NCBI RefSeq assembly: GCF_041821085.1
Contig: NZ_JBGUAZ010000002.1
Coordinates: 372,001 to 436,000 of the forward strand
Length of the DNA: 64,000 nt
Source: Natrinema sp. HArc-T2
GTDB lineage: Archaea > Halobacteriota > Halobacteria > Halobacteriales > Natrialbaceae
Direction of reading: 5' to 3'
Below, piece by piece: positions 1 through 64,000 of this stretch. Position numbers and translations under genes: made by a program. Position 1 is the stretch's first letter. Every line of letters starts with the position of its first letter. The notes under the pieces were generated by a model. It had not been told where the DNA came from and searched no databases. It worked only from the letters and a program-made list of their open reading frames with translations.

Positions 1-1582
1 CATCGACCGGTCGGCCATCGACCTGCAGCGTCGCGTCGTACGATCCATCCCGGCTACCGACGTTGTCGACCGTGGCCGGAACCGACACCGGTTCGCCGAC
101 CGGGACCGCGATCACGCCGCCAGATGCACCGGCGATCCCAGCCGTCCCTGAGGCGTTCCAGTGCGGCCATTCCTGGCCCGCTACCTCAATGGGGCCCGAA
201 CCGAATCCGTACTCGAAGGCTGCGACTGGCTGTTCAAAGATCGCCGACTGCTGGCTCCGGGACCACATCTCCGGGGTCGCCTCGGTTCGTGTGTACCGCT
301 CGGCAGCAGCCCGAACGTCGGCCCCGCCGTAGTCCTCGAGCGTTTGCAGGAAGTCGGCCTCGGTGATCGGGCCCTCCTGGGCGTTCAGCGCGCGGAAGAC
401 GTCCGCGAGCGTCCGGTCGCCGTCGGTCGCGAGCCGCAGTCGGCGGTCGAGTTCGCCGTAGACGAGTGCCCCCTTCACGTAGTCGGTCTTCGGATCCGCC
501 CATGTCGAGCGATCAACCAGTATCCCATCGGCGTACGGCGAGCGCTCGCCGCGCTCGAGGAGGTCGCTGAAGTCCCCGAAGTCGGTGTCACCGCGCTCGA
601 AAGCGAGCAGCCCCGCGTAGTAGTCGGCCTGGGCTTCGACGAGCCACGCCGTCTTCGGTGTGGTGTCCGTCGCCGCACTCGAGAAGCGCTGCCGGACGTG
701 GACGTACTCGTGGAGCCAGGCTGGGTTCGGCTCGTCGAGTGCGGCGTCGGCGACGACCCACGCGTCGGCGCGACCGTACTGGATCCCGCGTGGCCCCCAG
801 TCGGCCTCGGTGGGCGCTGCGATCACGACCACCTCGTCGCGTCGCATCCCGACCTCGAGTCGGTCGCGTGCATCCGCCAGCGCTGTCAGGATCGCGTCCG
901 GCGACTCCTCGAGACGGGCGGCCTCGGGAACGACCAGCCGGATCGTTCCACCGTTGGTCGCTCGCTCGTACGTCGTTACCCGACCGAAGACGGCGATATG
1001 GCCGCCGGTCGCGCCCGGTCCGTCGACGGTCACTGTCTCCTCGATGCCGACCGGGTCGGTCCGGCGCAGGGAGATGTTGAGCGAGGGAACCGCGACGATC
1101 CCCCAGTCACCAGTGTCGACGAACGTGTATCCCGTCTCAGACGAGCGCGTTCCGTACGTCTCGCCCTGCCGGTCGGCCGGCATCGTGTAGCGGATCGTCG
1201 GCTCGTCAGTCGCGTCGGTCCACGCGTAGGTCCGCTCGCCCGTTCGCTCGAGGCCCGTCACCGATTCGACGCTCGCACCCTGCTGGAGTTGGATCTCGAA
1301 CTGGGTGACGGCGTCGGGGACGTGAAACGTCGTCTCCGCCTCGAACACGTCGGTGTCGTCAGGACGATGGCGGAGGACGGTCGTCCGGTCGAACACGTCC
1401 GTGGAGCCAGTACTCGGTCCGACCGAGCCGAGCGTTTCGCTGTGACTCGCGGCCAGTGCTCCGCTGGGATCGGCAGTCCCAGTGGGTGTCGCCGCCTGCG
1501 CCGGCTCGAGGACGCCGACGCCGGCCGGCAGGCTACAGATGAGCACGACGACGAACGCAAGGGCGGGGATTCGGGCGGTCAC
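1..1582 (-). CDS. secreted gluzincin-type metallopeptidase-like protein, C-terminus beyond window
   Basis: The frame stays open from a GTG at 1582 to the left edge; no other start lies upstream before non-coding sequence. The first ~28 residues are a signal peptide (Arg near the N-terminus, then a hydrophobic run ending AQA), so the protein is exported. Residues 291-295 read HEYVH, a zinc-binding HExxH motif, and a Glu in EAQADYY near residue 316 is placed as the third ligand of gluzincins such as the M61 family. About 250 residues of beta-rich sequence precede it. The last visible part (VDNVGSRDGSYDATLQV) looks like a CARDB/Ig-type domain. Substrate unknown. A protease role is inferred from the motif only. 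Confidence 0.8.
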   Translation of the reverse strand, partial: MTARIPALAFVVVLICSLPAGVGVLEPAQAATPTGTADPSGALAASHSETLGSVGPSTGSTDVFDRTTVLRHRPDDTDVFEAETTFHVPDAVTQFEIQLQQGASVESVTGLERTGERTYAWTDATDEPTIRYTMPADRQGETYGTRSSETGYTFVDTGDWGIVAVPSLNISLRRTDPVGIEETVTVDGPGATGGHIAVFGRVTTYERATNGGTIRLVVPEAARLEESPDAILTALADARDRLEVGMRRDEVVVIAAPTEADWGPRGIQYGRADAWVVADAALDEPNPAWLHEYVHVRQRFSSAATDTTPKTAWLVEAQADYYAGLLAFERGDTDFGDFSDLLERGERSPYADGILVDRSTWADPKTDYVKGALVYGELDRRLRLATDGDRTLADVFRALNAQEGPITEADFLQTLEDYGGADVRAAAERYTRTEATPEMWSRSQQSAIFEQPVAAFEYGFGSGPIEVAGQEWPHWNASGTAGIAGASGGVIAVPVGEPVSVPATVDNVGSRDGSYDATLQVDGRPVD

Positions 1583-1840
1583 TACCCACCTCTGGTTAGT
1601 CAGTGCACAAGACCTTTGTGACGACGGTATCTTCCACTGAGAAATTATATTTGAGCGAGATAGAATCGGCTATGTTAGATTCGAACGGTCGCCCGTGTCG
1701 CTGTCCTCGTGAGCGGACTACGAGAACACGTCGTTCTGGGCGATATAAACGGCCATACCCATGACGGACCATCATTCGGTTTCAAATTGTGTGATTTCTG
1801 GAAGGAGTCTTTATGCTGAATGGTAACGTTTATCCTGGGC

Positions 1841-2650
1841 ATGGTCAAGAAACGAAATCTCGACGGGATGGTCGCGATCGTCACCGGTGCTGCAGGGGAA
1901 ATCGGAGGCGGCATCGCACGCGAATTGGCCGCTGCGGGCTGTGACATCGTCATCGCCGATATCGGCGTCACGGAGTCCGCAGCCAATGACGACTCAAAGC
2001 CCGACAATATCGATCACGCCGAAGACCTCGCTGACGAGATCGAGGCATCGACGGATTCTGAGGCGGTGATCGTCGAGTGTGATGTCACGAGCGCAGACCA
2101 GACAGCGGAGATGATCGACGCAACACTCGACGAGTTCGGGCAGGTCGACATCCTCGTAAACAACGCCGGGATCATCACCTACTCGCCGGTCGAAGAACTG
2201 GATGAAAGCGAGTGGGACGCCGTCATGGACGTCAACGCGAAAGGGGTCTTTCTCTGTTCGCGCGCTGCCATCCCGGAACTCAAAGATGGCGGCACCATCG
2301 TCAATACCGCCTCCATCGCCGGCGAGATGAGCGCCGCAGGAATCAGTCACTACGCGGCATCAAAGCACGCCGTGATGGCGCTCACGAAAACGCTCGCACT
2401 CGAACTCGCCGAAGACGACGTCACGGTCAATGCGATCTGTCCAGGGATCGTCGACACCCCGATGTGGCGCGACGTCCTCACCCCCGCAAGCGAAGAGCCG
2501 TACGAGGAGACGATTCAGCGGTCGATTCCCCTCAACCGTGACCAGAAGCCGGAAGACATGGGCCGCCTCGCCGTCTTTTTCGCCGAGAATCGCAACGTTA
2601 CGGGCGAAGCGGTCAAAGTCGATGGCGGCATCACACAGGACGTTCTCTAA
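1841..2650 (+). CDS. SDR-family NAD(P)-dependent oxidoreductase
   Basis: A classical short-chain dehydrogenase of 269 residues. The Rossmann cofactor motif TGAAGEIG lies near residues 15-22, NNAGI near 107, and the catalytic Ser (NTASIAG), Tyr and Lys (YAASK) near 157, 170 and 174. Near the end, PGIVDTPMW and GEAVKVDGG are typical of the family. I chose the ATG at 1841 because MVKKRNLDG leads directly into the first beta strand; an in-frame ATG at 1820 would add seven unlikely residues. Substrate cannot be told. It stands alone, divergent from the metallopeptidase. Confidence 0.92.
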   Translation: MVKKRNLDGMVAIVTGAAGEIGGGIARELAAAGCDIVIADIGVTESAANDDSKPDNIDHAEDLADEIEASTDSEAVIVECDVTSADQTAEMIDATLDEFGQVDILVNNAGIITYSPVEELDESEWDAVMDVNAKGVFLCSRAAIPELKDGGTIVNTASIAGEMSAAGISHYAASKHAVMALTKTLALELAEDDVTVNAICPGIVDTPMWRDVLTPASEEPYEETIQRSIPLNRDQKPEDMGRLAVFFAENRNVTGEAVKVDGGITQDVL

Positions 2651-2778
2651 CGCCAGCACAAACAACGAACCGATCAGGTTCCAATACCACCTTCGCAGTA
2701 GCTGCGGTCTGTTTGTCTGATGATTCCGAAGCTATCAACGCCGCAAGAGTCAAAACCGCCTGCGACGCTCGGCGACGA

Positions 2779-2832
2779 CTACTCAGACGCTTCCGCAGCT
2801 GCTAACGGCTCGAGCGCGATCTCTGCATCCAC
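2779..2832 (-). pseudogene. orphan duplicate of the ileS 3' end
   Basis: Read on the minus strand this stretch encodes EIALEPLAAAEASE followed by TAG, exactly the last 14 residues and stop codon of the ileS gene that ends 190 bp away at 2971. The two copies differ at several third codon positions (for example CCG-TTA-GCA against CCG-CTG-GCG), so this is not a recent copy. Similarity fades upstream of the Glu codon and there is no start. It looks like the tail of a diverged ileS allele left by recombination. Confidence 0.75.
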
Positions 2833-2833
2833 C

Positions 2834-2970
2834 TTTTCCGTTCGGGTCGCTCGCGACCACTCACGCAAAAATCTGGTCCAAAAAGCTGCCTCGCTGCTCA
2901 CGGGTCGCTTTGCTCCCCGTTCGCTTCCGAGGGCTTCGCAGTCGCTCAGCCCTCGCACCGCTCGGCAGTT
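2834..2970. other. palindrome-containing spacer downstream of ileS
   Basis: This spacer between ileS and its orphan tail contains an 8-bp inverted repeat, CGAGGGCT at 2928-2935 and AGCCCTCG at 2948-2955. Further direct and inverted CGCT/AGCG words and a T-rich patch on the minus strand near 2867-2887 follow. It could act as a transcription terminator for ileS. I see no gene here. Confidence 0.45.
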
Positions 2971-5900
2971 CTATTCCGAGGCCTCAGCAGCCGCCAGCGG
3001 CTCGAGCGCGATCTCCATCGTCACGCCGTCGACATCCCACTCCTTGCGGTGGCCGTCCTCGACCGTGCGGCGTTCGTCGGCGCGGACCTCCTGGCTGATC
3101 AGGTCCTCGCGCTCGGCGACGAGGTCGGCAACGCGGTCGTCGTCGATCGCGAGGTCGAGCGCGATCCGCTCTTCGACGTCGAGATCGAGATCCTTGCGCA
3201 TCTCCTGAACCCGGCGGATGACCTCGCGAGCGTAGCCCTCGCTCTCGATATCATCGGTTAGCGAGGCGTCGACGTAGGCGACGCCGCGGTCGTCGCCGTC
3301 GGTGCCGAAGGCAGTGCCGGCGATGTCGTCGGGCGTCTGCGTGACGAAGGAAACCATCTCGTCGGTGATCTCCTCGTCGTCCTCGAGCACGTCCGCGACG
3401 GCCTCCTCGATCGCCTCGAGGCTCGGCTCGTCGATGCGGGCCTCGTTGAGCGCGTTCATGACCTGGCCGGCGCGGTCGCCGAATGCCGGGCCGAGTTCGC
3501 TCATGTCCGCCTCGGCGCTGTACTGGAGTTCGCCCCACCGGTCCTCCGGTGAGACGAGTTCGATCTCGCGGGCGTTGAGCCGCTCCTCGAGCATCCTGGT
3601 GTGGCGCTCGACGGCCTCGACGACGCGCTCGTCGTCGGCAGCGACGACCACGCGCGGGACCGGCCAGCGCAGCTTGCGACCGGCCTGCTGGCGGGCGTTC
3701 GCGCCCGCTTCCTCGATCGCACGCAGGAGTTCGACGTCCTCCTCGAGTTGCTCGTCAACCCAGTACTCGTCGACTTCGGGCCAGTCCTCCATGTGGACGG
3801 TGTCGAACGCGTCCTCATCAGTGAGGGTGCCGTAGATCTCCTCGCTGATGAAGGGCGCGTAGGGAGCCAGCAGGGCGACCGTCTCCCGCAGCACGCGGTA
3901 GAGCGTCGCGTAGGCGGCCCGCTTCGAGTCGCTGTCGGCCTCGTCCCACATGCGCTCGCGGACGGCCTGAACGTAAAAGCGCGAGACGTCCTCGACGACG
4001 AACTCGAGGAGTTCGTCGACGGCCTTGTCCTGGCGGTAGTCCTCGAAGTGGGCAGTCATCGCGGCTTTCGTCGACTGGAGCCGGGCGAGCACCCACTCGT
4101 CGAGGGGCTCGAGGGCGTCGTCGACCTCCTCGAGCGTCGTCTGCTGGGGGTCGAAGCCGTCCAGGCGCATGTACGGCAGCGGGAACCGGAAGACGTTCCA
4201 CAGCGTCCGGAGGTGGTTCTCCATCGTCTGCATCCCGTCCCAGTCGAAGCGCATGTCCTCGCCCTGCGGGTTGTTGGACAGCAAGAATAGCCGCATGACG
4301 TCCCGACCGTGGCGGTCGATCGCCTCGTGGGGATCGACTAGGATGTCCTTGGACTTGCTCATCGCGCGACCGTCGGGCATCAGCGCGTGGCCGTGCATCA
4401 ACACTTCCGTGTACGGGCTCTCGCCGAGTGCGGCGGTGCCCATCCCCAGCTGGGACCAGAACCAGCCCCGGGTCTGGTCGTGAGCCTCGAGGATCAGGTC
4501 GGCGGGCCAGAGCTCGTCGAACCGGCTGTCGTCCGAGGGGTAATCGAGGGTCCCCCACGAGGCGACCGAGGAGTCGAGCCAGACGTCGAAGACGTCGGGG
4601 ACGCGGGTGTAGGTGGTGCCATCCTCGGTGATCGTCAGGTCGTCGACCGTGTCCTTGTGGAGGTCGACCGCCTCGGGATCGACGTCCTGATCGACGCGCT
4701 CGGCGAGTTCCTCGCGGGTGCCGATGACGATCATATCCTCGTCGTCATCCCGGTCTTCGGGGGTCCAGACCGGCAGCGGAATCCCCCAGTAGCGCTGGCG
4801 GGAGACGTTCCAGTCCGGTGCTTCCTCGACGAAGTCACGGAAGCGGTTGTCGCGAGCCCACTCGGGGTGCCACTCGCTGTCCTCGATGTTCTCGAGCAGG
4901 TCGTCTTTGATATCCGTGATCGTGATGAACCACTGGTCGGTGACGATCTGGAGGATGCCCGTGTCACAGCGCCAGCAGTGGCCGTAGCTGTGGTGGACGG
5001 TGCCCGAGGCCAGCAGCGCGCCGTTGTCCTCGAGGTCGGCCATGATCTCGTCGTCGGCGTCCTTGACGAACTGGCCCTCGTACTTGCCAGCTTCCTCGGT
5101 GTAGACGCCGTCGCCGCCGACCGGACAGAAGATCGGGAAGCCGAGTTCGCGACCGCGCTCGAAGTCGACCTCACCGTGTCCGGGTGCGGAGTGGACCAGA
5201 CCAGTGCCGTCGCCGTCGGTGTCGACGTAGTCGGCGGCGTAGACTTCAAAGACGCCCTCGGCGTCGACGTGGTCGGGCACCTCCTCGGCGAGCGGGTGCT
5301 CGTAGGACCAGCCGAGTAGCTCCTCGCCGGAGAGTTTCTCGACGATCTCGTAGTCGTCGTAGCGGCCCTCCTTCAGAACCTCCTCGTGTTTCGCGTCGGC
5401 GAGATAGAGGAGTTCTTCCTCACCCTCTTTCTCGGCGCGCACGCCGACGTAGTCGCCCTCCTCGTCGACGGCGACGAAGGTGTTCGCGGGGACCGTCCAC
5501 GGCGTCGTCGTCCAGATGACGATCGAGCCCTCGCGGTCCTCGAGCTCGAATTTGACGTAAATCGAGGGGTCCTCGACGTCCTCGTACTCGACCTCGTTGT
5601 TCGCGATCGCGGTCTCACACCGGGGACACTGCGAAATCGAGCGGTGGCCCTTCTCGACTAAGCCGCGGTCGGCGGCGTTCGAAAAGCCCCACCAGGCTGC
5701 TTCCATGTATTCGGGCTCGAGGGTCTTGTAGGGGTTGTCCCAGTCCATCCAGACGCCGAAGTCCTGGAAGTCCGACTGCAGGCCCTCGAGTTGCTCGTTG
5801 GCGTAGTCCTTGCATTCCTGGATGAAGTTCTCCTCGCCGAACTCCTCGATGTCTTTCTTGTTCTCGAAACCAAGCCGCTCCTCGACGCGAGTCTCGATCG

Positions 5901-6177
5901 GGAGCCCGTGCATGTCGTAGCCCGGCCGATCGGTGACGTCGTAGCCCTGCATCCGCAGGTATCGCAGGTAGACGTCTTTCAGCGACTTGTTCCAGGTGGT
6001 TCCCATGTGCGCCGAGCCCGACGTGTACGGCGGGCCGTCGACGAAGAAAAAGGACTCACCGTCCGATCGGTGCTCGACCGTCTGCTCGTAGGCGTCGACG
6101 TCGTCCCAGTACTCGAAGACCCGTTGCTCGAGTTCGTCTGGGTCGTACTGGTCGTCGACCTCGCCGAACCTGCTCAT
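2971..6177 (-). CDS. ileS: isoleucine--tRNA ligase
   Basis: Class I aminoacyl-tRNA synthetase of 1068 residues, the usual archaeal IleRS length. It charges tRNA-Ile and edits Val. The HIGH-type signature is SAHMGT (residues 55-60, after FFFVDGPPYTSG), and the KMSKS-type signature is MSKSKDI near residue 607. Between them lies the large CP1 editing insertion, with WTTTPWT near 223. The anticodon-binding region contains DEWVLARLQSTK, followed by an archaeal C-terminal extension. The ATG at 6177 opens a standard N-terminus. A T-rich TATA-like element lies about 30 bp upstream. Gene stands alone. Confidence 0.98.
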   Translation of the reverse strand: MSRFGEVDDQYDPDELEQRVFEYWDDVDAYEQTVEHRSDGESFFFVDGPPYTSGSAHMGTTWNKSLKDVYLRYLRMQGYDVTDRPGYDMHGLPIETRVEERLGFENKKDIEEFGEENFIQECKDYANEQLEGLQSDFQDFGVWMDWDNPYKTLEPEYMEAAWWGFSNAADRGLVEKGHRSISQCPRCETAIANNEVEYEDVEDPSIYVKFELEDREGSIVIWTTTPWTVPANTFVAVDEEGDYVGVRAEKEGEEELLYLADAKHEEVLKEGRYDDYEIVEKLSGEELLGWSYEHPLAEEVPDHVDAEGVFEVYAADYVDTDGDGTGLVHSAPGHGEVDFERGRELGFPIFCPVGGDGVYTEEAGKYEGQFVKDADDEIMADLEDNGALLASGTVHHSYGHCWRCDTGILQIVTDQWFITITDIKDDLLENIEDSEWHPEWARDNRFRDFVEEAPDWNVSRQRYWGIPLPVWTPEDRDDDEDMIVIGTREELAERVDQDVDPEAVDLHKDTVDDLTITEDGTTYTRVPDVFDVWLDSSVASWGTLDYPSDDSRFDELWPADLILEAHDQTRGWFWSQLGMGTAALGESPYTEVLMHGHALMPDGRAMSKSKDILVDPHEAIDRHGRDVMRLFLLSNNPQGEDMRFDWDGMQTMENHLRTLWNVFRFPLPYMRLDGFDPQQTTLEEVDDALEPLDEWVLARLQSTKAAMTAHFEDYRQDKAVDELLEFVVEDVSRFYVQAVRERMWDEADSDSKRAAYATLYRVLRETVALLAPYAPFISEEIYGTLTDEDAFDTVHMEDWPEVDEYWVDEQLEEDVELLRAIEEAGANARQQAGRKLRWPVPRVVVAADDERVVEAVERHTRMLEERLNAREIELVSPEDRWGELQYSAEADMSELGPAFGDRAGQVMNALNEARIDEPSLEAIEEAVADVLEDDEEITDEMVSFVTQTPDDIAGTAFGTDGDDRGVAYVDASLTDDIESEGYAREVIRRVQEMRKDLDLDVEERIALDLAIDDDRVADLVAEREDLISQEVRADERRTVEDGHRKEWDVDGVTMEIALEPLAAAEASE

Positions 6178-6277
6178 ATCCGACCTAATCGCCTCCGACA
6201 GTAAAGAGGAATCGATATTGCGGGTTACTCCGAGCCCCGCTGGTCAGTATCAGTACGCAAAATCGAGTCGCGGTCGT

Positions 6278-6508
6278 TTAAATGTACTCCGCGAGGACCT
6301 TCTGATAGCCGAGCCCATACACGCCCGCATACAGCATGACGCCGCCGAGGGCAGCCAGCCACAGCGCGATCATCGCCTCGCCAGCACCGAGGTGCTGGAG
6401 ACTGGCCTGTTCGACGAGTGCACCGCCAACTGTCAACACGCCGGCGACGACGGTGTAGACGAGCAGCGAGAGTGATTCCGTGAGCAGTTCCGGGCCGATC
6501 GATGTCAT
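6278..6508 (-). CDS. small two-helix membrane protein
   Basis: A 76-residue protein with two hydrophobic segments (about residues 10-30 and 45-65) and a short polar C-terminus (YQKVLAEYI). I chose the ATG at 6508 since it precedes the first helix closely; the frame is open to an ATG at 6568, but the added residues are unlike a membrane protein start. It is divergent from the uracil-DNA glycosylase gene. No known domain recognised; function unknown. Confidence 0.65.
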   Translation of the reverse strand: MTSIGPELLTESLSLLVYTVVAGVLTVGGALVEQASLQHLGAGEAMIALWLAALGGVMLYAGVYGLGYQKVLAEYI

Positions 6509-6626
6509 TACCACGCCGGTAGCCACCCAGTCAAGGTAAACCTGTCCCCTCGCGTGCGACGCGATCACACGACTATGATCACACCGAACCGACTCGAATT
6601 ACTATCTCGACAACGGACGCTCGAGT

Positions 6627-7304
6627 GTGCCCGCGTCCGATCCAGACACCGACGGCGACGCTGACTCGGCAGCCGGCGAGCCCGCCTATCCGACCAGTCG
6701 CAACGTTCTCGAGGCAGACTGCACGCGTTGTCCCGCCCTCGCCGACGCTCGCGAGTGCATCTCGTGGGGGACCGGCAACAGCGACGCCGATGTCGTGGTC
6801 GTCGGCGAGGCTCCGGGCTACGGGAACCCCGACGCGGAGCGCTGGCAGGGTGGCAACTGGACCGGCAAGGCCTACACCTCGCGTCACTCCGGACGGCGCA
6901 TCCGCCGCATGCTCGAGCAACTCGGCTACGACGACACCTACTACACGAACGCGGTCAAGTGCTTTCCCGCGGACCCCGACGACCCCACCACGAACCGCGA
7001 GCCCACCGACGAGGAGCGAGCGACCTGTCGGACGCACCTGTTGGCCGAACTCGAGGCCATCGAGCCGACAGTGGTGCTCGCGACCGGCAAACACGCGACA
7101 ACGAGCGTGCTCGCAGCCGAAGATCGGGACCTCGAGGGGTTTCTCGACAGCGTCCTCGAGCCGGTGTGGTGTGACCGGCTCGGCGTTCATCTCGTGCCGA
7201 TCCTGCATCCATCGTATCAGGACGTCTGGATCGGTCGACTGGGATACGAGCCCGAAGCGTATCGCGCGGCGATCGGCGAGACCCTAGACGAGCTGTGTGC
7301 GTGA
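6627..7304 (+). CDS. uracil-DNA glycosylase family protein (Fe-S type)
   Basis: A 225-residue member of the UDG superfamily, which removes uracil from DNA to start base excision repair. GEAPG sits near residue 70, and the HPSYQ motif near the C-terminus takes the place of the catalytic-loop motif. Four cysteines fit the Fe-S cluster of family 4/5 enzymes: CTRC near residue 34, then VKCFP and TCRTHL near 112 and 134. Start is GTG at 6627; no ATG precedes the first motif. The N-terminal ~25 residues are an acidic, probably disordered tail. High-GC haloarchaeal DNA is prone to cytosine deamination, which fits the role. Confidence 0.88.
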   Translation: MPASDPDTDGDADSAAGEPAYPTSRNVLEADCTRCPALADARECISWGTGNSDADVVVVGEAPGYGNPDAERWQGGNWTGKAYTSRHSGRRIRRMLEQLGYDDTYYTNAVKCFPADPDDPTTNREPTDEERATCRTHLLAELEAIEPTVVLATGKHATTSVLAAEDRDLEGFLDSVLEPVWCDRLGVHLVPILHPSYQDVWIGRLGYEPEAYRAAIGETLDELCA

Positions 7305-7424
7305 TCGTCCACGGGCCGAGTACGAGCACCGATCTCGATTCCACGTGACTCGCGTTGCTGGGCCAAATAAGGGCTATAATCGTCTCTAGAGTCCTCACTC
7401 ACGATAGTATCATACGACAGGCAG

Positions 7425-7435
7425 CGTTAATATGG
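7425..7435 (+). promoter_or_regulatory. TATA-like box for the zinc microprotein
   Basis: CGTTAATATGG lies about 27 bp before the ATG at 7457, the spacing expected for a leaderless haloarchaeal transcript. A 6-bp inverted repeat (GGTGCG ... CGCACC, 7435-7456) fills the gap between box and start codon. Confidence 0.5.
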
Positions 7436-7456
7436 TGGTGCGTGGTATCGCGCACC

Positions 7457-7582
7457 ATGTCTTCCAGCGAAAAGTTCGCGCGAACGACGTACACCTGCCC
7501 GGAATGTGCGGGCAAACTCATGAATCATCGACACACGTTCGAATGCCGGGCATGTGGGTACATGCCGTTTCGTGTGAGGTGA
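7457..7582 (+). CDS. zinc-ribbon microprotein (41 aa)
   Basis: A 41-residue protein with two CxxC knuckles, TCPECAG at residues 14-17 and ECRACGY near 31-34. It is a complete minimal zinc ribbon with little else. Start is the ATG in CACCATGTC, with a TATA-like box 27 bp upstream. Haloarchaea encode many such one-domain zinc-finger proteins below 60-70 residues; I recall that some in Haloferax affect growth or biofilm phenotypes. The specific role here is unknown. It is not in an operon with the HIT gene, which starts 139 bp later. Confidence 0.75.
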   Translation: MSSSEKFARTTYTCPECAGKLMNHRHTFECRACGYMPFRVR

Positions 7583-7720
7583 TACTGACAGGTGTCCGTA
7601 TGAGACTGCTCGAGACGAGTCCGTGACCACCCGACCACGTCTCGGGCCTGTCGCCAGCGGCCAGCGAGTCTCGAGCGCGCTCGGGAAACCTTCATACGAC
7701 GAGGCGACACACACTCGCGT

Positions 7721-8140
7721 ATGAGTACGATCTTCAGTCAGATCGTCGAGGGAGAGATCCCAGCGCGAATCGTCTACGAAGACGAGGCCACAGCCGCCTT
7801 TTTGGACGCCAATCCACTGTCGCCCGGTCACACGCTGGTCGTCCCGAAAGCGGAGTACGAGCAACTCGACGACGTTCCCGCGGACGTCGCCGCGGACCTG
7901 TACGACACCATCCACCGCCTTGTCCCGGTCGTCGAGGAAGCCGTCGACGCCGACGGGACGACCGTCGCGTTCAACAACGGCGAAGCTGCAGGCCAAGAAG
8001 TGCCACACGTCCACTGTCACATCGTCCCGCGCTTCGAAGGCGACGGTGGTGGCCCGATCCACTCCATGTTCGGCCAGCGACCCGACCTCGACGACGACGA
8101 ACTCGACGACATCGCCGCCGATATCGAATCTCGCGCCTAA
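7721..8140 (+). CDS. HIT family hydrolase (histidine triad nucleotide-binding)
   Basis: A 139-residue Hint/HIT protein. The histidine triad HVHCHIVPR is near residues 95-103, preceded by FNNGEAAGQ. The N-terminus (MSTIFSQIVEGEIPARIVYEDE) is the standard Hint start. Such proteins hydrolyse AMP linked to lysine or other leaving groups; the physiological substrate is not known. Length and motif are complete. TTCATACG about 30 bp upstream may be its TATA box. Confidence 0.95.
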   Translation: MSTIFSQIVEGEIPARIVYEDEATAAFLDANPLSPGHTLVVPKAEYEQLDDVPADVAADLYDTIHRLVPVVEEAVDADGTTVAFNNGEAAGQEVPHVHCHIVPRFEGDGGGPIHSMFGQRPDLDDDELDDIAADIESRA

Positions 8141-8230
8141 GCCGGCGACGCTCACTGGCTTTCGATACCCGAGTCAAAACACACACGCAAGTGCCGTGAC
8201 GTTTTTACTGTCCGCCCGGGCATATCGCGT

Positions 8231-8434
8231 ATGAGTCTCGCCGACAGGGTCGCCGTCGCCCTCGAGTTAGGCAGCGTCCTCGTCTCGTGTCTGCTCTTTG
8301 CGGGGACGTTCTTCCTTCTCGCGAGTGGCCCCCCGACCGGTCGGGGCGATCCATGGGTAGTGCTGATCGGCGTCGGAACGGCGTTCGTACTCGTCTGGAC
8401 AGTGGTCGTTCCACTGTACGAGCGTACCCTATAG
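8231..8434 (+). CDS. small membrane protein, 67 aa
   Basis: Two transmembrane helices (about residues 10-32 and 42-62) joined by a short loop with GPPTGRGD. Its stop codon lies in the palindrome CTATAG, which also provides the stop of the convergent prepilin peptidase gene, so the two genes overlap by six bases. A T-rich element GTTTTTAC about 25 bp upstream could be its promoter. No known domain recognised; similar small haloarchaeal proteins are annotated only as hypothetical. Confidence 0.65.
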   Translation: MSLADRVAVALELGSVLVSCLLFAGTFFLLASGPPTGRGDPWVVLIGVGTAFVLVWTVVVPLYERTL

Positions 8435-9439
8435 TAGCGTCCCCAGCAAGAGATCGCCGTAGACCAGCGCGATTACTAGCCCGGCGAACACCGGCACGAG
8501 AAACGGCGTTCCCGGCGAGACCCAGACGGTCTCTTGGGTCGCGAGCACCTCGAGTCCGTCCCGGAGCGTCTCCGGTGTCGTTCCGTATGCGGAGCCATCG
8601 ATGTCGTCGAGAAAGGCCGCAGCGCCCCACGGATCGTCGGCGGCGGTCGCCGAGGCGGCGTCGCTGTCGGACTCGAGCGTCCTGCCATCGCCACGAACCG
8701 AGACGGTCGCGCTTACGGCTCCGTCGGTTGGCGGATTCGGCTCGGCGGGTAGCGTCGCCGGGTCGCGGTATCGCTCGGGGTGCTCGCGTAGATCCGCAAG
8801 GGAAAGGCCCCGCCAGCGGAGGTACATCCGCAGCGCATCGAGGTCGAGCCCGCGACGGGTACGCCCCGTCGGTGTCTCGAGCAGACTCCCATGCGTCTCC
8901 GGAATCCGCTCCCACGAGATCGGCCAGCCGATAAACATTACCGGCGCGAACCGGCCCGCAGCGGCGTTGCGAACGGCGAGGGCGAGCGGGAGTGTCACCC
9001 CGACGAGAACGGCGTTGGTCAGGATCGTAAACGAAAACGCACCGAGTGGCGGTGTCTCGAGCGGGACCGTCCACGAGCCGAGCGCATATTCGGGAAACGT
9101 CGGGAAGCAGACAGCGAGTACGAGCAGCGCCTTCGCATCGGCCCCGCCGAAGCCGCCGACCCACCAGAACAGGTAGGCGATCGGGACGACCACTCCGAGG
9201 CTGATCGCCGTCGGGAGCAGGAACTCGTAGGTCCATGCGTACTGGCCGGTGTTCCAGGCTAGCCAGCCGTCCCAGACCAGCACTGCGGTTCCGAGGAGTG
9301 AAAGTGGGATCCAGACGTTGCTCGAGATCCGTCTGGTCGCGAGGTCGCGGACAGCGGTCCAGGCGAAGACCGGAACGACGAGCAGTCGAAGGAGATCCGG
9401 GCCCGTCGCGACAGTGCCAGCGAGCGTCACGTACGGCAC
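8429..9439 (-). CDS. A24 family prepilin/preflagellin peptidase
   Basis: Membrane aspartic protease that removes class III signal peptides from archaeal pilins and archaellins (PibD/FlaK type). The two catalytic aspartates are visible: AVRDLATRR (Asp32) and the GGADAK motif (Asp101). About 336 residues with several membrane helices; after residue ~190 comes a long polar cytoplasmic region rich in Asp and Ser, then one last C-terminal helix. I chose GTG at 9439 (MPYVTLAG...), since the longer frame would run into the divergent HPP gene; GTG at 9430 is also possible. Pilin genes are not in this window. Confidence 0.85.
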   Translation of the reverse strand: MPYVTLAGTVATGPDLLRLLVVPVFAWTAVRDLATRRISSNVWIPLSLLGTAVLVWDGWLAWNTGQYAWTYEFLLPTAISLGVVVPIAYLFWWVGGFGGADAKALLVLAVCFPTFPEYALGSWTVPLETPPLGAFSFTILTNAVLVGVTLPLALAVRNAAAGRFAPVMFIGWPISWERIPETHGSLLETPTGRTRRGLDLDALRMYLRWRGLSLADLREHPERYRDPATLPAEPNPPTDGAVSATVSVRGDGRTLESDSDAASATAADDPWGAAAFLDDIDGSAYGTTPETLRDGLEVLATQETVWVSPGTPFLVPVFAGLVIALVYGDLLLGTLL

Positions 9440-9533
9440 TCTCGAGCGCGGTGCCGTTACGTTTTCGGCATCACGGCTGGCGTCGGTCGTGAGAACGAAC
9501 GTGCTATCCGTGTGCCCCCACAAAGCGACGGCC

Positions 9534-10049
9534 ATGAGAGACCGCGGGGCGGTTGCGACACTGTACGTCGGCGTGTTGCTCGCGGTTCCGGGCACGCTGG
9601 CCTGGGTGACCGGACAGCCGCTCATCTTTCCAAGCCTCGGCCCTTCCGCGTTCCTGCTGGCGACGAGCCGCGACGAATCCGTTACCGCGCCGCGGCGGGT
9701 GATCGGCGGCCATCTCGTCGGCGTCGTAGCCGGACTGCTCGCCTACCACACGATCGCTCCCGGGCTCGAGGTAACCGCAGCTGCGCCGATGCTCGCAACC
9801 GATCAGTTCCGGCTCGTCACGAGCGGTGTCGTTGCGGTCGCACTGACTTCGGGCGGGATGCTCGCGACCGAGACGGGCCATCCGCCGGCGTGTGCGACGA
9901 CGCTGATCGTCTCGCTGGGCCTCCTTCCGTTAGCCGTCGACGCGATGCTCATCGCTGTGGCGGTGATCATCCTCGTCGGGGCTCACGAACTGCTCACCCA
10001 CGAATGGGAGGTCAGCGACAGCAGTACGATCGAAGACGAAAACACGTGA
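9534..10049 (+). CDS. HPP family membrane protein
   Basis: A 171-residue integral membrane protein with about four or five helices. It shows the family signatures FPSLGPSAF (near residue 33) and GHPPACATTLIVSLG (near 115), the HPP motif that names the family. Related proteins in bacteria and plants are linked to nitrite transport, but the substrate here is unproven. The C-terminal tail is acidic. The start ATG at 9534 overlaps the upstream region of the divergent peptidase gene. Confidence 0.85.
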   Translation: MRDRGAVATLYVGVLLAVPGTLAWVTGQPLIFPSLGPSAFLLATSRDESVTAPRRVIGGHLVGVVAGLLAYHTIAPGLEVTAAAPMLATDQFRLVTSGVVAVALTSGGMLATETGHPPACATTLIVSLGLLPLAVDAMLIAVAVIILVGAHELLTHEWEVSDSSTIEDENT

Positions 10050-10174
10050 GTACCCGCTGACGAACACGGCAGTTGGCGCGGCGAGGTCACTACGCACGCG
10101 AGACAGGTCAGCCGACGGCGCGAAAATACGCCCCAAAGGGGCGACGGCCACGCGTCGAACGTGGCGTGTGCCGT

Positions 10175-10564
10175 TTAAATGACGCGGTTCTGCAGGTAGT
10201 CGAGGTGCTTTGCGTTGTAGACGATTTTGACCTCGTCGGTCTCGGCCGAGCCGATGCAGGTCAGACGGACGTTCTTGTCCTCGACCTCCTCGTCGGAGAG
10301 GATCTGCTGCATGTCCATCTGGATCTCGCCTTCCTTGACGATCGCGGCACAGTTCGCACAGGCACCGGCGCGGCACGAGAAGGGCCAGTCGTAGCCCTGC
10401 ATCTCGGCTGCCTCGAGGATGTATTCGCCCTCGGCGACATCGAGCGAGCCGTAGTCCTCCTCGTCGAGGCCAGCGTCAGCGGCCTGCTCGAAGAGGTCGT
10501 CGTCGTCCATGTCCCAGCCCTGGTCGTCCAGTACTTCGTAGTTGAGGTATTCTACCGTGGGCAT
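10175..10564 (-). CDS. 2Fe-2S ferredoxin, haloarchaeal plant-type
   Basis: A 129-residue plant-type ferredoxin and soluble electron carrier. The cluster ligands are Cys64, Cys69 and Cys72 in [10 protein letters not shown] and Cys103 in RLTCIG. An acidic ~30-residue insertion near the N-terminus ([21 protein letters not shown]) is the known haloarchaeal addition that forms a hyperacidic surface. The ATG at 10564 gives the standard [10 protein letters not shown] start. Single-gene unit. Confidence 0.95.
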
Positions 10565-10785
10565 CACTCCCCGGTTCGAGCGCCGTACTGGTATAGCTTG
10601 CTGTTCAGACCTCAATCGTCTTTGAGTCAGGATCGACCAATTCGAATCCAAGACAGACAGGGTTCGGTGAACGATAGTGGGAACCACGGAGGGAGAAATG
10701 AAAATCCATCTCACTAACGACCAATTGATCGAAACAATTGCCGGGTTCGGACGCACAGTGCCGATCACGTCCCGACCGGCCCCGA

Positions 10786-11967
10786 TCAGAATCCGAAGAT
10801 CGGCAGGAACCGGAACGTCAGATAGGCACCGACCGTCGAGATGGCCGGCACGACGTTTTGCATGAGGATGACGCGGGCCGTCGTCGAGGGGTCGAACAGG
10901 TCCGACGCCTGTGGAATGTCTTCGGGTGCTTCCTCGCCGATCTCGGGGGAGCGTTCGCCCTCTGCTTCGGCGGTCAGAGCGCCGACCGAGACCGGTGTCT
11001 CCTCGCCGCGAGCGGCATCGGACAGCGTCGTCGTCCGGGTGGCCCGGCCCCAGCCCAGGCCAACGATGCTCATGGTCGCGATGACGACGAAACTCGCCGG
11101 AACGCCGATCGACGAGAGGCCGATGACGATCCCCGAGCTGATGACGGCGACGACGATCGCCGCGGTCAGCGGGAGGTTCGTGATGTCGTTGCCCAGCGTG
11201 TCGAGGGTTCGGCGGGCGATCGTGAAACAGCCGACCGCGACCGCTGCAGAGCCGATCAGGATCAGCGTCGTCATGTCGACGTCACCGGTGCCGTAGATCG
11301 GCGCGATCGCGTTCGCGATGTTGCTCGTTCCCGAGGAAAAGCCCATCAGACAGCCGATGGCGACGACTGTCAACGCGCCGACGATCTCTCGGCGATCGGC
11401 GTCGACACCGAACTGGAGGCGGGGCACGAGTCCCGATCGATCGATCGAGACCATCGGTCGATCGCCCTCTTTCTCCTCGATGGCGACCCAGGCGTTGATT
11501 CGGGGGTAGAAGTATCGCCCAACCACGCCGGCCACCCAGAAGCCGACGATCGGTGCGACGATCCACCAGACGACGATCTCGCCGAGCACGTCCCAGTTGA
11601 GTTCGCCGGTCGCCATGCCCAGCGCGGCGATCGCCCCGACGGCGGTCATCGACGTCGAGGCGGGGACGCCCGCGTAGTTGCCGATGAAGAGCGCGCCGCC
11701 GATGAAAAAGAGCACGGCGACGTTCGACCGCAGGGTAAAGATGGCGGTGTCGGTGACGAGTTCCTCGCCGAGCGTGGTGACGACCTTCGGGCCGATGGTG
11801 TAGGCACCGAGAAAGAAGAAAATCGACATCAGTCCGGCGGCCATCACTTTGGTGATCACGTTTGCGCCGACAGCCGGGCCGAACGCCGGGCCGGTCGTCG
11901 AGCCGCCGATATTGTAGCCGACGAAGATTGCGGTGAGGATCCCTACGATAAGCAGTACTTCCGTCAC
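10786..11967 (-). CDS. PiT-family (PF01384) inorganic anion permease, copy 1
   Basis: A 393-residue membrane protein with the two-fold inverted repeat of the PiT/Pho4 family: [11 protein letters not shown] near residue 33 and [11 protein letters not shown] near 215. The canonical phosphate-carrier motif GANDVAN is altered in both repeats (no Asp), so phosphate specificity is not certain. A polar cytoplasmic loop lies near residues 310-370. It is divergent from the coiled-coil membrane protein and resembles the second copy at 13327-14505 closely. Confidence 0.85.
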
Positions 11968-12286
11968 ACGTAGAACTCTACCGGTGTGACCGTAAAAATG
12001 GCTCTGTCTGTCGCGATCACCGACGGTCGCAACCGCGTCACCGCCGTCGCTCGAGCGGGCCGTTTCGCCCGTGAAGTCGGACGGTCAAGTTCGAGACCGT
12101 GATCCTCGCGATTCCCAGCCAAAGAATTTCAACTGTACCTACCGTACGGTGCGGTATCATGTGCTTCGAGCAGGACTACCTTCTACAACGGGAACGACGA
12201 GACACACCTGTCGACGGGGCGGGTCGAACTGCAATCAGTCGACGCGTGGACCGCCTCGAGCCGACCCAGCCGGGTGACGGTCGACG
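11968..12286. other. non-coding spacer between divergent genes
   Basis: No convincing gene. A palindrome-like element CTACCGTACGGTGCGGTA (around 12137-12154) follows AAAGAATTTCAAC, about 150 bp upstream of the coiled-coil gene; it could be an operator or promoter element. The short frames here lack haloarchaeal codon and amino acid character. Confidence 0.4.
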
Positions 12287-12757
12287 ATGCTGAATCCGGC
12301 TCGCGTCGACGCGGTCATCGACCTCGCGTACGGCGCGTTGATCATTCTCTCGATCGGCCTGATAGCCACGCTCGACACCACCGTCGGACTCGCGTTCGGC
12401 GTTGGCGTGTTCTCCTCGTACGTCCTGCACGTCGTCTGGAAGATGGCCCGGTTCGATCCGGATTGGATGACCAAAGCCGTCGAAGAGACGGTCGAGAAAC
12501 AGGTCGAAGACGTCCAGACGCAGGTCGAGGAGGCGGTCGAACAGACCGTCGGCGAAACGGTCGAGGAACAGGTCGAAGACGTTCAAACGCAGGTCGAAGA
12601 GACCGTCGAGCAGACCGTCGGCGAAACGATCGAGGAGCAGGTCGAAGACGTCCAGACACAGGTCGAGGCCGTCAGCGATCGGGTTGACCGCCGCCCTCGA
12701 GAGGACGAGGTCGAGGAGATCATCGAGGAGTCGGTCGAGGACGAATCGGAGACGTAG
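12287..12757 (+). CDS. membrane-anchored coiled-coil repeat protein
   Basis: A 156-residue protein. Residues 12-50 hold two hydrophobic segments; then from about residue 60 follows an acidic coiled coil made of a 23-residue tandem repeat of the form VEExVEQTVGETVEEQVEDVQTQ, present in two full copies with partial copies on each side. At the DNA level the 69-bp units are nearly identical, which suggests recent expansion. The C-terminus is highly acidic. Function unknown; a scaffold or oligomerisation role is inferred. It sits between two PiT permeases and converges on the uspA gene. Confidence 0.75.
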   Translation: MLNPARVDAVIDLAYGALIILSIGLIATLDTTVGLAFGVGVFSSYVLHVVWKMARFDPDWMTKAVEETVEKQVEDVQTQVEEAVEQTVGETVEEQVEDVQTQVEETVEQTVGETIEEQVEDVQTQVEAVSDRVDRRPREDEVEEIIEESVEDESET

Positions 12758-12780
12758 CGGCGCGAACGTCCTCGAGACAG

Positions 12781-12866
12781 CGTACGGACTCCTGTCAGTC
12801 AGTGCCGGTGCAACCGCGATCGCCCTGCGGGTGCATCGGTATATCGTGACAGCAGACCGTCTCAGC
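12781..12866 (+). repeat. dispersed palindromic repeat, copy 1 of 5
   Basis: Begins CGTACGGACTCCTGTCAGTC and ends GTGACAGCAGACCGTCTCAG. The ends form an imperfect inverted repeat (ACGGACTCCTGTCA against the complement of TGACAGCAGACCGT, 12 of 14 match). Lies between the convergent coiled-coil and uspA genes and overlaps the uspA stop. Confidence 0.85.
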
Positions 12867-13290
12867 GGACGAGAGTCACCGGGACCGGTGACCGCTTCGA
12901 GACCGTCTCGGCGACGTTTCCGACCAGGAATTGGCGCGTCGCACGGGTCCAGTCTTTGCCGTGACTGCCGAGGATGACCGTATCGTACTCCTCGGCGCGG
13001 TCGATGACGTTTCGAGCCGGATGGCCGATGCCGACGACCGTTTCGATCTCGCGGTCGCGGTCGGCTGCGATCTCGCGAGCGCGTTCGAAAACTTCCTCGG
13101 CGCGCTCGGCTGCGGCCTCGTCGAGGTCGTCCTCGAGCGAGAGGCCAACCGCCTCGCCCATCATCATCGACGGGACGCCGACGACGTGTAGGACGGTGAC
13201 CTCGGCGTCGGGATGGTTGTCGAGGGCGTACTCGAGGGCGTGGCCGGCGTGGTCGGAGTCGTCCATCGGAACCAGAATCTTCGAGAGCAT
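12862..13290 (-). CDS. UspA-domain universal stress protein
   Basis: A single-domain Usp protein of 142 residues (start MLSKILVPMDDSDHA). The family nucleotide-binding loop G-x2-G-x9-G-(S/T) is changed: GSHGKDWTRATRQFLVGN has 12 residues between the second and third Gly and ends in Asn, so ATP binding is uncertain. It lies 36 bp downstream of a PiT permease on the same strand and is probably cotranscribed with it; transporter-Usp pairs are common in haloarchaea and suggest regulation of the carrier. Confidence 0.92.
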   Translation of the reverse strand: MLSKILVPMDDSDHAGHALEYALDNHPDAEVTVLHVVGVPSMMMGEAVGLSLEDDLDEAAAERAEEVFERAREIAADRDREIETVVGIGHPARNVIDRAEEYDTVILGSHGKDWTRATRQFLVGNVAETVSKRSPVPVTLVR

Positions 13291-13326
13291 GCACGGAGTT
13301 ACGGTCTCGAGCGACGTAAGTTCCCG

Positions 13327-14505
13327 TCAGGCGACACCCGGGAGAAGCGAGAAGAACCCGTACGCGAGGATCGTCGACATCGACGGGCCGATGATCCACA
13401 TCGAGACGTACTTGATGATCGCGCGGGGGTTGAAGAGATCCTCGCCGCGAAGCACGGCTTCTGTCTCGGGCTCGCCGATTTCGGGTGCCGTCTCGCCTGC
13501 CTTCTCTTCGGCGACGATGGCGCCCAGCTCGATCTCGGGGTTCTCGACGTCGCGGGTGACCGCCTCGCGGACCGTGATCGGACGGGTCGCCCGGCCCCAG
13601 CCGATGCCGACGATCGTCATCACCGTCGCCATCACGAGGCTGATCGGGATGCCGGCCCACGAGAGCAGCGTCGTGATCGTGGACGCGGTCACCATGACGA
13701 ACAGCGCCGCGAGCAGCGGGATGTCGCTGAGTTCGCCGCCAACGGAGTCCATCGTTCGCCGCGCGATCGTGAAGCCGCCGAGTCCGATCGCGAGCGTGGC
13801 GACGATGATCGCGGTGTCGGCGTCCAGTCCGCTGGCGGTCCCAACCAGCGGTGCGGCGGCGTTCGGGACGTTGCTCGCGCCGGCGCTGAACGCCATGTAA
13901 CAGCCGATCACGAGGACGACGGCCGTCGTGACGAACTCCTGTCCCGTCGTGTTCGGGCCCAGCGTCGGCGTCGGAATCGTGCCACGACGATCGAGACGCA
14001 GCAACGGCCCCTCGGACTTCTCGATTTGTACCCGTTGATTGACCCACGGATAGATGTAGCGACCGATCAGCACGCCGACCCAGAGGCCGATAATCGGTGT
14101 GACGATCCACCAGGAGACGATCCCCGCGATCGTCTCGTAATTGAGCGTTCCGGTCGCCAGTCCGAGGCCGGCGATCGCGCCGACGGTCGTCATCGACGTC
14201 GGGACGGGGACGCCGAAGACGTTGGCGATGAGCATCCCTAATCCGATGAAAAAGAGCACGCCGACACCGGCTGTCAGGGTGAGGTCCGTCGTGATGATCC
14301 CCCCGCTGAGCGTGTCCATCACGTTCCGACCGACGGTCCAGCCCCCGAAGAAGACGAAGAACGTCATGACCGCCGCCGCCGTCGTCTTCGTGACGATCCC
14401 GGCGCCGACAGACGGTCCCCACGTAATCCCCGTCGACGACCCGCCGATATTGAAGCCGACGAAAATCGACGCGACGACGCCGACCAGCAGCACGGTTTCG
14501 ACCAT
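13327..14505 (-). CDS. PiT-family (PF01384) inorganic anion permease, copy 2
   Basis: A 392-residue paralogue of the permease at 10786-11967, with the same layout: FNIGGSSTGITWGPSVGAGI near the N-terminus and GASNVPNAAAP in the second half. The GANDVAN motif is again altered. The ATG at 14505 gives MVETVLLVGVVASIF, aligned with the other copy ([15 protein letters not shown]). The uspA gene follows 36 bp downstream on the same strand, so the pair likely forms an operon. Confidence 0.85.
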   Translation of the reverse strand: MVETVLLVGVVASIFVGFNIGGSSTGITWGPSVGAGIVTKTTAAAVMTFFVFFGGWTVGRNVMDTLSGGIITTDLTLTAGVGVLFFIGLGMLIANVFGVPVPTSMTTVGAIAGLGLATGTLNYETIAGIVSWWIVTPIIGLWVGVLIGRYIYPWVNQRVQIEKSEGPLLRLDRRGTIPTPTLGPNTTGQEFVTTAVVLVIGCYMAFSAGASNVPNAAAPLVGTASGLDADTAIIVATLAIGLGGFTIARRTMDSVGGELSDIPLLAALFVMVTASTITTLLSWAGIPISLVMATVMTIVGIGWGRATRPITVREAVTRDVENPEIELGAIVAEEKAGETAPEIGEPETEAVLRGEDLFNPRAIIKYVSMWIIGPSMSTILAYGFFSLLPGVA

Positions 14506-14763
14506 CGACCGACAGTATGCCGCTGCTCGTAAAATAACTAGTGGAACCACCTGACACATTTGTAGACTGATATGAACGTCCCGAAGCCTCGAGCGCTGCT
14601 GGTCCAAACAGCCATCCGTTGGAATCGGTCGGATACCTGAGTAACCGACCCAGAAGACGCCTGCTCGGCGGCCACCGTCGCGCCAGCCGTTCGAACCGAA
14701 ACGAGAACGAGAGCGGGACTCACGGTCTCGGCTCGAGTCGAGACGAACCGACCCAAGGCGCGC

Positions 14764-16626
14764 TCACACTCCCCAGAAGGTAGCGATCCCGAGCACGGTG
14801 ACGATCGACAACACCAACTGCAGCGGCGCACCGATCCGCGCGTAGTCGCTGAAGCGATAGCCGCCGGGGCCGTAGACGAAGAGGTTCGTCTGGTAGCCGA
14901 TCGGGCCGAGGAAGGCGGTGCTCGCGGCGAAGGTCACCGCCAGCACGAACGCGAAGGGGTTCGCGCCGATGCCCGCCGCCGCGGCCGCCGCAACCGGGAT
15001 CAGGAGCACGACGCTGGCGTTGTTGCTGATCACTTCTGTGAGCAGCCCGGTCAGGATGTAGAACAGCCACAGCACAACGATCGTCGGCAGGAACCCCGCC
15101 GACTGGACGACCAGCCAGGCGAGATACGTCGCGCCGCCGGTCTCCTCGAGCGCGATGCCGAGCGGGATCACGCCAGCCAGCAGGAAGATGATGTCCCACT
15201 CGACGGCGTCGTAGAGTTCGTTCGGCTCTAAGACGCCGGTGACGACCATCGCAACGACGCCCGCCAACGCGGCGACGAGGATCGGGTAGAGCTCGAGGGC
15301 GGCGACGGCGACGACGCCAATCATGATAGCGACGGCGATCGGGGCTTTGTCCGCGCGGTACTCGGGCCGGGGCGGCTCGCGCGCGACGATCACGTCGTCG
15401 CGGCTGGCGAGCCGGTCGAGCGTGTCCGGCGGCGCCTGGACGAGCAACGTGTCACCGACGTCGAGGCGCGTGCCGACGATGCGCTCGCCGACGAGTTCGC
15501 CATGGTGGCGAAGCCCGAGGACGGCCGCGTTGAACTCCTCGCGGAAGGCCTCGGGCTCGAGCCGCTCGCCGACGAGCCGCGAGTCGAGCGAGACGACCAG
15601 TTCCGTAATGATGCCCGCCTCGGTCGGCGTCGCAATTTCGTCGACAGTATCCGGACGACCGACCGGTTCGACTCCTTCGACGGCCTCGAGCGTGGCGATG
15701 GCGTCGCGGTCGGTCCGAACGACGAGCACGTCGCCTTCTGTCAGCCGCGTCGCCTGCCGCGGGGCGACCGATCGATCCTCGTCGTGGACGACCTGGACGA
15801 CGTCGACGTCGGGCCCAAGGAGGGCAGTCGCCTCGCGGACCGTCTGGCCGACCAGCGGAGAGCCCGGTACGACGGCGACATCGGCGACGTAGTCTTCGAC
15901 GTCGTACTCCTCGAGGTAGTCCGCCCGCGGCGGGACGCGCTCGGGTAGCAGGTAGTGGCCGACGAAGATCAGATACAGCGACCCGATGAGGAGGACGATT
16001 ACGCCGAGTTTCGTGAACTCGAACATCGAGAACCGGTGGAGTTCGGGATACTGGGACCCCAGCCGGGCGCTGACGTCGCTCGCGAGGATGTTCGTCGAGG
16101 TACCGATCAGCGTGAGCATCCCGCCCATCTGTGAGGCGTACGACAGCGGGATGAGCAGCTTCGACGGCGACGTGTTCCCGCGGTTCGCGACGTCGGTGAC
16201 GACCGGTACCAGCAGGGCGACCACCGGCGTGTTATTCAAAAAGCCCGACACCGGGCCGGTCGCGGCGACGGTCGCGAGCAACTGCTTGCGGAGGCTGTCG
16301 CCCGCGAACGCGGCCATCCGTCGCCCGAGTTCCTGGACGAGTCCGGTTCGGCTGATGCCGCCGCTCAGGATGAGCATCGCCAGCACGGTGATCGTCGCCT
16401 CGTTCGCAAAGCCCGAAATTCCGGTCGCGGGATCGACGCCGGTCCAGGGCTCGAGGACAACCAGCACCACGATTAACAGGATCGCAGTCACGTCGATCGG
16501 CAGGCGTTCCGTCAGGAACAAGACGAGCGCAAGGCCAACGACGCCGAAGACGACGAGGGTGTCCGTCGTCAGGTCGGGTTGAGTTACAGTCGTCTGTGCG
16601 ATAAAATCGCACGCCGACACCGGCAT
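14764..16626 (-). CDS. SLC13-family permease with two RCK C-terminal domains
   Basis: A 620-residue transporter. The first half of the DASS/SLC13 fold includes NNTPVVALLVPVV near residue 140, and the second half includes SNNASVVLLIPVA near 540. The large cytoplasmic loop between them (about residues 230-400) holds two TrkA-C/RCK-C-type domains (VVPGSPLVGQTVREA and SLDSRLVGERLEPEAF). Family members carry sulfate, dicarboxylates or similar anions with sodium; the substrate is not evident. ATG at 16626 was chosen since upstream sequence belongs to the divergent hisA region. Confidence 0.9.
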   Translation of the reverse strand: MPVSACDFIAQTTVTQPDLTTDTLVVFGVVGLALVLFLTERLPIDVTAILLIVVLVVLEPWTGVDPATGISGFANEATITVLAMLILSGGISRTGLVQELGRRMAAFAGDSLRKQLLATVAATGPVSGFLNNTPVVALLVPVVTDVANRGNTSPSKLLIPLSYASQMGGMLTLIGTSTNILASDVSARLGSQYPELHRFSMFEFTKLGVIVLLIGSLYLIFVGHYLLPERVPPRADYLEEYDVEDYVADVAVVPGSPLVGQTVREATALLGPDVDVVQVVHDEDRSVAPRQATRLTEGDVLVVRTDRDAIATLEAVEGVEPVGRPDTVDEIATPTEAGIITELVVSLDSRLVGERLEPEAFREEFNAAVLGLRHHGELVGERIVGTRLDVGDTLLVQAPPDTLDRLASRDDVIVAREPPRPEYRADKAPIAVAIMIGVVAVAALELYPILVAALAGVVAMVVTGVLEPNELYDAVEWDIIFLLAGVIPLGIALEETGGATYLAWLVVQSAGFLPTIVVLWLFYILTGLLTEVISNNASVVLLIPVAAAAAAGIGANPFAFVLAVTFAASTAFLGPIGYQTNLFVYGPGGYRFSDYARIGAPLQLVLSIVTVLGIATFWGV

Positions 16627-16743
16627 AGGGCGACCGACACCGACCACACTTGTAACGATTCTGTCTAGATCGGGAACAATGCCGCGGCGATGGCGGTCGG
16701 CGAAACCGTCGCTTTTACTCGCGCCGGCCTCGCGCACTCGAGT

Positions 16744-17496
16744 ATGCGCACTGATGCCAACGACGCGAGCGGGGCGTTCGAAGTGATCCCGGCGGTCGAT
16801 ATCCAAGATGGCGAGGTCGTCCAGCTCGTCCAGGGCGAACGCGGCACCGAAAAGACCTACGGCGAGCCCGTCGAGGCCGCCCGGCGGTGGATCGACGCCG
16901 GCGCCGAGACGCTGCATCTCGTCGACCTCGACGGCGCGTTCGAGGGGGAGCGAGCGAACGCCGACGCCATCGACGCGGTCATCGACGCCGTCGACGTGCC
17001 GACCCAACTGGGTGGCGGGATCCGCACCGCTGCGGATGCTATCGATCTCCTCGAGCGCGGCGTCGACCGGGTCATCCTCGGCACCGCGGCGGTCGAAACC
17101 CCGGAGATAGTCGCCGAAATTAGCGAGGAACACCCCGACAGCGTGGTCGTCAGCCTCGACGCAAAAGACGGCGAAGTCGTCGTCGAAGGCTGGACCGAAG
17201 GGGCCGGGATTTCGCCGGTCGAGGCCGCCGAACGCTACGACGACCTCGGGGCCGCCGCGATCCTCTTTACGAACGTCGACGTCGAGGGCCAACTCGAGGG
17301 CGTCGCGACCGAACCCGTCCGCGAACTGGTCGATGCGACGGACATTCCAGTGATCGCCAGCGGCGGTGTCGCGACGCTCGAGGACGTCCGGGCGCTCGAA
17401 GGCGCCGGCGCGGCCGCGGTTGTCGTCGGCAGCGCGCTGTACGAGAGCGCGTTCACGCTCGCCGAGGCGCAGGCTGCGGTCGAATCCGACGACTAG
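16744..17496 (+). CDS. hisA: ProFAR isomerase
   Basis: A (beta-alpha)8 barrel of 250 residues that catalyses the fourth step of histidine synthesis (ProFAR to PRFAR). The N-terminal VIPAVDIQDGEVVQLVQGE carries the first catalytic Asp; FTNVDVEGQLEG carries the second. Phosphate-binding motifs GGGIR near residue 85 and ASGGV...VVGSALY near the end are present. ATG at 16744 gives a short acidic lead-in. hisB lies 2.3 kb away but is not in the same operon, the usual scattered his arrangement of haloarchaea. Confidence 0.97.
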   Translation: MRTDANDASGAFEVIPAVDIQDGEVVQLVQGERGTEKTYGEPVEAARRWIDAGAETLHLVDLDGAFEGERANADAIDAVIDAVDVPTQLGGGIRTAADAIDLLERGVDRVILGTAAVETPEIVAEISEEHPDSVVVSLDAKDGEVVVEGWTEGAGISPVEAAERYDDLGAAAILFTNVDVEGQLEGVATEPVRELVDATDIPVIASGGVATLEDVRALEGAGAAAVVVGSALYESAFTLAEAQAAVESDD

Positions 17497-17571
17497 ACGA
17501 CGCGGGGGCCGTGTGGGTCATACGATCTCCGGTACCGAGGTTCCGACCGGACGCCGAGCAACCGGTTGGTT

Positions 17572-19068
17572 CTAGGACCTCCAGAATTCCGGCGTCAACA
17601 ACACGAGCACGGGGATGATCTCGATGCGACCGATCCACATCATGACGATCATCACGGTTCGCGTCAGCGGTGAGAACGCGAGATAGTTGTCGAACGGGCC
17701 GGCAACGCCGAACGCGGGGCCGATGTTGAGGAAGATCGAGGCGGCCGCGCCAAGGGCGTCGAACTCGTTGACTGGATTGCCGACGCGGGCAGCGTCGACG
17801 ACGATGACGACCGTCAACAGGAAGAAGATGACCAACGCGAGGGTGACGTACGTGAAGACGTCGCCGATGGTCTCCTCGTCGACCACGGTCTCGTCGAGTC
17901 GAAGCGGCCGAACGGCATCCGGATGAACGGCCAGAAACAGGTTGCGACGGAACGCCTTGAGGACCACCAGCCAGCGAAACGATTTGATCGAACACGTCGT
18001 CGAGCCGGCCATCCCGCCGGTGAACATACAGAGAAACAGCATGTGCTTTGCACCGGGCGACCAGAGATCGAAGTTCGCCGAGGCATAGCCCGTCGTCGTC
18101 ACCATCGACACCACGTTGAACAGGCCGTGGCGAATCGTCGGCTCGAGCCCCATCGCGAGATCGGGATCGAGCGCGAGGGTGACGACCACGATCGTCGTGA
18201 TCGACGCGAGGACACCGAGATAAAACCGGAACTCGGCGGACTCGAGCGGGCGCCGGAATTCGCCTTGCGTCACGGCGTACAGTATTACGAAGTTGGTCGC
18301 GCCGACGATCATGACGGGGATCAGCGTCCACTGAACGACCGGCGAGAACGCGCCGATGCTGTCGGGCTGGGGCGAGAAGCCGGCAGTCGAGACGCTGGTC
18401 AGGGCGTGTGCGACGGCGTTGTAGAAGTCCATCTCGGGTGCGAAGCCGGCGACGTGGAAGGTAAACAGAACGACCGTCGTAAGGATCGTCAGCCCGACGT
18501 ACAGCCCCCAGATGAGACGAGCCGTCTGGTCGAGATGGGGATGGAGCCTGTGGACGTTTCGGGTCTGGGTTTCGGTCTCCATCAGCTGGGCACCGCCAAC
18601 GAGCAGGTGCGAGAACAGGCCGATCGCGACGATCAGGATGCCGAGACCGCCGAGCCACTGCAGAATCGCCCGCCAGAGCATGATCGCGCGGGAGTGAACC
18701 GCGAACTCTGCGATCACGGTCGCACCCGTCGTCGTCACGCCGCTCGTACTCTCGAAGACGGCGTTGACCGGTCGTGCGAACACCCCCGTCCCCGCGACGA
18801 GAAACGGAATCGCCCCGACCAGCGCGACGCTGAGCCAGGTCAGCGCGACCATCAAAAACGCCTCCCGCTGGCCGATCTCGCGCTTGTCGGTCAGCGCCTC
18901 GAGGCCCGCTCCGAGGACGACGGTGACGACGAGCGTGACGAGAAACGGGAGCGGATCGTCTCCGTCGACGACGGCGAGCGCGAGCGGCACGATCGTCGGG
19001 ATCGCGAGCCACTTCAGGACCGTTCCGGCGAGGCTACAACTCGAGCGCCAGTCGACGCGAAGCGCCAT
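17572..19068 (-). CDS. trkH: TrkH-family potassium uptake protein
   Basis: A 498-residue membrane K+ translocating subunit with four pore repeats. Selectivity-filter motifs are visible: SGVTTTGATV near residue 115, SVSTAGFS near 229, TTTGYAS near 325, and FLNIGPAFG near 440 in place of the fourth. It needs a TrkA-type NAD-binding subunit, not seen in this window. The start MALRVDWRSS precedes the first helix. A dispersed repeat copy lies upstream. Confidence 0.95.
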   Translation of the reverse strand: MALRVDWRSSCSLAGTVLKWLAIPTIVPLALAVVDGDDPLPFLVTLVVTVVLGAGLEALTDKREIGQREAFLMVALTWLSVALVGAIPFLVAGTGVFARPVNAVFESTSGVTTTGATVIAEFAVHSRAIMLWRAILQWLGGLGILIVAIGLFSHLLVGGAQLMETETQTRNVHRLHPHLDQTARLIWGLYVGLTILTTVVLFTFHVAGFAPEMDFYNAVAHALTSVSTAGFSPQPDSIGAFSPVVQWTLIPVMIVGATNFVILYAVTQGEFRRPLESAEFRFYLGVLASITTIVVVTLALDPDLAMGLEPTIRHGLFNVVSMVTTTGYASANFDLWSPGAKHMLFLCMFTGGMAGSTTCSIKSFRWLVVLKAFRRNLFLAVHPDAVRPLRLDETVVDEETIGDVFTYVTLALVIFFLLTVVIVVDAARVGNPVNEFDALGAAASIFLNIGPAFGVAGPFDNYLAFSPLTRTVMIVMMWIGRIEIIPVLVLLTPEFWRS

Positions 19069-19121
19069 CTACCGACGTGTCAACGACCGGCAGGATAACG
19101 GTTCGGAGTGAGGAGACGATG

Positions 19122-19203
19122 CATACGGACTCCTGTCAGTCAGTGCCGGTGGGACACCGTCCTGCGGTTCCACCGGAAAGCGTCACAGCAGACCGTCTGA
19201 GCG
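19122..19203 (+). repeat. dispersed palindromic repeat, copy 2 of 5
   Basis: CATACGGACTCCTGTCAGTC at the left and CACAGCAGACCGTCTGAGC at the right, with the inner conserved words GTGCCGGTG and CCGTCCTGCGG. It lies between the trkH start and the end of the small membrane protein gene at 19261. Confidence 0.85.
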
Positions 19204-19260
19204 CTGACCAGCCAAGGGTGGATCGTTGACCCGGTCGGCACCGACCGATAGCCGACCGGA

Positions 19261-19527
19261 TCACTCTTGTTTGTATCCGTGGCCGACGTAGAGAGCGAAG
19301 ACGTTGGCTACGAGCAAGAGGAGAAACACCAGCGTCACGTCGGGATCGCCAAGCCCCTGTGCGAGCAACGGGAGATGGACGAACGGGAGCGCGATCGCGA
19401 TCCAAAACGAAAGAAACTGCGTTGGCCCTTTGAGTGAGCGCAGCAGCCACGAGGCTCGGTTGCGGTTAGCCTCCGACTCGGGGCTCGAGGGGGCGATCGC
19501 GTCATTTGAAACGGGGGAGTTTGACAT
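19261..19527 (-). CDS. small two-helix membrane protein, 88 aa
   Basis: After a ~35-residue polar N-terminus (MSNSPVSNDAIAPSSPESE) come two transmembrane helices, FWIAIALPFVHLPLLA and VTLVFLLLLVANVFALYVG, and a short basic tail. The ATG at 19527 is favoured over the in-frame ATG at 19575 because upstream residues look non-coding. No known domain recognised; function unknown. Confidence 0.6.
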   Translation of the reverse strand: MSNSPVSNDAIAPSSPESEANRNRASWLLRSLKGPTQFLSFWIAIALPFVHLPLLAQGLGDPDVTLVFLLLLVANVFALYVGHGYKQE

Positions 19528-19792
19528 CGAGACGAAACACCTCTTCTCGAATACGACATTCACACCACGGATCATATAACGGGTCGAAAATTGGGATGGT
19601 TTCGGTCCGTTTCACGCACGTCTTGTGAATTGCCTAATGTTTTCATACCATCTCAAATCCAACCAGACGTTTTACAACCGATTCTAAGGACGTCTCGAGT
19701 ATATCGACAAACGAAAGCCAAATTAGCCATCCGAACCGACGGCTGCGGGGGCGAGCGGAACCGCCTTGTACCGGGGACGGTATGAGTTCGGC

Positions 19793-20380
19793 ATGAGCGA
19801 GCGAACGGCAACCCGCACGCGCGAGACGGCCGAGACATCGATCGAGTGTACGATGACCGTTGACGGGACCGGGACGGCCGAGATCGACACCGGCATCGGT
19901 TTCTTCGATCATATGCTGACGTCGTTCGCCAAACACGGCCTGTTCGACCTCGAGGTCGAGTGTGACGGCGACCTCGAGATCGACGATCACCACACGGTCG
20001 AGGACGTGGCGATCGTCCTCGGCGAGGCGTTCGACGAGGCGCTGGGCGATCGCTCGGGGATCGTCCGATACGCCGACCGGAAAGTGCCGCTGGACGAAGC
20101 CGTCGCCGGAGCTGTCGTCGACGTGAGCGGTCGGCCACGGTTTTACTTCGACGGGGCGTTCTCCCAGGAACAGATCGGGGGGTTCACCAGCGACATGGCG
20201 CGTCACTTCGGCGAGTCGCTGGCGATGAACGCCGGCCTGACGCTGCACCTCGAGGTCGACGGCGAGAACGCCCACCACGAGGTCGAGGCGCTGTTCAAGA
20301 CGCTGGCCCGCAGCCTCGACGATGCGACCCGGATCGACGAGCGCCGGGAGGGAACGCCGAGTACGAAAGGCACGTTGTAG
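19793..20380 (+). CDS. hisB: imidazoleglycerol-phosphate dehydratase
   Basis: 195 residues; a stand-alone IGPD without the phosphatase domain seen in enterobacterial HisB. Metal-binding motifs are intact: [15 protein letters not shown] near residue 66 and [15 protein letters not shown] near 160. GFFDHML near residue 38 is also diagnostic. It dehydrates imidazole glycerol phosphate in histidine synthesis. The ATG at 19793 is standard ([15 protein letters not shown]); an in-frame start at 19766 would add nine residues. Confidence 0.97.
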
Positions 20381-20395
20381 GCAGCCCTCGGTTCG

Positions 20396-21124
20396 CTACG
20401 GACGACGCAGTTTCCCGCCGTTTTCGACGAACTCGCCGTCTTCGATGGCGTAGTCGACGATCGCGTCGGCCTCGTTGCTCTCGAGATCGTAGGCTCCCGC
20501 AGCCAGTTCCTCGACGGCACGTCGCTGCATAGGGAACTCGCGGTTTCGGAGGAGTCGAATAACCTTGTTATAGGCCCGCGGCGGGCTCGCCGACGAGGGT
20601 AGTGCGTCGGCATCGTCAGCCGCGTCCGCCGGTTCTGAGCCGGTGTCGTCCGGTTGTTCGTCGCGCTCGAGCGTGATGCCACCCGCGAGGCTCGTGGTGT
20701 CGGCGTCAGCGTCTGCTTCGTCAGTGCTTGGGTCGGACGCAGCGATGTCTGCGTCGGACTCGCTCGTCTCCGAATCCGACTCGTCGCCAGCGGATTCGCG
20801 GTCGGACGTGTCGGGAGCGGCGCGCTCGTCAGCGGCAGCGTCCGAGACGGTCGCGTTCGACGACGGGGTTCGAGATCGAGTAGCCGTCGCGCTGTCGGCG
20901 GTCGTGACGACCGACTCGCTTTCGGGGTGGTTACCGTCGGTCGCGTCGTCGGCCCCGAGGCGGGCGAGCAGCGGTTCGAGCAGCGTCTCGAGGCGATCCC
21001 GGCAGTCGGGACAGCAGACGACGCGGCGCTGTTCGGCCTCCGTCGGCTCGAATTCGGGTGGAACGATTGCGAACGTGCCGACGGCGTCGGCAGCACAGAA
21101 GTCACAGGTCCGAAGTTCTCGCAT
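20396..21124 (-). CDS. zinc-knuckle protein with long acidic linker
   Basis: 242 residues. The N-terminal ~45 residues hold CDFC and CCPDC, a likely zinc-binding pair. A linker of about 110 residues rich in Asp, Ser, Glu, Ala and Thr follows (near 60-170). The C-terminal ~60 residues form a conserved-looking domain (YNKVIRLLRNREFPMQRRAVEELAAGAYDLESNEADAIVDYAIEDGEF). It resembles haloarchaeal hypothetical proteins of this architecture. Function unknown; nucleic-acid binding is possible. It converges on hisB with only 15 bp between the stop codons. Confidence 0.75.
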   Translation of the reverse strand: MRELRTCDFCAADAVGTFAIVPPEFEPTEAEQRRVVCCPDCRDRLETLLEPLLARLGADDATDGNHPESESVVTTADSATATRSRTPSSNATVSDAAADERAAPDTSDRESAGDESDSETSESDADIAASDPSTDEADADADTTSLAGGITLERDEQPDDTGSEPADAADDADALPSSASPPRAYNKVIRLLRNREFPMQRRAVEELAAGAYDLESNEADAIVDYAIEDGEFVENGGKLRRP

Positions 21125-21273
21125 AGTGGCAGTTCATGTGGCCGGGCGCAAAAAGCATCCGTCAGACAGCAGTCTCGACACCGGATCGACTGCGAACACA
21201 ACCCGTTGGCAACACCACCGGGCACGACCGATCGCCGGACATTATAGCCACGCATCCGTAGGGACGACAACGA

Positions 21274-21777
21274 ATGTTCGACGAGATCATGGAGAAGTTC
21301 GAGGGGTCGCCGAGTCAGCAGGCCGTGATCCGCCTGCTGCTCGAGCGCGGGTTCTCCGTCAACGACGATGGACGAGTCGTCTCTGGCGGCATCGAAATTC
21401 CGAACACGGGGATAGCCCGCGAGATCGGCGTCGACCGACGGGTCGTCGACTCGACGACCGATGTCATCCTCGAGGACGACGAACTCCGGCGTATCTTTCA
21501 GAACATCTCGCAGGTGCCGAGCCTGATGGACCTGGCGCCGGTGCTGGATCTGACGGTGCTGACGATCACGCCCGACGACGCCGAACAGGAGGGAATCGTC
21601 GCCGAGGTCACGGGGACACTCGCCGACAACGGCATCTCGATCCGCCAGACCATCAGCGAAGATCCCGAATTCACCGACGAGCCGCGGCTCTACCTGATCA
21701 CCGACGAGGAACTGCCGGGCGAGGTGATCACCGAACTCCGCGACCTCGCGTTCGTCCGGAAGATTGAACTTCAGTAG
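21274..21777 (+). CDS. HTH-ACT domain regulator
   Basis: 167 residues. The N-terminal ~70 residues look like a winged helix (SPSQQAVIRLLLERGFSV...IAREIGVDRRVVDSTTDVI). The C-terminal part is an ACT-type ligand-binding domain (LDLTVLTITPDDAEQEGIVAEVTGTLADNGISIRQT). Such proteins in haloarchaea are thought to sense amino acids; the target genes are not known. The last seven bases overlap the convergent gene at 21771. Confidence 0.82.
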   Translation: MFDEIMEKFEGSPSQQAVIRLLLERGFSVNDDGRVVSGGIEIPNTGIAREIGVDRRVVDSTTDVILEDDELRRIFQNISQVPSLMDLAPVLDLTVLTITPDDAEQEGIVAEVTGTLADNGISIRQTISEDPEFTDEPRLYLITDEELPGEVITELRDLAFVRKIELQ

Positions 21778-22181
21778 TCGGGGGAGTCGCCGTCGACGAC
21801 GTCCGCGAAGTCGGTGAGCACCGCCTCGAGCGCGCTCGTGAGTTCCTCGAATCGATCGATCGACATGGCGTCGACCGTCACCCAGACGCCGTGGGGACCG
21901 CGGATAACTCGCGAGAGGTAGCCGTTTTCGAACATGCGGATCGTCGCCTGATACTCGCCGAGTTGCGTGTTGCGGTAGGCCGACTGGGAGTGAAAGCCCA
22001 GCCGTTCGTGGTCGGCGAATCCGACCAGATCAGCCGTTTGCTCCAGATCTGACCGGAGATAGAGCTGTTCGACGACGTCCTCAGTGAAGTACGTGATACT
22101 ACGGAGTTCGTCGCCCACCGTCGTCCGGCAAACGCTGCGGAGCTCGTCCGCGAGTTGGGGATCGATCGCCTCGCGTTCCAT
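21771..22181 (-). CDS. conserved haloarchaeal protein, function unknown
   Basis: A 136-residue soluble protein, start MEREAIDPQLADELRSVCR. It reads DELRSITYFTEDVVEQLYLR, then FHSQSAYRNTQLGEYQATIRMFENGYLSRVI. I believe this is a Halobacteria-restricted DUF family but cannot name it safely. The ATG at 22181 is preferred over upstream in-frame starts because homologue-like sequence begins there. It overlaps the 3' end of the ACT regulator gene by seven bases. Confidence 0.7.
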   Translation of the reverse strand: MEREAIDPQLADELRSVCRTTVGDELRSITYFTEDVVEQLYLRSDLEQTADLVGFADHERLGFHSQSAYRNTQLGEYQATIRMFENGYLSRVIRGPHGVWVTVDAMSIDRFEELTSALEAVLTDFADVVDGDSPDY

Positions 22182-22359
22182 GTGCCCACACACCGCATAG
22201 AGAAATAATAACGTACTGGTCGGGGCGAAACATACCTGACGGCCCATCTGTAGCCGCTAGACGAGGGGACCGACGGGCTCTTTTCACCAGCCGGAATAAT
22301 TGCGTCATGGCCAGTCTCGAGCGCCGACAGTGGGAATATGACCCGAGAGGTGAGCGGCA

Positions 22360-22974
22360 GTGAGCGATGCCTATCGGACGGTCGCCGACGCCGCCACCGC
22401 CGAGTTCGTCGTCCAGGGCTCGGAGTTCATTGGCCACGTCCGACCGGTCGACTCCGCCGACGCCGCCGAGGCGTTTATCGACGCCGTCAAAGACGAGTAC
22501 GCAGACGCGACCCACAACGTCCCCGCCTACCGCGTCCGGACTGACGACGACGGCGAGGGCTACTTTCTCCGGGAGTATGCAAGCGACGAGGGCGAACCCT
22601 CCGGCTCGGCGGGCAAGCCGGCGCTGAACGTCCTCAGCCAGCAGGAGCTCGAGAACTGTGCGGTCGTCGTGACCCGCTACTACGGCGGGACGAACCTCGG
22701 CGTCGGCGGACTTGTCCGGGCCTACTCCCGGGCGGTGAAAGAGGCCGTCGAGGCAGCCGGCGTCGTCGAGGAGCGCCCACACGAGCAAGTCGGGATCACC
22801 GTCGACTACGACGACTCTGGAACGGTCCGCTCGATTTTAGAAAGCGAAGGCTACGAGTTCGACGCCGACTACGAGGCCGACGTGAGATTCGACGTGCGTG
22901 TCCCGCTCGCAGAGGCCGAGGCGCTCCGGGATCGGCTACGCAGCGCGACGAGCGGTCGAGTTGGCCTCGAGTGA
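22360..22974 (+). CDS. YigZ/IMPACT family protein
   Basis: 204 residues, GTG start. The family signature VVTRYYGGTNLGVGGLVRAYSRA lies near residues 107-128, preceded by DEGEPSGSAGKPAL. A second, ferredoxin-like domain (DUF1949) occupies the last ~65 residues. Eukaryotic IMPACT regulates Gcn2; the archaeal and bacterial role is unclear and may concern translation. The stop overlaps the start of a dispersed repeat copy. Confidence 0.92.
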   Translation: MSDAYRTVADAATAEFVVQGSEFIGHVRPVDSADAAEAFIDAVKDEYADATHNVPAYRVRTDDDGEGYFLREYASDEGEPSGSAGKPALNVLSQQELENCAVVVTRYYGGTNLGVGGLVRAYSRAVKEAVEAAGVVEERPHEQVGITVDYDDSGTVRSILESEGYEFDADYEADVRFDVRVPLAEAEALRDRLRSATSGRVGLE

Positions 22975-23056
22975 GACGGTCTGCTGTAACGCTTTCCGAT
23001 GGAACCGCAGGACGGTCGCGGTCCCGCCGGCACTGACTGACAGGAGTCCGTCTGAA
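22973..23056 (-). repeat. dispersed palindromic repeat, copy 3 of 5
   Basis: Inverted relative to copies 1, 2 and 5. Read on the minus strand: CAGACGGACTCCTGTCAGTC at its start and ACAGCAGACCGTCTC at its end, with GTGCCGGCGGGACCGCG and CCGTCCTGCGG inside. It lies between two convergent genes and touches the yigZ stop codon. Confidence 0.85.
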
Positions 23057-23118
23057 CGGCGACCATCATCCGATCGGCCACGCTCACAGCGAGCGTGAAC
23101 CGAAACGCGACGCGTGTG

Positions 23119-25827
23119 TTACGCTTCGCCCGGGTTCGGTGTGGCGGACTCCAGTTCGGACCCGGACAGTCGCGTGTAATTGCGATGCGACAGCGAGACG
23201 AGGATAGCCAGCCCGAGCAGTCGCAACAGCAACGTCGCCGTGAGACCAGTGAGTCCGGTGGATACACCGACGAGTGCGAGTGCGCCCTCGAGGACGAGCA
23301 GTGGGATCTCGGGCACCATCAAGAGGATCGAGGCGATCGCGTACAGCGCGCGTGTGCCGGCGTCGACCGACGAGTACTGGTAGCCGATGATCGTGACACC
23401 GAGTGCGTAGACGCCGAGGAACATCCCGAGGATGGGAACGACGACCTCTGGGAGGAAGAAGTCGAGGTCCATGACGTCTCCCCAGCCGATGAGTCCCCAC
23501 GTCCCATCGACGTTGCGCGCGAGCAGGATGCCCGGCGAGAACACGAACGCGAACGGGACGAGGATCTTGTTCAGCGAGAGGAGGAACGCGGCGGTCGCGG
23601 TCTTGAGTTCGTCAGCTTTGGCGACGCCTGCGCCGGCGAAGGCGGCGACGGCGACCGGCGGCGTGACGTCAGCCATCAGGCCGAAATAGAGGATGAAGAG
23701 GTGTGCCGCGACAACCCAGACGCCCAGCTCCTCCATCGGCGCGCCGAGCATCGCGACCAGGATGATGTACATCGCGGTCGTGGGCATCCCCATCCCGAAG
23801 ATGATCGCGGCGACGCCGGTCAAAGCGAGCAGGAGCAGTATCGACCCGCCGCTGACGGCGTCGATAAGCGCCGCGAGGTTCGGGCCGAGCCCGGAGACGC
23901 TGATCACGCCGGGGACGACGCCTGCCGCTGCGACGGCGATCACGACTGTGGTCGCGGTTCGTGCGCCCGAGTCCATCGATTTCAGGACGAACGTCCCGAA
24001 GCGGTAGCCGGCGTTGTCGGCAAGCGACGGGCAACCGAGCGATTTCGCACTCCGACGGGCGGAGTCGTCGATCGAGTCGTCGAGGGTAAGCAGCGGTGCA
24101 TCCGCCCGTGGTCGGGCGAGCAGGAAGGCGACGCTGACGAGGATCGCGATCGTCCCGAGCTCCGAGACGGCAGCGCCCGCTGCGGCACCGAGCGCGTACG
24201 GGTCGGCAGCCGACTCGAGGCCGAGTAAGACCTGCACCGCAGACCCGAGGCCCACGCCGTACGTCGCGAAGGCCGCGGCGTGAGCGAGCGTGATCGAAGC
24301 GATCGAGCCGAGTAACGGCACGCGGCTGCGCTCGTCGTAGGCGGCCACGACGGCGATCAACGCGGTGATGGCGATGATCGTGTACCAGCCAGCGCGGTTG
24401 ATCGACAGACGAGCGATGACGAGGAAGTAAATCAGGAGCGCGAGCGGGATCAGATAGAACCAGCCGCTGCGGAACTTCGCGAAGCCGTCGGGGAGTTCAC
24501 CGCGTGCGAGGCCGCCGATCCCACCGCGGACCGCTTCGAAATGGACCATGACCCACATCCCGAAGAAGAACGCGATCGCGGGCAGGGTTGCGGCCATGAT
24601 CACGTCCGAATACGCTGTCCCGGTGAACTCGACGATGAGGAACGCGGCCGCGCCCATCACCGGTGGGAGGACCTGCCCGCCCGACGACGCTGACGCTTCG
24701 ACCGCGCCGGAGAACTCGGGCGAGTAGCCCGAGCGCTTCATCAGCGGGATCGTGAACGCACCCGTCGTCACCGTGTTGGCGATCGACGAGCCACTCAGCA
24801 TCCCCATGAAGCCACTCGAGACGACGCTCGCTTTCGCCGGGCCACCCTTTCTGGTGCCGGTCATCGAGTAGGCGAGATCGATGAACCACTTGCCAGCGCC
24901 GCTCATCTCGAGGAAGGCCCCGAAGAGGATGAATATATAAATGAAGCGAACGCTGACGGAGACGGGCGTGCTCATGATGCCCGCCTCCGTAGTGTACCAG
25001 AGGTCGTAGACGATGCTCGCCCAGGTGTCGGGCTGGATCGCCAGCGCCCCGATGGCCGAATCGCTCGGGATGAAATACCCCCAGCGAGCGTAGACGATAA
25101 ACGACGCGATCAGCGACATGAGGACGACGCCGAGCGTCCGGCGCGTTGCCTCGAGCACGAGCAGGATGCCGAGTGCGCCAAGCAGGAACGCACCGGACTG
25201 CCCCTCGAGTGGTACGATCGTGGTCAGGCCGACGGCGAGTGGCTCGAGTTGTGGCGGAACGGACTCAGCGAGCGGTGCGCCCGACTGGATGCCGAATGTC
25301 GCCAACTGCTTGATCTCGTCGTACGAGGTGACGATGTAGTACGCTGGGAACAGCGAGATGACGGCAAGACAGGCGTCAAGGGGCGTGATCCGACGTAGGC
25401 TCGGGTCGATAGCTGCCCATCGGACGCCGTCACGGAGTCGTTCGACGGCTCGTGTGACAGGGCTGTCCGGACCGAACCGGCCTTTGACAGCGGGAACGAT
25501 CGCGCCGAGTCGGCGGGCGACGAATCCGTCGCCAGTGCTTGCCGGGAACAACAGAAACGCAAGGACGAGTGCGAAAGTCACGTGGATCGCGTACACCTGC
25601 AACGGCTGGAGCGACGCGATTTCGACGGTGCCGACGCCCGGCAGCGTCACACTGAACTGATAGCTGCGGGCTGCAATCCACATCTGGAACGCCGAAAACG
25701 TGATCCCGATCAGCGCAACGAGTGCAGCCGACAGACCCTGATGGGAGCGACTTCGCTCAACCTCCTGTAGTAATTCGTCCTGTTCTTCGTTCGAAAGAGA
25801 CTCCGCGTCCTGTGTGTCTGTACTCAT
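23119..25827 (-). CDS. TRAP transporter fused permease (DctQM type)
   Basis: 902 residues. The N-terminal ~200 residues have four helices (DctQ-like), and the rest is a DctM-type permease with about 12 more helices. Diagnostic stretches are SGFMGMLSGSSIANTVTTGAFTIPLMKR near residue 340, AFLIVEFTGTAYSDVI near 395 and IIFGMGMPTTAMYIILV near 685. It works with a TAXI binding protein, encoded upstream in the same operon, and imports organic acids or amino acids using an ion gradient; the substrate is unknown. Its ATG overlaps the TGA of the DUF1850 gene (ATGA), so translation is probably coupled. Confidence 0.95.
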   Translation of the reverse strand: MSTDTQDAESLSNEEQDELLQEVERSRSHQGLSAALVALIGITFSAFQMWIAARSYQFSVTLPGVGTVEIASLQPLQVYAIHVTFALVLAFLLFPASTGDGFVARRLGAIVPAVKGRFGPDSPVTRAVERLRDGVRWAAIDPSLRRITPLDACLAVISLFPAYYIVTSYDEIKQLATFGIQSGAPLAESVPPQLEPLAVGLTTIVPLEGQSGAFLLGALGILLVLEATRRTLGVVLMSLIASFIVYARWGYFIPSDSAIGALAIQPDTWASIVYDLWYTTEAGIMSTPVSVSVRFIYIFILFGAFLEMSGAGKWFIDLAYSMTGTRKGGPAKASVVSSGFMGMLSGSSIANTVTTGAFTIPLMKRSGYSPEFSGAVEASASSGGQVLPPVMGAAAFLIVEFTGTAYSDVIMAATLPAIAFFFGMWVMVHFEAVRGGIGGLARGELPDGFAKFRSGWFYLIPLALLIYFLVIARLSINRAGWYTIIAITALIAVVAAYDERSRVPLLGSIASITLAHAAAFATYGVGLGSAVQVLLGLESAADPYALGAAAGAAVSELGTIAILVSVAFLLARPRADAPLLTLDDSIDDSARRSAKSLGCPSLADNAGYRFGTFVLKSMDSGARTATTVVIAVAAAGVVPGVISVSGLGPNLAALIDAVSGGSILLLLALTGVAAIIFGMGMPTTAMYIILVAMLGAPMEELGVWVVAAHLFILYFGLMADVTPPVAVAAFAGAGVAKADELKTATAAFLLSLNKILVPFAFVFSPGILLARNVDGTWGLIGWGDVMDLDFFLPEVVVPILGMFLGVYALGVTIIGYQYSSVDAGTRALYAIASILLMVPEIPLLVLEGALALVGVSTGLTGLTATLLLRLLGLAILVSLSHRNYTRLSGSELESATPNPGEA

Positions 25828-26369
25828 GGTATCATGTGTGAACTTCTCGGTTCGTCTATCGATACAGCTCGGGCCGCAGACTGGCGGAGTTCGTCGACGA
25901 GCGTGCGCTCGGTTACCGAGAGAGTGACTGCGTCGTCGGACAGCGAGACGAGATCGTAGCGCTCACCGTCGACGATGAGTTCGTGTCCGGCGATCGAGCC
26001 CGGAACGACGCCGATTTCGTCGTACGATTTGTCGAGTTCGAGGACGAGTCCCTCGTCGGTCGTCTCGATCGGTGCATCCGACGGCAGGCCAGCGCCGTGT
26101 GAATGAAACACCATTCGGTCCATTCGGAGCTGGGTCCCGTCGACGACGTAGATATCTTCGACGGTCGTCTTCTCGACGCTGTGAGTGTACGAGAGCGTCA
26201 CGACGTCGCCATCGTCAACCGGCACTGAAAGCAACTGTTCGTTGGTGTCAGTATCGGTGACGACGAGCTGTCGCTGTGCCGACGCGGTCGACGTGACGGT
26301 TGCTGTTGCTCCAACCAGTACGAGGACGGCCACGATAACGGCCAGATAGCGGTACGGTGGGCGATTCAC
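25824..26369 (-). CDS. DUF1850 domain protein of TRAP operon
   Basis: 181 residues with a GTG start (MNRPPYRYLAVIVAVLVLVG): one N-terminal membrane helix, then an exported domain with LSYTHSVEKTTVEDIYVVDG, the DUF1850 signature. Proteins of this family sit almost always next to TAXI-TRAP transporter genes, as here (35 bp after the binding protein gene, 4-bp overlap with the permease), and are thought to assist that transporter. The longer open frame to 26654 is out of register with the TAXI gene and is not real. Confidence 0.88.
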   Translation of the reverse strand: MNRPPYRYLAVIVAVLVLVGATATVTSTASAQRQLVVTDTDTNEQLLSVPVDDGDVVTLSYTHSVEKTTVEDIYVVDGTQLRMDRMVFHSHGAGLPSDAPIETTDEGLVLELDKSYDEIGVVPGSIAGHELIVDGERYDLVSLSDDAVTLSVTERTLVDELRQSAARAVSIDEPRSSHMIP

Positions 26370-26404
26370 GGTCGGTAAATACGGAGACGGTTGTGCTGTT
26401 TGGC

Positions 26405-27355
26405 TTAGCCGAAGTATGCCGCAGCGCCCGGGTGGAGGTCGATCGGCATGCCGTCCTGTGCCGAGTCGACGGAGATGAACTCGGACTTCTGGTCGACGGC
26501 GTCGACGTTGTCGAAGATCGCCGTCGTGACGGCTTCGACGACCGCTTCGTCGACACCTTCGTGGGTCGCGATCATCGCCTGGACCGAGACCGTCTCGACG
26601 GCCTCGCTGATGCCGCCGTAGGTGTCGGCGGGAATCGTATCCTCGGCGAACCACTCGGCGTCGTTCATGACGGCCTCGCGGGTCTCGCCGCCAATCTCGA
26701 CGAGCGAGATGTCCGCGCTGGTCGCGAGGTTCTCGACGGAACCGACCGGCCAGCCGCCGACGACGAACGCCGCGTCAACGTCGCCGTCGCGAATCTGGTC
26801 GGTCGCCGTATCGAAGTCGGTGTTCTGCTCGGTGAAGTCACCCTCCTCGATGCCGGCGGTCTCGAGGATCTGCAACGCGTTGACCTGCGTCCCGCTGCCA
26901 GCGTCACCGGTGTTGACCGTCGCACCATCGAGGTCCGCGATCGTCTCGATGCCGGAATCGGCCTGCGTGATGACGTGGATCGTTTCGGGGTACAGCGTCG
27001 CGACGCCGCGAATGTTCTCCATCGCGTTACCCTCGAGGTCCTTGTGGCCCGTGCCGTTGACCGCGAAGTAGGCGATGTCGTTTTGAATCAGCGCGAACTC
27101 GGCGTCCTCGCGATTGAGGCTGCCGACGTTCTCGAGGCTCGCACCGGTCGACTGGACTTGCAGCGAGTAGTCCGTGTTGTCCTCGACGATCGTCTTGAAA
27201 TTGTTCGAGAGCGGGTAGTACGTGCCGCCGGTCCCGCCGGCGTGCCACGAGAGCGTGTTGCCGCTCGAGCCCTCGCCGCTACAGCCGGCGAGCGCTGTCA
27301 ACCCGGCAGCGCCTGCTGCCGCCACGAACCGTCGTCTGTTGAGATCGTATGACAT
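26405..27355 (-). CDS. TAXI-family TRAP solute-binding lipoprotein
   Basis: 316 residues. The N-terminus MSYDLNRRRFVAAAGAAGLT ends in LAGC, a Tat signal (RRRF) with a lipobox, so the protein is exported folded and lipid-anchored at Cys25. The mature part shows TAXI features: GGTGGTYYPLSNNFKTIVE near residue 40, NDIAYFAVNG near 92, and GSGTQVNALQILE near 150. It delivers the substrate to the fused permease. First gene of a three-gene operon with a clear TATA box upstream. Confidence 0.96.
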   Translation of the reverse strand: MSYDLNRRRFVAAAGAAGLTALAGCSGEGSSGNTLSWHAGGTGGTYYPLSNNFKTIVEDNTDYSLQVQSTGASLENVGSLNREDAEFALIQNDIAYFAVNGTGHKDLEGNAMENIRGVATLYPETIHVITQADSGIETIADLDGATVNTGDAGSGTQVNALQILETAGIEEGDFTEQNTDFDTATDQIRDGDVDAAFVVGGWPVGSVENLATSADISLVEIGGETREAVMNDAEWFAEDTIPADTYGGISEAVETVSVQAMIATHEGVDEAVVEAVTTAIFDNVDAVDQKSEFISVDSAQDGMPIDLHPGAAAYFG

Positions 27356-27377
27356 ACTTTCACGATAATAGCGAGAC

Positions 27378-27386
27378 TATTTATGC
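27378..27386 (-). promoter_or_regulatory. TATA box of the TAXI-TRAP operon
   Basis: GCATAAATA on the minus strand lies 23-31 bp upstream of the ATG at 27355, the spacing for a leaderless transcript. The surrounding ~150 bp (27360-27500) is strikingly AT-rich against the window. Confidence 0.65.
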
Positions 27387-27552
27387 ATTATCAATTTCGA
27401 AGGCCTATGCGTGTAGTTCTGTTACTTATTGTGGACAGCTACCAAATGTTTGTTCATCTATATTAGCTGTGTTGCATAATATAAGTATATAATTGGCATT
27501 CTAACTGTCGGCAGCGATCGGGTTCGACCGACCCCGGCGAAGGCAAGGGAAT

Positions 27553-27560
27553 CTATACTC
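27553..27560 (+). promoter_or_regulatory. TATA-like box for the DUF2892 gene
   Basis: TCTATACT lies about 28 bp before the ATG at 27584, matching leaderless haloarchaeal promoters. Confidence 0.5.
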
Positions 27561-27583
27561 GGCTTCGGCGTGTTCGATCGAGC

Positions 27584-27787
27584 ATGGACAGGAACGTCTG
27601 TGGAATCGATCGGGTCGGGCGTGTGCTTCTCGCGACAGGGCTCCTCGTCGTCGGCTATCGAACCAGACAGCAGACACTCGGCACGCTCGCGTTCGTCGCC
27701 GGCAGCGACCTCCTCGCCACTGCGGTCATCCAGCGCTGTCCGGTGAATACGCTGCTCGGAATCGACACCTGCGACACGACATCGTAG
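27584..27787 (+). CDS. DUF2892 (YgaP-like) membrane protein
   Basis: 67 residues. MDRNVCGIDRVGRVLLATGLLVVGY, a second hydrophobic segment, and RCPVNTLLGIDTC at the end match DUF2892 proteins (the membrane part of YgaP-type rhodaneses without the rhodanese domain). Three Cys residues flank the helices. Function is not known; the family often appears near thiosulfate or sulfide genes, but none are seen here. Confidence 0.82.
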   Translation: MDRNVCGIDRVGRVLLATGLLVVGYRTRQQTLGTLAFVAGSDLLATAVIQRCPVNTLLGIDTCDTTS

Positions 27788-27876
27788 CGTCGAAGGGGAT
27801 CACTCGAGTCCGAATCGTCCGCACAACAATCGAACCGACGCAGAACCGTCGCGCGATCGGGTGTGCAGTGATTCTG

Positions 27877-28265
27877 TCAGCGGCTCCGCTCCTCGTCGAA
27901 CTCGTACGGAACAGCGTCGTCGACCGGCGGGGCACCGATCGCGATCAGCGAGGTCGGTTCGTCGGCGTCGTCGGGGTTGTACGCCCGGTAGGGTGCTTCG
28001 GGTTCGGCCGCGAATATCGATCCCTCGGGGACGGTGAACTCTTCCTCGGGCGTCTCGACGTGCAGCGTTCTCGAGAGGACGACGAACGCCTCTCCGCTTG
28101 AGTCTCGTGGTAGTGGTAGGCAAGCGGGAGCTGCTCGCCCGGTACTGCATCGAAGCGATCGATCGCGACTGCGTCCATCCTGGCCGCGTCGCTCAGTCGA
28201 CGGAGATCGCAGGGGCAGTTATCGACGTACTCGCAGTCGTCCGGGTCGACGACGCTGTAGCTCAT
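27877..28265 (-). pseudogene. cupin-like protein broken by a one-base frameshift
   Basis: The frame starting at 28265 (MSYSVVDPDDCEYVDNC) reads well through GEQLPLAYHYHETQAE, then shifts. The next frame continues at once with EAFVVLSRTLHVETPEEE, FTVPEGSIFAAEPEAPYRAY and YEFDEERSR before TGA at 27877-27879. Adding one G in GGAGAGGCG near 28103 restores a continuous cupin of about 129 residues. The HYHETQ and later HVETPEEEFTVPEGS are typical cupin motifs. It is either a recent null mutation or a sequencing error. No other cupin copy lies nearby. Confidence 0.85.
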
Positions 28266-28324
28266 AGCAGTTGATCCGCAAAAGTCCGTTGTCCCGTTCA
28301 GTGAGAGACAGCGCGCAAGCGGCT

Positions 28325-28405
28325 CATACGGTCTGCTGTCACTGGTTCCCGGCGCACCAGCACGACTGGCGGGTACGCCGGTACTGACTGACAGGAGTCC
28401 GTCTC
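28325..28405 (-). repeat. dispersed palindromic repeat, copy 4 of 5
   Basis: The most diverged copy. Minus strand: GAGACGGACTCCTGTCAGTC at one end and GTGACAGCAGACCGTATGAG at the other; the interior differs (GTACCCGCCAGTCGTGCTGG). It overlaps the last bases of upp. Confidence 0.8.
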
Positions 28406-29081
28406 ACGTCGTCCGGAACGCGCGGTCGCCGGCGTCGCCGAGACCGGGGACGATGAACCCGTCGTCGTCGAGTCGGTCGTCGATCGAGACCGTCAGCAGA
28501 TCGGCCTCGTCGAACGTCTCACCGACGCGGAGCAGGCCTTCCGGTGCCGACACCGCCGAGAGGACGATCAGGTTCTCGGGTTCGGGTGAGTTCTCGATGA
28601 CGTGATCCAGAACGGTACACATCGTACTCCCCGTCGCGAGCATGGGGTCAGCGATGATGACCGTGTCCTCCTCGGTGATTTCGGGCAGTTTGACGTAGTC
28701 GACCGTGATCGGGAACGAACCATCCTCGTCGCGGCCCGCTTCCTCGTCACGGCTCGCGCTGATGACACCCTGTCGCGCCCGCGGGAACGCTTTCAGCAGT
28801 CCCTCGACGAACGGCGTCGCGGCGCGCAAGACGTTGATGATGACCACGTCGTCCAGTCCCTTGACACGCTCGCCCATCGTCGGCTCGAGCGGCGTCTCGA
28901 TCTCGACGTACTCGGTTTCCATCCGCCCATCGATGATCTCGTAACCACAGATCCGACCGAGTTTGACCAGCCCCTTCCGGAAGCTGACCTGCTCGGTCTC
29001 GACGTCGCGCAGGCGCGAGAGTGTATCCTTCGCCAATGCGTGCGTGATGAGATAAGCGGTATCGCGGTCTTCAATCGGCAT
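28404..29081 (-). CDS. upp: uracil phosphoribosyltransferase
   Basis: 225 residues. It converts uracil and PRPP to UMP (pyrimidine salvage). The PRPP-binding loop is [14 protein letters not shown] near residue 135, and the C-terminus has the uracil-binding region ([17 protein letters not shown]). [14 protein letters not shown] near residue 80 is also conserved. ATG at 29081 was chosen; an upstream in-frame extension to 29258 lacks support. Divergent from the DUF5828 gene. Confidence 0.96.
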
Positions 29082-29241
29082 ATCCCAACAGCCACTCGCC
29101 GGGTAGTTCACAGTATCGATCAGCGCCGATCCACACACTGAGACCCGTGGACGGCGGGCACAACACACGTGCGTGGCGTACCGATGCCGTGTGACAGGCA
29201 GCGAGACGCGGTCGTCGCCCTGACGAGTGCCGGCAGAGAAG

Positions 29242-29248
29242 TTTATAC
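29242..29248 (+). promoter_or_regulatory. TATA box of the DUF5828 gene
   Basis: TTTATAC lies 31-37 bp before the ATG at 29279, predicting a very short 5' leader. Confidence 0.6.
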
Positions 29249-29278
29249 TCGTTCGCACGTTATCAGTCGGCCAGTCGA

Positions 29279-30001
29279 ATGGAAGAGAGCATCTCGGGAT
29301 TCAAAGTTCGCGGTGACTGGGGCGACATCGTCGAACACGGCGAGCGCATCACGCGCGCGCTTCGAGAGGTAGACGTCCACGACTCCGAAGAGGCCGCCGA
29401 CGCGGACTACACCGCCGCCTTCGAGGAGTGGGACGAATGGCGTCCCAAAGCCCACGAGACCCTCGATTCGGACGTCAGCGAGAAGACGGCCGATCAGGCC
29501 AGCGTCGAGGAGGGCAAAGGAGAAAAGGCCGGGAAAGGACCCGACGAAGACATCAAAACCGCTGGTGAGAAACTCTCGGAGTCGTACGAACGGCTCGAGG
29601 ACGACGACGCCGAGGCGGCGGTCGGCACCTGGAAGGAGTCGATCGATTACGTCGCGCGAGCGGCCGACTCCGCGGGGCACAAGGCCTTGCGCCGGGTCGA
29701 GGACACGGTCTATCAGAACGTGATGACCCAGCTCGCGCCGTACTACTTCGACAACGAACTCGTCAGCGCCAACATCCAGCAGTCGACGCGCAACGGCGAC
29801 AACGGCGAGCGGTTCGTCTTCGAGATCAACGTCAACGACGACGAACTCAAAGAGGTCGTCTCCGACCGCCTCGCCGAGTACGAAGACGAGATCGACCGCT
29901 GGCACGTCGAAATCGAGAAGGATACCGACGCTGCCGAGGCTATCGAAGGCGTGGAGCCACCACCCGAACCCGACGACAACTCCAAGTCGACGACGAACTG
30001 A
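29279..30001 (+). CDS. DUF5828-type haloarchaeal protein
   Basis: A 240-residue soluble acidic protein. The N-terminal half is helical with a charged linker ([21 protein letters not shown], near 80-100). The C-terminal part ([20 protein letters not shown] and FEININVDDEL-like strands) is compact, followed by a proline-rich acidic tail. I recognise it as a Halobacteria-wide family (DUF5828, moderately sure of the number) without known function. A TATA box lies 31-37 bp upstream. Confidence 0.75.
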
Positions 30002-30048
30002 GGCGAACGGACGCGTCAGCCGTGGGACGACCGGCAGCGCTGCTGTCA

Positions 30049-30131
30049 GTGGGCTCCTGTCAGTCAGTGTCGGTGCACCCGCGACCGTCCTGCGGGCCCA
30101 CCGGGAACTCGTGACAGCAGACCGTCTCAGC
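30049..30131 (+). repeat. dispersed palindromic repeat, copy 5 of 5
   Basis: GGCTCCTGTCAGTCAGTGTC to GTGACAGCAGACCGTCTCAG, with CCGTCCTGCGGGCCCACCGG inside. Located between the DUF5828 gene and the third PiT permease, about 48 bp before the latter's ATG, so it may influence that promoter. Confidence 0.85.
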
Positions 30132-30178
30132 CGAAGGTCGGCACACACTTGTAGGATCACCCAATAGGAAGGGAGTAG

Positions 30179-31369
30179 ATGGTCGACATCGCCACAGTCG
30201 GAGCCTTCGCCGTGGCCGCGGTCGCGAGTCTGTTCATGGCCTGGGCGATCGGTGCCGGCTCGAGTGGCTCCACCCCGTTCGCTCCAGCAGTCGGCGCAAA
30301 CGCGATTTCGGTGATGCGAGCCGGCTTTCTCGTCGGGCTGCTTGGCTTTTCTGGCGCGGTATTACAGGGTGCGAACGTCTCCGAGGCGGTCGGGACCGAA
30401 CTTATCGGCGGCGTGACGCTGTCGTCGACCGCCGCCACGCTCGCCTTGCTCATCGCGGCCGCACTGGTGGCGATCGGCATCTTCACCGGCTATCCGATCG
30501 CGACGGCGTTTACCGTCACCGGCGCGGTCATCGGCACCGGCCTCGCCATGGGCGGCGACCCAGCGTGGGCGAAATACACCGAGATCGCCACCCTCTGGGT
30601 GCTCACACCGTTCGTCGGCGGCTCTATTGCGTACGCGGTCGCTCGAGCACTCCGGGCCGACGCGATCGCAGAGGAACACCTCGTCATCGGGCTGGCCGCC
30701 GTCGTCGGCGCGATCGTCGCCAACATCGAATTCGCGGTCCTCGGCTCGGGCGCTGGCGGCGCGTCGGTCGCACAGGTGACAGGACGCTCGCTTCCCGGCC
30801 CCGCAGTCGCGGGCACCGCTGTGGCCACGCTGGTCATCGCAGCGATCTGGGCAGGTGTGATCGCGTTCGATCTCGGCAAGGGAACCGAACGCGGCGAGCG
30901 ACATTTCCTGCTCATCCTCGGCGGCCTCGTCGCCTTCTCGGCCGGCGGCAGTCAGGTCGGGCTCGCGATCGGCCCGCTGATCCCGCTCTCGAACGAGATC
31001 GAGTTACCGCTGCTCGCGATGCTCGTCGGCGGCGGCTTTGGCCTGTTGCTCGGCTCGTGGACCGGTGCGCCGCGGATGATCAAGGCGATCTCACAGGACT
31101 ACTCCTCGCTTGGGCCGCGCCGATCGATCGCGGCGCTGATCCCATCGTTTATTATCGCCCAGGCCGCCGTGTTCTTCGGCATTCCGGTCTCGTTCAACGA
31201 GATCATCGTCAGCGCGATCATCGGCAGCGGCTACGCGGCAGCCGGCGCTGGCGGTGGCGTCAGCGCTCGCAAGATGGGCGTCACCGTCCTTGCGTGGGTC
31301 GGCTCGCTCGCCGGCTCGATCACCGTCGGCTACATCGGCTACACCGCTGTCGAGACGCTCCTGCTGTGA
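30179..31369 (+). CDS. PiT-family (PF01384) inorganic anion permease, copy 3
   Basis: 396 residues with about ten helices. The first repeat has AGSSGSTPFAPAVGANAISV near residue 25 and the second has FSAGGSQVGLAIGPLIP near 255. The family motif GANDVAN is replaced in both repeats, more so than in copies 1 and 2, so it may transport something other than phosphate. The second-half loop between helices is short, unlike the long polar loop of the other two copies. The next gene starts 85 bp downstream on the same strand. Confidence 0.85.
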   Translation: MVDIATVGAFAVAAVASLFMAWAIGAGSSGSTPFAPAVGANAISVMRAGFLVGLLGFSGAVLQGANVSEAVGTELIGGVTLSSTAATLALLIAAALVAIGIFTGYPIATAFTVTGAVIGTGLAMGGDPAWAKYTEIATLWVLTPFVGGSIAYAVARALRADAIAEEHLVIGLAAVVGAIVANIEFAVLGSGAGGASVAQVTGRSLPGPAVAGTAVATLVIAAIWAGVIAFDLGKGTERGERHFLLILGGLVAFSAGGSQVGLAIGPLIPLSNEIELPLLAMLVGGGFGLLLGSWTGAPRMIKAISQDYSSLGPRRSIAALIPSFIIAQAAVFFGIPVSFNEIIVSAIIGSGYAAAGAGGGVSARKMGVTVLAWVGSLAGSITVGYIGYTAVETLLL

Positions 31370-31454
31370 GCCGGGCAAGTGCCGAGCCGCCCGCCTGATC
31401 ACGTCTGTCGAGCGACATCGAACGGTCTTTACACGACGGGTTGTGAGATCGAGT

Positions 31455-32174
31455 ATGGACGAGGACGCCGTCGACGGCACCGAGCTCCCCGACGATGCGG
31501 TCCAGTGGCGACGCGACGCGAGCACCTCGCGTACCGTTCGGCTGCTCTGGACCTTCGGCGTCGGTACATTCTTCGCTGCGATCATTATCGTCGTCAGCTG
31601 GCGACTGTACAGAATGGCCAGCGGGGTCGGCGCTGGTATCGTCATTATTGCCCTTCTCGCGGCGCTGGCCGCAACGGTTCTCGCGCTCGCCGCCACGGAC
31701 GACACCGAGCGGTATCTCGAGCGGCTCCCGATCGACGCCCCGTCGGGGGCACGTCTGGATCGAGCGATGGACGCTGCCGTCGGCACGGTCGTGATGGGAG
31801 TCGTTATCGGCTCGCTGCTGGGTGTCGGCCGGTACATCTCACAGAACGAATTGCTGGCCGTCGGTGCCAGCCCCTTCACCGCGCTGGTCACACTGTTGCT
31901 CCCGCTTGCACTCGTCGCACTCGTGCTAGCTTCGTTTCTGCAGTCGGTCGGCACGTTCGACCGCGACGCACAGACGATCTACCTCTACGAGCCGAAACAG
32001 GCGATTGATCTCGCTGTGATCGAGGATGTCACAGTCCGCCCGATCGGCGATACCGCCGTGCTGTCGCTCAGCTACGCCCAGCCAGGGGGACAGTACGTTC
32101 AAGGGCCGCGTCGACTCGTCGTCCCGCCCGCCGTCGCACGCGATGTCGCAGCGATCGTCAACGGAGAGCACTAA
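31455..32174 (+). CDS. multi-helix membrane protein, 239 aa
   Basis: A polar ~30-residue N-terminus, then helices around residues 30-50, 57-77, 110-130 and 137-158. The soluble C-terminal ~70 residues (YLYEPKQAIDLAVIEDVTVRPIGDTAVLSLSY) could be a small PH-like beta domain. TTTACAC upstream may be its TATA box (ATG at 31455). Function unknown. Confidence 0.7.
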   Translation: MDEDAVDGTELPDDAVQWRRDASTSRTVRLLWTFGVGTFFAAIIIVVSWRLYRMASGVGAGIVIIALLAALAATVLALAATDDTERYLERLPIDAPSGARLDRAMDAAVGTVVMGVVIGSLLGVGRYISQNELLAVGASPFTALVTLLLPLALVALVLASFLQSVGTFDRDAQTIYLYEPKQAIDLAVIEDVTVRPIGDTAVLSLSYAQPGGQYVQGPRRLVVPPAVARDVAAIVNGEH

Positions 32175-32181
32175 CGCTCGT

Positions 32182-33594
32182 CTACCGCTCGCTCTCGTTT
32201 TCCTCGACCTCGAGCGCGGCAGCCTCGCCGTCGCTCTCCGCTTCGTCGTCGTCGCGTACTGCGAGTTTCTTGAGTCGCGCTTTCATGATCCGCGTGTTCT
32301 CGACGGTCTCGACGGTAATGCGGACACCGTCGTAGGTGATCTCCTCGCCCTCCTCGACGAGTCGACCCGCGCGGTTGAAAATGAAGCCGGCGATGGTCTC
32401 GAACTCCTGACCCTCGGGGAGATCGATCTCGAGGGTTTCGTTGACGTCCTCGATGTTGACCTCGCCACGGACGAGGACGGTGTCGTCGTCGATCGCCTCG
32501 ATCGGCTGTTCCTCTCCACCCTCTAAGATCTCGCCAACGATCTCCTCGATCATGTCCTCCATGGTCACCAGCCCCTCGGTGGTGCCGAACTCGTCGATGA
32601 CGATCGCCATGTGCATCCGGTTTTCGCGCATCTCCGAGAGCAACTCGTCGACGTTTTTCGACTCGGGGACGTGCAGCGTCGGCTGGATGAGATCGGCGAG
32701 CTCGAGGTCGTCGGTGCCGGACTCGCCGTAGTTGAGATCGCGGACGAGATCGCGGATGTGAACAACTCCCAAGACGTTGTCGAGACTCCCCTCGTAGACC
32801 GGCACACGGGCGTGGCCGCTTTGAATACAGGTCTCGATCGCCTCGTCGATGGCGGCGTCTTTCGGCACCGCCGTCATGTCCAGTCGCGGCGTCATAACCT
32901 CCTTGACGATCGTGTTGTTAAACCGGAAAATTCGCTGGAGCATCTCGTGTTCTTCTTCTTCCAGGACGCCCTCGCGCTCGCCGGACTCGATCATCTCCTG
33001 AATCTCGTCGCGGGTGACGTAGGGCGTCTCGATCGCACCCGTCGTCGACCCCGTGAGACGGTTAAGCTGCCGGGTGAGGTAGTCAAAGAGGATGACGAGC
33101 GGGAACATCAGCTTCTCGGCGACTTTCAGCGGTCGGGCGACGCGAATCGACCAGGATTCGGTGTTCTCGACCGCGTAGGACTTGGGTGCGCTCTCACCAA
33201 AGAGGAGGACGACGGCGGTGATCCCAAGCGTGGCGACCGTGACGGCCGTCAGACCACCGAGATACAGTCCGAGGAGCGCCGTCGCGATCGACGACATCGC
33301 GATGTTGACGATATTGTTCCCGACGAGAATCGTCACGAGTAGCCGGTGTGGGTCCTCCTTGAGCGCCTTGACACGCTCTGCGCCAGGAATCCCGTCTTCG
33401 GCCATCCCTTCCACGCGGTGTTTCGGGATCGAAAACAGCGCGATTTCGGATGACGAGAAGAACGCAGAGAGACCAACGAGTCCGACGAGGGCGAGCGCTC
33501 CGAGGATCGTCACCACCGACTGATCGATCTCGAGTCCCACCACTGGGAGCTCGTACACAGCCAACACGGTCTCGAAGGGCGGAGACAACGCCAT
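32182..33594 (-). CDS. CNNM/CorC-family protein (DUF21-CBS-CorC_HlyC)
   Basis: 470 residues. N-terminal DUF21 membrane domain (about residues 25-200, with FFSSSEIALFSIPKHRVE), two CBS domains (about 215-340, with VMTPRLDMTAVP and HARVPVYEGSLDNVLGVVHIRDL), then a CorC_HlyC domain (about 360-440, LPEGQEFETIAGFIFNRAGRL). Family members are implicated in Mg2+/Co2+ export or regulation; the CBS pair likely binds a nucleotide. Acidic C-terminal tail. Converges on the membrane protein at 31455 with 7 bp between stops. Confidence 0.93.
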   Translation of the reverse strand: MALSPPFETVLAVYELPVVGLEIDQSVVTILGALALVGLVGLSAFFSSSEIALFSIPKHRVEGMAEDGIPGAERVKALKEDPHRLLVTILVGNNIVNIAMSSIATALLGLYLGGLTAVTVATLGITAVVLLFGESAPKSYAVENTESWSIRVARPLKVAEKLMFPLVILFDYLTRQLNRLTGSTTGAIETPYVTRDEIQEMIESGEREGVLEEEEHEMLQRIFRFNNTIVKEVMTPRLDMTAVPKDAAIDEAIETCIQSGHARVPVYEGSLDNVLGVVHIRDLVRDLNYGESGTDDLELADLIQPTLHVPESKNVDELLSEMRENRMHMAIVIDEFGTTEGLVTMEDMIEEIVGEILEGGEEQPIEAIDDDTVLVRGEVNIEDVNETLEIDLPEGQEFETIAGFIFNRAGRLVEEGEEITYDGVRITVETVENTRIMKARLKKLAVRDDDEAESDGEAAALEVEENESER

Positions 33595-33706
33595 TGATAT
33601 ACAGCCTTATGCCTGAATCGGTTAACAGTTTCCTATTTGACGATCAATGACGGCCATCGCCGCCGCCGACGACACGTTTACCCGGTCGTTTGCGCTACAG
33701 TCGTCC

Positions 33707-34018
33707 ATGAGTGAGACCGCCGAGTCACCGATCACGTTTTACCGACTGCAGGGCTGTCCGTTCTGCGAGCGGGTCGCCCGGCTGTTGAACGAGTACGACC
33801 TCGACTACCGATCGCGGTTCGTCGAACCGATGCACTCGGACCGAAACGTCGTCAAACGCGTCGCCGGCGTCCGAACCGTTCCCGTCATCGTCGACGACAC
33901 CACCGGCGTCACGATGGCCGAGAGCGAAAACATCGTCGGCTACCTCGAGACGACCTACGGCGACGGTGGCACCGACCATCCCGGCGCAGCAGCGGCGAGC
34001 GCGGGAGGTGAAGACTGA
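33707..34018 (+). CDS. glutaredoxin-like / GST N-terminal thioredoxin-fold protein
   Basis: 103 residues, start MSETAESPITFYRLQGCPFC. CPFC (Cys17, Cys20) is a dithiol redox motif. The thioredoxin-fold cis-Pro is in VRTVPVIVDD near residue 62, followed by AESENIVGYLE, as in GST N-terminal domains. Its TGA overlaps the ATG of the redoxin gene by one base, so the pair is cotranscribed and probably acts together. An in-frame start at 33647 would add 20 less conserved residues. Confidence 0.88.
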   Translation: MSETAESPITFYRLQGCPFCERVARLLNEYDLDYRSRFVEPMHSDRNVVKRVAGVRTVPVIVDDTTGVTMAESENIVGYLETTYGDGGTDHPGAAAASAGGED

Positions 34019-34533
34019 TGCTCGGCTTCGACGTCGTCGACCTCGGTCCAGCGGACTATCCCGACCCCGGCGAGACAGCGCCCGCGTTCACCCGCCCGCT
34101 GGTTACCGACGAGTTCTGGGAAGACCGGTCGCTGTCGGCGCTCGTCGACGAGTGTGACGGCCCAACTATCCTCGTGTTCACGCCGATGACCGGTTCGTTC
34201 CTCGCGAAGTACGTCTGGGACGAACTCACGGCCCGCGACTGGGACGAGCGTGCGGGCCAAGTCGTCGGTCTCACGGCCTCGACTCCCTATGAAGTCACGC
34301 GGTTTATCGAGGACAACGACTACCCGTTCCGATTCTTCGCCGATCCGAGCAACGAGGTCGCCGAGTCCTACGGCATCGCACACGACCTCGACGGGATGAC
34401 CGGCATCAGCGAACCCCGCGTTGCGTTCTTCGCGATCGACGCGGATCGCACCGTCGAGAGCGCGTGGGTCGCCACCGACTGGCCCGAGTTCCCCGACTAC
34501 GACGATCTCGAGACCGACCTCGGCCTCGAGTAA
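34018..34533 (+). CDS. redoxin (AhpC/TSA fold) without peroxidatic cysteine
   Basis: 171 residues with the peroxiredoxin fold (GETAPAFTRPLVTDE near residue 18, ILVFTPMTGSFLAKYVWDEL near 51). In active peroxiredoxins the loop after this strand carries the catalytic Cys; here it reads TPMTGSF and the only Cys is at 46, upstream of the strand. Peroxidase activity by the usual mechanism is therefore unlikely. It overlaps the glutaredoxin-like gene by one base, so an interacting redox partner role is possible. Confidence 0.82.
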   Translation: MLGFDVVDLGPADYPDPGETAPAFTRPLVTDEFWEDRSLSALVDECDGPTILVFTPMTGSFLAKYVWDELTARDWDERAGQVVGLTASTPYEVTRFIEDNDYPFRFFADPSNEVAESYGIAHDLDGMTGISEPRVAFFAIDADRTVESAWVATDWPEFPDYDDLETDLGLE

Positions 34534-34584
34534 CACAGGTCCGAGCGACAGCTTTTTGCTCGAGATCGGTCGAGTTCGAATCGA

Positions 34585-35169
34585 ATGAGCGAATTCGACC
34601 GTGCAGCCGAGGCGATCGACGACGGGGAGCTCGTCGTCTACCCCACCGAGACCGTCTACGGCCTCGGCGCGGCGGCACTCGAGCCCGACGCCGTCGAGCG
34701 GGTCTTCGAGGTGAAAGGACGCGATCGATCGAAGCCGCTGTCGTTTGCAGTGCCGTCGGTGCCGTCGGCGCTGCAGTACGTCCGCGCGACCGAACGAGAG
34801 CGGCGGTTCATGGCGACGTTTCTGCCCGGGCCCGTGACGGTCCTCTGTCGGCGACGCGAGGCTGTCCCCGACGAACTCACGGCGGATCGCGACCGCGTCG
34901 GCGTCCGCGTGCCGGATCATCCTCTCGCACTCAGACTCTGTGAACGGGCCGGCACGCCGATCACGGCGACGAGTGCAAACGTCAGCGGCCAGCCGAGCGT
35001 CCGCGAACTCGCCGACCTCGATCCCGAGATCCGCGAGGGTGCCGCAGTGGTTCTCGACGGCGGCAAAACGGACGGGACCGAGAGTACCGTCGTCGACGTT
35101 TCATCGGCGACGATCCACCGCCGGGGCGCGCAAGCCGACGAGATCGAGGGCTGGCTCGAGACGCACTGA
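34585..35169 (+). CDS. L-threonylcarbamoyladenylate synthase (TsaC/YrdC)
   Basis: 194 residues, YrdC domain only; it lacks the C-terminal Sua5 domain, so it is of the short TsaC type. YPTETVYGLGAAA near residue 19, KGRDRSKPLSF near 49 and TSANVSGQPS near 131 are the conserved substrate-binding motifs. It makes TC-AMP for t6A modification of tRNAs that read ANN codons. A TTTTT run 51-30 bp upstream could end the previous transcript or serve as promoter. Confidence 0.94.
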   Translation: MSEFDRAAEAIDDGELVVYPTETVYGLGAAALEPDAVERVFEVKGRDRSKPLSFAVPSVPSALQYVRATERERRFMATFLPGPVTVLCRRREAVPDELTADRDRVGVRVPDHPLALRLCERAGTPITATSANVSGQPSVRELADLDPEIREGAAVVLDGGKTDGTESTVVDVSSATIHRRGAQADEIEGWLETH

Positions 35170-35176
35170 TACACCG

Positions 35177-35863
35177 TCAGCCAAGCCCCAGTAGCGACCG
35201 CAAGGTCCGCGTTTTGACCCCACATTCGGTGGCGAACTCACAGGCATCACATTTCGACCGAGCCTTCGTTCGCGGTGGTGGCCCGTCCAACTCGCGAACC
35301 GTCCTGAGCGCGCTGCGATACTGGGCTTTTCTTCTGGTCGTCATACCGACCGACCGGATCACGCCGTAGGCCGGATACTCGAGCCAGACCCGCTCGACCG
35401 ATTCTTGGTGCTCCCAGGCGAGCGCCTTCGCGGCCGCGACCGCATGAACCGACTGCGATTGCCAGACGCCGGTTTCGGGCGGCGCACCCGACGAAATCAG
35501 CGCCGGCTCGAGCGGATCGGCGAGCACCTTGTGGACGATCCCACGACAGTGGCGGCCAGTCGCGAACACGTCCCTATCGGTGGGGTTACGAAGCCGTTCC
35601 CAGTCGCCTGTGTCCTCGAGACGCCGTTTCGTCGCCGCCAGCCGCTCGCGGTAGCGACTGGGTGAAACGGCGATGGGCTCAGACTCGAGGGTATCCAGTG
35701 GGGTCTCGAGCAGCGTTTCGTAGCGGGGCTCGAGGTCACGGATCGACGTGACTTCCGGCGGTGGCTCGCGCTCTTCGGCCGGCAGCGCGCGCTGATAGTA
35801 ACACTTCCGCGCGCAGTAGGCAGCAGTCCGGAGATCGCTGAACGAGACGTGGGTGTGAGTCAT
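35177..35863 (-). CDS. Cas4-like PD-(D/E)XK protein, stand-alone and divergent
   Basis: 228 residues. N-terminal YCARKCYYQ (Cys17, Cys21) and C-terminal CDACEFATEC (Cys205, 208, 214) match the Fe-S cysteines of the Cas4/RecB-like family. The nuclease residues look altered: RGIVHKVLAD has His where Cas4 has the metal-binding Asp, and WLEYPAYGV lacks the Lys of the E-x-K motif. No CRISPR array or other cas gene lies in the window. I recall similar stand-alone proteins in other haloarchaea. Role unknown, possibly DNA repair. Confidence 0.75.
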   Translation of the reverse strand: MTHTHVSFSDLRTAAYCARKCYYQRALPAEEREPPPEVTSIRDLEPRYETLLETPLDTLESEPIAVSPSRYRERLAATKRRLEDTGDWERLRNPTDRDVFATGRHCRGIVHKVLADPLEPALISSGAPPETGVWQSQSVHAVAAAKALAWEHQESVERVWLEYPAYGVIRSVGMTTRRKAQYRSALRTVRELDGPPPRTKARSKCDACEFATECGVKTRTLRSLLGLG

Positions 35864-35930
35864 GGGTCGTCTGGCCGCGGCTTCCTATAAGAAGTCTCGC
35901 ACGGATGGCAGAATGGTCACACCGTTGCAC

Positions 35931-36220
35931 CCGCGAGCGAACCCGCAGGGTGAGCGAGCGGGCCGACGACTGACCCGGAAGCCGCGCGATGCGCGGCTGG
36001 AGGGGAAGGAGGAGTGCTTTTGATCAACCCTAAGCGGGAGCTTCGCTCCCGCGAGGTCCGAGAGAGCTTCGCTCTCTCGAGATTTTACCGAGCGACCGAC
36101 CAACGGGAGAGAGCGTGGTTCGAGACGCCTTCGGCGTCTCGTCATCAAGCGAAACCGAAGGTTTCGCGGACATTGCGAATCTTCGATTCGCTCAGTCACG
36201 AGAGCGCGAAGCTCTCTCGA
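35931..36220. repeat. array of seven short perfect hairpins
   Basis: Perfect inverted repeats with 3-nt spacers: AGCCGCGC/GCGCGGCT (35980-35998), GCGGGAGC/GCTCCCGC (36034-36052), CGAGAGAGC/GCTCTCTCG (36059-36079), CGAGACGCC/GGCGTCTCG (36121-36141), GCGAAACC/GGTTTCGC (36149-36167), GCGAATC/GATTCGC (36175-36191); and GAGAGC/GCTCTC with a 5-nt loop (36200-36216). Five have TTC or GAA at the centre. The array fills the 380-bp gap downstream of the gene at 36243 and upstream of the Cas4-like gene; no coding sequence is seen in it. Confidence 0.85.
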
Positions 36221-36242
36221 ACGACAGCGTAAAAGGTTGGTT

Positions 36243-36833
36243 CTAGAAGTCCACGTCCGTCTCCATCCCCTCCGTCGCGTCCTCGAGGCCGTCTTCGCGA
36301 ACGTCGGTTGTCATGCGTTCGGTGAGGTCGGCGTCGGCGAGGATGCTGTCGAACTCGTCGCGGTAGCGGTCGTTCGCCGTTCGGGATTGGGTCTGTGCCT
36401 CGGCGACGCGGCGAGCGCGACGGATCTGGGCCTCGGTGACGTCGTACTCGTCGGCCAGCGTTGCGTCGTCTTCCTCGCGATCGCGGATCGCCGCAAGGTC
36501 GAAGTCGTCGGCGTCGGCCTCGTCGATGAGGTGCAAGGACAGCCGCGCGTCGAAAACCACGGCTTCGTCGACCCCGAGTTCGGCAGCGAGGTCGGCGTCG
36601 CTTTGCCCGTCGTAGAAGCCTCTGGCGACCGTGATCAGCTCGTCGTCGGACAGCGGCGTCTCGAACGCGTAGCGCTCGCGCATCTGCTGGACGACGCTCC
36701 GGAGGCGTTCCTCGTCCGAGCGTTCGTCTCGCTCGAGGGAGCCGCGGGTATCCTCCTGCGATTCGGTGACGGTTGCCTCACCGTCGGTCACGTCGGTGAA
36801 GATATCACGGAGTTCCTCGGTTTTCTCGTTCAT
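36243..36833 (-). CDS. conserved haloarchaeal helix-rich protein (conditioned-medium-induced type)
   Basis: 196 residues, MNEKTEELRDIFTDVTDGEATVTESQED at the start and a conserved tail EDGLEDATEGMETDVDF. The middle contains two HTH-like stretches (YDGQSDADLAAELGVDEAVVFDARL and DATLADEYDVTEAQIRRARRV), so it could bind DNA. I believe family members are annotated as conditioned medium-induced protein 4 in Natrialba/Natrinema relatives; I am fairly but not fully sure. AT-rich upstream region (36900-36945) would hold its promoter. Confidence 0.78.
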   Translation of the reverse strand: MNEKTEELRDIFTDVTDGEATVTESQEDTRGSLERDERSDEERLRSVVQQMRERYAFETPLSDDELITVARGFYDGQSDADLAAELGVDEAVVFDARLSLHLIDEADADDFDLAAIRDREEDDATLADEYDVTEAQIRRARRVAEAQTQSRTANDRYRDEFDSILADADLTERMTTDVREDGLEDATEGMETDVDF

Positions 36834-37015
36834 GGGTGGACACTCCCGACGGGAGCCTATTTAAGCCTGTTGCCAGATAGCGTCGAGCGAAGGCGTTCGA
36901 ATGCGAACCACAATTATAAACTAAAAATAATGGTATAATTTTCGCAAGACTGCATCGGGGTGTACCTCGGTGCAGTGTGACAAGAATTAAGTCACAGCCC
37001 ACCACCTCATTGTGC

Positions 37016-39202
37016 ATGAATACGTTAGCACAGGCAGACGTTGCAAGGGAGACGTACTGGGGGATTACCAGCGTCGAGTACGCGGTGTTTTACCTCCTTG
37101 CGTTCGTTACGGTTGCCGTCTTCACCTACGGTGTCTACCAGCGGTTCGCTCGGTACACGCAGGGTGACGGTGATTCGTTCTCTCGGCTCGACGAGCTGCA
37201 ACGTCGCGTCGCGAACGCGGCGAAGATCGTCCTCTCGAACGAGAAGCAGTTCAACAGAGACCTCTACGGCGGGTTGATGCACTCGTTTATTCTCTGGGGC
37301 TTTCTGACGCTGTTTATCGCGACCTCGATCCTGATGGTCGAAGAGTACGGCGCACAGAAACTCCTCGGTCTCTCGTTCTGGAACGGTGACTTCTATCTCG
37401 CCTACCAGTTCATCGTCGACGCCATGGGGCTGTTGTTCGTCGTCGGCATCGGCATGGCCCTCTATCGCCGCTACTGGGTCCGCAACCACCGTCTCTGGGA
37501 TCGCCACACCTCCGCTGAGGACGATCTGTTCATCTGGACGCTGTTCGCCCTCGGCATCGGTGGCTTCCTGCTGGAGGGACTGCGCGTCTACAGCGCCGGG
37601 ATTCCCGACCACGAGGTCGTCAGCTTCGTCGCCTACGGGATGGCGCTTGGCTTCGACGCACTCGGCCTCCCGACGCTGGGCCCCGCCCAGGCCGGGCTCA
37701 ACGGGGCCGGATTCAACGTCGAGAACCTCCACTGGCTTGCGTGGTGGACCCACTCGTTGATCGCCTTCTTCTTCATCGCGTGGATCCCCTACGCCAAGCC
37801 GTTCCACATGCTCTCGTCGTTCGCCAACGTCGTCACCCGTGACGAGAAGGCGGGTAAGCGTCTTCCCAACGTCCCCTCGGATCTGGACGCGACCAACGCC
37901 GAATCCATCGACGACTTCACCTGGAAAGAGTTGCTGGACCAGGACGCCTGTACCAAGTGTGGCCGGTGTTCGTCGGTCTGTCCCGCCAAAGCCTCTGACC
38001 GCCCGCTGGATCCGCGTAACGTCATCCTCGACCTGAAATCCTATCGCGAGGATCTCGACGCCGGCGGCGAGGAACAGCCGATCGTCGCCGACGGCGGCAC
38101 TTCGGTGATCAACGCCGAGACGATGGAGTCCTGTATGGCCTGTATGGCCTGTATGGACGCCTGTCCCGTCGAAATCGAACATCTCAAGAGCTTTACCCGG
38201 CTCAACCGCCAGCTCACCGACCAGGGTGACATCGACTCGAGCATGCAGGACGTCTTCCAGAACGTCATGCAAAACGGCAACACCTTCGGTGACTCACCCC
38301 GCAATCGCGGCGACTGGACCGAGGAACTCGAGTTCGACGTGGCCGACGCTCGCGAGGAAGAAGTCGACTACCTCTGGTACGTCGGTGACTTCCCGAGCTA
38401 CGACGAGCGTAACAAGCAGGTCGCGCGCTCGCTGGCGACCATTCTCAAGGAAGCCGACGTCAGCTTCGGCATCCTCTTCGACGACGAGAAATTCGACGGC
38501 AACGACATCCGCCGCGTCGGCGAGGAGTTCCTCTACATCGAACTCGCCGGCCATCACGTCGAGACCTGGGAGGACTGCGAGTTCGACAAAATCGTCTGTA
38601 CGGACCCCCACTCCTACAACACCTTCAAAAACGAGTATCCCGAGGTCGACTTCGAGGAGTTCGCCGACGACCCGATGATGCCCTTCGAGTACGACGAGCA
38701 GTGGAACGCCGACGGCGAGATCGATGTCCTCCACTGGACCCAAGCCGTCGAAGAACTCGTCTCCGAGGGCCACCTCGAGCTGTCGGGGACGGAACTCGAC
38801 TACACGGTCACCTACCACGACCCCTGTCACCTCGGCCGGTACAACGACGAGTACGAAGCTCCCCGCGAACTCATCAAGGCAACGGGTTGTACACTTGACG
38901 AGATGCCGCGCAACCGCGCCAATTCGTTCTGCTGTGGCGGCGGCGGTGGCGGCCTCTGGATGGACTTCGAGGAAGAGCCCAAACCCAGCGAGGAACGCAT
39001 TCGCGAGGCACTCGAGGACACCGACGCCGGCAGCGGCGTCGAGAAGTTCGTCGTCGCCTGCCCGATGTGCATGACGATGTACGAAGACGGTCGCAAGACT
39101 GGCGGCTACGAGGACGAGATCGAAATCGTCGATGTCGCTGAACTCATTGTCGAAGCGATCGGCAAGACCGACGAAGCGACGGTCGACGTCGCCGCGGACT
39201 AA
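37016..39202 (+). CDS. membrane heterodisulfide-reductase-type Fe-S oxidoreductase
   Basis: 728 residues. The N-terminal ~290 residues have about five helices of the nitrate-reductase-gamma/HdrE type. Two 4Fe-4S motifs follow: CTKCGRCSSVCP near 310 and CMACMACMDACP near 365. The C-terminal half has two CCG-type cysteine-rich domains (DPCHLGRY...NSFCCGGGGGG and VVACPMCMTMYE). This fusion of HdrE- and HdrD-like parts is common in haloarchaea, often linked to ETF or (S)-2-hydroxyacid oxidation; the electron donor here is unknown. ATG at 37016; AGAATTAAG upstream may be the TATA box. Confidence 0.92.
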   Translation: MNTLAQADVARETYWGITSVEYAVFYLLAFVTVAVFTYGVYQRFARYTQGDGDSFSRLDELQRRVANAAKIVLSNEKQFNRDLYGGLMHSFILWGFLTLFIATSILMVEEYGAQKLLGLSFWNGDFYLAYQFIVDAMGLLFVVGIGMALYRRYWVRNHRLWDRHTSAEDDLFIWTLFALGIGGFLLEGLRVYSAGIPDHEVVSFVAYGMALGFDALGLPTLGPAQAGLNGAGFNVENLHWLAWWTHSLIAFFFIAWIPYAKPFHMLSSFANVVTRDEKAGKRLPNVPSDLDATNAESIDDFTWKELLDQDACTKCGRCSSVCPAKASDRPLDPRNVILDLKSYREDLDAGGEEQPIVADGGTSVINAETMESCMACMACMDACPVEIEHLKSFTRLNRQLTDQGDIDSSMQDVFQNVMQNGNTFGDSPRNRGDWTEELEFDVADAREEEVDYLWYVGDFPSYDERNKQVARSLATILKEADVSFGILFDDEKFDGNDIRRVGEEFLYIELAGHHVETWEDCEFDKIVCTDPHSYNTFKNEYPEVDFEEFADDPMMPFEYDEQWNADGEIDVLHWTQAVEELVSEGHLELSGTELDYTVTYHDPCHLGRYNDEYEAPRELIKATGCTLDEMPRNRANSFCCGGGGGGLWMDFEEEPKPSEERIREALEDTDAGSGVEKFVVACPMCMTMYEDGRKTGGYEDEIEIVDVAELIVEAIGKTDEATVDVAAD

Positions 39203-39288
39203 CTACGACTCGGTTTTCGCGGTCGTCGCTCCAACTCCGTTTTCAGGGCGTGATTCGAGCGTGATCGATGCGTGAGGTGTCGAACGAT

Positions 39289-40029
39289 TCAGTCAGAGCC
39301 GCTGGCTCGAGTCGCCGCGGCGTGACTTTCGGCCTCGGATGCAGCGTTTCCGGTCTGCACTTCGCGGACGAACTCGAGGAAGTTCTCGAAGACGAGTTTC
39401 GCCTCGCACGACTGCTGATAGTTCTCTTCGGTGATCTCGGCGAGGATCGACTCGCGGCGGTCCTCGGAGAGGTCTTTCCGGAGGACGAGGTCCCTGGCGG
39501 TCTTGCTGTCGTACTCGGGGTGGAACTGGACGCCGAAGACCCGGTCCTTGCGGAAGCCGTGGTTCGAGTACTCGTTTTCAGCGAGGGGCACGGCACCGGG
39601 CGGGAGTGTCGTGACTGCATCGGAGTGGCTCGTGAAGGCGGTAAAGGTCTCGTCGATGCCCGCGAACAGCCGCGAGTCGCCGGTGTGTTCGATCTCGCTG
39701 TAGCCGACCTCGTAGACGCCCATGTCGTCGACGGTTCCCCCGAGGACATCAGCTAATAGCTGATGGCCCCAGCAGACCCCGAGGAAGGGGACACCATGCT
39801 CGATCGCCTCGTCGACCCACTCCTTGACGGACTGTATCCACTCCTCGTCCCAGTAGACCGACGACCGGGAACCGGTGACCACAGCACCGTCGTAATCAAA
39901 CCCGGTGGGAACCGTGCCGTCAGTGGCGTCGAACTCAGAAAGCGAGGCATCGAGTTCACGCCGGAAGTTTCGTGTCGTGTTCTCGTCCTGATGTGCAGCG
40001 TTCAGAACGACGATTCGGGGGTTTCCCAT
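39289..40029 (-). CDS. class I glutamine amidotransferase
   Basis: 246 residues. The nucleophile is Cys86 in FLGVCWGHQLLAD; the His-Glu pair is in VFGVQFHPEYD. It resembles the GuaA-like stand-alone GATase subfamily that acts on small molecules. N-terminus MGNPRIVVLNAAHQDENTTRNF is intact. A C-terminal tail of about 20 residues is low complexity (NAASEAESHAAATRA). No partner synthase subunit is adjacent. Confidence 0.9.
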   Translation of the reverse strand: MGNPRIVVLNAAHQDENTTRNFRRELDASLSEFDATDGTVPTGFDYDGAVVTGSRSSVYWDEEWIQSVKEWVDEAIEHGVPFLGVCWGHQLLADVLGGTVDDMGVYEVGYSEIEHTGDSRLFAGIDETFTAFTSHSDAVTTLPPGAVPLAENEYSNHGFRKDRVFGVQFHPEYDSKTARDLVLRKDLSEDRRESILAEITEENYQQSCEAKLVFENFLEFVREVQTGNAASEAESHAAATRASGSD

Positions 40030-40162
40030 TACCGTCTAGTGGCAACGCGGTGAAAATAGGTCTTGTGTCCAGTGCCGGCGTTGCCGTGATCGACGACAGT
40101 CCGACTGGAGACCGTCCTCGAGTCGAGCGAGCGACCGCCGATCACGATCGGTTCGCTGTAAC

Positions 40163-41389
40163 TCATCGCAGATGATAGGTGCCGTTCGCGTCGCGATGGA
40201 CTCGATCGCCGGTGTGGAACCAGCCATCGACGAACCGACTGTGATCGTCGGTATCAGCGGACTCGTCGCGGTCGAATGCTGCGGATTCAGTCACGTAGCC
40301 GTCGGAGACTACCGGCCCCGCAAGTTCGAGTCGACCGGTCGCGTCACCCTCGAGGACCGACCCCTCGCGGTCGACCAGCCGAGCCCGACAGTTCGGTACC
40401 GGACGACCGACACCTGTCCCGTCGCCGTCAGCCCCGGCACGATCGACATCGAACCGCTGGCTGAGGGCAGTCGGACACTCGAGACGACCGTAGACTCGCG
40501 CGACCGGAACATCACGGTCGCGGTAGGCCGCGACGACATCCGCAGCGACCGGCGCGTCACAGAGCACACGCTCGAGCGACTCAGCGGCGGCATCGAAACC
40601 GGGTTCAGCCGCGATATCGCGAAGCACTGCTTCTCGACCGGGCAACAGCGTCGCGCCTTCGTCGTCGATCGCGGTGACGACGTCATCAGGGGTGAACGCT
40701 CGGTCGAGCAAGAGCGTCCCACCGACGGACAGCACCGACAGCGCGACGCGAACGAGGCTCTCGGGGGTCGATAGCGGCGTGGTGAGCGGGACGACATCGT
40801 TCGCAGCGAGCCCCCAGACCGAGACGCTCGTGGTGCAGTTTCGTTCGATCGTCTCGGCGGTGTAGCCGGCGACGGGCTGTCCCGCCCCACCGTGGAGAGC
40901 AAGCGCTGGCGTCGCCGCCGTTCCCTGCTCGTCGGCGTCGAAAGACTCGCGGTCCGTGCCGGCCAGTTCCTCGAGCGTCACCGACCGGTCGAAGGGAATC
41001 GATCGCACGAGATCGCGCTGGGCCGCCTCGAACACGACGAGGTCGGGCTCGAGCGTCTCGAACGGTCGCGTGACCGAGGCCGGCGTCAACAGGTGTGAGA
41101 TCGGTGCGAACGTGGCGCCGAGTCGCCGGCAGGCGAAAAACAGCGCAAGTGAGACGATTCGGTTTCGCGTGACGAGACAGACCGTCTCCCCGGGGCCGAC
41201 ATCCAGCGCCGAAAGTCGCTCTGTCGTCCGCATTGCGATCGTCGAGAGCTCTTCGTAGGAGACCCGATCCTCGTTGATTGTCTCCGCAGGAACGTGGAGC
41301 CGCCGCTCGGAGATGTCGACGACCGCCGTCCGATTCGGGAACTGCTCGGCCCATCGAGCCAGCGAGAGTGTCACGTCAGAGACTCCCAC
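40163..41389 (-). CDS. AMP-dependent ligase-like protein, C-terminal domain missing
   Basis: 408 residues that cover only the large N-terminal domain of ANL ligases (usual length 500 or more). SYEELSTIAMRTTERLSALD near residue 44 and FHTGDRVHRDANGTYHLR at the very end are recognisable; the stop comes at the hinge, so the domain with the catalytic Lys is absent. The phosphate-binding loop is degraded to LHGGAGQPVAGYT instead of SGTTGxPKG. Nothing similar to the missing domain follows downstream. The gene keeps haloarchaeal codon use without internal stops, so it may be a non-catalytic homologue or a decaying gene. Confidence 0.72.
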   Translation of the reverse strand: MGVSDVTLSLARWAEQFPNRTAVVDISERRLHVPAETINEDRVSYEELSTIAMRTTERLSALDVGPGETVCLVTRNRIVSLALFFACRRLGATFAPISHLLTPASVTRPFETLEPDLVVFEAAQRDLVRSIPFDRSVTLEELAGTDRESFDADEQGTAATPALALHGGAGQPVAGYTAETIERNCTTSVSVWGLAANDVVPLTTPLSTPESLVRVALSVLSVGGTLLLDRAFTPDDVVTAIDDEGATLLPGREAVLRDIAAEPGFDAAAESLERVLCDAPVAADVVAAYRDRDVPVARVYGRLECPTALSQRFDVDRAGADGDGTGVGRPVPNCRARLVDREGSVLEGDATGRLELAGPVVSDGYVTESAAFDRDESADTDDHSRFVDGWFHTGDRVHRDANGTYHLR

Positions 41390-41492
41390 GTTCGAGTACG
41401 TAGTAGGGTGGGGTGGAGGGCTGTCGCAAGCACGACCCCTGACGACACGAGACGAAACGGCGAGCGACCAGTGACTGCTGTTCGAGCCGTCG

Positions 41493-42275
41493 TTACTCGT
41501 CGTCGGTGTGTTCCTCGAGAAACCCGAGCAACAGATCGTTGACCGTCCGCGAGCGCTCGATAAAGCAGAGATGGCCCGTTCCCTCGAGTTCGCGGAACTC
41601 GCCGCGGGGAAGCCCCTGGGCTAGCTCCTGTCCGGCTGCAGGCGACACCAGTTCGTCAGCCTCGCCGTAGAACACCCGCGTCGGCTGGGTTACCTCGACG
41701 AGCCAGTCGCTCGCGTCGAAGTCCGCGAGCGCTGCGACCTGTGCCTCCCAGCCCGCGCGGTCCGCGTCACCGTCGGCCCGCCAGTCGACGATGCCGTCGC
41801 GCACGTCGGGCTGGGCCTTCAGAAAGTCGTCGGAGAGCCCCGCCTCGAGCGACCGGCGAAGCGCGTCGGGGTCGTCCGGCGGCGCGAACAACGGCTCGAG
41901 GTCGAACGCGTCCCCGCGCGCGGCAGTGCCAAACAGCGTCAGCGTCGCGACGCGACTCGATGTCCGGGCCGCCTCGAGTGCGATCGCGCCGCCGAGACCA
42001 CAGCCCACGAGGTGGGCGTTGCGGAGGTCGCAGTCGGCGAGCACTGCCTCGAGGTCGGCAACGAGGGTCTCGAGGCTGTAGGGCCCTGACGGCGCGTCCG
42101 ACCGGCCGGTTCCCCGAAGATCCCAGACGACGGCCTCGTAGGGGCCGGCGATGGCGGCGTGTTGCCAGCCCCACAGCCAGCCGCCGAGGCCGGCCTCGGG
42201 GACGAAAACGACGGGCTCGCCCTCGCCCGCGCGGTCGTAGTACAGTGAGACTGATCCGTTCGATGCAGTCGGCAT
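41493..42275 (-). CDS. alpha/beta hydrolase-fold protein without nucleophile Ser
   Basis: 260 residues with the fold motifs FVPEAGLGGWLWGWQ near residue 24 (oxyanion), VWDLRGTGRSD near 50, the acid in YGEADELVSP near 207 and the His in EGTGHLCF near 235. The nucleophile elbow, normally G-x-S-x-G, reads VGCGLGGA: Gly stands where Ser is expected and a Cys precedes it. Classical hydrolase activity is doubtful. It lies 104 bp upstream of the AMP-ligase-like gene on the same strand; both look like MenH/MenE relatives that lost active sites. Confidence 0.82.
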   Translation of the reverse strand: MPTASNGSVSLYYDRAGEGEPVVFVPEAGLGGWLWGWQHAAIAGPYEAVVWDLRGTGRSDAPSGPYSLETLVADLEAVLADCDLRNAHLVGCGLGGAIALEAARTSSRVATLTLFGTAARGDAFDLEPLFAPPDDPDALRRSLEAGLSDDFLKAQPDVRDGIVDWRADGDADRAGWEAQVAALADFDASDWLVEVTQPTRVFYGEADELVSPAAGQELAQGLPRGEFRELEGTGHLCFIERSRTVNDLLLGFLEEHTDDE

Positions 42276-42354
42276 GGATGAATCGTCGGGACGGGGTCCG
42301 AAAGAAGGGGTGGGTTTCGACTCGAGCGACGGTCGTGCGCCGGATCACGCCCGC

Positions 42355-45132
42355 TCAGGCGTTCAGGATCTGACGCAGGACCTCAGGGGCGTCCTCGAGC
42401 GCCCCGTCGAGATCGTCGACGTTGGGGCCGCCGCCCTGTGCGAAGTCCGCCGGGCCACCGCCGCCGCCGCCGACCTTCGAAGCGAGTTCGCCGACGACTT
42501 CGCCGGCGTTGACGCCGACGTCGTCGGGGACGGCGACGACGAACTGGGCACCGCTGGCACCGCTGCCGAGGACGGCGATCTTGCCGTCTTCGGCGAGGGC
42601 GTTGGCGGTCGCACGCAGTTCGTCCATGTCGGCGTCGATCCGGTCGATGACAGCCGTCGCGTCGCCGACGTCGACTTCCTCGCCGCTGCCACCGCCACCG
42701 GCGCGGGCTTCGGCGAGCTGTTCTTTCAGGTCATCGATCTGTTTGCCGCGGTCCTTCCACTCCTCGAAGAACCGTTCGGCGGTGTCGGGGACCGCCTCGG
42801 GCGAAACGTCGAGGATCTCGGCGGCCTCGTAGAGGGCGTCCTCTTTTGCCTGGGTCGCCTCAATGGCGGCCTCGCCGGCGGCGAAGGTGATCCGTTCGAC
42901 GCCGTCCTGGACGCGTTCGGTGTTGAGAATCTTGATCGCGCCGATGTCGCCGGTGCGGGCGACGTGGGTGCCACCGCAGGCCTGCGTGTCCTCGTCGACG
43001 TGGATCAGCCGGATCTGCTCGCCCGGCGGGATGCCTCCCTGGTAGAGGTCGAAGCCGTGTTCGGCTTCGGCGTCGTGGCGGTCGGGCCACTCCTGGGTGA
43101 CCGACGTGTTGTCCATGACGATCTCGTTGGCGCGGTCCTCGATTCGCTTGACGTCCTCGCGGCTGATGCGGTCATAGTGGCGGACGTCGATCCGGGAGCT
43201 CTCGACGCCTTTCTGGGCACCGGCCTGGCGGATGTGCTCACCGAGCACCTGCCGTGTGGCGTGGATGACGATGTGGGTCGCCGTGTGATGGCGCATCAGC
43301 TGCCGGCGACGGCCGCCATCGATCTGGCCGTTGACCAGTTCGCCCTTGCCGGGGTTCTCGTCGGTCCGGTGGAGGATGACGCCGTCCTCGATCTGGACGT
43401 CTTCGACTTCGACGCTCGTGTCGTCGGTCGAGAGCGTCCCCGTGTCAGCAGGCTGGCCACCGCCTTCGGGGTAGAACATCGTCTGATCGAGGACGACATC
43501 GTAGCCCTCCTCACGCTCGAAGACGTCGAGGACGACCGCCTCGAACTGCGTGCGCTGCTGGTCGTCGTAGTAGAGTTTTTCCGTCTCCGGCAGGTCCTCG
43601 AAGCGTTTGTCTTCGCCCTCGTCGGCCCCGGTGACAGCTTCGGGCGTGTCGTGGCGCTTCGCGACGAGACTGTAGAAGTCGTCGGGCACGTCGACCTCGG
43701 CACCCGCTTCTGCGGCGATCTCTTCGACCATATCGGGCTGGAGCCCGTGTGAGTCGTAGAGTTCGATTAGCTCCTCGGTCGGGATCGGTTCGCCCTTGTC
43801 GGCGTACTCCTCGGCCATCGTCTCGACCCGTCGACCGCCGCGCTCGAGCGTCTCGCGATACTTTTCGACCTCGGTACGGACGATGTCGCGGATCGTATCG
43901 CGGTTCTCGTACTCGAGGCGTTCGGCCTGCATGTCGACGAGTTCGTCCAGCGGCGCGTCGACGCCGGCGGTGTCACAGAGCCGTTTCGTACGTCGGAGGA
44001 CCATCCGCGTGAGATAGCCAGTCCCGACGTTCGAAGGGACGATGCCGTCGCCCAGCATATAGGCCAGTGTCCGGCAGTGGTCGGCGATCGCGTAGATGTC
44101 CTCGAGAGGCTCCATCAGCGCCTCGAGTTCTGCGGGGTCGACGTCGAGTTCGGCCGCGATCTCGCCGCGGGCGGTCTCCATGTCCTCGGCCTCGTCGATG
44201 TCCATGTGGCCCGCGAGCTTCGCTGCGCGATAGATCAGGTCCTCCTCCTCGTCGGTGTGTTCGAGGTCGGCGTTCTCTTTGAGGAAGGCGATCATGTCGG
44301 GGTAGACCGCCTCGTAGACGGTCGGCGTCCCCTGGGAGACCCAGGTCCACCGCTCGAGCCCGTAGCCGGTGTCGACGATGTAGGTATCCATCGGGCTGTA
44401 GCGGTTGCCGTCTTTCATCTCGTACTCGCCGTCAGGGTCTTGCTCCATCGACATGAAGACGAGCGTCGCGAGTTCGACGCCCCGATAGATGACCTCGATG
44501 GCGGGCCCGGCGTTGCCGCCGCCGACCCACGGGTCCTCGATGTAGATGACCTCCTCGAGATCGACACCCAGCGAGTCGAAGAAGCCGTCACAGAGTTCGA
44601 CGGTCCGGTCCTTCCAGTAGACCTCGCCGTGGTATGCGTACTCGTCTTCGTCGACGTCCTCGCGCGTGTTGAACGCGTGGTGGGCCATCATCTCGAAGGC
44701 CATCGTGTGCCGGCCCGTCTTGCCAACGTTGTCGATGTCCTGCATCCGGATGCACGGCTGGGAGACCGTCAGTGGGTTCGCCGGCGGTGGCGTCTCGCCG
44801 CTTGTGACCAGCGGCTGGAAGTCGTAGATCGACGCCTGGGTCAACAGGACGTCGTCGCGCCAGCGGTTCGCCGCGACCGGGTAGGGATCGATGCGTTCGT
44901 GCTCGTGATCCTCGAAGTAGGAGAGAAAGGTCTCGCGCATCTCCTCGAGGCTGTACTCGTCGTCGAACCCCGAGTTGTCGATGAAGCCGTACTCCTCGCA
45001 CGGCGGCTCACCACAGGTCTCCCTGTCGTGGTCGCGCGTCCAGAAGTGAGCGCCACATTTCGGGCACTCCTTGCGCTCGAATCCTTCCTCCTCGAAGTAC
45101 TCGAGGCGGTACTCCTCCTCTAGTTCGCTCAT
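42355..45132 (-). CDS. alaS: alanine--tRNA ligase
   Basis: 925 residues, archaeal AlaRS. The N-terminus has a Zn-like C-x2-C (ECPKCGAHF). The class II catalytic core includes [13 protein letters not shown] near 140. The editing-domain metal motif is [10 protein letters not shown] near 620, with CGGTH near 725. The C-terminal C-Ala part has a glycine-rich patch ([18 protein letters not shown]). ATG at 45132; the in-frame ATG at 45174 is not supported. TTTTAC about 27 bp upstream on the minus strand looks like a TATA box. Confidence 0.98.
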
Positions 45133-45355
45133 TACGCGTCTATTGCCCGTGCAGCGCGTAAAACAGTTCCGCAACCGTGGCCGAGCCGAAACCGGTCGCC
45201 ATCCCGCCGACGACAGTCAGACTCGCAGTGACCACGGGACGGGCAGCGATCGAACGTGAGGCGCCGTTGGAGGCGAAGGGGTCGAACCGCGAGCGCCAGC
45301 ACGAACTGTCATCCGACAGCCACAGTGGCGGCCCGGTATCGGCCTCGAGTCGGCC

Positions 45356-45370
45356 AGTAAATTTTTAAGG
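45356..45370 (+). promoter_or_regulatory. TATA box of the PAS/kinase-like gene
   Basis: AGTAAATTTTTAAGG, the strongest TATA-like sequence in this part of the window, is centred 24 bp before the ATG at 45387. Confidence 0.6.
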
Positions 45371-45386
45371 GAGATCGGGAACGCGT

Positions 45387-46886
45387 ATGGAGTATCGACT
45401 GGCCCACCGCATGACACAGCCGACCGCGACCACGCGACCGCGACCGATCCTCTACGTCGCCGCCAGCGAGGCGACGGCCAGCGACGGCGCCGAGCGCCTC
45501 GAGACCGTCGAAGCTGGGCCAGGTCCCGGTCGGTCCGTCCGCCCAGCGACGACGATCGAGCGGGTCGAAAACTGGGCGCCCGCGGTCGACTGCGTCGTCT
45601 TCGCCGAGACGCCGACGACGGCAGCGGGCGCGAACCTGCTCGAGGTCGTCGCGGCCTGTGGGTCGACGCCGGTCGTCCTCTTTGCCGACGGCTCGTTCAC
45701 GCCGGGGGCCGCGCGGTCGACCGACGGCATCGATGGCTACGTCCGTCGGGACACCGACGACGCCATGGTCCACCTCGCGGACGAGATCGAGTGGGTCTGT
45801 CGTGACGAAACGCGCTGTCAACCGGACCACGACCGGCTCCAAACGACCGTCGCGGCGCTCCCGGTCCCTGCCCTGTGGTACGAACGCGAGGACGGCGAGC
45901 CCGTCGTGCGAGCGGCCACCGACGCCGTCGCCGACATCTTCGGCACGGATCCCGACGAGCTCGTCGGCGACCCGGTCGACGAGTGGCTCGTCCCGTCCGA
46001 CCTCGAGCACCGACGGACGACGCTGCGCGAGGCGTTACAGGCTGGCGAACGCCGCCAGTTCGACCGCCGCCACGACACCGGCGACGGCGTCCGCGAGTTC
46101 CGGGTGACGCTGGTCCCGCTCGAGGCGACCGCGACCGGTGAGACTGCCACGGACGACGACGCAGCCGGAGTGTTCGTCTACCACGACGTGACCGAACTGC
46201 ACCGCAGCAGACGAGCGCGGGCCGCTGCCGACGCGCGACTCGAGGCGATCAGGGACCTACTCGACGACGAGGTGTGGCCGCCGCTGAACGTCGCACGCAG
46301 CTATCTCGACCTCGCTGTCGACACCGGTGCCGACGACCACGTCGCGACCGTCGCGGACGCACAGGAGCGCGTCACGGAGCGACTCGAGCGAGTGGCCGCG
46401 ATCGCCGAGCGAGACGCACTCGTCGAGCGCGAGCCCGTCGGCGTCCACGACATCGCACGGCGGGCCTGGATCGGCGTCGACACCGGCGACACACGGCTCG
46501 TCACGCAGAACGCGACCGATCGCGTCCTCGCGGCCGACAAGGTCCGGTTGCGGGAGTTGTTCGAGTGTCTGTTTCGGCTCGTCGTCGCTGCCGACGGCCC
46601 AGTCCCGGCCGTCATCGTCGACGTGACTGACGATGGCTTCTATCTCACACAGTACGATCGGGACGCGGACACCGAGGCAACTGCCGCTCTCGAGACGGAG
46701 CCAGACGCGGCGGAACCGGTCGCCAGCCACTCGGCTGTGCTCGACGGGGCCGACGGCGACCTCGAGACGGTCGAGCGCATTGCCGACGCGCACGGCTGGC
46801 GCGTCGATGTCGTCGAAAACGAGGGACGAATCGCCGTCGTGTGTCGCGGTGTCGCCGACGGCGAGCGGGCGCTCGACGAAATTTAG
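45387..46886 (+). CDS. PAS-domain histidine-kinase-like protein with degenerate catalytic sites
   Basis: 499 residues. Residues ~20-140 look like a receiver-type fold ([15 protein letters not shown]-type core). A PAS domain lies near 150-275 ([36 protein letters not shown]). Next, [20 protein letters not shown] fits HisKA, but Asp replaces the phospho-acceptor His of haloarchaeal HDLRNPLNVA. The ATPase N-box is altered ([13 protein letters not shown]) and the glycine boxes are weak. It is probably a sensor or scaffold without kinase activity. ATG at 45387 follows a TATA box; ATG at 45411 is an alternative. Its stop overlaps that of rfcS. Confidence 0.8.
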
Positions 46887-47881
46887 GCCTCGTCCTCGAG
46901 CGCCAGCGACGCCAGCATCGCCTCGAGTTGCAGGCGCTCGTTGGCACCCTCGGTGATCCGGTAGTCGACTTCGCCCAGGCGCTCGAGCAGCCGGACAGTC
47001 GCCTGCTCGGGGATATCGAACTCCCACGCGGAGCGGTGCAGTTGGTCGATGACGTCGCCGCCGGCGAGTCCGCGGTCGGTCAGCAGGTCCTCCAGGGCGG
47101 CACGGGCGGCGGTGAAGTCGCCGTCGATGGCGTACTCGACCATCGCCTCGACCTCCTCGGGGCGGGCGGTGGCGGTGATCGCGAAGACGGTCTCCTCGTC
47201 GACGGTTTCGCCCATGACGGCTGCAGCTTGTAGTGCATTGATCGCCTTGCGCATGTCGCCGTCGGCCGCATAGACCAGCGCGTCGACACCGTCGTCGGTC
47301 ACCGCGATGTCTTCGGTGGCGGCGATCTCGCGAACCTGCGCCTCGATAGCGCCTTCACCGAGTTCGGTGAATCGGAAGACCGCACACCGCGACTGGATGG
47401 GGTCGATGATCTGACTCGAGTAGTTACACGAGAGGATAAACCGGGTATTGCTCGAGAACTGCTCCATCGTCCGGCGCAGGGCCGACTGGGCGTCGGAGGT
47501 GAGTGCGTCGGCCTCGTCTAAGAAGATGATGCGGTGGTCGTAGCCGCCGAAACTCGAGCGCGCGAAGTCCTTGATGCGGTCGCGGACGACGTCGATCCCT
47601 CGCTGGTCGGAGGCGTTGAGTTCGAGGAAGTTCTCGCGCCAGTCGTCGTCGTAGACCTCGCGGGCGATGGCCTGCGCTGCGGTGGTCTTGCCGGTGCCGG
47701 CGGGTCCCGCGAACATGAGATGCGGGAGGTCGTCCTGCTCGACGTAGCGTTTGAGCCGTGGGACGATGTTCTCGTGGCCTTTGATCTCGTCGAGTCGCTC
47801 CGGCCGGTACTTCTCGATCCAGACTTCCGTCTTCCCGGGGGTGGGCCCCGCCGCCTCGGCGTCGGCCTCGGCCTCGCTCAT
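46883..47881 (-). CDS. rfcS: replication factor C small subunit
   Basis: 332 residues, AAA+ clamp-loader subunit that loads PCNA at primer ends. Walker [10 protein letters not shown] lies at residues 59-67, DEAD Walker B in [11 protein letters not shown] near 123, and the SRC box (QSRCAVFRF) near 168. ATG at 47881 is standard ([27 protein letters not shown] is the known start of haloarchaeal RfcS). The stop shares TTAG with the stop of the convergent kinase-like gene. Confidence 0.97.
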
Positions 47882-48095
47882 ACCGGCAACAGAGCGGGAC
47901 GGAAAATAAATCGCCCGAAGGCCAGTCTCGCGTCGCGAACCGCCCAACGGAGGCGATCGATCCGATTGTTGACACGACTGTCCCTCGAGCGCGCCAGCGC
48001 CAACGGGGGCTGTCGACCGTCACTGGCTCCGAAACCGACATCGATCTTGATATCTGCATAACATGTTTTTGGTTGTGCTCGTCGAACGAGACGAC

Positions 48096-49163
48096 ATGGG
48101 ACGAGGGGAGAACCGAAGGCCACAGTTCGTCGTCGCGTTGCTGATTGCCGTCGTCGTCATCGGCACCGTCCCGGCGACGGTCGCCGCCCAGTCCGCCCCC
48201 CAGGCCGGCGGGACGGTCGTCGTCGAGGAAGGGGAGACGGTCGACGAGCTACAGGCCGTCGGCGGCACCGTCGTCGTTCGCGGGACCGTCACCGGCGACG
48301 TCAGTGCCGCGGGTGGCGACATTCGAATCGAGGAGACCGGCCAGGTCGACGGGAACCTCGAGGGCGGCGCGGGAAGTGTCACGATCGCCGGCACCGTCGC
48401 CGGCGACGTCGATGTCGGCGCAGGGAGCGTGACGGTAGCCGAAAACGGGACTGTCAACGGCACGTTCACCGCCGGTGCCGGCACCGTCGTCATCGACGGG
48501 GCCATCGAGGACGACGCCGAGATCGGGGCCGAGACGATCCGACTGGGCGAGACCGCGACGATCACGGGCGATCTCCGCTACGGCGGCGACCTCGAGGGGA
48601 ACACCGACGCGGTTGCGGGCAACATCGAGGAAGACCCCTCGCTTGGGGTCGATGTCGCGCCGGCAGTCCAGCCGTTCGCGTCGTGGCTGTTCGCTGCCTA
48701 CGCCTTCGCGGTGAACCTCGTACTCGGTGCGATACTGCTCGCGCTGTTCCCGCGATTTTCCGGTCGCGTCGCCGACCGCGTCGCGACGGGGCCGCTGCGC
48801 TCCGGCCTGGTCGGACTGGGGGTGTTCGTCGGCGTCCCGATCCTGCTGATTGCGCTTGCGATCACCATCATTGGCATTCCGCTGTCGGTCATCGGCATCC
48901 TGGTCTTCGCCTTGCTGCTGTGGATCGGGACCGTCTATGGGTTCTTCGCCGTCGCCTCGTGGATCCTCTCGCTGGTCGGCCTCGGCAACCGCTGGCTTGC
49001 ACTCATCGTCGGCCTCTTGGTCGGCGCTGCACTCACCCTGGTGCCGATCGTCGGTGATCTGGTCACCCTGCTCGTCCTCCTGCTCGGACTCGGCGCGATC
49101 ACACGAGCGCTGTACGGCCACCGACGAGCCAACACCGGCCCAGCCGAGTCGAGGGCGGACTGA
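48096..49163 (+). CDS. bactofilin-like polymer-forming membrane protein
   Basis: 355 residues. A signal-peptide-like N-terminus (RRPQFVVALLIAVVVIGTVPATVAAQ) is followed by a right-handed beta-helix-like stretch (residues ~35-170) of short repeats such as GGTVVVRGTVTGDVSAAGGDI and GAGSVTVAENGTVNGTF, as in bactofilin/polymer-forming domains. The second half has four or five membrane helices. ATG at 48096 is chosen for the signal peptide; an in-frame ATG at 48063 exists. Possibly a surface or cytoskeletal structural protein. Confidence 0.82.
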   Translation: MGRGENRRPQFVVALLIAVVVIGTVPATVAAQSAPQAGGTVVVEEGETVDELQAVGGTVVVRGTVTGDVSAAGGDIRIEETGQVDGNLEGGAGSVTIAGTVAGDVDVGAGSVTVAENGTVNGTFTAGAGTVVIDGAIEDDAEIGAETIRLGETATITGDLRYGGDLEGNTDAVAGNIEEDPSLGVDVAPAVQPFASWLFAAYAFAVNLVLGAILLALFPRFSGRVADRVATGPLRSGLVGLGVFVGVPILLIALAITIIGIPLSVIGILVFALLLWIGTVYGFFAVASWILSLVGLGNRWLALIVGLLVGAALTLVPIVGDLVTLLVLLLGLGAITRALYGHRRANTGPAESRAD

Positions 49164-49215
49164 TACCACACCACCGGAGCGACGTGCTCAAGGCCGTCGC
49201 GTCGTAACGCGGCGT

Positions 49216-49464
49216 ATGCACGTCACCGTCGACGTCAAAGGCGAGGACACCTACGAACTCGAGCTCGAGGCGGTGGCCGCCGACGCGTCCGATCGGCCCG
49301 ACGACCGCGCTGCGGAGGCGACGCCGACGTACGCCGATCTCCTTCGGGCAGTCGAGCTGAGCCCTCACGAGGTGAGCGTCCTCGTCGACGGTCGTCCAGT
49401 CCCCGAGGACCAGCCGGTCGAGAGCGAGCACGTAACGGTGTTGCGCTTGATCAAGGGTGGGTAA
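49216..49464 (+). CDS. samp2: ubiquitin-like small archaeal modifier protein (SAMP2 type)
   Basis: 82 residues with a beta-grasp fold ending in the diglycine tail LRLIKGG. ELSPHEVSVLVDGRPVPEDQ matches SAMP2 of Haloferax closely, which conjugates to lysines and also donates sulfur for tRNA thiolation. Compared with the 66-residue Haloferax protein as I recall it, this one has about 16 extra residues (near 18-35, EAVAADASDRPDDRAAEA) between the first two strands. The Lys of KGG is present. The GNAT gene follows after 3 bp on the same strand. Confidence 0.92.
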   Translation: MHVTVDVKGEDTYELELEAVAADASDRPDDRAAEATPTYADLLRAVELSPHEVSVLVDGRPVPEDQPVESEHVTVLRLIKGG

Positions 49465-49467
49465 TCC

Positions 49468-49884
49468 GTGTTCGTCCGCACCGCTACGCCCGACGACGCC
49501 CTCGAGATCCGGCGCATCCTCGACGCCGCGATGCTCGAGCCCGGCGACATCGAGGGTCGGATCGATGCCGGCGACATCTTCGTCGCGGGTGATCACCACG
49601 GGATGCCGGCGCGTGAGAGCAGCGCCGAACGAATCCTCGGCACGGTCGTCCTCGAGCCGCTTGCGGACGAGCGCGGGGCGCACGTCGGTGCGATCGGCGT
49701 CCGGCGTCGCCATCGAGACCAGGGTCTCGGTCGGGCACTGATCGAGACCGCCCTCGAGCGCGAAGGGCGGCTCACGGCACGGTTCGACGACGGCGTCCGC
49801 CCGTTCTACGAGCGCCTTGGGTTTTCGATCGAGCCGATCGACGAGCAACGTTACCGGGGTCTCGTCACGATCGACCGCGCCTAA
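49468..49884 (+). CDS. GNAT-family N-acetyltransferase
   Basis: 138 residues, GTG start three bases after the samp2 stop, so the two genes are cotranscribed. The acetyl-CoA-binding motif A is IGVRRRHRDQGLGRALIETAL near residue 76, and the end has FYERLGFS. Substrate unknown; the tight coupling to samp2 suggests a link, but this is inference. Confidence 0.88.
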   Translation: MFVRTATPDDALEIRRILDAAMLEPGDIEGRIDAGDIFVAGDHHGMPARESSAERILGTVVLEPLADERGAHVGAIGVRRRHRDQGLGRALIETALEREGRLTARFDDGVRPFYERLGFSIEPIDEQRYRGLVTIDRA

Positions 49885-49955
49885 CTACGACCGCGACAGG
49901 GTCCCGTCCCCTGCCGGCAGACCTTTATCAGCAAGAACGTGGTAGCCACCGCCGC

Positions 49956-50321
49956 ATGGCGCTCCAAGGGATTCTCAGCGGCGACCCGTCGAAGAGTTCA
50001 AAGGTCTATCTGGCGATCGGTGCGCTCTCGCTGGTGAAAGCGATCGCGGTCCGCAACGATCGAAAACGGTTCCGCCGTGAATTGCTCGACGCTGGCCTGT
50101 TTCTGGGCATCGGCCTGGCACTACGTCAGTTCGGCAAGCTGAAAGCCCAGAAACGACAGGAACTCGAGTCACAGCTCCCCGACTGGGCGGCAGCTGCGAT
50201 GCGTTCGGAGTCCGCACGACGTGGAGTGCGCTCGGTCGCAAAACGGCAACTCAGCCAGTCGGAGCCCGAACCGGAACCGACGCTGCGAGACCGCGCCCGC
50301 GGCGTTCTCGCGAGCCTGTAA
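49956..50321 (+). CDS. conserved haloarchaeal protein, 121 aa
   Basis: MALQGILSGDPSKSSKVYLAIGALSLVKAIAVRNDR at the start; one or two moderately hydrophobic helices (about residues 17-30 and 45-60), then a polar, Arg-rich C-terminus. It may be membrane-associated. No known domain recognised. The gene ends 14 bp from the convergent tnaA. Confidence 0.65.
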   Translation: MALQGILSGDPSKSSKVYLAIGALSLVKAIAVRNDRKRFRRELLDAGLFLGIGLALRQFGKLKAQKRQELESQLPDWAAAAMRSESARRGVRSVAKRQLSQSEPEPEPTLRDRARGVLASL

Positions 50322-50334
50322 TTCGGCGTTCGGC

Positions 50335-51681
50335 TTAGGCCGGACACGGCTCGAGGCGCGCCGTGAAGTGCCGAAGTTCCGGCATCGAGGGATTGGAGAC
50401 GATCTCGAATCCGGCCACGTCGCGGCGATCTTCGAGGACGGCTGCGGCAGTCTCGACGACGTGGTCGAAGTGCTCGCGGTGGTAGGTGCGACGCGGAACC
50501 GCGAGCCGGACGAGTTCGGGCCGGTCGGTTTCGGGGAAGGCGAAGCTTCCGAGTTCGACCCCCCGGACCCCACCTTCGCGGTAGAGTTCGCAGACCAGCG
50601 CCTGCCCCGGAAACTCGTCGTCGGGCACGTGTGGGAACGCGGCCCCGGCGTCGAGATAGACCGCGTGGCCGCTCGTCGGCGTGTAGACCGGGATGCCGAC
50701 CTCGGCGAGCCGCGAGCCGAGGTCGCGAACGCTCGCGATCCGGTCCTCGAGGTACGACTCCTCGACGGCCTCGCGCAGGCCGACGGCCAGCGCGGCGACG
50801 TCGCGGCCGGCCATCCCACCGTAGGTGGGAAACCCCTCGTAGAGGATCGCCCGCTGTTTGCACTGCTCGAACAGCGACTCGTCGTCGGTCGCGACGAAGC
50901 CGCCGACGTTCGCCAGCCCGTCTTTCTTGCCGCTCATGACGACCGCGTCAGCGTAGCCGAGTTGCTCGCGAGCCACCTCGGCGACCGTCGCCGACGCGAA
51001 CTCGGCTTCCCGCTGTGTGACGAAGTAGGCGTTCTCCGCGAACCGGCAGGCGTCGATCACGAACGTCGCGCCGATCTCGTCGGCGAACTCGCGAACGCGA
51101 CGGGTGTTCGCGACGCTGACTGGCTGACCCGCCGCGGAGTTGTTCGTGATCGTCTGGATCACGAGTGGCACCCGCTCGGCGCCGACCTCGTCGACGACCG
51201 ACCGGGCCCGCTCGAGCGAGAAGTTCCCCTTGAACGGCGCGTCCGCGTCGGGGTCGTGTGCGTCCGGCACTGGGCAGTCGACCGGATCGGCGTCCTGATT
51301 CGCGACGTGAGCGCGGGTCGTATCGAAGTGCGTGTTGTTGAGCGCGACGTCACCCGCCGAGAGCACGGTGCCGTAGAGGACGTTCTCGGCGCCGCGTCCC
51401 TGGTGGGCCGGCACGACGTGGTCGAACCCCATCACGTCCGCGACGGCCGACTCGAGCCTGTCGAAACTGCGCGACCCCGCGTAGGCCTCGTCACCCCTGA
51501 TCAGCGCGGCCCACTGAGCGTCGCTCATCGCGCCCGTCCCGCTGTCGGTGAGCAGGTCGATGAACACCGCCTCGGCGTCGAGATTGAAGACGTTGTAGCC
51601 GGCCGCCTCGAGGGCCTGTTCTCGCTGGTCTCGCGAGGGGAGGGTGATCCGTTCGACCATCTTCGATTTGTACGCGACCAT
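50335..51681 (-). CDS. tnaA: tryptophanase (beta-eliminating lyase)
   Basis: About 448 residues, PLP-dependent; it cleaves tryptophan to indole, pyruvate and ammonia. The PLP lysine is in MSGKKDGLANVGGF near residue 250. HQGRGAENVLYG near 88 and TITNNSAAGQP near 185 are family motifs. ATG at 51681 (MVAYKSKMVERI) is preferred; the frame is open to an ATG at 51711. A tyrosine phenol-lyase is the main alternative; the two are hard to tell apart by eye. No tryptophan permease or leader peptide is seen. Confidence 0.9.
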   Translation of the reverse strand: MVAYKSKMVERITLPSRDQREQALEAAGYNVFNLDAEAVFIDLLTDSGTGAMSDAQWAALIRGDEAYAGSRSFDRLESAVADVMGFDHVVPAHQGRGAENVLYGTVLSAGDVALNNTHFDTTRAHVANQDADPVDCPVPDAHDPDADAPFKGNFSLERARSVVDEVGAERVPLVIQTITNNSAAGQPVSVANTRRVREFADEIGATFVIDACRFAENAYFVTQREAEFASATVAEVAREQLGYADAVVMSGKKDGLANVGGFVATDDESLFEQCKQRAILYEGFPTYGGMAGRDVAALAVGLREAVEESYLEDRIASVRDLGSRLAEVGIPVYTPTSGHAVYLDAGAAFPHVPDDEFPGQALVCELYREGGVRGVELGSFAFPETDRPELVRLAVPRRTYHREHFDHVVETAAAVLEDRRDVAGFEIVSNPSMPELRHFTARLEPCPA

Positions 51682-51824
51682 ATCGATCCCCACGACGGCA
51701 GACCAGTTCAAATCGAGTGAGAAAAACCGGGTGCCGTCGGACCAACTCGACGGCTGGGGTGCAACTCCGTCCGCTAGTGGGCGGGTTTGGCAGTTGTACG
51801 GCTCGGGCGGGCGAGCCGACCGGG

Positions 51825-52217
51825 TCAGCGTCGCCTGTCGGCAGTCTCGGTCCCGATCCAGCAGAAGTCGGCCGTCGCATCGTCGGTGTCGGACTCGACT
51901 CCGAACGCGTCCGACGGGATTCTCGTCTCGGTCGGCCCTGGGCCGACGAGTTCGAGGTCAGATCCGTCATCGCGAGCGCAGTCGTCACACCGGTCGGTCG
52001 CGTCTCCCGTCACCTCGCGTGCGGCCGCCTGCAGGTCCGCGAAGACGACCGCCGCCGTCACGTCGTCGGCGTCGACCGCCTCGTCGGTGCTCGGATCGTG
52101 CTCGCCGCCACTCGCGAGCAGCGCGTCGGGATCGTCCGCGTCGTGGGCTGCAAGGATCGCGTCCGGATCGGGGTCGATCTCCGCGAAGACCTCCGTTACT
52201 GTCGGTTCGGTACTCAT
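51825..52217 (-). CDS. acidic hypothetical protein with CxxC
   Basis: 130 residues, very rich in Asp and Ala. MSTEPTVTEVFAEIDPDPDAILAAHDADDPDALLAS opens it; DATDRCDDCARDDGSDLELV has a C-x2-C pair and DFCW lies near the end. Codon bias and composition fit a real haloarchaeal gene. No known domain recognised; function unknown. Confidence 0.65.
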   Translation of the reverse strand: MSTEPTVTEVFAEIDPDPDAILAAHDADDPDALLASGGEHDPSTDEAVDADDVTAAVVFADLQAAAREVTGDATDRCDDCARDDGSDLELVGPGPTETRIPSDAFGVESDTDDATADFCWIGTETADRRR

Positions 52218-52357
52218 GGCTGCAGTGTTACCACATCTACCCTTCGTTACGAACGCGCTACCGCTGGATTACGGGGTGAATACGTTCGTCGATATGACCA
52301 TCACATCGAGAAATCGATCAGTAATCGAGAACCGCGGGCCAACCGCAAACGGCCCGC

Positions 52358-53536
52358 TTAGAACAGGTCCTGAGTGAGCTCGAGGGTCTCCTCGCGGTCG
52401 TCCCAGTCGACGAAGAGCGCGACGCTGGTCGCGCTGGTGATGATGTCGTTGAGCTGGATCCGAGCCTCGGCGAGGGGGTTGACGATCTCGCTGATGATTC
52501 CCGGCTGGTTGGGGAGTTCGCCGCCGGTGACGCGGACGACGGCGACCGGCGAGTCGACGGTGACACTCGAGAGTTCGTCACGCGCGATGACTTCGCGGTG
52601 GAGGATGTTCTCGGCGCGTTCGGCCTCCTCCTCGTCGAGATAGAACGTGACGGTGTCCATCCCGCTGGCGACGGCGTCGATGTTGATCTCGCTTTCGGCG
52701 AGCGAGTTCGAGAGGTGGTTGAAGATCCCGGGCTGGTTGCGGATCGCGCGACCGGCGACGGTCAGACAGGCCAGCGGTCGCTCGCGCAGGTCGACGAGGT
52801 TCTTGAACTCGCCTTCGATGCTTGTGCCACCCGAAAGCAGATCGCCGTGCTGGTAGTGGACGACGCGGACGTCGAGGCCGCCGTCTTTGTACGAGAGCGC
52901 GGACGGCGCGACGACTTCGGCCCCGCGGAACGAGAGGTTCCGGAGTTCGTCGACGGAGATTTCGCCGACGTTGCGGGCTCCTTCGACGACGTTCGGGTCG
53001 CCGGTCATGACGCCTTCGACGTCGGTGACGATGACAACCTCGTCGGCGTCCATGTACTTGCCCATCATGACCGCCGTGGTGTCACTGCCACCGCGACCGA
53101 GCGTCGTGATAGAACCGTCGGGGCCTTCTGCGAGGAAGCCAGTGATGACGGGCACAGTCCCGTCCATCTCTGCGGCGACCTCTTTGGCGCGCCGTTGGGT
53201 CTCCTCGACGTCGACCTCACCGTACTCGTCGGTGATGATCGGCCACTCCTCGCTGCCGGGTTCGAGGAAGGTCGCGTCGATCCCGCGAGCCGACAGCGCG
53301 GCCTTGAGCATCCGGACCGACGTCCGCTCGCCCATACTGACGATCTGGGCGCGGTCGGCATCGTCGGTCTCGAAGGTGATCTCGTCGAGCAGTTCGTCGG
53401 TCGTCGACCCCATCGCGCTGGCGACGACAGCGATCTCGTGGCCGTCTTCGACGGCAGCAGCAACCGAGTCCGCGGCGCGGTTGATCCGATCCCCGCTGCC
53501 GAGACTCGTTCCGCCGAACTTGGCTACGACGCGCAT
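52358..53536 (-). CDS. aspartate kinase
   Basis: 392 residues, first step of the lysine, threonine and methionine branch. KFGGTSLGSGDRI near residue 6 and TLGRGGSDTTAVMMGKYMDADEVVIVTDV near 145 form the kinase active site. Two ACT domains follow near 255-320 (VAGRAIRNQPGIFNHLS) and 330-390 (RVTGGELPNQPGIISEIV), which bind the allosteric effector. The C-terminus (TLELTQDLF) looks complete. Stands alone. Confidence 0.96.
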   Translation of the reverse strand: MRVVAKFGGTSLGSGDRINRAADSVAAAVEDGHEIAVVASAMGSTTDELLDEITFETDDADRAQIVSMGERTSVRMLKAALSARGIDATFLEPGSEEWPIITDEYGEVDVEETQRRAKEVAAEMDGTVPVITGFLAEGPDGSITTLGRGGSDTTAVMMGKYMDADEVVIVTDVEGVMTGDPNVVEGARNVGEISVDELRNLSFRGAEVVAPSALSYKDGGLDVRVVHYQHGDLLSGGTSIEGEFKNLVDLRERPLACLTVAGRAIRNQPGIFNHLSNSLAESEINIDAVASGMDTVTFYLDEEEAERAENILHREVIARDELSSVTVDSPVAVVRVTGGELPNQPGIISEIVNPLAEARIQLNDIITSATSVALFVDWDDREETLELTQDLF

Positions 53537-53790
53537 GCTGCCACCTCACAGACGGCCCACATTGCGATGCTGTGACTCATACTCGAGTCGTTACCAGAGC
53601 GGGCAGATAACTGTGTCCCATCGCGCCCGTTTTTACCATCCGTCCAATTGTCGACGATCGAGTCTCGAAACCGCCGATTGCCACCCCGGTCACGGTCCGT
53701 CCGCTGCCAAAATGTGAGACGAAAGCCGGCATGTCGTCGTCAATTGGGCGGGGTAACATTCACTGTTGTGCGCAGCATTACCATACGTCG

Positions 53791-54246
53791 ATGAACGTAC
53801 GTGACGCACTCGAGGCCGATGCTGACGCGCTCGCGTCGATTGCCGACTCACCGACGGACGTGATGCGAAATCTCGTCCACGACCGCACGGTGCGCGTCGC
53901 AGAGGACGGCAGTCACGATCCGAACGCGGATATCTCGAACACACAGTACGACGGCTCGGATCCAGAGGACCTGCTTGGCTTCATTAGCTTCGACGCGCGC
54001 GAAGACACCGTCCATGTCACGCAACTCGACGGTACGGGCGACGCCTGCAAGCGGCTACTGGCCGAACCGGTGCGCTTTGCCGAACGCGAGTCGATGGCCG
54101 TCGAAGTGCTCGCAGCACAGGACGCCACCGCGATCGAGCGCGCTGCCGACGAACTCGGCTTCGAACGCCGCGGTCGTGGCCCGCGGTTCGACGGCGCGCC
54201 GACCGTCCGATTTCGACTCGAGCCCGCAAGCTACAGTCCCAACTGA
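53791..54246 (+). CDS. GNAT-like N-acetyltransferase
   Basis: 151 residues. MNVRDALEADADALASIADSPTDVMRNLVHDRTVRVAED at the start and LLAEPVRFAERESMAVEVLAAQDATAIERAADELGFERRGRGPRF at the end fit the GNAT fold; the acetyl-CoA loop is poorly conserved (GTGDACKRLL). ATG at 53791; a possible start at 53731 would add 20 weak residues. Confidence 0.78.
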   Translation: MNVRDALEADADALASIADSPTDVMRNLVHDRTVRVAEDGSHDPNADISNTQYDGSDPEDLLGFISFDAREDTVHVTQLDGTGDACKRLLAEPVRFAERESMAVEVLAAQDATAIERAADELGFERRGRGPRFDGAPTVRFRLEPASYSPN

Positions 54247-54252
54247 CCCACG

Positions 54253-55176
54253 TCAGCCATCGTCTACCGGCTCCGATACATCTCCGAGCGCCGGGTCAGA
54301 CTCGAGCCTGAGATAGTCGATCGCCGTCCGAGAGAAGAGATCCCGCATCGTCTCCTGTGGCAGGTCACGAGCGAGGAGGCCGGCCCGCTCGTTGCGATAG
54401 GGATACGGAATGTTCGGGAAGTCCGAGCCGTACATGATCGACTCGGAGAGTTCGACGAACGTCTCATCGGCGATCGAAGACGGATCGAACCCCATCGTCT
54501 CCGGGGCCGATGTCGACATCGCGAACGTCGTATCGAGATAGACCGAGTCGTGGTCACGTGCGAGGTCGACAAACGCCTCGACCTCGTAGGCCCCCATGTG
54601 CGCACAGCAGACCCGAAGGTCCGGATAGGAACCCACCAGTTCGGCGAAAGCGTCGAAGCCGACGTAGGCGTTGTCCTCGAACATCGGTGCCGTCCCCCCG
54701 TGGTAGGTGACCGGGCGGTCGTACTCCGCGACGACCTCGAGGGCGGGCTCGAGGCGCGAATCCGCGGGGCGGCACTTCTGGACCGGGCAGTGAATTTTCA
54801 GGCCGCGAGCGCCCGCCTCGAACGCGTCACGGACGATGGCCGCGACATCTTCGTCGTCGGGATGAACGGTTGCGAACGGGATCAACATATCCGACGAGGC
54901 AGCCTGCTCGCAGAGCCACGTATTGAGTTCCCGTGCGAGGTCGGCCTCGTGGGCGTAGGGAAGCGCGACGTGAGCAGCGACGCCTGCAGCCTGAAGGGCG
55001 TCTTCGATCGCTGGCCGAGTCACGGGATGTGAAAACTCCCAGTCAGCCTCGGCACTGAGCGAGCGTCGGATCGCGGCGGCGAGCCGTTCGGGAAACAGAT
55101 GTGTGTGGGCGTCGATCGCGGGTCGAAACGCGGTTTCGTTGGTCTCCGCGGAGAGACTGTTGTCAGGAGATGACAT
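54253..55176 (-). CDS. amidohydrolase 2-family metal-dependent hydrolase
   Basis: 307 residues, TIM-barrel. IDAHTHLFPERLAAA near residue 21 (two His metal ligands), GLKIHCPVQKC near 150, VCCAHMGAYEVE near 195 and YGSDFPNIPYP near 255 (Asp ligand) mark the active site. Related enzymes act as decarboxylases or lactonases; the substrate is not predictable. Stop is 7 bp from that of the convergent GNAT gene. Confidence 0.9.
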   Translation of the reverse strand: MSSPDNSLSAETNETAFRPAIDAHTHLFPERLAAAIRRSLSAEADWEFSHPVTRPAIEDALQAAGVAAHVALPYAHEADLARELNTWLCEQAASSDMLIPFATVHPDDEDVAAIVRDAFEAGARGLKIHCPVQKCRPADSRLEPALEVVAEYDRPVTYHGGTAPMFEDNAYVGFDAFAELVGSYPDLRVCCAHMGAYEVEAFVDLARDHDSVYLDTTFAMSTSAPETMGFDPSSIADETFVELSESIMYGSDFPNIPYPYRNERAGLLARDLPQETMRDLFSRTAIDYLRLESDPALGDVSEPVDDG

Positions 55177-55246
55177 ATCGATCGGACGTCAGTCGCTAAC
55201 GCGGTCGCGGTCAATAGCTGTACCGCTGACAGTGAGCGCAATCACA

Positions 55247-56833
55247 CTAGCTGAATTTCTGGACGGTCACATCGAGCGTATCGAGATCGACGATCGGCGC
55301 GAAGCCGGCGTCGGGATCGATGTTGACGCTCTTCTGGAAGTCCGTCTGGGCCTGCCAGCAGCCGGAGTTGATCGCGAGGACGTTGTGGTACTTCCCGAAA
55401 CCGAGTTTGTGGACGTGACCGGTGTGGAAAATGTCGGGGACCTCCTCCATCACGAGGTAGTCTTTCTCCTCGGGCGCCAGCCGCGTGTGGCCCCCGAACT
55501 GGGGCGCGACGTGGCGCTTCTTGAGCAGGTGGTACATCGCCTTGTGCGGGTCGTCGTAGCTGGCCTTTTCTTCAGGGAGTTCCGCGATGACTTCGTCCAG
55601 CGAGACGCCGTGGTACATCAGCACGGAGACGCCCTCGAGCGTCACTGTCGACGGATTACTCACGATCTGGGGGTCGTGGGCGGCCATGATCTCCCGGAGT
55701 TCCTCGTCGAATCCCGGCTGAGGTTCCGCGAGGCGGACCGCGTCGTGGTTGCCGGGGATCATGACGATCTCGATGTCGCCGGGCACTTTCTTCAGGTGTT
55801 CGCTGAACGCTTCGTACTGCTCGTAGATGTCGACGATGTCGAGTTCCTCGTCCTGATCGGGGTAGACACCGACGCCTTCGACCATATCGCCAGCTAACAG
55901 CATGTACTCGACGTGCTGGGCCTGATCGGTGTGCAGCCAGTCGGCAAACGCATTCCAGGCGTCTTCCATGAACTCCTGGCTGCCGACGTGGACGTCGCTG
56001 ATCAGCGCCGCCTGCACGTGGCGATCCGCAGTCGAGGGCTCGTAGGTTCGGGGCACATCGGGGAAGTACATCGAGTCGACGAACGCGATCCCCGAGTCGT
56101 CCGCTAAGGTTCCTTCCATCGCCAACACCTCGTCGTGGAGCAACTCGTCGACGAGGTCGACGTACTCGCGGTCTTTCATCACGAGCCACGGGAAAGTCCC
56201 AGTCGCATCCTCGAGTTCGATCAGCCAGTGGCCGCTGGCAGTCGAGCGGATGTCGTTGACCAGTCCGACCATCGCGGCCTCGCTGCCGCCGGGCATCGAC
56301 TGAATGGCCGTCGCCGGGCGGTGATTGACCCGACTCCGAAGTTTCGCGCCGAGTCGATCGAGCCGATCCCGAAAGACGGAGACGAAGTCGCTGTACTCAC
56401 CGGTCCCCGTGCTCTCGCCGGTCATATCGCCGGCGATCTCGATCGAGCGCATCGCGGGATCGGCGGATCGCTCGGCGGGTACAGACCCCTCCGTTTCGAC
56501 TGGAGATCGATCGGAAGAATTGCGTTCTCGTGTCGAGTTAGTTCCACTTGAAACAGAGGGGGGCGACTCGGTCGGTGTACCCGTCGCGGGATCGTCGGAT
56601 CGAGTCACCCCGCCAGCGTCGGTCGCAAGCGCTGTCTCCACGTGTTCGGCCCGGACGACTAGCGCGTCATCCGGAACGTCCTCGAGGACACGCTCGAGCG
56701 CCGCATGTGGGTCGTCGGTCGCCGTGAGCCGCGTGACCGCCTCGCGCTCGGCGTTGTAGCCACGGCTCGTGAGTTCGCTCACGAGTCGGGCGGCGGCCTC
56801 GAGTGGCACACATCTCGCATTCTCGAGGGGCAC
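55247..56833 (-). CDS. dp1: DNA polymerase D (polII) small subunit DP1
   Basis: 528 residues. The N-terminal ~85 residues are a small helical domain (PLEAAARLVSELTSRGY), then a low-complexity linker (about 90-135). An OB-like region (about 170-265) precedes the calcineurin-type phosphoesterase: DVHVGS near 283, GDMVEG near 316, GNHD near 365, YHGVSLDE near 408 and HTGHVHK near 475. It is the proofreading 3'-5' exonuclease of the archaeal replicase PolD. Two ORB-like motifs lie inside the linker-coding DNA. Confidence 0.96.
   Translation of the reverse strand: MPLENARCVPLEAAARLVSELTSRGYNAEREAVTRLTATDDPHAALERVLEDVPDDALVVRAEHVETALATDAGGVTRSDDPATGTPTESPPSVSSGTNSTRERNSSDRSPVETEGSVPAERSADPAMRSIEIAGDMTGESTGTGEYSDFVSVFRDRLDRLGAKLRSRVNHRPATAIQSMPGGSEAAMVGLVNDIRSTASGHWLIELEDATGTFPWLVMKDREYVDLVDELLHDEVLAMEGTLADDSGIAFVDSMYFPDVPRTYEPSTADRHVQAALISDVHVGSQEFMEDAWNAFADWLHTDQAQHVEYMLLAGDMVEGVGVYPDQDEELDIVDIYEQYEAFSEHLKKVPGDIEIVMIPGNHDAVRLAEPQPGFDEELREIMAAHDPQIVSNPSTVTLEGVSVLMYHGVSLDEVIAELPEEKASYDDPHKAMYHLLKKRHVAPQFGGHTRLAPEEKDYLVMEEVPDIFHTGHVHKLGFGKYHNVLAINSGCWQAQTDFQKSVNIDPDAGFAPIVDLDTLDVTVQKFS
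56485..56505 (-). promoter_or_regulatory. ORB-like motif inside dp1
   Basis: Minus strand CTCCAGTCGAAACGGAGGGG, which differs by one base from the strong oriC motif at 61769. It lies in the DP1 linker-coding region. Confidence 0.55.
56541..56564 (+). promoter_or_regulatory. ORB-like motif inside dp1, opposite orientation
   Basis: Plus strand TCCACTTGAAACAGAGGGGG, about 36 bp from its inverted partner at 56485-56505. Confidence 0.5.
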
Positions 56834-56952
56834 AAAAAGGATAGCGAATCAGCGAGCGCATTGCCACGCACACTCGAACCCAGGTCACATGGCAGAGAGA
56901 CGTAACGAGAGTGCCGGAAAGTTGATACCGAGGTCGGCGAAATCGAACGCCA

Positions 56953-57831
56953 ATGGACGGTTCCGACACCGGTGAGTCTGACCCCGATCGGTCCGACCGT
57001 CTCGGAGCTACCTCGAGACGGGATAGAGACCCGACACTGGAGTCGGACGACCGCGAACAGGATGCCGATGCACGATCTCGAACACGCAGCGATGCGGAGA
57101 CGATCGCAGACGTTGGGCTCGGCCGCTGGCTGCTCGAGACGGACACTCGAGTTGGCACCGCGGTTCGAGACGTCGTGACGATCGTCGCGATCGTGGCGAT
57201 CAGTGGCAGCCTACTGGTCGGGATCGGCGGTGCCTGGCCGCCGCTCGTCGCCGTCGAGAGTGGCAGTATGGAACCCAACATCGAGCAAGGAGATCTCGTT
57301 TTCATCGTCGACGAGGAGCGGTTCGCCGGCGATAGTGCCGTCGCGGAAACGAACATCGTCACCGCCCAGCACGGCCACGACAGCGGCTACCAACGGTTCG
57401 GGAAACCAGGTGACGTCATCATCTTCCTGCCGAACGGCGATCCGACGAAGACGCCGACGATCCACCGCGCCCAGTTTCGGGTCGAACAGGGTGAACGATG
57501 GGTCAAAACGAAGGCCGATCCCGCGTATTTAAACGGCGCAACCTGTGCCGACCTCGCGTCGTGTCCAGCGCCCCACGATGGTTTTATCACGAAAGGCGAC
57601 GCCAATCCGGCCTACGATCAGCTCCCGCGGTCGGGTGCGAAGACGACCGTCGTCAGCGCCGAGTGGGTCACCGGCAAGGCGGTGGTTCGGGTCCCGTGGA
57701 TCGGCGAGCTTCGACTGGCAGTCGATTCGATCCGTTCGGTCGTCGGCACCGGTCCGATCATCGTCGCCACCGTCGCCAGCGTGTTCGCGCTCATCTGGTA
57801 TGGGACGGCCGGCGAGACACGTAATCCATAG
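56953..57831 (+). CDS. signal peptidase I (S26), archaeal type, copy 1
   Basis: 292 residues. The N-terminal ~70 residues are disordered and acidic, followed by one helix near 72-97. SGSMEPN near 103-109 carries the nucleophile Ser; IHRAQF near 171 carries the His that replaces Lys in archaeal enzymes; and KGDANPAYD near 215 has the conserved Asp region. A second membrane helix is near the C-terminus. It removes signal peptides at the cell membrane. A paralogue starts 48 bp downstream. Confidence 0.94.
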   Translation: MDGSDTGESDPDRSDRLGATSRRDRDPTLESDDREQDADARSRTRSDAETIADVGLGRWLLETDTRVGTAVRDVVTIVAIVAISGSLLVGIGGAWPPLVAVESGSMEPNIEQGDLVFIVDEERFAGDSAVAETNIVTAQHGHDSGYQRFGKPGDVIIFLPNGDPTKTPTIHRAQFRVEQGERWVKTKADPAYLNGATCADLASCPAPHDGFITKGDANPAYDQLPRSGAKTTVVSAEWVTGKAVVRVPWIGELRLAVDSIRSVVGTGPIIVATVASVFALIWYGTAGETRNP

Positions 57832-57879
57832 CCTGTGCGAACAGAAGGTTGATTTTCGCGCCCGGTGAAACGGGTGACG

Positions 57880-58824
57880 ATGAGCGGCTCTAACTCCGGG
57901 ACATCACCTGGCGATTCCGGCGATGACGACCGCGACCGGTCGGATGAACACGCCGGCAGTCCCCAGACGCCGTCACCGGACCCCTCACCGACCGCGTCTG
58001 ATTCCAACGACGTGACGATCGAAGACGACGGAGTCATCCGCTGGTTCCTCGAGACGAACGACGAGACCGTCATGGTGACACGGGATATCTTGAGCAGCGT
58101 CGCGATCGTCGCTGCCGTTGCGCTCCTCCTGTTTGGCGTCAGTGGGATCTGGCCGCCACTCGTCGCCGTCGAGAGCGGCAGTATGGAACCCAATATGCAC
58201 AGGGGAGATCTCATCTTCGTCGTCGAGGAAGGACGGTTCGCCGGCGATAACGCGATCGAGGACACCGGCGTCGTCACCCTCGAGCGCGGCCAGGAGGCAG
58301 ACTACACCAAGTTCGGCAATCCCGGCGACGTCATCGTCTTCAGGCCGAACGGCAACCCCGTGGCGACACCAGTGATCCATCGGGCACACTTCTGGGTCGA
58401 CGGCGGCGAACGCTGGGTCGAGACGAAAGCCAGTGAGCGCCTCGTCGGCGACGCGACCTGTGAAGAAGTCCCCAACTGCCCCGCTCCACACGCCGGCTTC
58501 GTCACGAAAGGTGACGACAATCCCGGCTACGATCAGACCGGTGGCGGTGCCGACACCACCGTCGTCAAACCCGAGTGGGTCACCGGCAAAGCACAGTACC
58601 GGATCCCGTGGCTCGGCCACGTCAGGCTGGCCGTCGACAACCTTCTCGGGGGCATGATCGTTCCGCCGTCAGCCTCGAGCCAGCTGGCAGACACACAGCC
58701 GGAGTCAGCGACGACGACACCCGCTGGTCCCGTGTCCAGCCTCGAGTCGAACGACAAACTCGCCGGCGTCGCCGGCATCGCTGGCGGCAGTATCGCACTG
58801 GCCGCAGGTCGGTATCGATCCTGA
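57880..58824 (+). CDS. signal peptidase I (S26), archaeal type, copy 2
   Basis: 314 residues, same layout as the copy just upstream: acidic ~60-residue N-terminus, one helix, SGSMEPN near 100, VIHRAHF near 170 and KGDDNPGYDQ near 212. Its C-terminal ~60 residues are polar, ending in a weakly hydrophobic segment (AGIAGGSIALAAGRYRS). It is 48 bp from copy 1 on the same strand, so probably an operon from tandem duplication. ATG at 57880 is chosen over an in-frame GTG at 57865. Confidence 0.93.
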   Translation: MSGSNSGTSPGDSGDDDRDRSDEHAGSPQTPSPDPSPTASDSNDVTIEDDGVIRWFLETNDETVMVTRDILSSVAIVAAVALLLFGVSGIWPPLVAVESGSMEPNMHRGDLIFVVEEGRFAGDNAIEDTGVVTLERGQEADYTKFGNPGDVIVFRPNGNPVATPVIHRAHFWVDGGERWVETKASERLVGDATCEEVPNCPAPHAGFVTKGDDNPGYDQTGGGADTTVVKPEWVTGKAQYRIPWLGHVRLAVDNLLGGMIVPPSASSQLADTQPESATTTPAGPVSSLESNDKLAGVAGIAGGSIALAAGRYRS

Positions 58825-58880
58825 GTTGCGAGGCCGACTCACTCCTGTTGTCAGCGACGTTATCCGTCGTCTTCCGGATT

Positions 58881-58905
58881 CTCGAGTGGAAACAGAGGGG
58901 TACGG
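58881..58905 (+). promoter_or_regulatory. ORB-like motif 3' of orc1
   Basis: CTCGAGTGGAAACAGAGGGG, close to the motif at 61704, in the gap between the convergent signal-peptidase and orc1 genes. Confidence 0.6.
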
Positions 58906-59023
58906 ACGACGGCAGCGAACGGTGTGATCACGGGCCGGACGGAACGGGTCCTCGAGACCGACGCGACTGAGCGGGCGACACCAAACACGAACGCGACCGC
59001 GGTGTCGGCGGCCACGCTACTCG

Positions 59024-60820
59024 TCAGTTCTCGAACCGGGCCTGAATAAACGGCTGAACGTCGTCGATATCGCTCAACCGGGAGTCGCTCAGTAACACGG
59101 CCTCCGTCTCTTCGAGTGGAACGGAGAGACTGATCTCTTTGGTCCGGCCATACCGACCTTTCGAGACGACGACGGCGTTGACGATGCCGAGCATGTCGAG
59201 TTCGCTGATGAGATCCGTCACCCGACGCTGGGTCAGGACATCGGCGTCGATCTCCTCACAGAGTCGCTTGTAGATGTTGAACACCTCGCCCGTGTTGATG
59301 CTGTGGACGCCGTTTTTCTCGAGCAAGATGATCGCAAAGAGCACGAGTTTGCTCTGAGTCGGCAGCGTCCGGACGACTTCGACGACGCGGTCGAGTTCGA
59401 TCTTGTCCTGGGCCTGCCGGACGTGTTCCTCGACGATCGTCTCGGCCTGAGACCGTTCGGCCAGTTCGCCGGCGGTGCGAAGCAGATCCAGCGCACGGCG
59501 TGCGTCGCCGTGTTCCTGTGCGGCAAACGCTGCACACAGCGGGATTACGTCCTCGGAGAGGGCACTATCCTTGAACGCGACGTTCGAGCGATGCTCGAGG
59601 ATGTCGCGTAACTGATTCGCGTCGTACGGCGGGAAGACGATCTCCTCTTCACCGAGAGAAGATTTGACGCGCGGGTCGAGGAAATCGGTGAATTTGAGGT
59701 CGTTCGAGATGCCGATGATCGAGACACGCGAGTTCTCGAGTTCGGAGTTCATCCGCGAGAGATTGTAGAGCGTATCGTCACCGCTTTTCTCGACGAGTTT
59801 GTCGATCTCGTCTAACATGATGACGACGACCCGCTCGTCGTAGTCGACGGCGTCGAAGAAGACGCTGTAGACGCGGTCGGTCGGCCACCCGGTCATCGGG
59901 ACCTCCTCGAACGAGTCTCGGTCGTCCTCGAGTTCCTCGATGCGGGCTTCGACCGCCTCACGGCTCTCGAACGGCGTCGACTCGAGGGGATGGTCCGGCG
60001 AAATCGCGGTCGGGTCGGCAGCCGCCGAGTTTCCGGTGTCGTCGACGGACATCGGATCGGGTTCGGTGGAAGGAGAGTCTGGTTTCGATTCGGACGGATC
60101 TGAGTACCCCTCTGCTTCAGGTGGAGAACTACCTAACTCAGCAGATTCGCCCGACTCAGGCTCGATCTTGTTTCCAGACGAATCGGTGGCCTCCGACGCC
60201 GTTGCGTCCTCGAGTGCGAACTCGAACGGATCGGATGCCGTTTGGTCGTCGGACCGATCAGTCGTGTTTGCTCCGTGGGTATCGCGAGCGTCGAGGGTCG
60301 CCTCGTACTCGTCGAGGGCGTCTAGCAGCGACTCGAGGGTCGAAAGTTGCTCGTCGATCCGTTCTTCGTTCTTTTCGATGAACTTGTTCGCCAGCTGTGC
60401 GAGCACGCGATACTGGGTGTCGGTCACCTCGCAGTTGATGTACTCGACGTCACACGGGACGCTGTACTTCTGGGAAGTGCTCTCGAGTTCCTTGCTGACG
60501 AACTTCGCGCTCGCGGTCTTGCCGGTGCCAGTTTTGCCGTAGATGAGGATGTTTGACGGCGTTTCACCCCGAAGGGCGGCCACGAGAATGGTCGCCATCT
60601 TGTTGATCTGGTCGCTTCGATGGGGAAGTTCGTGTGGCGTATAGGATGGACGGAGCACTTCCTTGTTCTCGAAGATAGGTTCACCGCTGAGGAGATCGTC
60701 GAACAACCCCTGGTTCGACTCCTCGTCACCGAGGTCAGTGTTCTCGAAGTTTGTCGAGAATCCCCTCGTTCCGTCGATTTCAACCTCGTCTGAATCCGCG
60801 GTTTCTGAGTCGTCTGACAT
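59024..60820 (-). CDS. orc1: Orc1/Cdc6 replication initiator
   Basis: 598 residues. Walker A YGKTGTGKT lies near 94-102, Walker B VVIMLDEIDKL near 343, and sensor-1 IIGISNDLKF near 370. A winged helix lies in the last ~110 residues (NTGEVFNIYKRLCEEIDADVLTQRRVTDLISELDMLGIV). Between Walker A and B about 140 residues (175-315) are an Asp/Ser/Glu-rich insertion that makes the protein longer than the usual ~400. It binds ORB sites at the adjacent origin. ATG at 60820 follows an ORB-like motif that includes its probable TATA element. Confidence 0.97.
   Translation of the reverse strand: MSDDSETADSDEVEIDGTRGFSTNFENTDLGDEESNQGLFDDLLSGEPIFENKEVLRPSYTPHELPHRSDQINKMATILVAALRGETPSNILIYGKTGTGKTASAKFVSKELESTSQKYSVPCDVEYINCEVTDTQYRVLAQLANKFIEKNEERIDEQLSTLESLLDALDEYEATLDARDTHGANTTDRSDDQTASDPFEFALEDATASEATDSSGNKIEPESGESAELGSSPPEAEGYSDPSESKPDSPSTEPDPMSVDDTGNSAAADPTAISPDHPLESTPFESREAVEARIEELEDDRDSFEEVPMTGWPTDRVYSVFFDAVDYDERVVVIMLDEIDKLVEKSGDDTLYNLSRMNSELENSRVSIIGISNDLKFTDFLDPRVKSSLGEEEIVFPPYDANQLRDILEHRSNVAFKDSALSEDVIPLCAAFAAQEHGDARRALDLLRTAGELAERSQAETIVEEHVRQAQDKIELDRVVEVVRTLPTQSKLVLFAIILLEKNGVHSINTGEVFNIYKRLCEEIDADVLTQRRVTDLISELDMLGIVNAVVVSKGRYGRTKEISLSVPLEETEAVLLSDSRLSDIDDVQPFIQARFEN
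60104..60126 (-). promoter_or_regulatory. ORB-like motif inside orc1
   Basis: Minus strand CTCCACCTGAAGCAGAGGGG, in the DNA that encodes the disordered insertion of Orc1. One core base differs from the GAAAC consensus (GAAGC). Confidence 0.45.
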
Positions 60821-60834
60821 CCGTCGTACACAGG

Positions 60835-60856
60835 CCCCCTTATTTCGTGTGGAGTG
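60835..60856 (-). promoter_or_regulatory. ORB-like motif over the orc1 promoter
   Basis: Minus strand CTCCACACGAAATAAGGGGG (15 of 20 positions shared with the motif at 61769); the AAATAAG within it is in place for a TATA box about 22-27 bp before the orc1 ATG. Confidence 0.5.
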
Positions 60857-61403
60857 TCGAGCCGGGAATCAGGAAACTCATGGTCTGATGGTCTCCATCG
60901 GAAGATCCACGATTCCAGATACCCGATTCGGGTCCAGTTGATGCAAACGAAACAGAGGAAAACCACGGTAATAAATTCTTCCTTTCCCTTCATCTCGTGC
61001 TGGAACGACGATCGGCGACGTCTGATTCGGTTTGAACGACAGGGAAAACGACCTGCGTGCTGAGCGAGATCGCTGCGTGTCGGGTCAACGATTCTGAGAG
61101 CGCAGTGAATTGTTACCTGCCGATTGGAGGATTGTATTGTCCGAGAGACGTGGTTCATTGGCTCGTCTACAGATGCGACAGACCGGGTGCTTTGGGCGTG
61201 CTCTCGAGGGAGCTCACCGACGAACAGCAAGGGAAGACTCAAGCTGTTGTCTCCGTGTGTCGTTCTAGTGTTACGCGCGAACGGACGTGAACTGGCATTG
61301 GACTGAAAGATAGCAAATGATTGCAGGTGTATTTGGTAAGTCGATGGTTCTGGAGTAGTATGTGATAATGTAGGTGGAATGTGGCTAACCTCTGATGATC
61401 AGA

Positions 61404-61655
61404 CTAGAGTGAGTATAGCTAGCATTCACTACACGCCACCCCCCACCCCTTCGTTTCAGGTGGAACGGCTCAAAGGAGGGGAGGGGGTGAGAGAGGATTC
61501 TATAAGAGGAAGTTTTATATTGACCAGTCAGAAATAGTAACCGTAGAACTAGCAGAACAGAGAATAGTACTAGGAAGCTGTTCTTTCTTACTAGTCTTCA
61601 CTAGAATCTTTTCTTGGGACTGTTGATGCTAGTAGATGAGCAGATCAGTTACTAG
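61404..61655. repeat. cluster of eight CTAG sites in the origin
   Basis: CTAG occurs at 61404, 61419, 61549, 61570, 61591, 61601, 61629 and 61652. By eye the other 63.7 kb holds only about twenty. The cluster covers the AT-rich part between the inverted ORBs. Confidence 0.8.
61436..61466 (-). promoter_or_regulatory. origin recognition box, strong
   Basis: Minus strand CCACCTGAAACGAAGGGGTG followed by a G-run. It is inverted relative to the boxes at 61704 and 61769. Confidence 0.8.
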
Positions 61656-61703
61656 AACGAATCTAAGCAGCCAATTCGTCCGTTTCTCCGGTGTAAAACC
61701 TGT

Positions 61704-61722
61704 CTCGAGTGGAAATGAGGGG
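61704..61722 (+). promoter_or_regulatory. origin recognition box, shorter
   Basis: CTCGAGTGGAAATGAGGGG, the same core as the motif at 58881 with one base changed in GAAAC. No extended G-run. Confidence 0.65.
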
Positions 61723-61768
61723 CAGCTTCCTTTCACTCGGTCGTTCATCGGTCCACGCTCTCGTCAGT

Positions 61769-61796
61769 CTCCAGTCGAAACGAAGGGGTGGGGGGC
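61769..61796 (+). promoter_or_regulatory. origin recognition box, strong
   Basis: CTCCAGTCGAAACGAAGGGG followed by TGGGGGG, the mirror partner of the box at 61436-61466 across the AT-rich segment. Confidence 0.8.
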
Positions 61797-62015
61797 TATC
61801 GCTACACCAGTCACACTCACTCTCGCTGAGATCGATCGAGAGTATCTGTAGATTTCTCTCGGAGGCTTGTGATCCGTTCGCATTGATCGTCAGCAATGCT
61901 GGAACGACAACGTCAGTTGTGGTACTAATTCACTCGTAATCGACTCTCTTCCTGTTCGGAGTGTCAACACGTCTGACGTAGGCTTAAGTGAGTTCGCTTA
62001 GTAGTACGCGCAGAT

Positions 62016-62035
62016 GCACCCCGCGGTGCTGGAGG
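62016..62035 (+). promoter_or_regulatory. hairpin and ribosome-binding site in the oapA leader
   Basis: GCACC-CCGC-GGTGC (62016-62029) is a 5-bp stem immediately followed by GGAGG (62031-62035), a Shine-Dalgarno sequence 9 bp before the ATG at 62045. So oapA seems to have a structured leader, unlike the leaderless genes elsewhere in the window. Confidence 0.5.
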
Positions 62036-62044
62036 GCCCAATAG

Positions 62045-62683
62045 ATGGGACTGTTCACAGAACTCAAAGATAGTATCTCTCGGGTGACGGATCGCCTGTT
62101 TTCGGAACAGGAGCCCAAACGAATCGGTATCTACGGTCCGCCGAACGCCGGCAAGACCACGCTCGCAAACCGAATTGCACGCGATTGGACGGGTGATGCC
62201 ATCGGTGCGGAGAGTCACATCCCCCACGAGACGCGTCGCGCACGTCGGAAAGAAAACGTCGAAATCGAACGCAACGGCAAGACGGTGACGATCGACATCG
62301 TCGACACGCCCGGTGTGACGACCAAGGTCGACTACGAGGAGTTCACGGACGAGCTCGGGGAGGAGGATGCGATTCGTCGCTCCCGTGAAGCGACCGAAGG
62401 CGTCGCCGAGGCGATGCACTGGCTGCGCGAAGACGTCGACGGCGTTATCTACGTGCTGGACAGCGCCGAAGACCCGATCACGCAGGTCAACACGATGTTG
62501 ATCGGCATCATCGAGTCCCGCGATCTCCCGGTTCTCATCTTCGCGAACAAGACTGACCTCGAGGACTCGAGTGTCAAGCGGATCGAGGACGCCTTCCCAC
62601 AGCACACGACCGTGCCGCTCTCTGCGAAAGAAGGCGACAACATGGACGAAGTGTACGACAAGATCGCGGAGTTCTTCGGGTGA
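62045..62683 (+). CDS. oapA: Era-like GTPase OapA
   Basis: 212 residues. G1 GPPNAGKTT near 31, G3 DTPG near 89, G4 NKTD near 173 and G5 SAKEG near 198 are intact. An N-terminal stretch (MGLFTELKDSISRVTDRLF) precedes the G domain. The gene is first in the oapABC set that adjoins oriC1 in haloarchaea (origin-associated proteins). The biochemical role is not established. oapB starts 5 bp after its stop. Confidence 0.92.
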   Translation: MGLFTELKDSISRVTDRLFSEQEPKRIGIYGPPNAGKTTLANRIARDWTGDAIGAESHIPHETRRARRKENVEIERNGKTVTIDIVDTPGVTTKVDYEEFTDELGEEDAIRRSREATEGVAEAMHWLREDVDGVIYVLDSAEDPITQVNTMLIGIIESRDLPVLIFANKTDLEDSSVKRIEDAFPQHTTVPLSAKEGDNMDEVYDKIAEFFG

Positions 62684-62688
62684 TACCA

Positions 62689-63090
62689 ATGCCGAAGGCA
62701 ACCAATGCAGACGATTCGGAACCGTCCGACGGCGTCCAGATCGATCTGATCAGCGGCGAACGCATGGATGGGATGGCCACGATGGAAAAGATCAGAATGA
62801 TCTTGGATGGCGTCCACGACGGGAACATCGTCATCTTAGAAGAGGGGCTGACCCCGGACGAGGAGAGCCGACTCATCGAGGTGACGATGGCCGAAATCAG
62901 CCCCGACGAGTTCAACGGGATCGAGATCGAGACCTATCCCAAGTCCGAGGCCAGCGACTCGTCGCTACTCGGCCGCATCATGGGTAACGACAAGGTGGAG
63001 ACGAAGCTCACCGTGATCGGACCGGCCAATCAGATCGAGACGCTCCACAAGGACGAAACGCTCATCAGTGCACTCGTGTCCCGTAACTAA
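62689..63090 (+). CDS. oapB: DUF2073 protein OapB
   Basis: 133 residues. GVQIDLISGERMDGMATMEKIRMILDGVHDGNIVILEEGLTPDEE near residue 15-60 is the DUF2073 core; the C-terminal part has GNDKVETKLTVIGPANQIETLHKDE. ATG at 62689 is preferred to GTG at 62680. Second gene of oapABC: its TAA overlaps the ATG of oapC by one base, so translation is coupled. Confidence 0.9.
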   Translation: MPKATNADDSEPSDGVQIDLISGERMDGMATMEKIRMILDGVHDGNIVILEEGLTPDEESRLIEVTMAEISPDEFNGIEIETYPKSEASDSSLLGRIMGNDKVETKLTVIGPANQIETLHKDETLISALVSRN

Positions 63091-64000
63091 TGCCTCATCA
63101 GTGTACGAATTGTGGCCGAACGTTCGCTGACGGCTCCAAGGAGATGCTCTCGGGCTGTCCCGACTGTGGCGGGAACAAGTTTCAGTTCGCCCCCAAGACT
63201 GCAGCCACACCTGACTCGTCCGACGGAGCTGGTGACGCAGAATCTGCCGACAGGGGATCGACAGACTCGGACAGTGTCGCGAGCCGTGCCACAGAGACCG
63301 TCCGCGAGTGGATCACCGGAGGCGACGATCCGGCGGACGGTCGGGACCGACCGCCCGCCGAACCTGCCGCCCAGTCCAGTCCCGACGACTCGAGCACAGC
63401 GATGCACTCGGAGCGCTCGTGGCCCTCGAGCGGGGAGGCTACGACCGAGGCTGATGACGTAACCGACGAGGAGTTCGCCGAGTGGCCCGAGACGGCGCGG
63501 CGACCCGAAAACCGAACTGGCACAGCGACCGCGACGAGTGATGGATCCAATGACGATGACGATGACAGCGAGCGCTCGCGCCAGCGCTCGGTCGGGCCGA
63601 CGACGACGCTTGCGGACGGCGAGAATTCGGCACAGGCCGACGCCCGCAGCGAAGTCGTTCCGGAAGATGACTTGCCCGCTCACGATGGGGCCGCTGTCTC
63701 CGAACCTCACCGTCGTGCCGATACTGGCGAGCTGTCCGATTCCCCGGCAGCCGGAGGCGATCAACCGCCAGAACACGGTCGCGTCGTCAGCGAACCGAGT
63801 GGGGATCGTCCCTCGATCGAAGACCTTCGAGAGGAACTCAACGAACAGTTCGAGAGCATCAAGATCGTTCGACCGGGCCAGTACGAACTCAACTTGATGG
63901 AACTCTACAACCGCGAGGAGTACATTATCTCCCTTCAGGAGGATGGCCGATACGTCATCGATGTCCCTGATTCCTGGCGCGACGGTGGCGACAGCGACGA
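63090..64000 (+). CDS. oapC: zinc-ribbon protein OapC, C-terminus beyond window
   Basis: The frame is open from ATG at 63090 to the right edge (303 residues seen). N-terminal MPHQCTNCGRTFADGSKEMLSGCPDCGG is a zinc ribbon with two C-x2-C pairs. A ~200-residue linker rich in Asp, Ser, Arg and Glu follows, then a conserved domain (SIEDLREELNEQFESIKIVRPGQYELNLMELYNREEYII) near residues 250-290. This architecture fits the OapC family that neighbours oriC1. Biochemical role unknown. Confidence 0.88.
   Translation, partial: MPHQCTNCGRTFADGSKEMLSGCPDCGGNKFQFAPKTAATPDSSDGAGDAESADRGSTDSDSVASRATETVREWITGGDDPADGRDRPPAEPAAQSSPDDSSTAMHSERSWPSSGEATTEADDVTDEEFAEWPETARRPENRTGTATATSDGSNDDDDDSERSRQRSVGPTTTLADGENSAQADARSEVVPEDDLPAHDGAAVSEPHRRADTGELSDSPAAGGDQPPEHGRVVSEPSGDRPSIEDLREELNEQFESIKIVRPGQYELNLMELYNREEYIISLQEDGRYVIDVPDSWRDGGDSD

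Follow-up and report, generated by a model that had tools for sequence, protein, structure and literature searches.

What is a crowd of CTAG tetranucleotides doing inside the replication origin of a haloarchaeon whose DNA avoids that word? The question is raised by the oriC1 locus of Natrinema sp. HArc-T2, analysed here within a stretch of 64,000 nucleotides (the window). Eight CTAGs lie within 252 bp, at 61404-61655, and 20 in the other 63.7 kb (one at 61265 and 19 elsewhere), for a total of 28. The excess is 101-fold over the 0.079 copies expected per 252 bp at the outside rate (rough Poisson value with scan correction, 9e-12), and the initial annotation's estimate of eight against about twenty, a roughly hundredfold density, agrees with these exact counts. 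Dinucleotide shuffles of the window yield 84 CTAGs where 28 are observed: the avoidance asserted earlier is borne out, and it is relieved at the origin. Shuffling the 252 bp themselves yields 2.99 +/- 1.49 copies and reaches eight or more in 6 of 2,000 trials; base composition therefore accounts for part of the excess and not for the whole of it.

The locus is an oriC1, with its orc1/cdc6 gene, an inverted pair of ORBs with G-strings, an AT-rich centre, a GTPase gene in the oapA position, and oapB (Table 1). The cluster does lie next to ORBs, as had been noticed, but the 252 bp are not one unit: six CTAGs are located between the ORBs, whereas the two at 61404 and 61419 are outside the left ORB and unconserved. 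What had escaped notice is that the inner sites form a spaced and oriented array. They are best read as a selected cis-element in the unwinding region between the inverted ORBs, a reading that follows from the enrichment of an otherwise avoided word, its fixed offsets, whole-turn spacing and TTACTAG context, its uniqueness, and the lack of enrichment in lineages without a CTAG methyltransferase.

Table 1. Components of the oriC1 locus (window positions; fractions of 37 refer to Natrialbaceae loci)
Feature	Position	Strand	Basis
orc1/cdc6 initiator gene of oriC1, 598 aa	59024..60820	-	PF09079 Cdc6_C 5.9e-32; NF001625 ORC1-type 651 bits, above cut-off
CTAG outside left ORB	61404..61407	.	unconserved in alignment
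CTAG outside left ORB	61419..61422	.	unconserved in alignment
Left ORB with G-string, GTTCCACCTGAAACGAAGGGGTGGGGGG on minus strand	61436..61471	-	consensus common to relatives; near-invariant in alignment
G-rich repeat immediately inside left ORB	61475..61489	+	sequence
Conserved block of unwinding region, TTTTAT ... AGAAAyAGTAwCCGTAG	61511..61546	+	seen in most families
Array site ORB+103 (ACTAGCA)	61549..61552	.	CTAG within 3 bp in 29/37
Array site ORB+124, 21 bp from preceding site; family consensus TTACTAG	61570..61573	+	33/37
Array site ORB+145 (TTACTAG), another 21 bp	61591..61594	+	34/37
Array site ORB+155 (ACTAGA), 10 bp further	61601..61604	+	35/37
Array site ORB+183; family place ORB+183 to +187	61629..61632	.	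34/37 within 3 bp of ORB+185
Array site ORB+206 (TTACTAGA), mainly Natrinema	61652..61655	+	13/37; alignment
Degenerate inner ORB-like element	61698..61732	+	motif match
Right ORB, inverted relative to left ORB	61763..61798	+	motif match; conserved
GTPase gene in oapA position	62045..62683	+	PF01926; relatives encoded in 462 genome stretches
oapB	62680..63090	+	PF09846 OapB 7.9e-43

Several parts of the locus merit separate comment. The Orc1 protein is ~180 residues longer than the NCBIfam profile and carries a long acidic insert in its AAA+ part. The conserved block at 61511-61546 resembles a promoter plus a further element; it is recognisable also in lineages without the methyltransferase (in Halorubrum it reads AACAGTACCCTCG). 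The ~80 bp 5' of the oapA-position gene (61965-62044) are near-invariant among Natrinema, and a possible hairpin, GCACCCCGCGGTGC, directly precedes its start codon; these could be a promoter together with a structured leader.

The simplest account of the cluster, and the alternative that the initial annotation had offered, is that selection against CTAG is merely absent from AT-rich non-coding DNA. Avoidance does ease with AT content outside origins, the observed/expected ratio (O/E) rising from 0.07 to ~0.8 in Natrialbaceae. The comparison that decides the matter sampled 80 loci around the oapA-position gene and 120 oriC1 loci picked by methyltransferase status, with 155 distinct loci in which orc1 adjoins the oapA-position gene serving for base-by-base comparison. 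When windows of matched GC are compared in Natrialbaceae, those at the origin exceed the others in CTAG 5- to 10-fold (19.3 against 3.0 per kb at GC.40-.44; 13.9 against 1.45 per kb at GC.44-.48), with O/E up to 5.6, and in 47 of 47 Natrialbaceae the origin exceeds every other 250-bp window of its locus. Other AT-rich DNA thus does not match the origin at equal GC, and the sites are kept at the oriC1 of relatives, the two checks that had been proposed. Counting tetramers only in the DNA flanked by the ORBs puts CTAG at the top of 136 in each of three genome groups with the methyltransferase (O/E 6.73, 5.37 and 3.88); in genomes that lack it, CTAG ranks 123rd of 136 (O/E 0.40), so that AT-rich origins without the enzyme show no excess. 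Over the whole intergenic region of the origin, O/E is 1.51 in Natrialbaceae, 1.04 in other methyltransferase-bearing families, 0.55 in Haloferacaceae with the methyltransferase and 0.16 in genomes without it, and all flanks lie at 0.06-0.10. Together with the conservation of the CTAG positions, the matched-GC windows and tetramer ranks refute relaxed avoidance, which we regard as almost certainly wrong.

Nor does GATC take the place of CTAG where the methyltransferase is missing: its O/E at those origins is 2.17, against 3.12 in their flanks, and since it is not enriched there this substitution was rejected. Two side observations concern GATC itself. It is apparently strongly depleted in two genera (g19 and g22, with 0-1 copies per genome of the reversed triplet pattern, which is GATC-based and so was set aside as an unfair control for the CTAG triplet) and in Halorussus (O/E 0.44 in the flanks), the word being over-represented in most relatives.

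Alignment of Natrinema origins shows CTAG positions kept while the intervening DNA varies. When offsets are taken relative to the left ORB, across 37 Natrialbaceae and with a tolerance of +/-3 bp, CTAG recurs at 103, 123, 144, 154 and 185 in the proportions given in Table 1, and in Natrinema often also at 82 and 206; it is the sole word of 256 to recur at three separate offsets in at least 60% of genomes. The core spacings in Natrialbaceae are 21, 21, 10, 31 and 20 bp, that is, whole helical turns. Relative to the site at 144, and at 10.3 bp per turn, the sites fall at -6.1, -4.1, -2.1, 0, 1.0, 4.0 and 5.9 turns; the estimated chance of six independent offsets all falling within ~0.15 turn is on the order of 1 in 1000, to be read for what is a single inherited arrangement. 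Distances between CTAG pairs peak at 10.2-10.3 bp in Natrialbaceae, and a variant spacing, 20 + 22, shifts the second site by one base and leaves the outer distance the same. The spacers between the core CTAGs show 31% identity between genera, in a conservation profile that is anchored on a CTAG pair and hence circular for those two sites. The copy in the window departs a little from the regularity of the family consensus, its site at 61629 following the preceding one by 28 bp instead of 31.

Of 101 Natrialbaceae genomes, 82 contain the triplet CTAGN16-18CTAGN6CTAG, mostly as a single copy; this 3.73-Mb genome has it at 61570-61604 and nowhere else. In four genomes (G032, G163, G263 and G338) the pattern is present twice, the two copies facing opposite ways and lying ~263 bp apart; sequence matches to Natrialba loci (L036, L047) exist for at least two of the four.

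Phasing belongs to the inherited core alone, a single arrangement, since lineage-specific extra CTAGs fall out of phase. Outside Natrialbaceae periodicity is weak or absent: 13 non-redundant patterns from other families gave 1 in 500 at 10.3 bp, 294 in 500 with any period, and no signal once only ORB-bounded patterns were taken. A CTAG cluster located outside the left ORB, with spacings of 9, 10, 30 and 12, is seen in one group of families (L269, L274, L278).

Might the sites act through the DNA alone? The CTAG steps, or their m4C form, could destabilise or kink the duplex and so time the melting of the region, with no reader. Of the DNA between the ORBs, the sites do occupy the part richest in AT, and CTAG has been tied to kinked DNA in repressor complexes (in literature cited by PMC6471742). 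However, TA steps and A-tracts of the same DNA show no 10.3-bp periodicity, which favours protein contacts over generic curvature; a mere effect on stability needs no exact conservation of position; and lineages without the methyltransferase have AT-rich elements that lack CTAG. Such physical tuning is improbable. Generic DNA curvature was likewise rejected on the aperiodic spacing of TA steps and A-tracts.

A transcriptional role is to be weighed at the same point: the CTAGs would be the promoter or regulator site of a transcript starting in the unwinding region. A TATA-like TTTTAT block conserved across families precedes the array, and CTAG is enriched near transcription starts in Haloferax (PMC11001535). 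Against this, no conserved ORF lies downstream, the spacers are not conserved, and the conserved region 5' of the oapA-position gene is ~300 bp away. We consider a transcription element distinctly improbable.

The array is also oriented. Three core sites share the context TT(A/G)CTAG, which suggests that the recognised word may exceed that of the methyltransferase, and TT at -3/-2 is 91-100% conserved at two of the core sites. In Natrialbaceae origins CTAG is preceded by A without a following T in 197 cases and followed by T without a preceding A in 50 (41 and 52 in the flanks). The main rival to a methylated array is built on this asymmetry: an initiator or accessory factor would bind oriented TT(A/G)CTAG on one face of the helix independently of methylation, and the link to the methyltransferase would reflect shared ancestry. 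TTACTAG is indeed longer and more oriented than the palindrome of the methyltransferase, which counts against the methylation reading and could mean a methylation-independent binder; the different siting of CTAGs in other families, even outside the ORBs, points the same way. This rival has to accommodate two contrary facts. Lineages without the methyltransferase lack CTAG in a still recognisable unwinding region, in which the word ranks among the scarcer ones, and other methyltransferase-bearing families retain CTAG and not TTACTAG. On balance, a methylation-independent array appears rather unlikely.

The enzyme at issue has a candidate in the same genome, as the initial annotation had proposed to check: an orphan CTAG-type methyltransferase of PF01555 with an SPPY motif (G000:C3:472902-473951), near which no restriction gene was recognised by eye within ~1.4 kb. 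The SPPY motif is typical of m4C enzymes. Its putative CTAG specificity rests on family resemblance and distribution. Relatives were found in 348 of 391 Halobacteria genomes (E<=1e-3; 15 of these matches weak only) and not in 43, and in this set all but one of the genomes without the methyltransferase or with a weak match only belong to a single family (f4), which we take to be Haloferacaceae; two further Halobellus also lack it. At least three CTAGs per 250 bp are present at 82 of 129 origins of genomes with the methyltransferase and at 1 of 53 without (13 of 40 and 1 of 52, respectively, within Haloferacaceae). On a tree of 182 loci, seven independent pairs are supported, of which ~2-4 differ, almost without exception the way the association predicts (median p 0.25-0.5); with just seven supported contrasts, the association of cluster and methyltransferase is not significant on the tree. 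There are exceptions. Halorussus has the methyltransferase and no cluster (8 CTAGs in 10 kb, O/E 0.21), two methyltransferase-bearing Halorubrum have 0 and 3 CTAGs, and some methyltransferase-bearing Haloferacaceae also lack a cluster. In genus g66, a member with a weak match, in an assembly that is 90% complete, has 0 CTAGs in the region, and its methyltransferase-bearing sister has 11. Some genera, that of G342 and G229 among them, are taken to have lost the enzyme recently.

That CTAG is an m4C-methylated motif, as put forward earlier for Haloferax, is confirmed closer to home: 97.0% and 98.7% of sites are methylated in two Natrinema species (PMC6696651, with public SMRT data for N. versiforme BOL5-4 and N. 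pallidum BOL6-1), and CTAG methylation occurs also in N. pallidum NMX15-1 (PMC12160562). With the modification established in the genus, the array is very probably methylated in this organism too, and a functional link of array to methylation is plausible. Loss of the CTAG methyltransferase causes no growth defect in Hfx. volcanii, where high CTAG density is found at just one origin (PMC5867850, Ouellette et al. 2018); the normal growth of this mutant is to be read with the caveat that the species is not strongly clustered at oriC1. Hfx. volcanii is suggested to be a poor test host, because the oriC1 CTAGs of its family are weaker and differently placed.

The array bears on how archaea may prevent a second firing of an origin within one cycle. 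We give about even chances to the proposition that the cluster is a selected, methylated, protein-binding CTAG array that regulates firing of oriC1, possibly in the manner of Dam and SeqA. In outline, the methylated array would become hemimethylated at all of its sites at once when oriC1 fires; a putative reader protein, bound along one face of the helix, would contact several CTAGs and sense the hemimethylated state; and it would delay or time re-initiation, like Dam/SeqA with another reader. The reader and the sign of its effect (block or stimulation) are the most uncertain of these steps. The notion of a reader on one face draws on SeqA, which in vitro binds well to GATC pairs set two to three 10.4-bp turns apart, as E. 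coli oriC sites are not (PMC5145175) and as sites in the core of the array are. The more specific proposal, that an archaeal reader of hemimethylated m4C-CTAG sequesters or licenses oriC1 as a second, independently evolved methylation-based control of an origin, is tentative, and so, given such a reader, is the corollary that the array sites would be better phased for it than those of E. coli oriC.

SeqA itself was considered for the part of reader and rejected: it (PF03925) is absent from this genome and from Natrialbaceae, and SeqA-like matches, in 5 of 194 Halobacteria, all Haloferacaceae, cover only a weak short stretch of longer proteins. Those five proteins (L291-L295) score above the Pfam SeqA cut-off over a C-terminal stretch, and their N-terminal part is not SeqA.

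The practical consequence is that a fixed array with five to six sites and no second copy in its genome specifies exact bases to mutate and a short bait DNA, and predicts an effect of spacing by the helical turn, not of site number alone.

CTAG crowding is not confined to oriC1 in this genome. Three CTAGs with gaps of no more than 30 bp occur at just ten places in 3.73 Mb. The genome has eleven Orc1/Cdc6 genes, and five of the ten places lie no more than ~1 kb upstream of one (P ~4e-10). The densest cluster has nine CTAGs in 100 bp (C1:819053-819152; L006:9054-9153), irregularly spaced, and is located ~0.8 kb upstream of another orc1/cdc6 gene. The triplets away from orc1/cdc6 are at C1:706756, which flanks a TATA-like sequence, C2:52756, C2:321465, C3:52702 and C4:201487.

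CTAG clusters as such have been described before. In Haloarchaea, Blow et al. 2016 (PMC4752239, Fig. 6D) located them upstream of orc1/cdc6 and noted that they co-occur with a conserved orphan m4C methyltransferase, and an archaeal survey of 2023 (PMC10609329) repeats the association and calls its function unknown. The earlier suggestion that methylation might control the origin, partly supported here, is therefore not new. The array resembles the clusters of Blow et al. in motif, in place, in its orphan m4C CTAG methyltransferase and in occurring at several origins per genome. It differs in what is described: theirs is a density in 500-bp windows, which gave no handle for tests, whereas here there are offsets, whole-turn spacing, an oriented heptamer, and controls by matched GC and tetramer rank. 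The text of PMC4752239 contains no mention of spacing, phased, periodic or helical, and a search with most subscription journals outside its range found no report of the architecture, so that its fixed, whole-turn spaced form appears new.

Other systems bear comparison in part. The G-rich inverted repeat of Haloarcula hispanica is an experimentally shown enhancer within the ORB pair of oriC1 (PMC3936714), a cis-element that modulates firing as is proposed for the array; in contrast to the array it is G-rich and directly beside the ORBs, and passages of that paper yielded no reference to CTAG. Its position is comparable to that of the G-rich repeat immediately inside the left ORB in the window. 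TTAA in Arthrobacter and CTCGAG in Nocardia are likewise motifs of orphan methyltransferases clustered at the origin, although those are bacterial clusters beside dnaA (PMC4752239). The likeness to the GATC sites of E. coli oriC, drawn at the outset, holds in part: in both systems the short palindrome of an orphan methyltransferase occurs in a cluster at the origin, in and near the unwinding region, but SeqA is absent here, the modification is m4C and not m6A, and CTAG is avoided genome-wide where GATC is common. The CTAG array is also phased by whole turns of the helix, as the GATC sites of oriC are not (PMC5145175).
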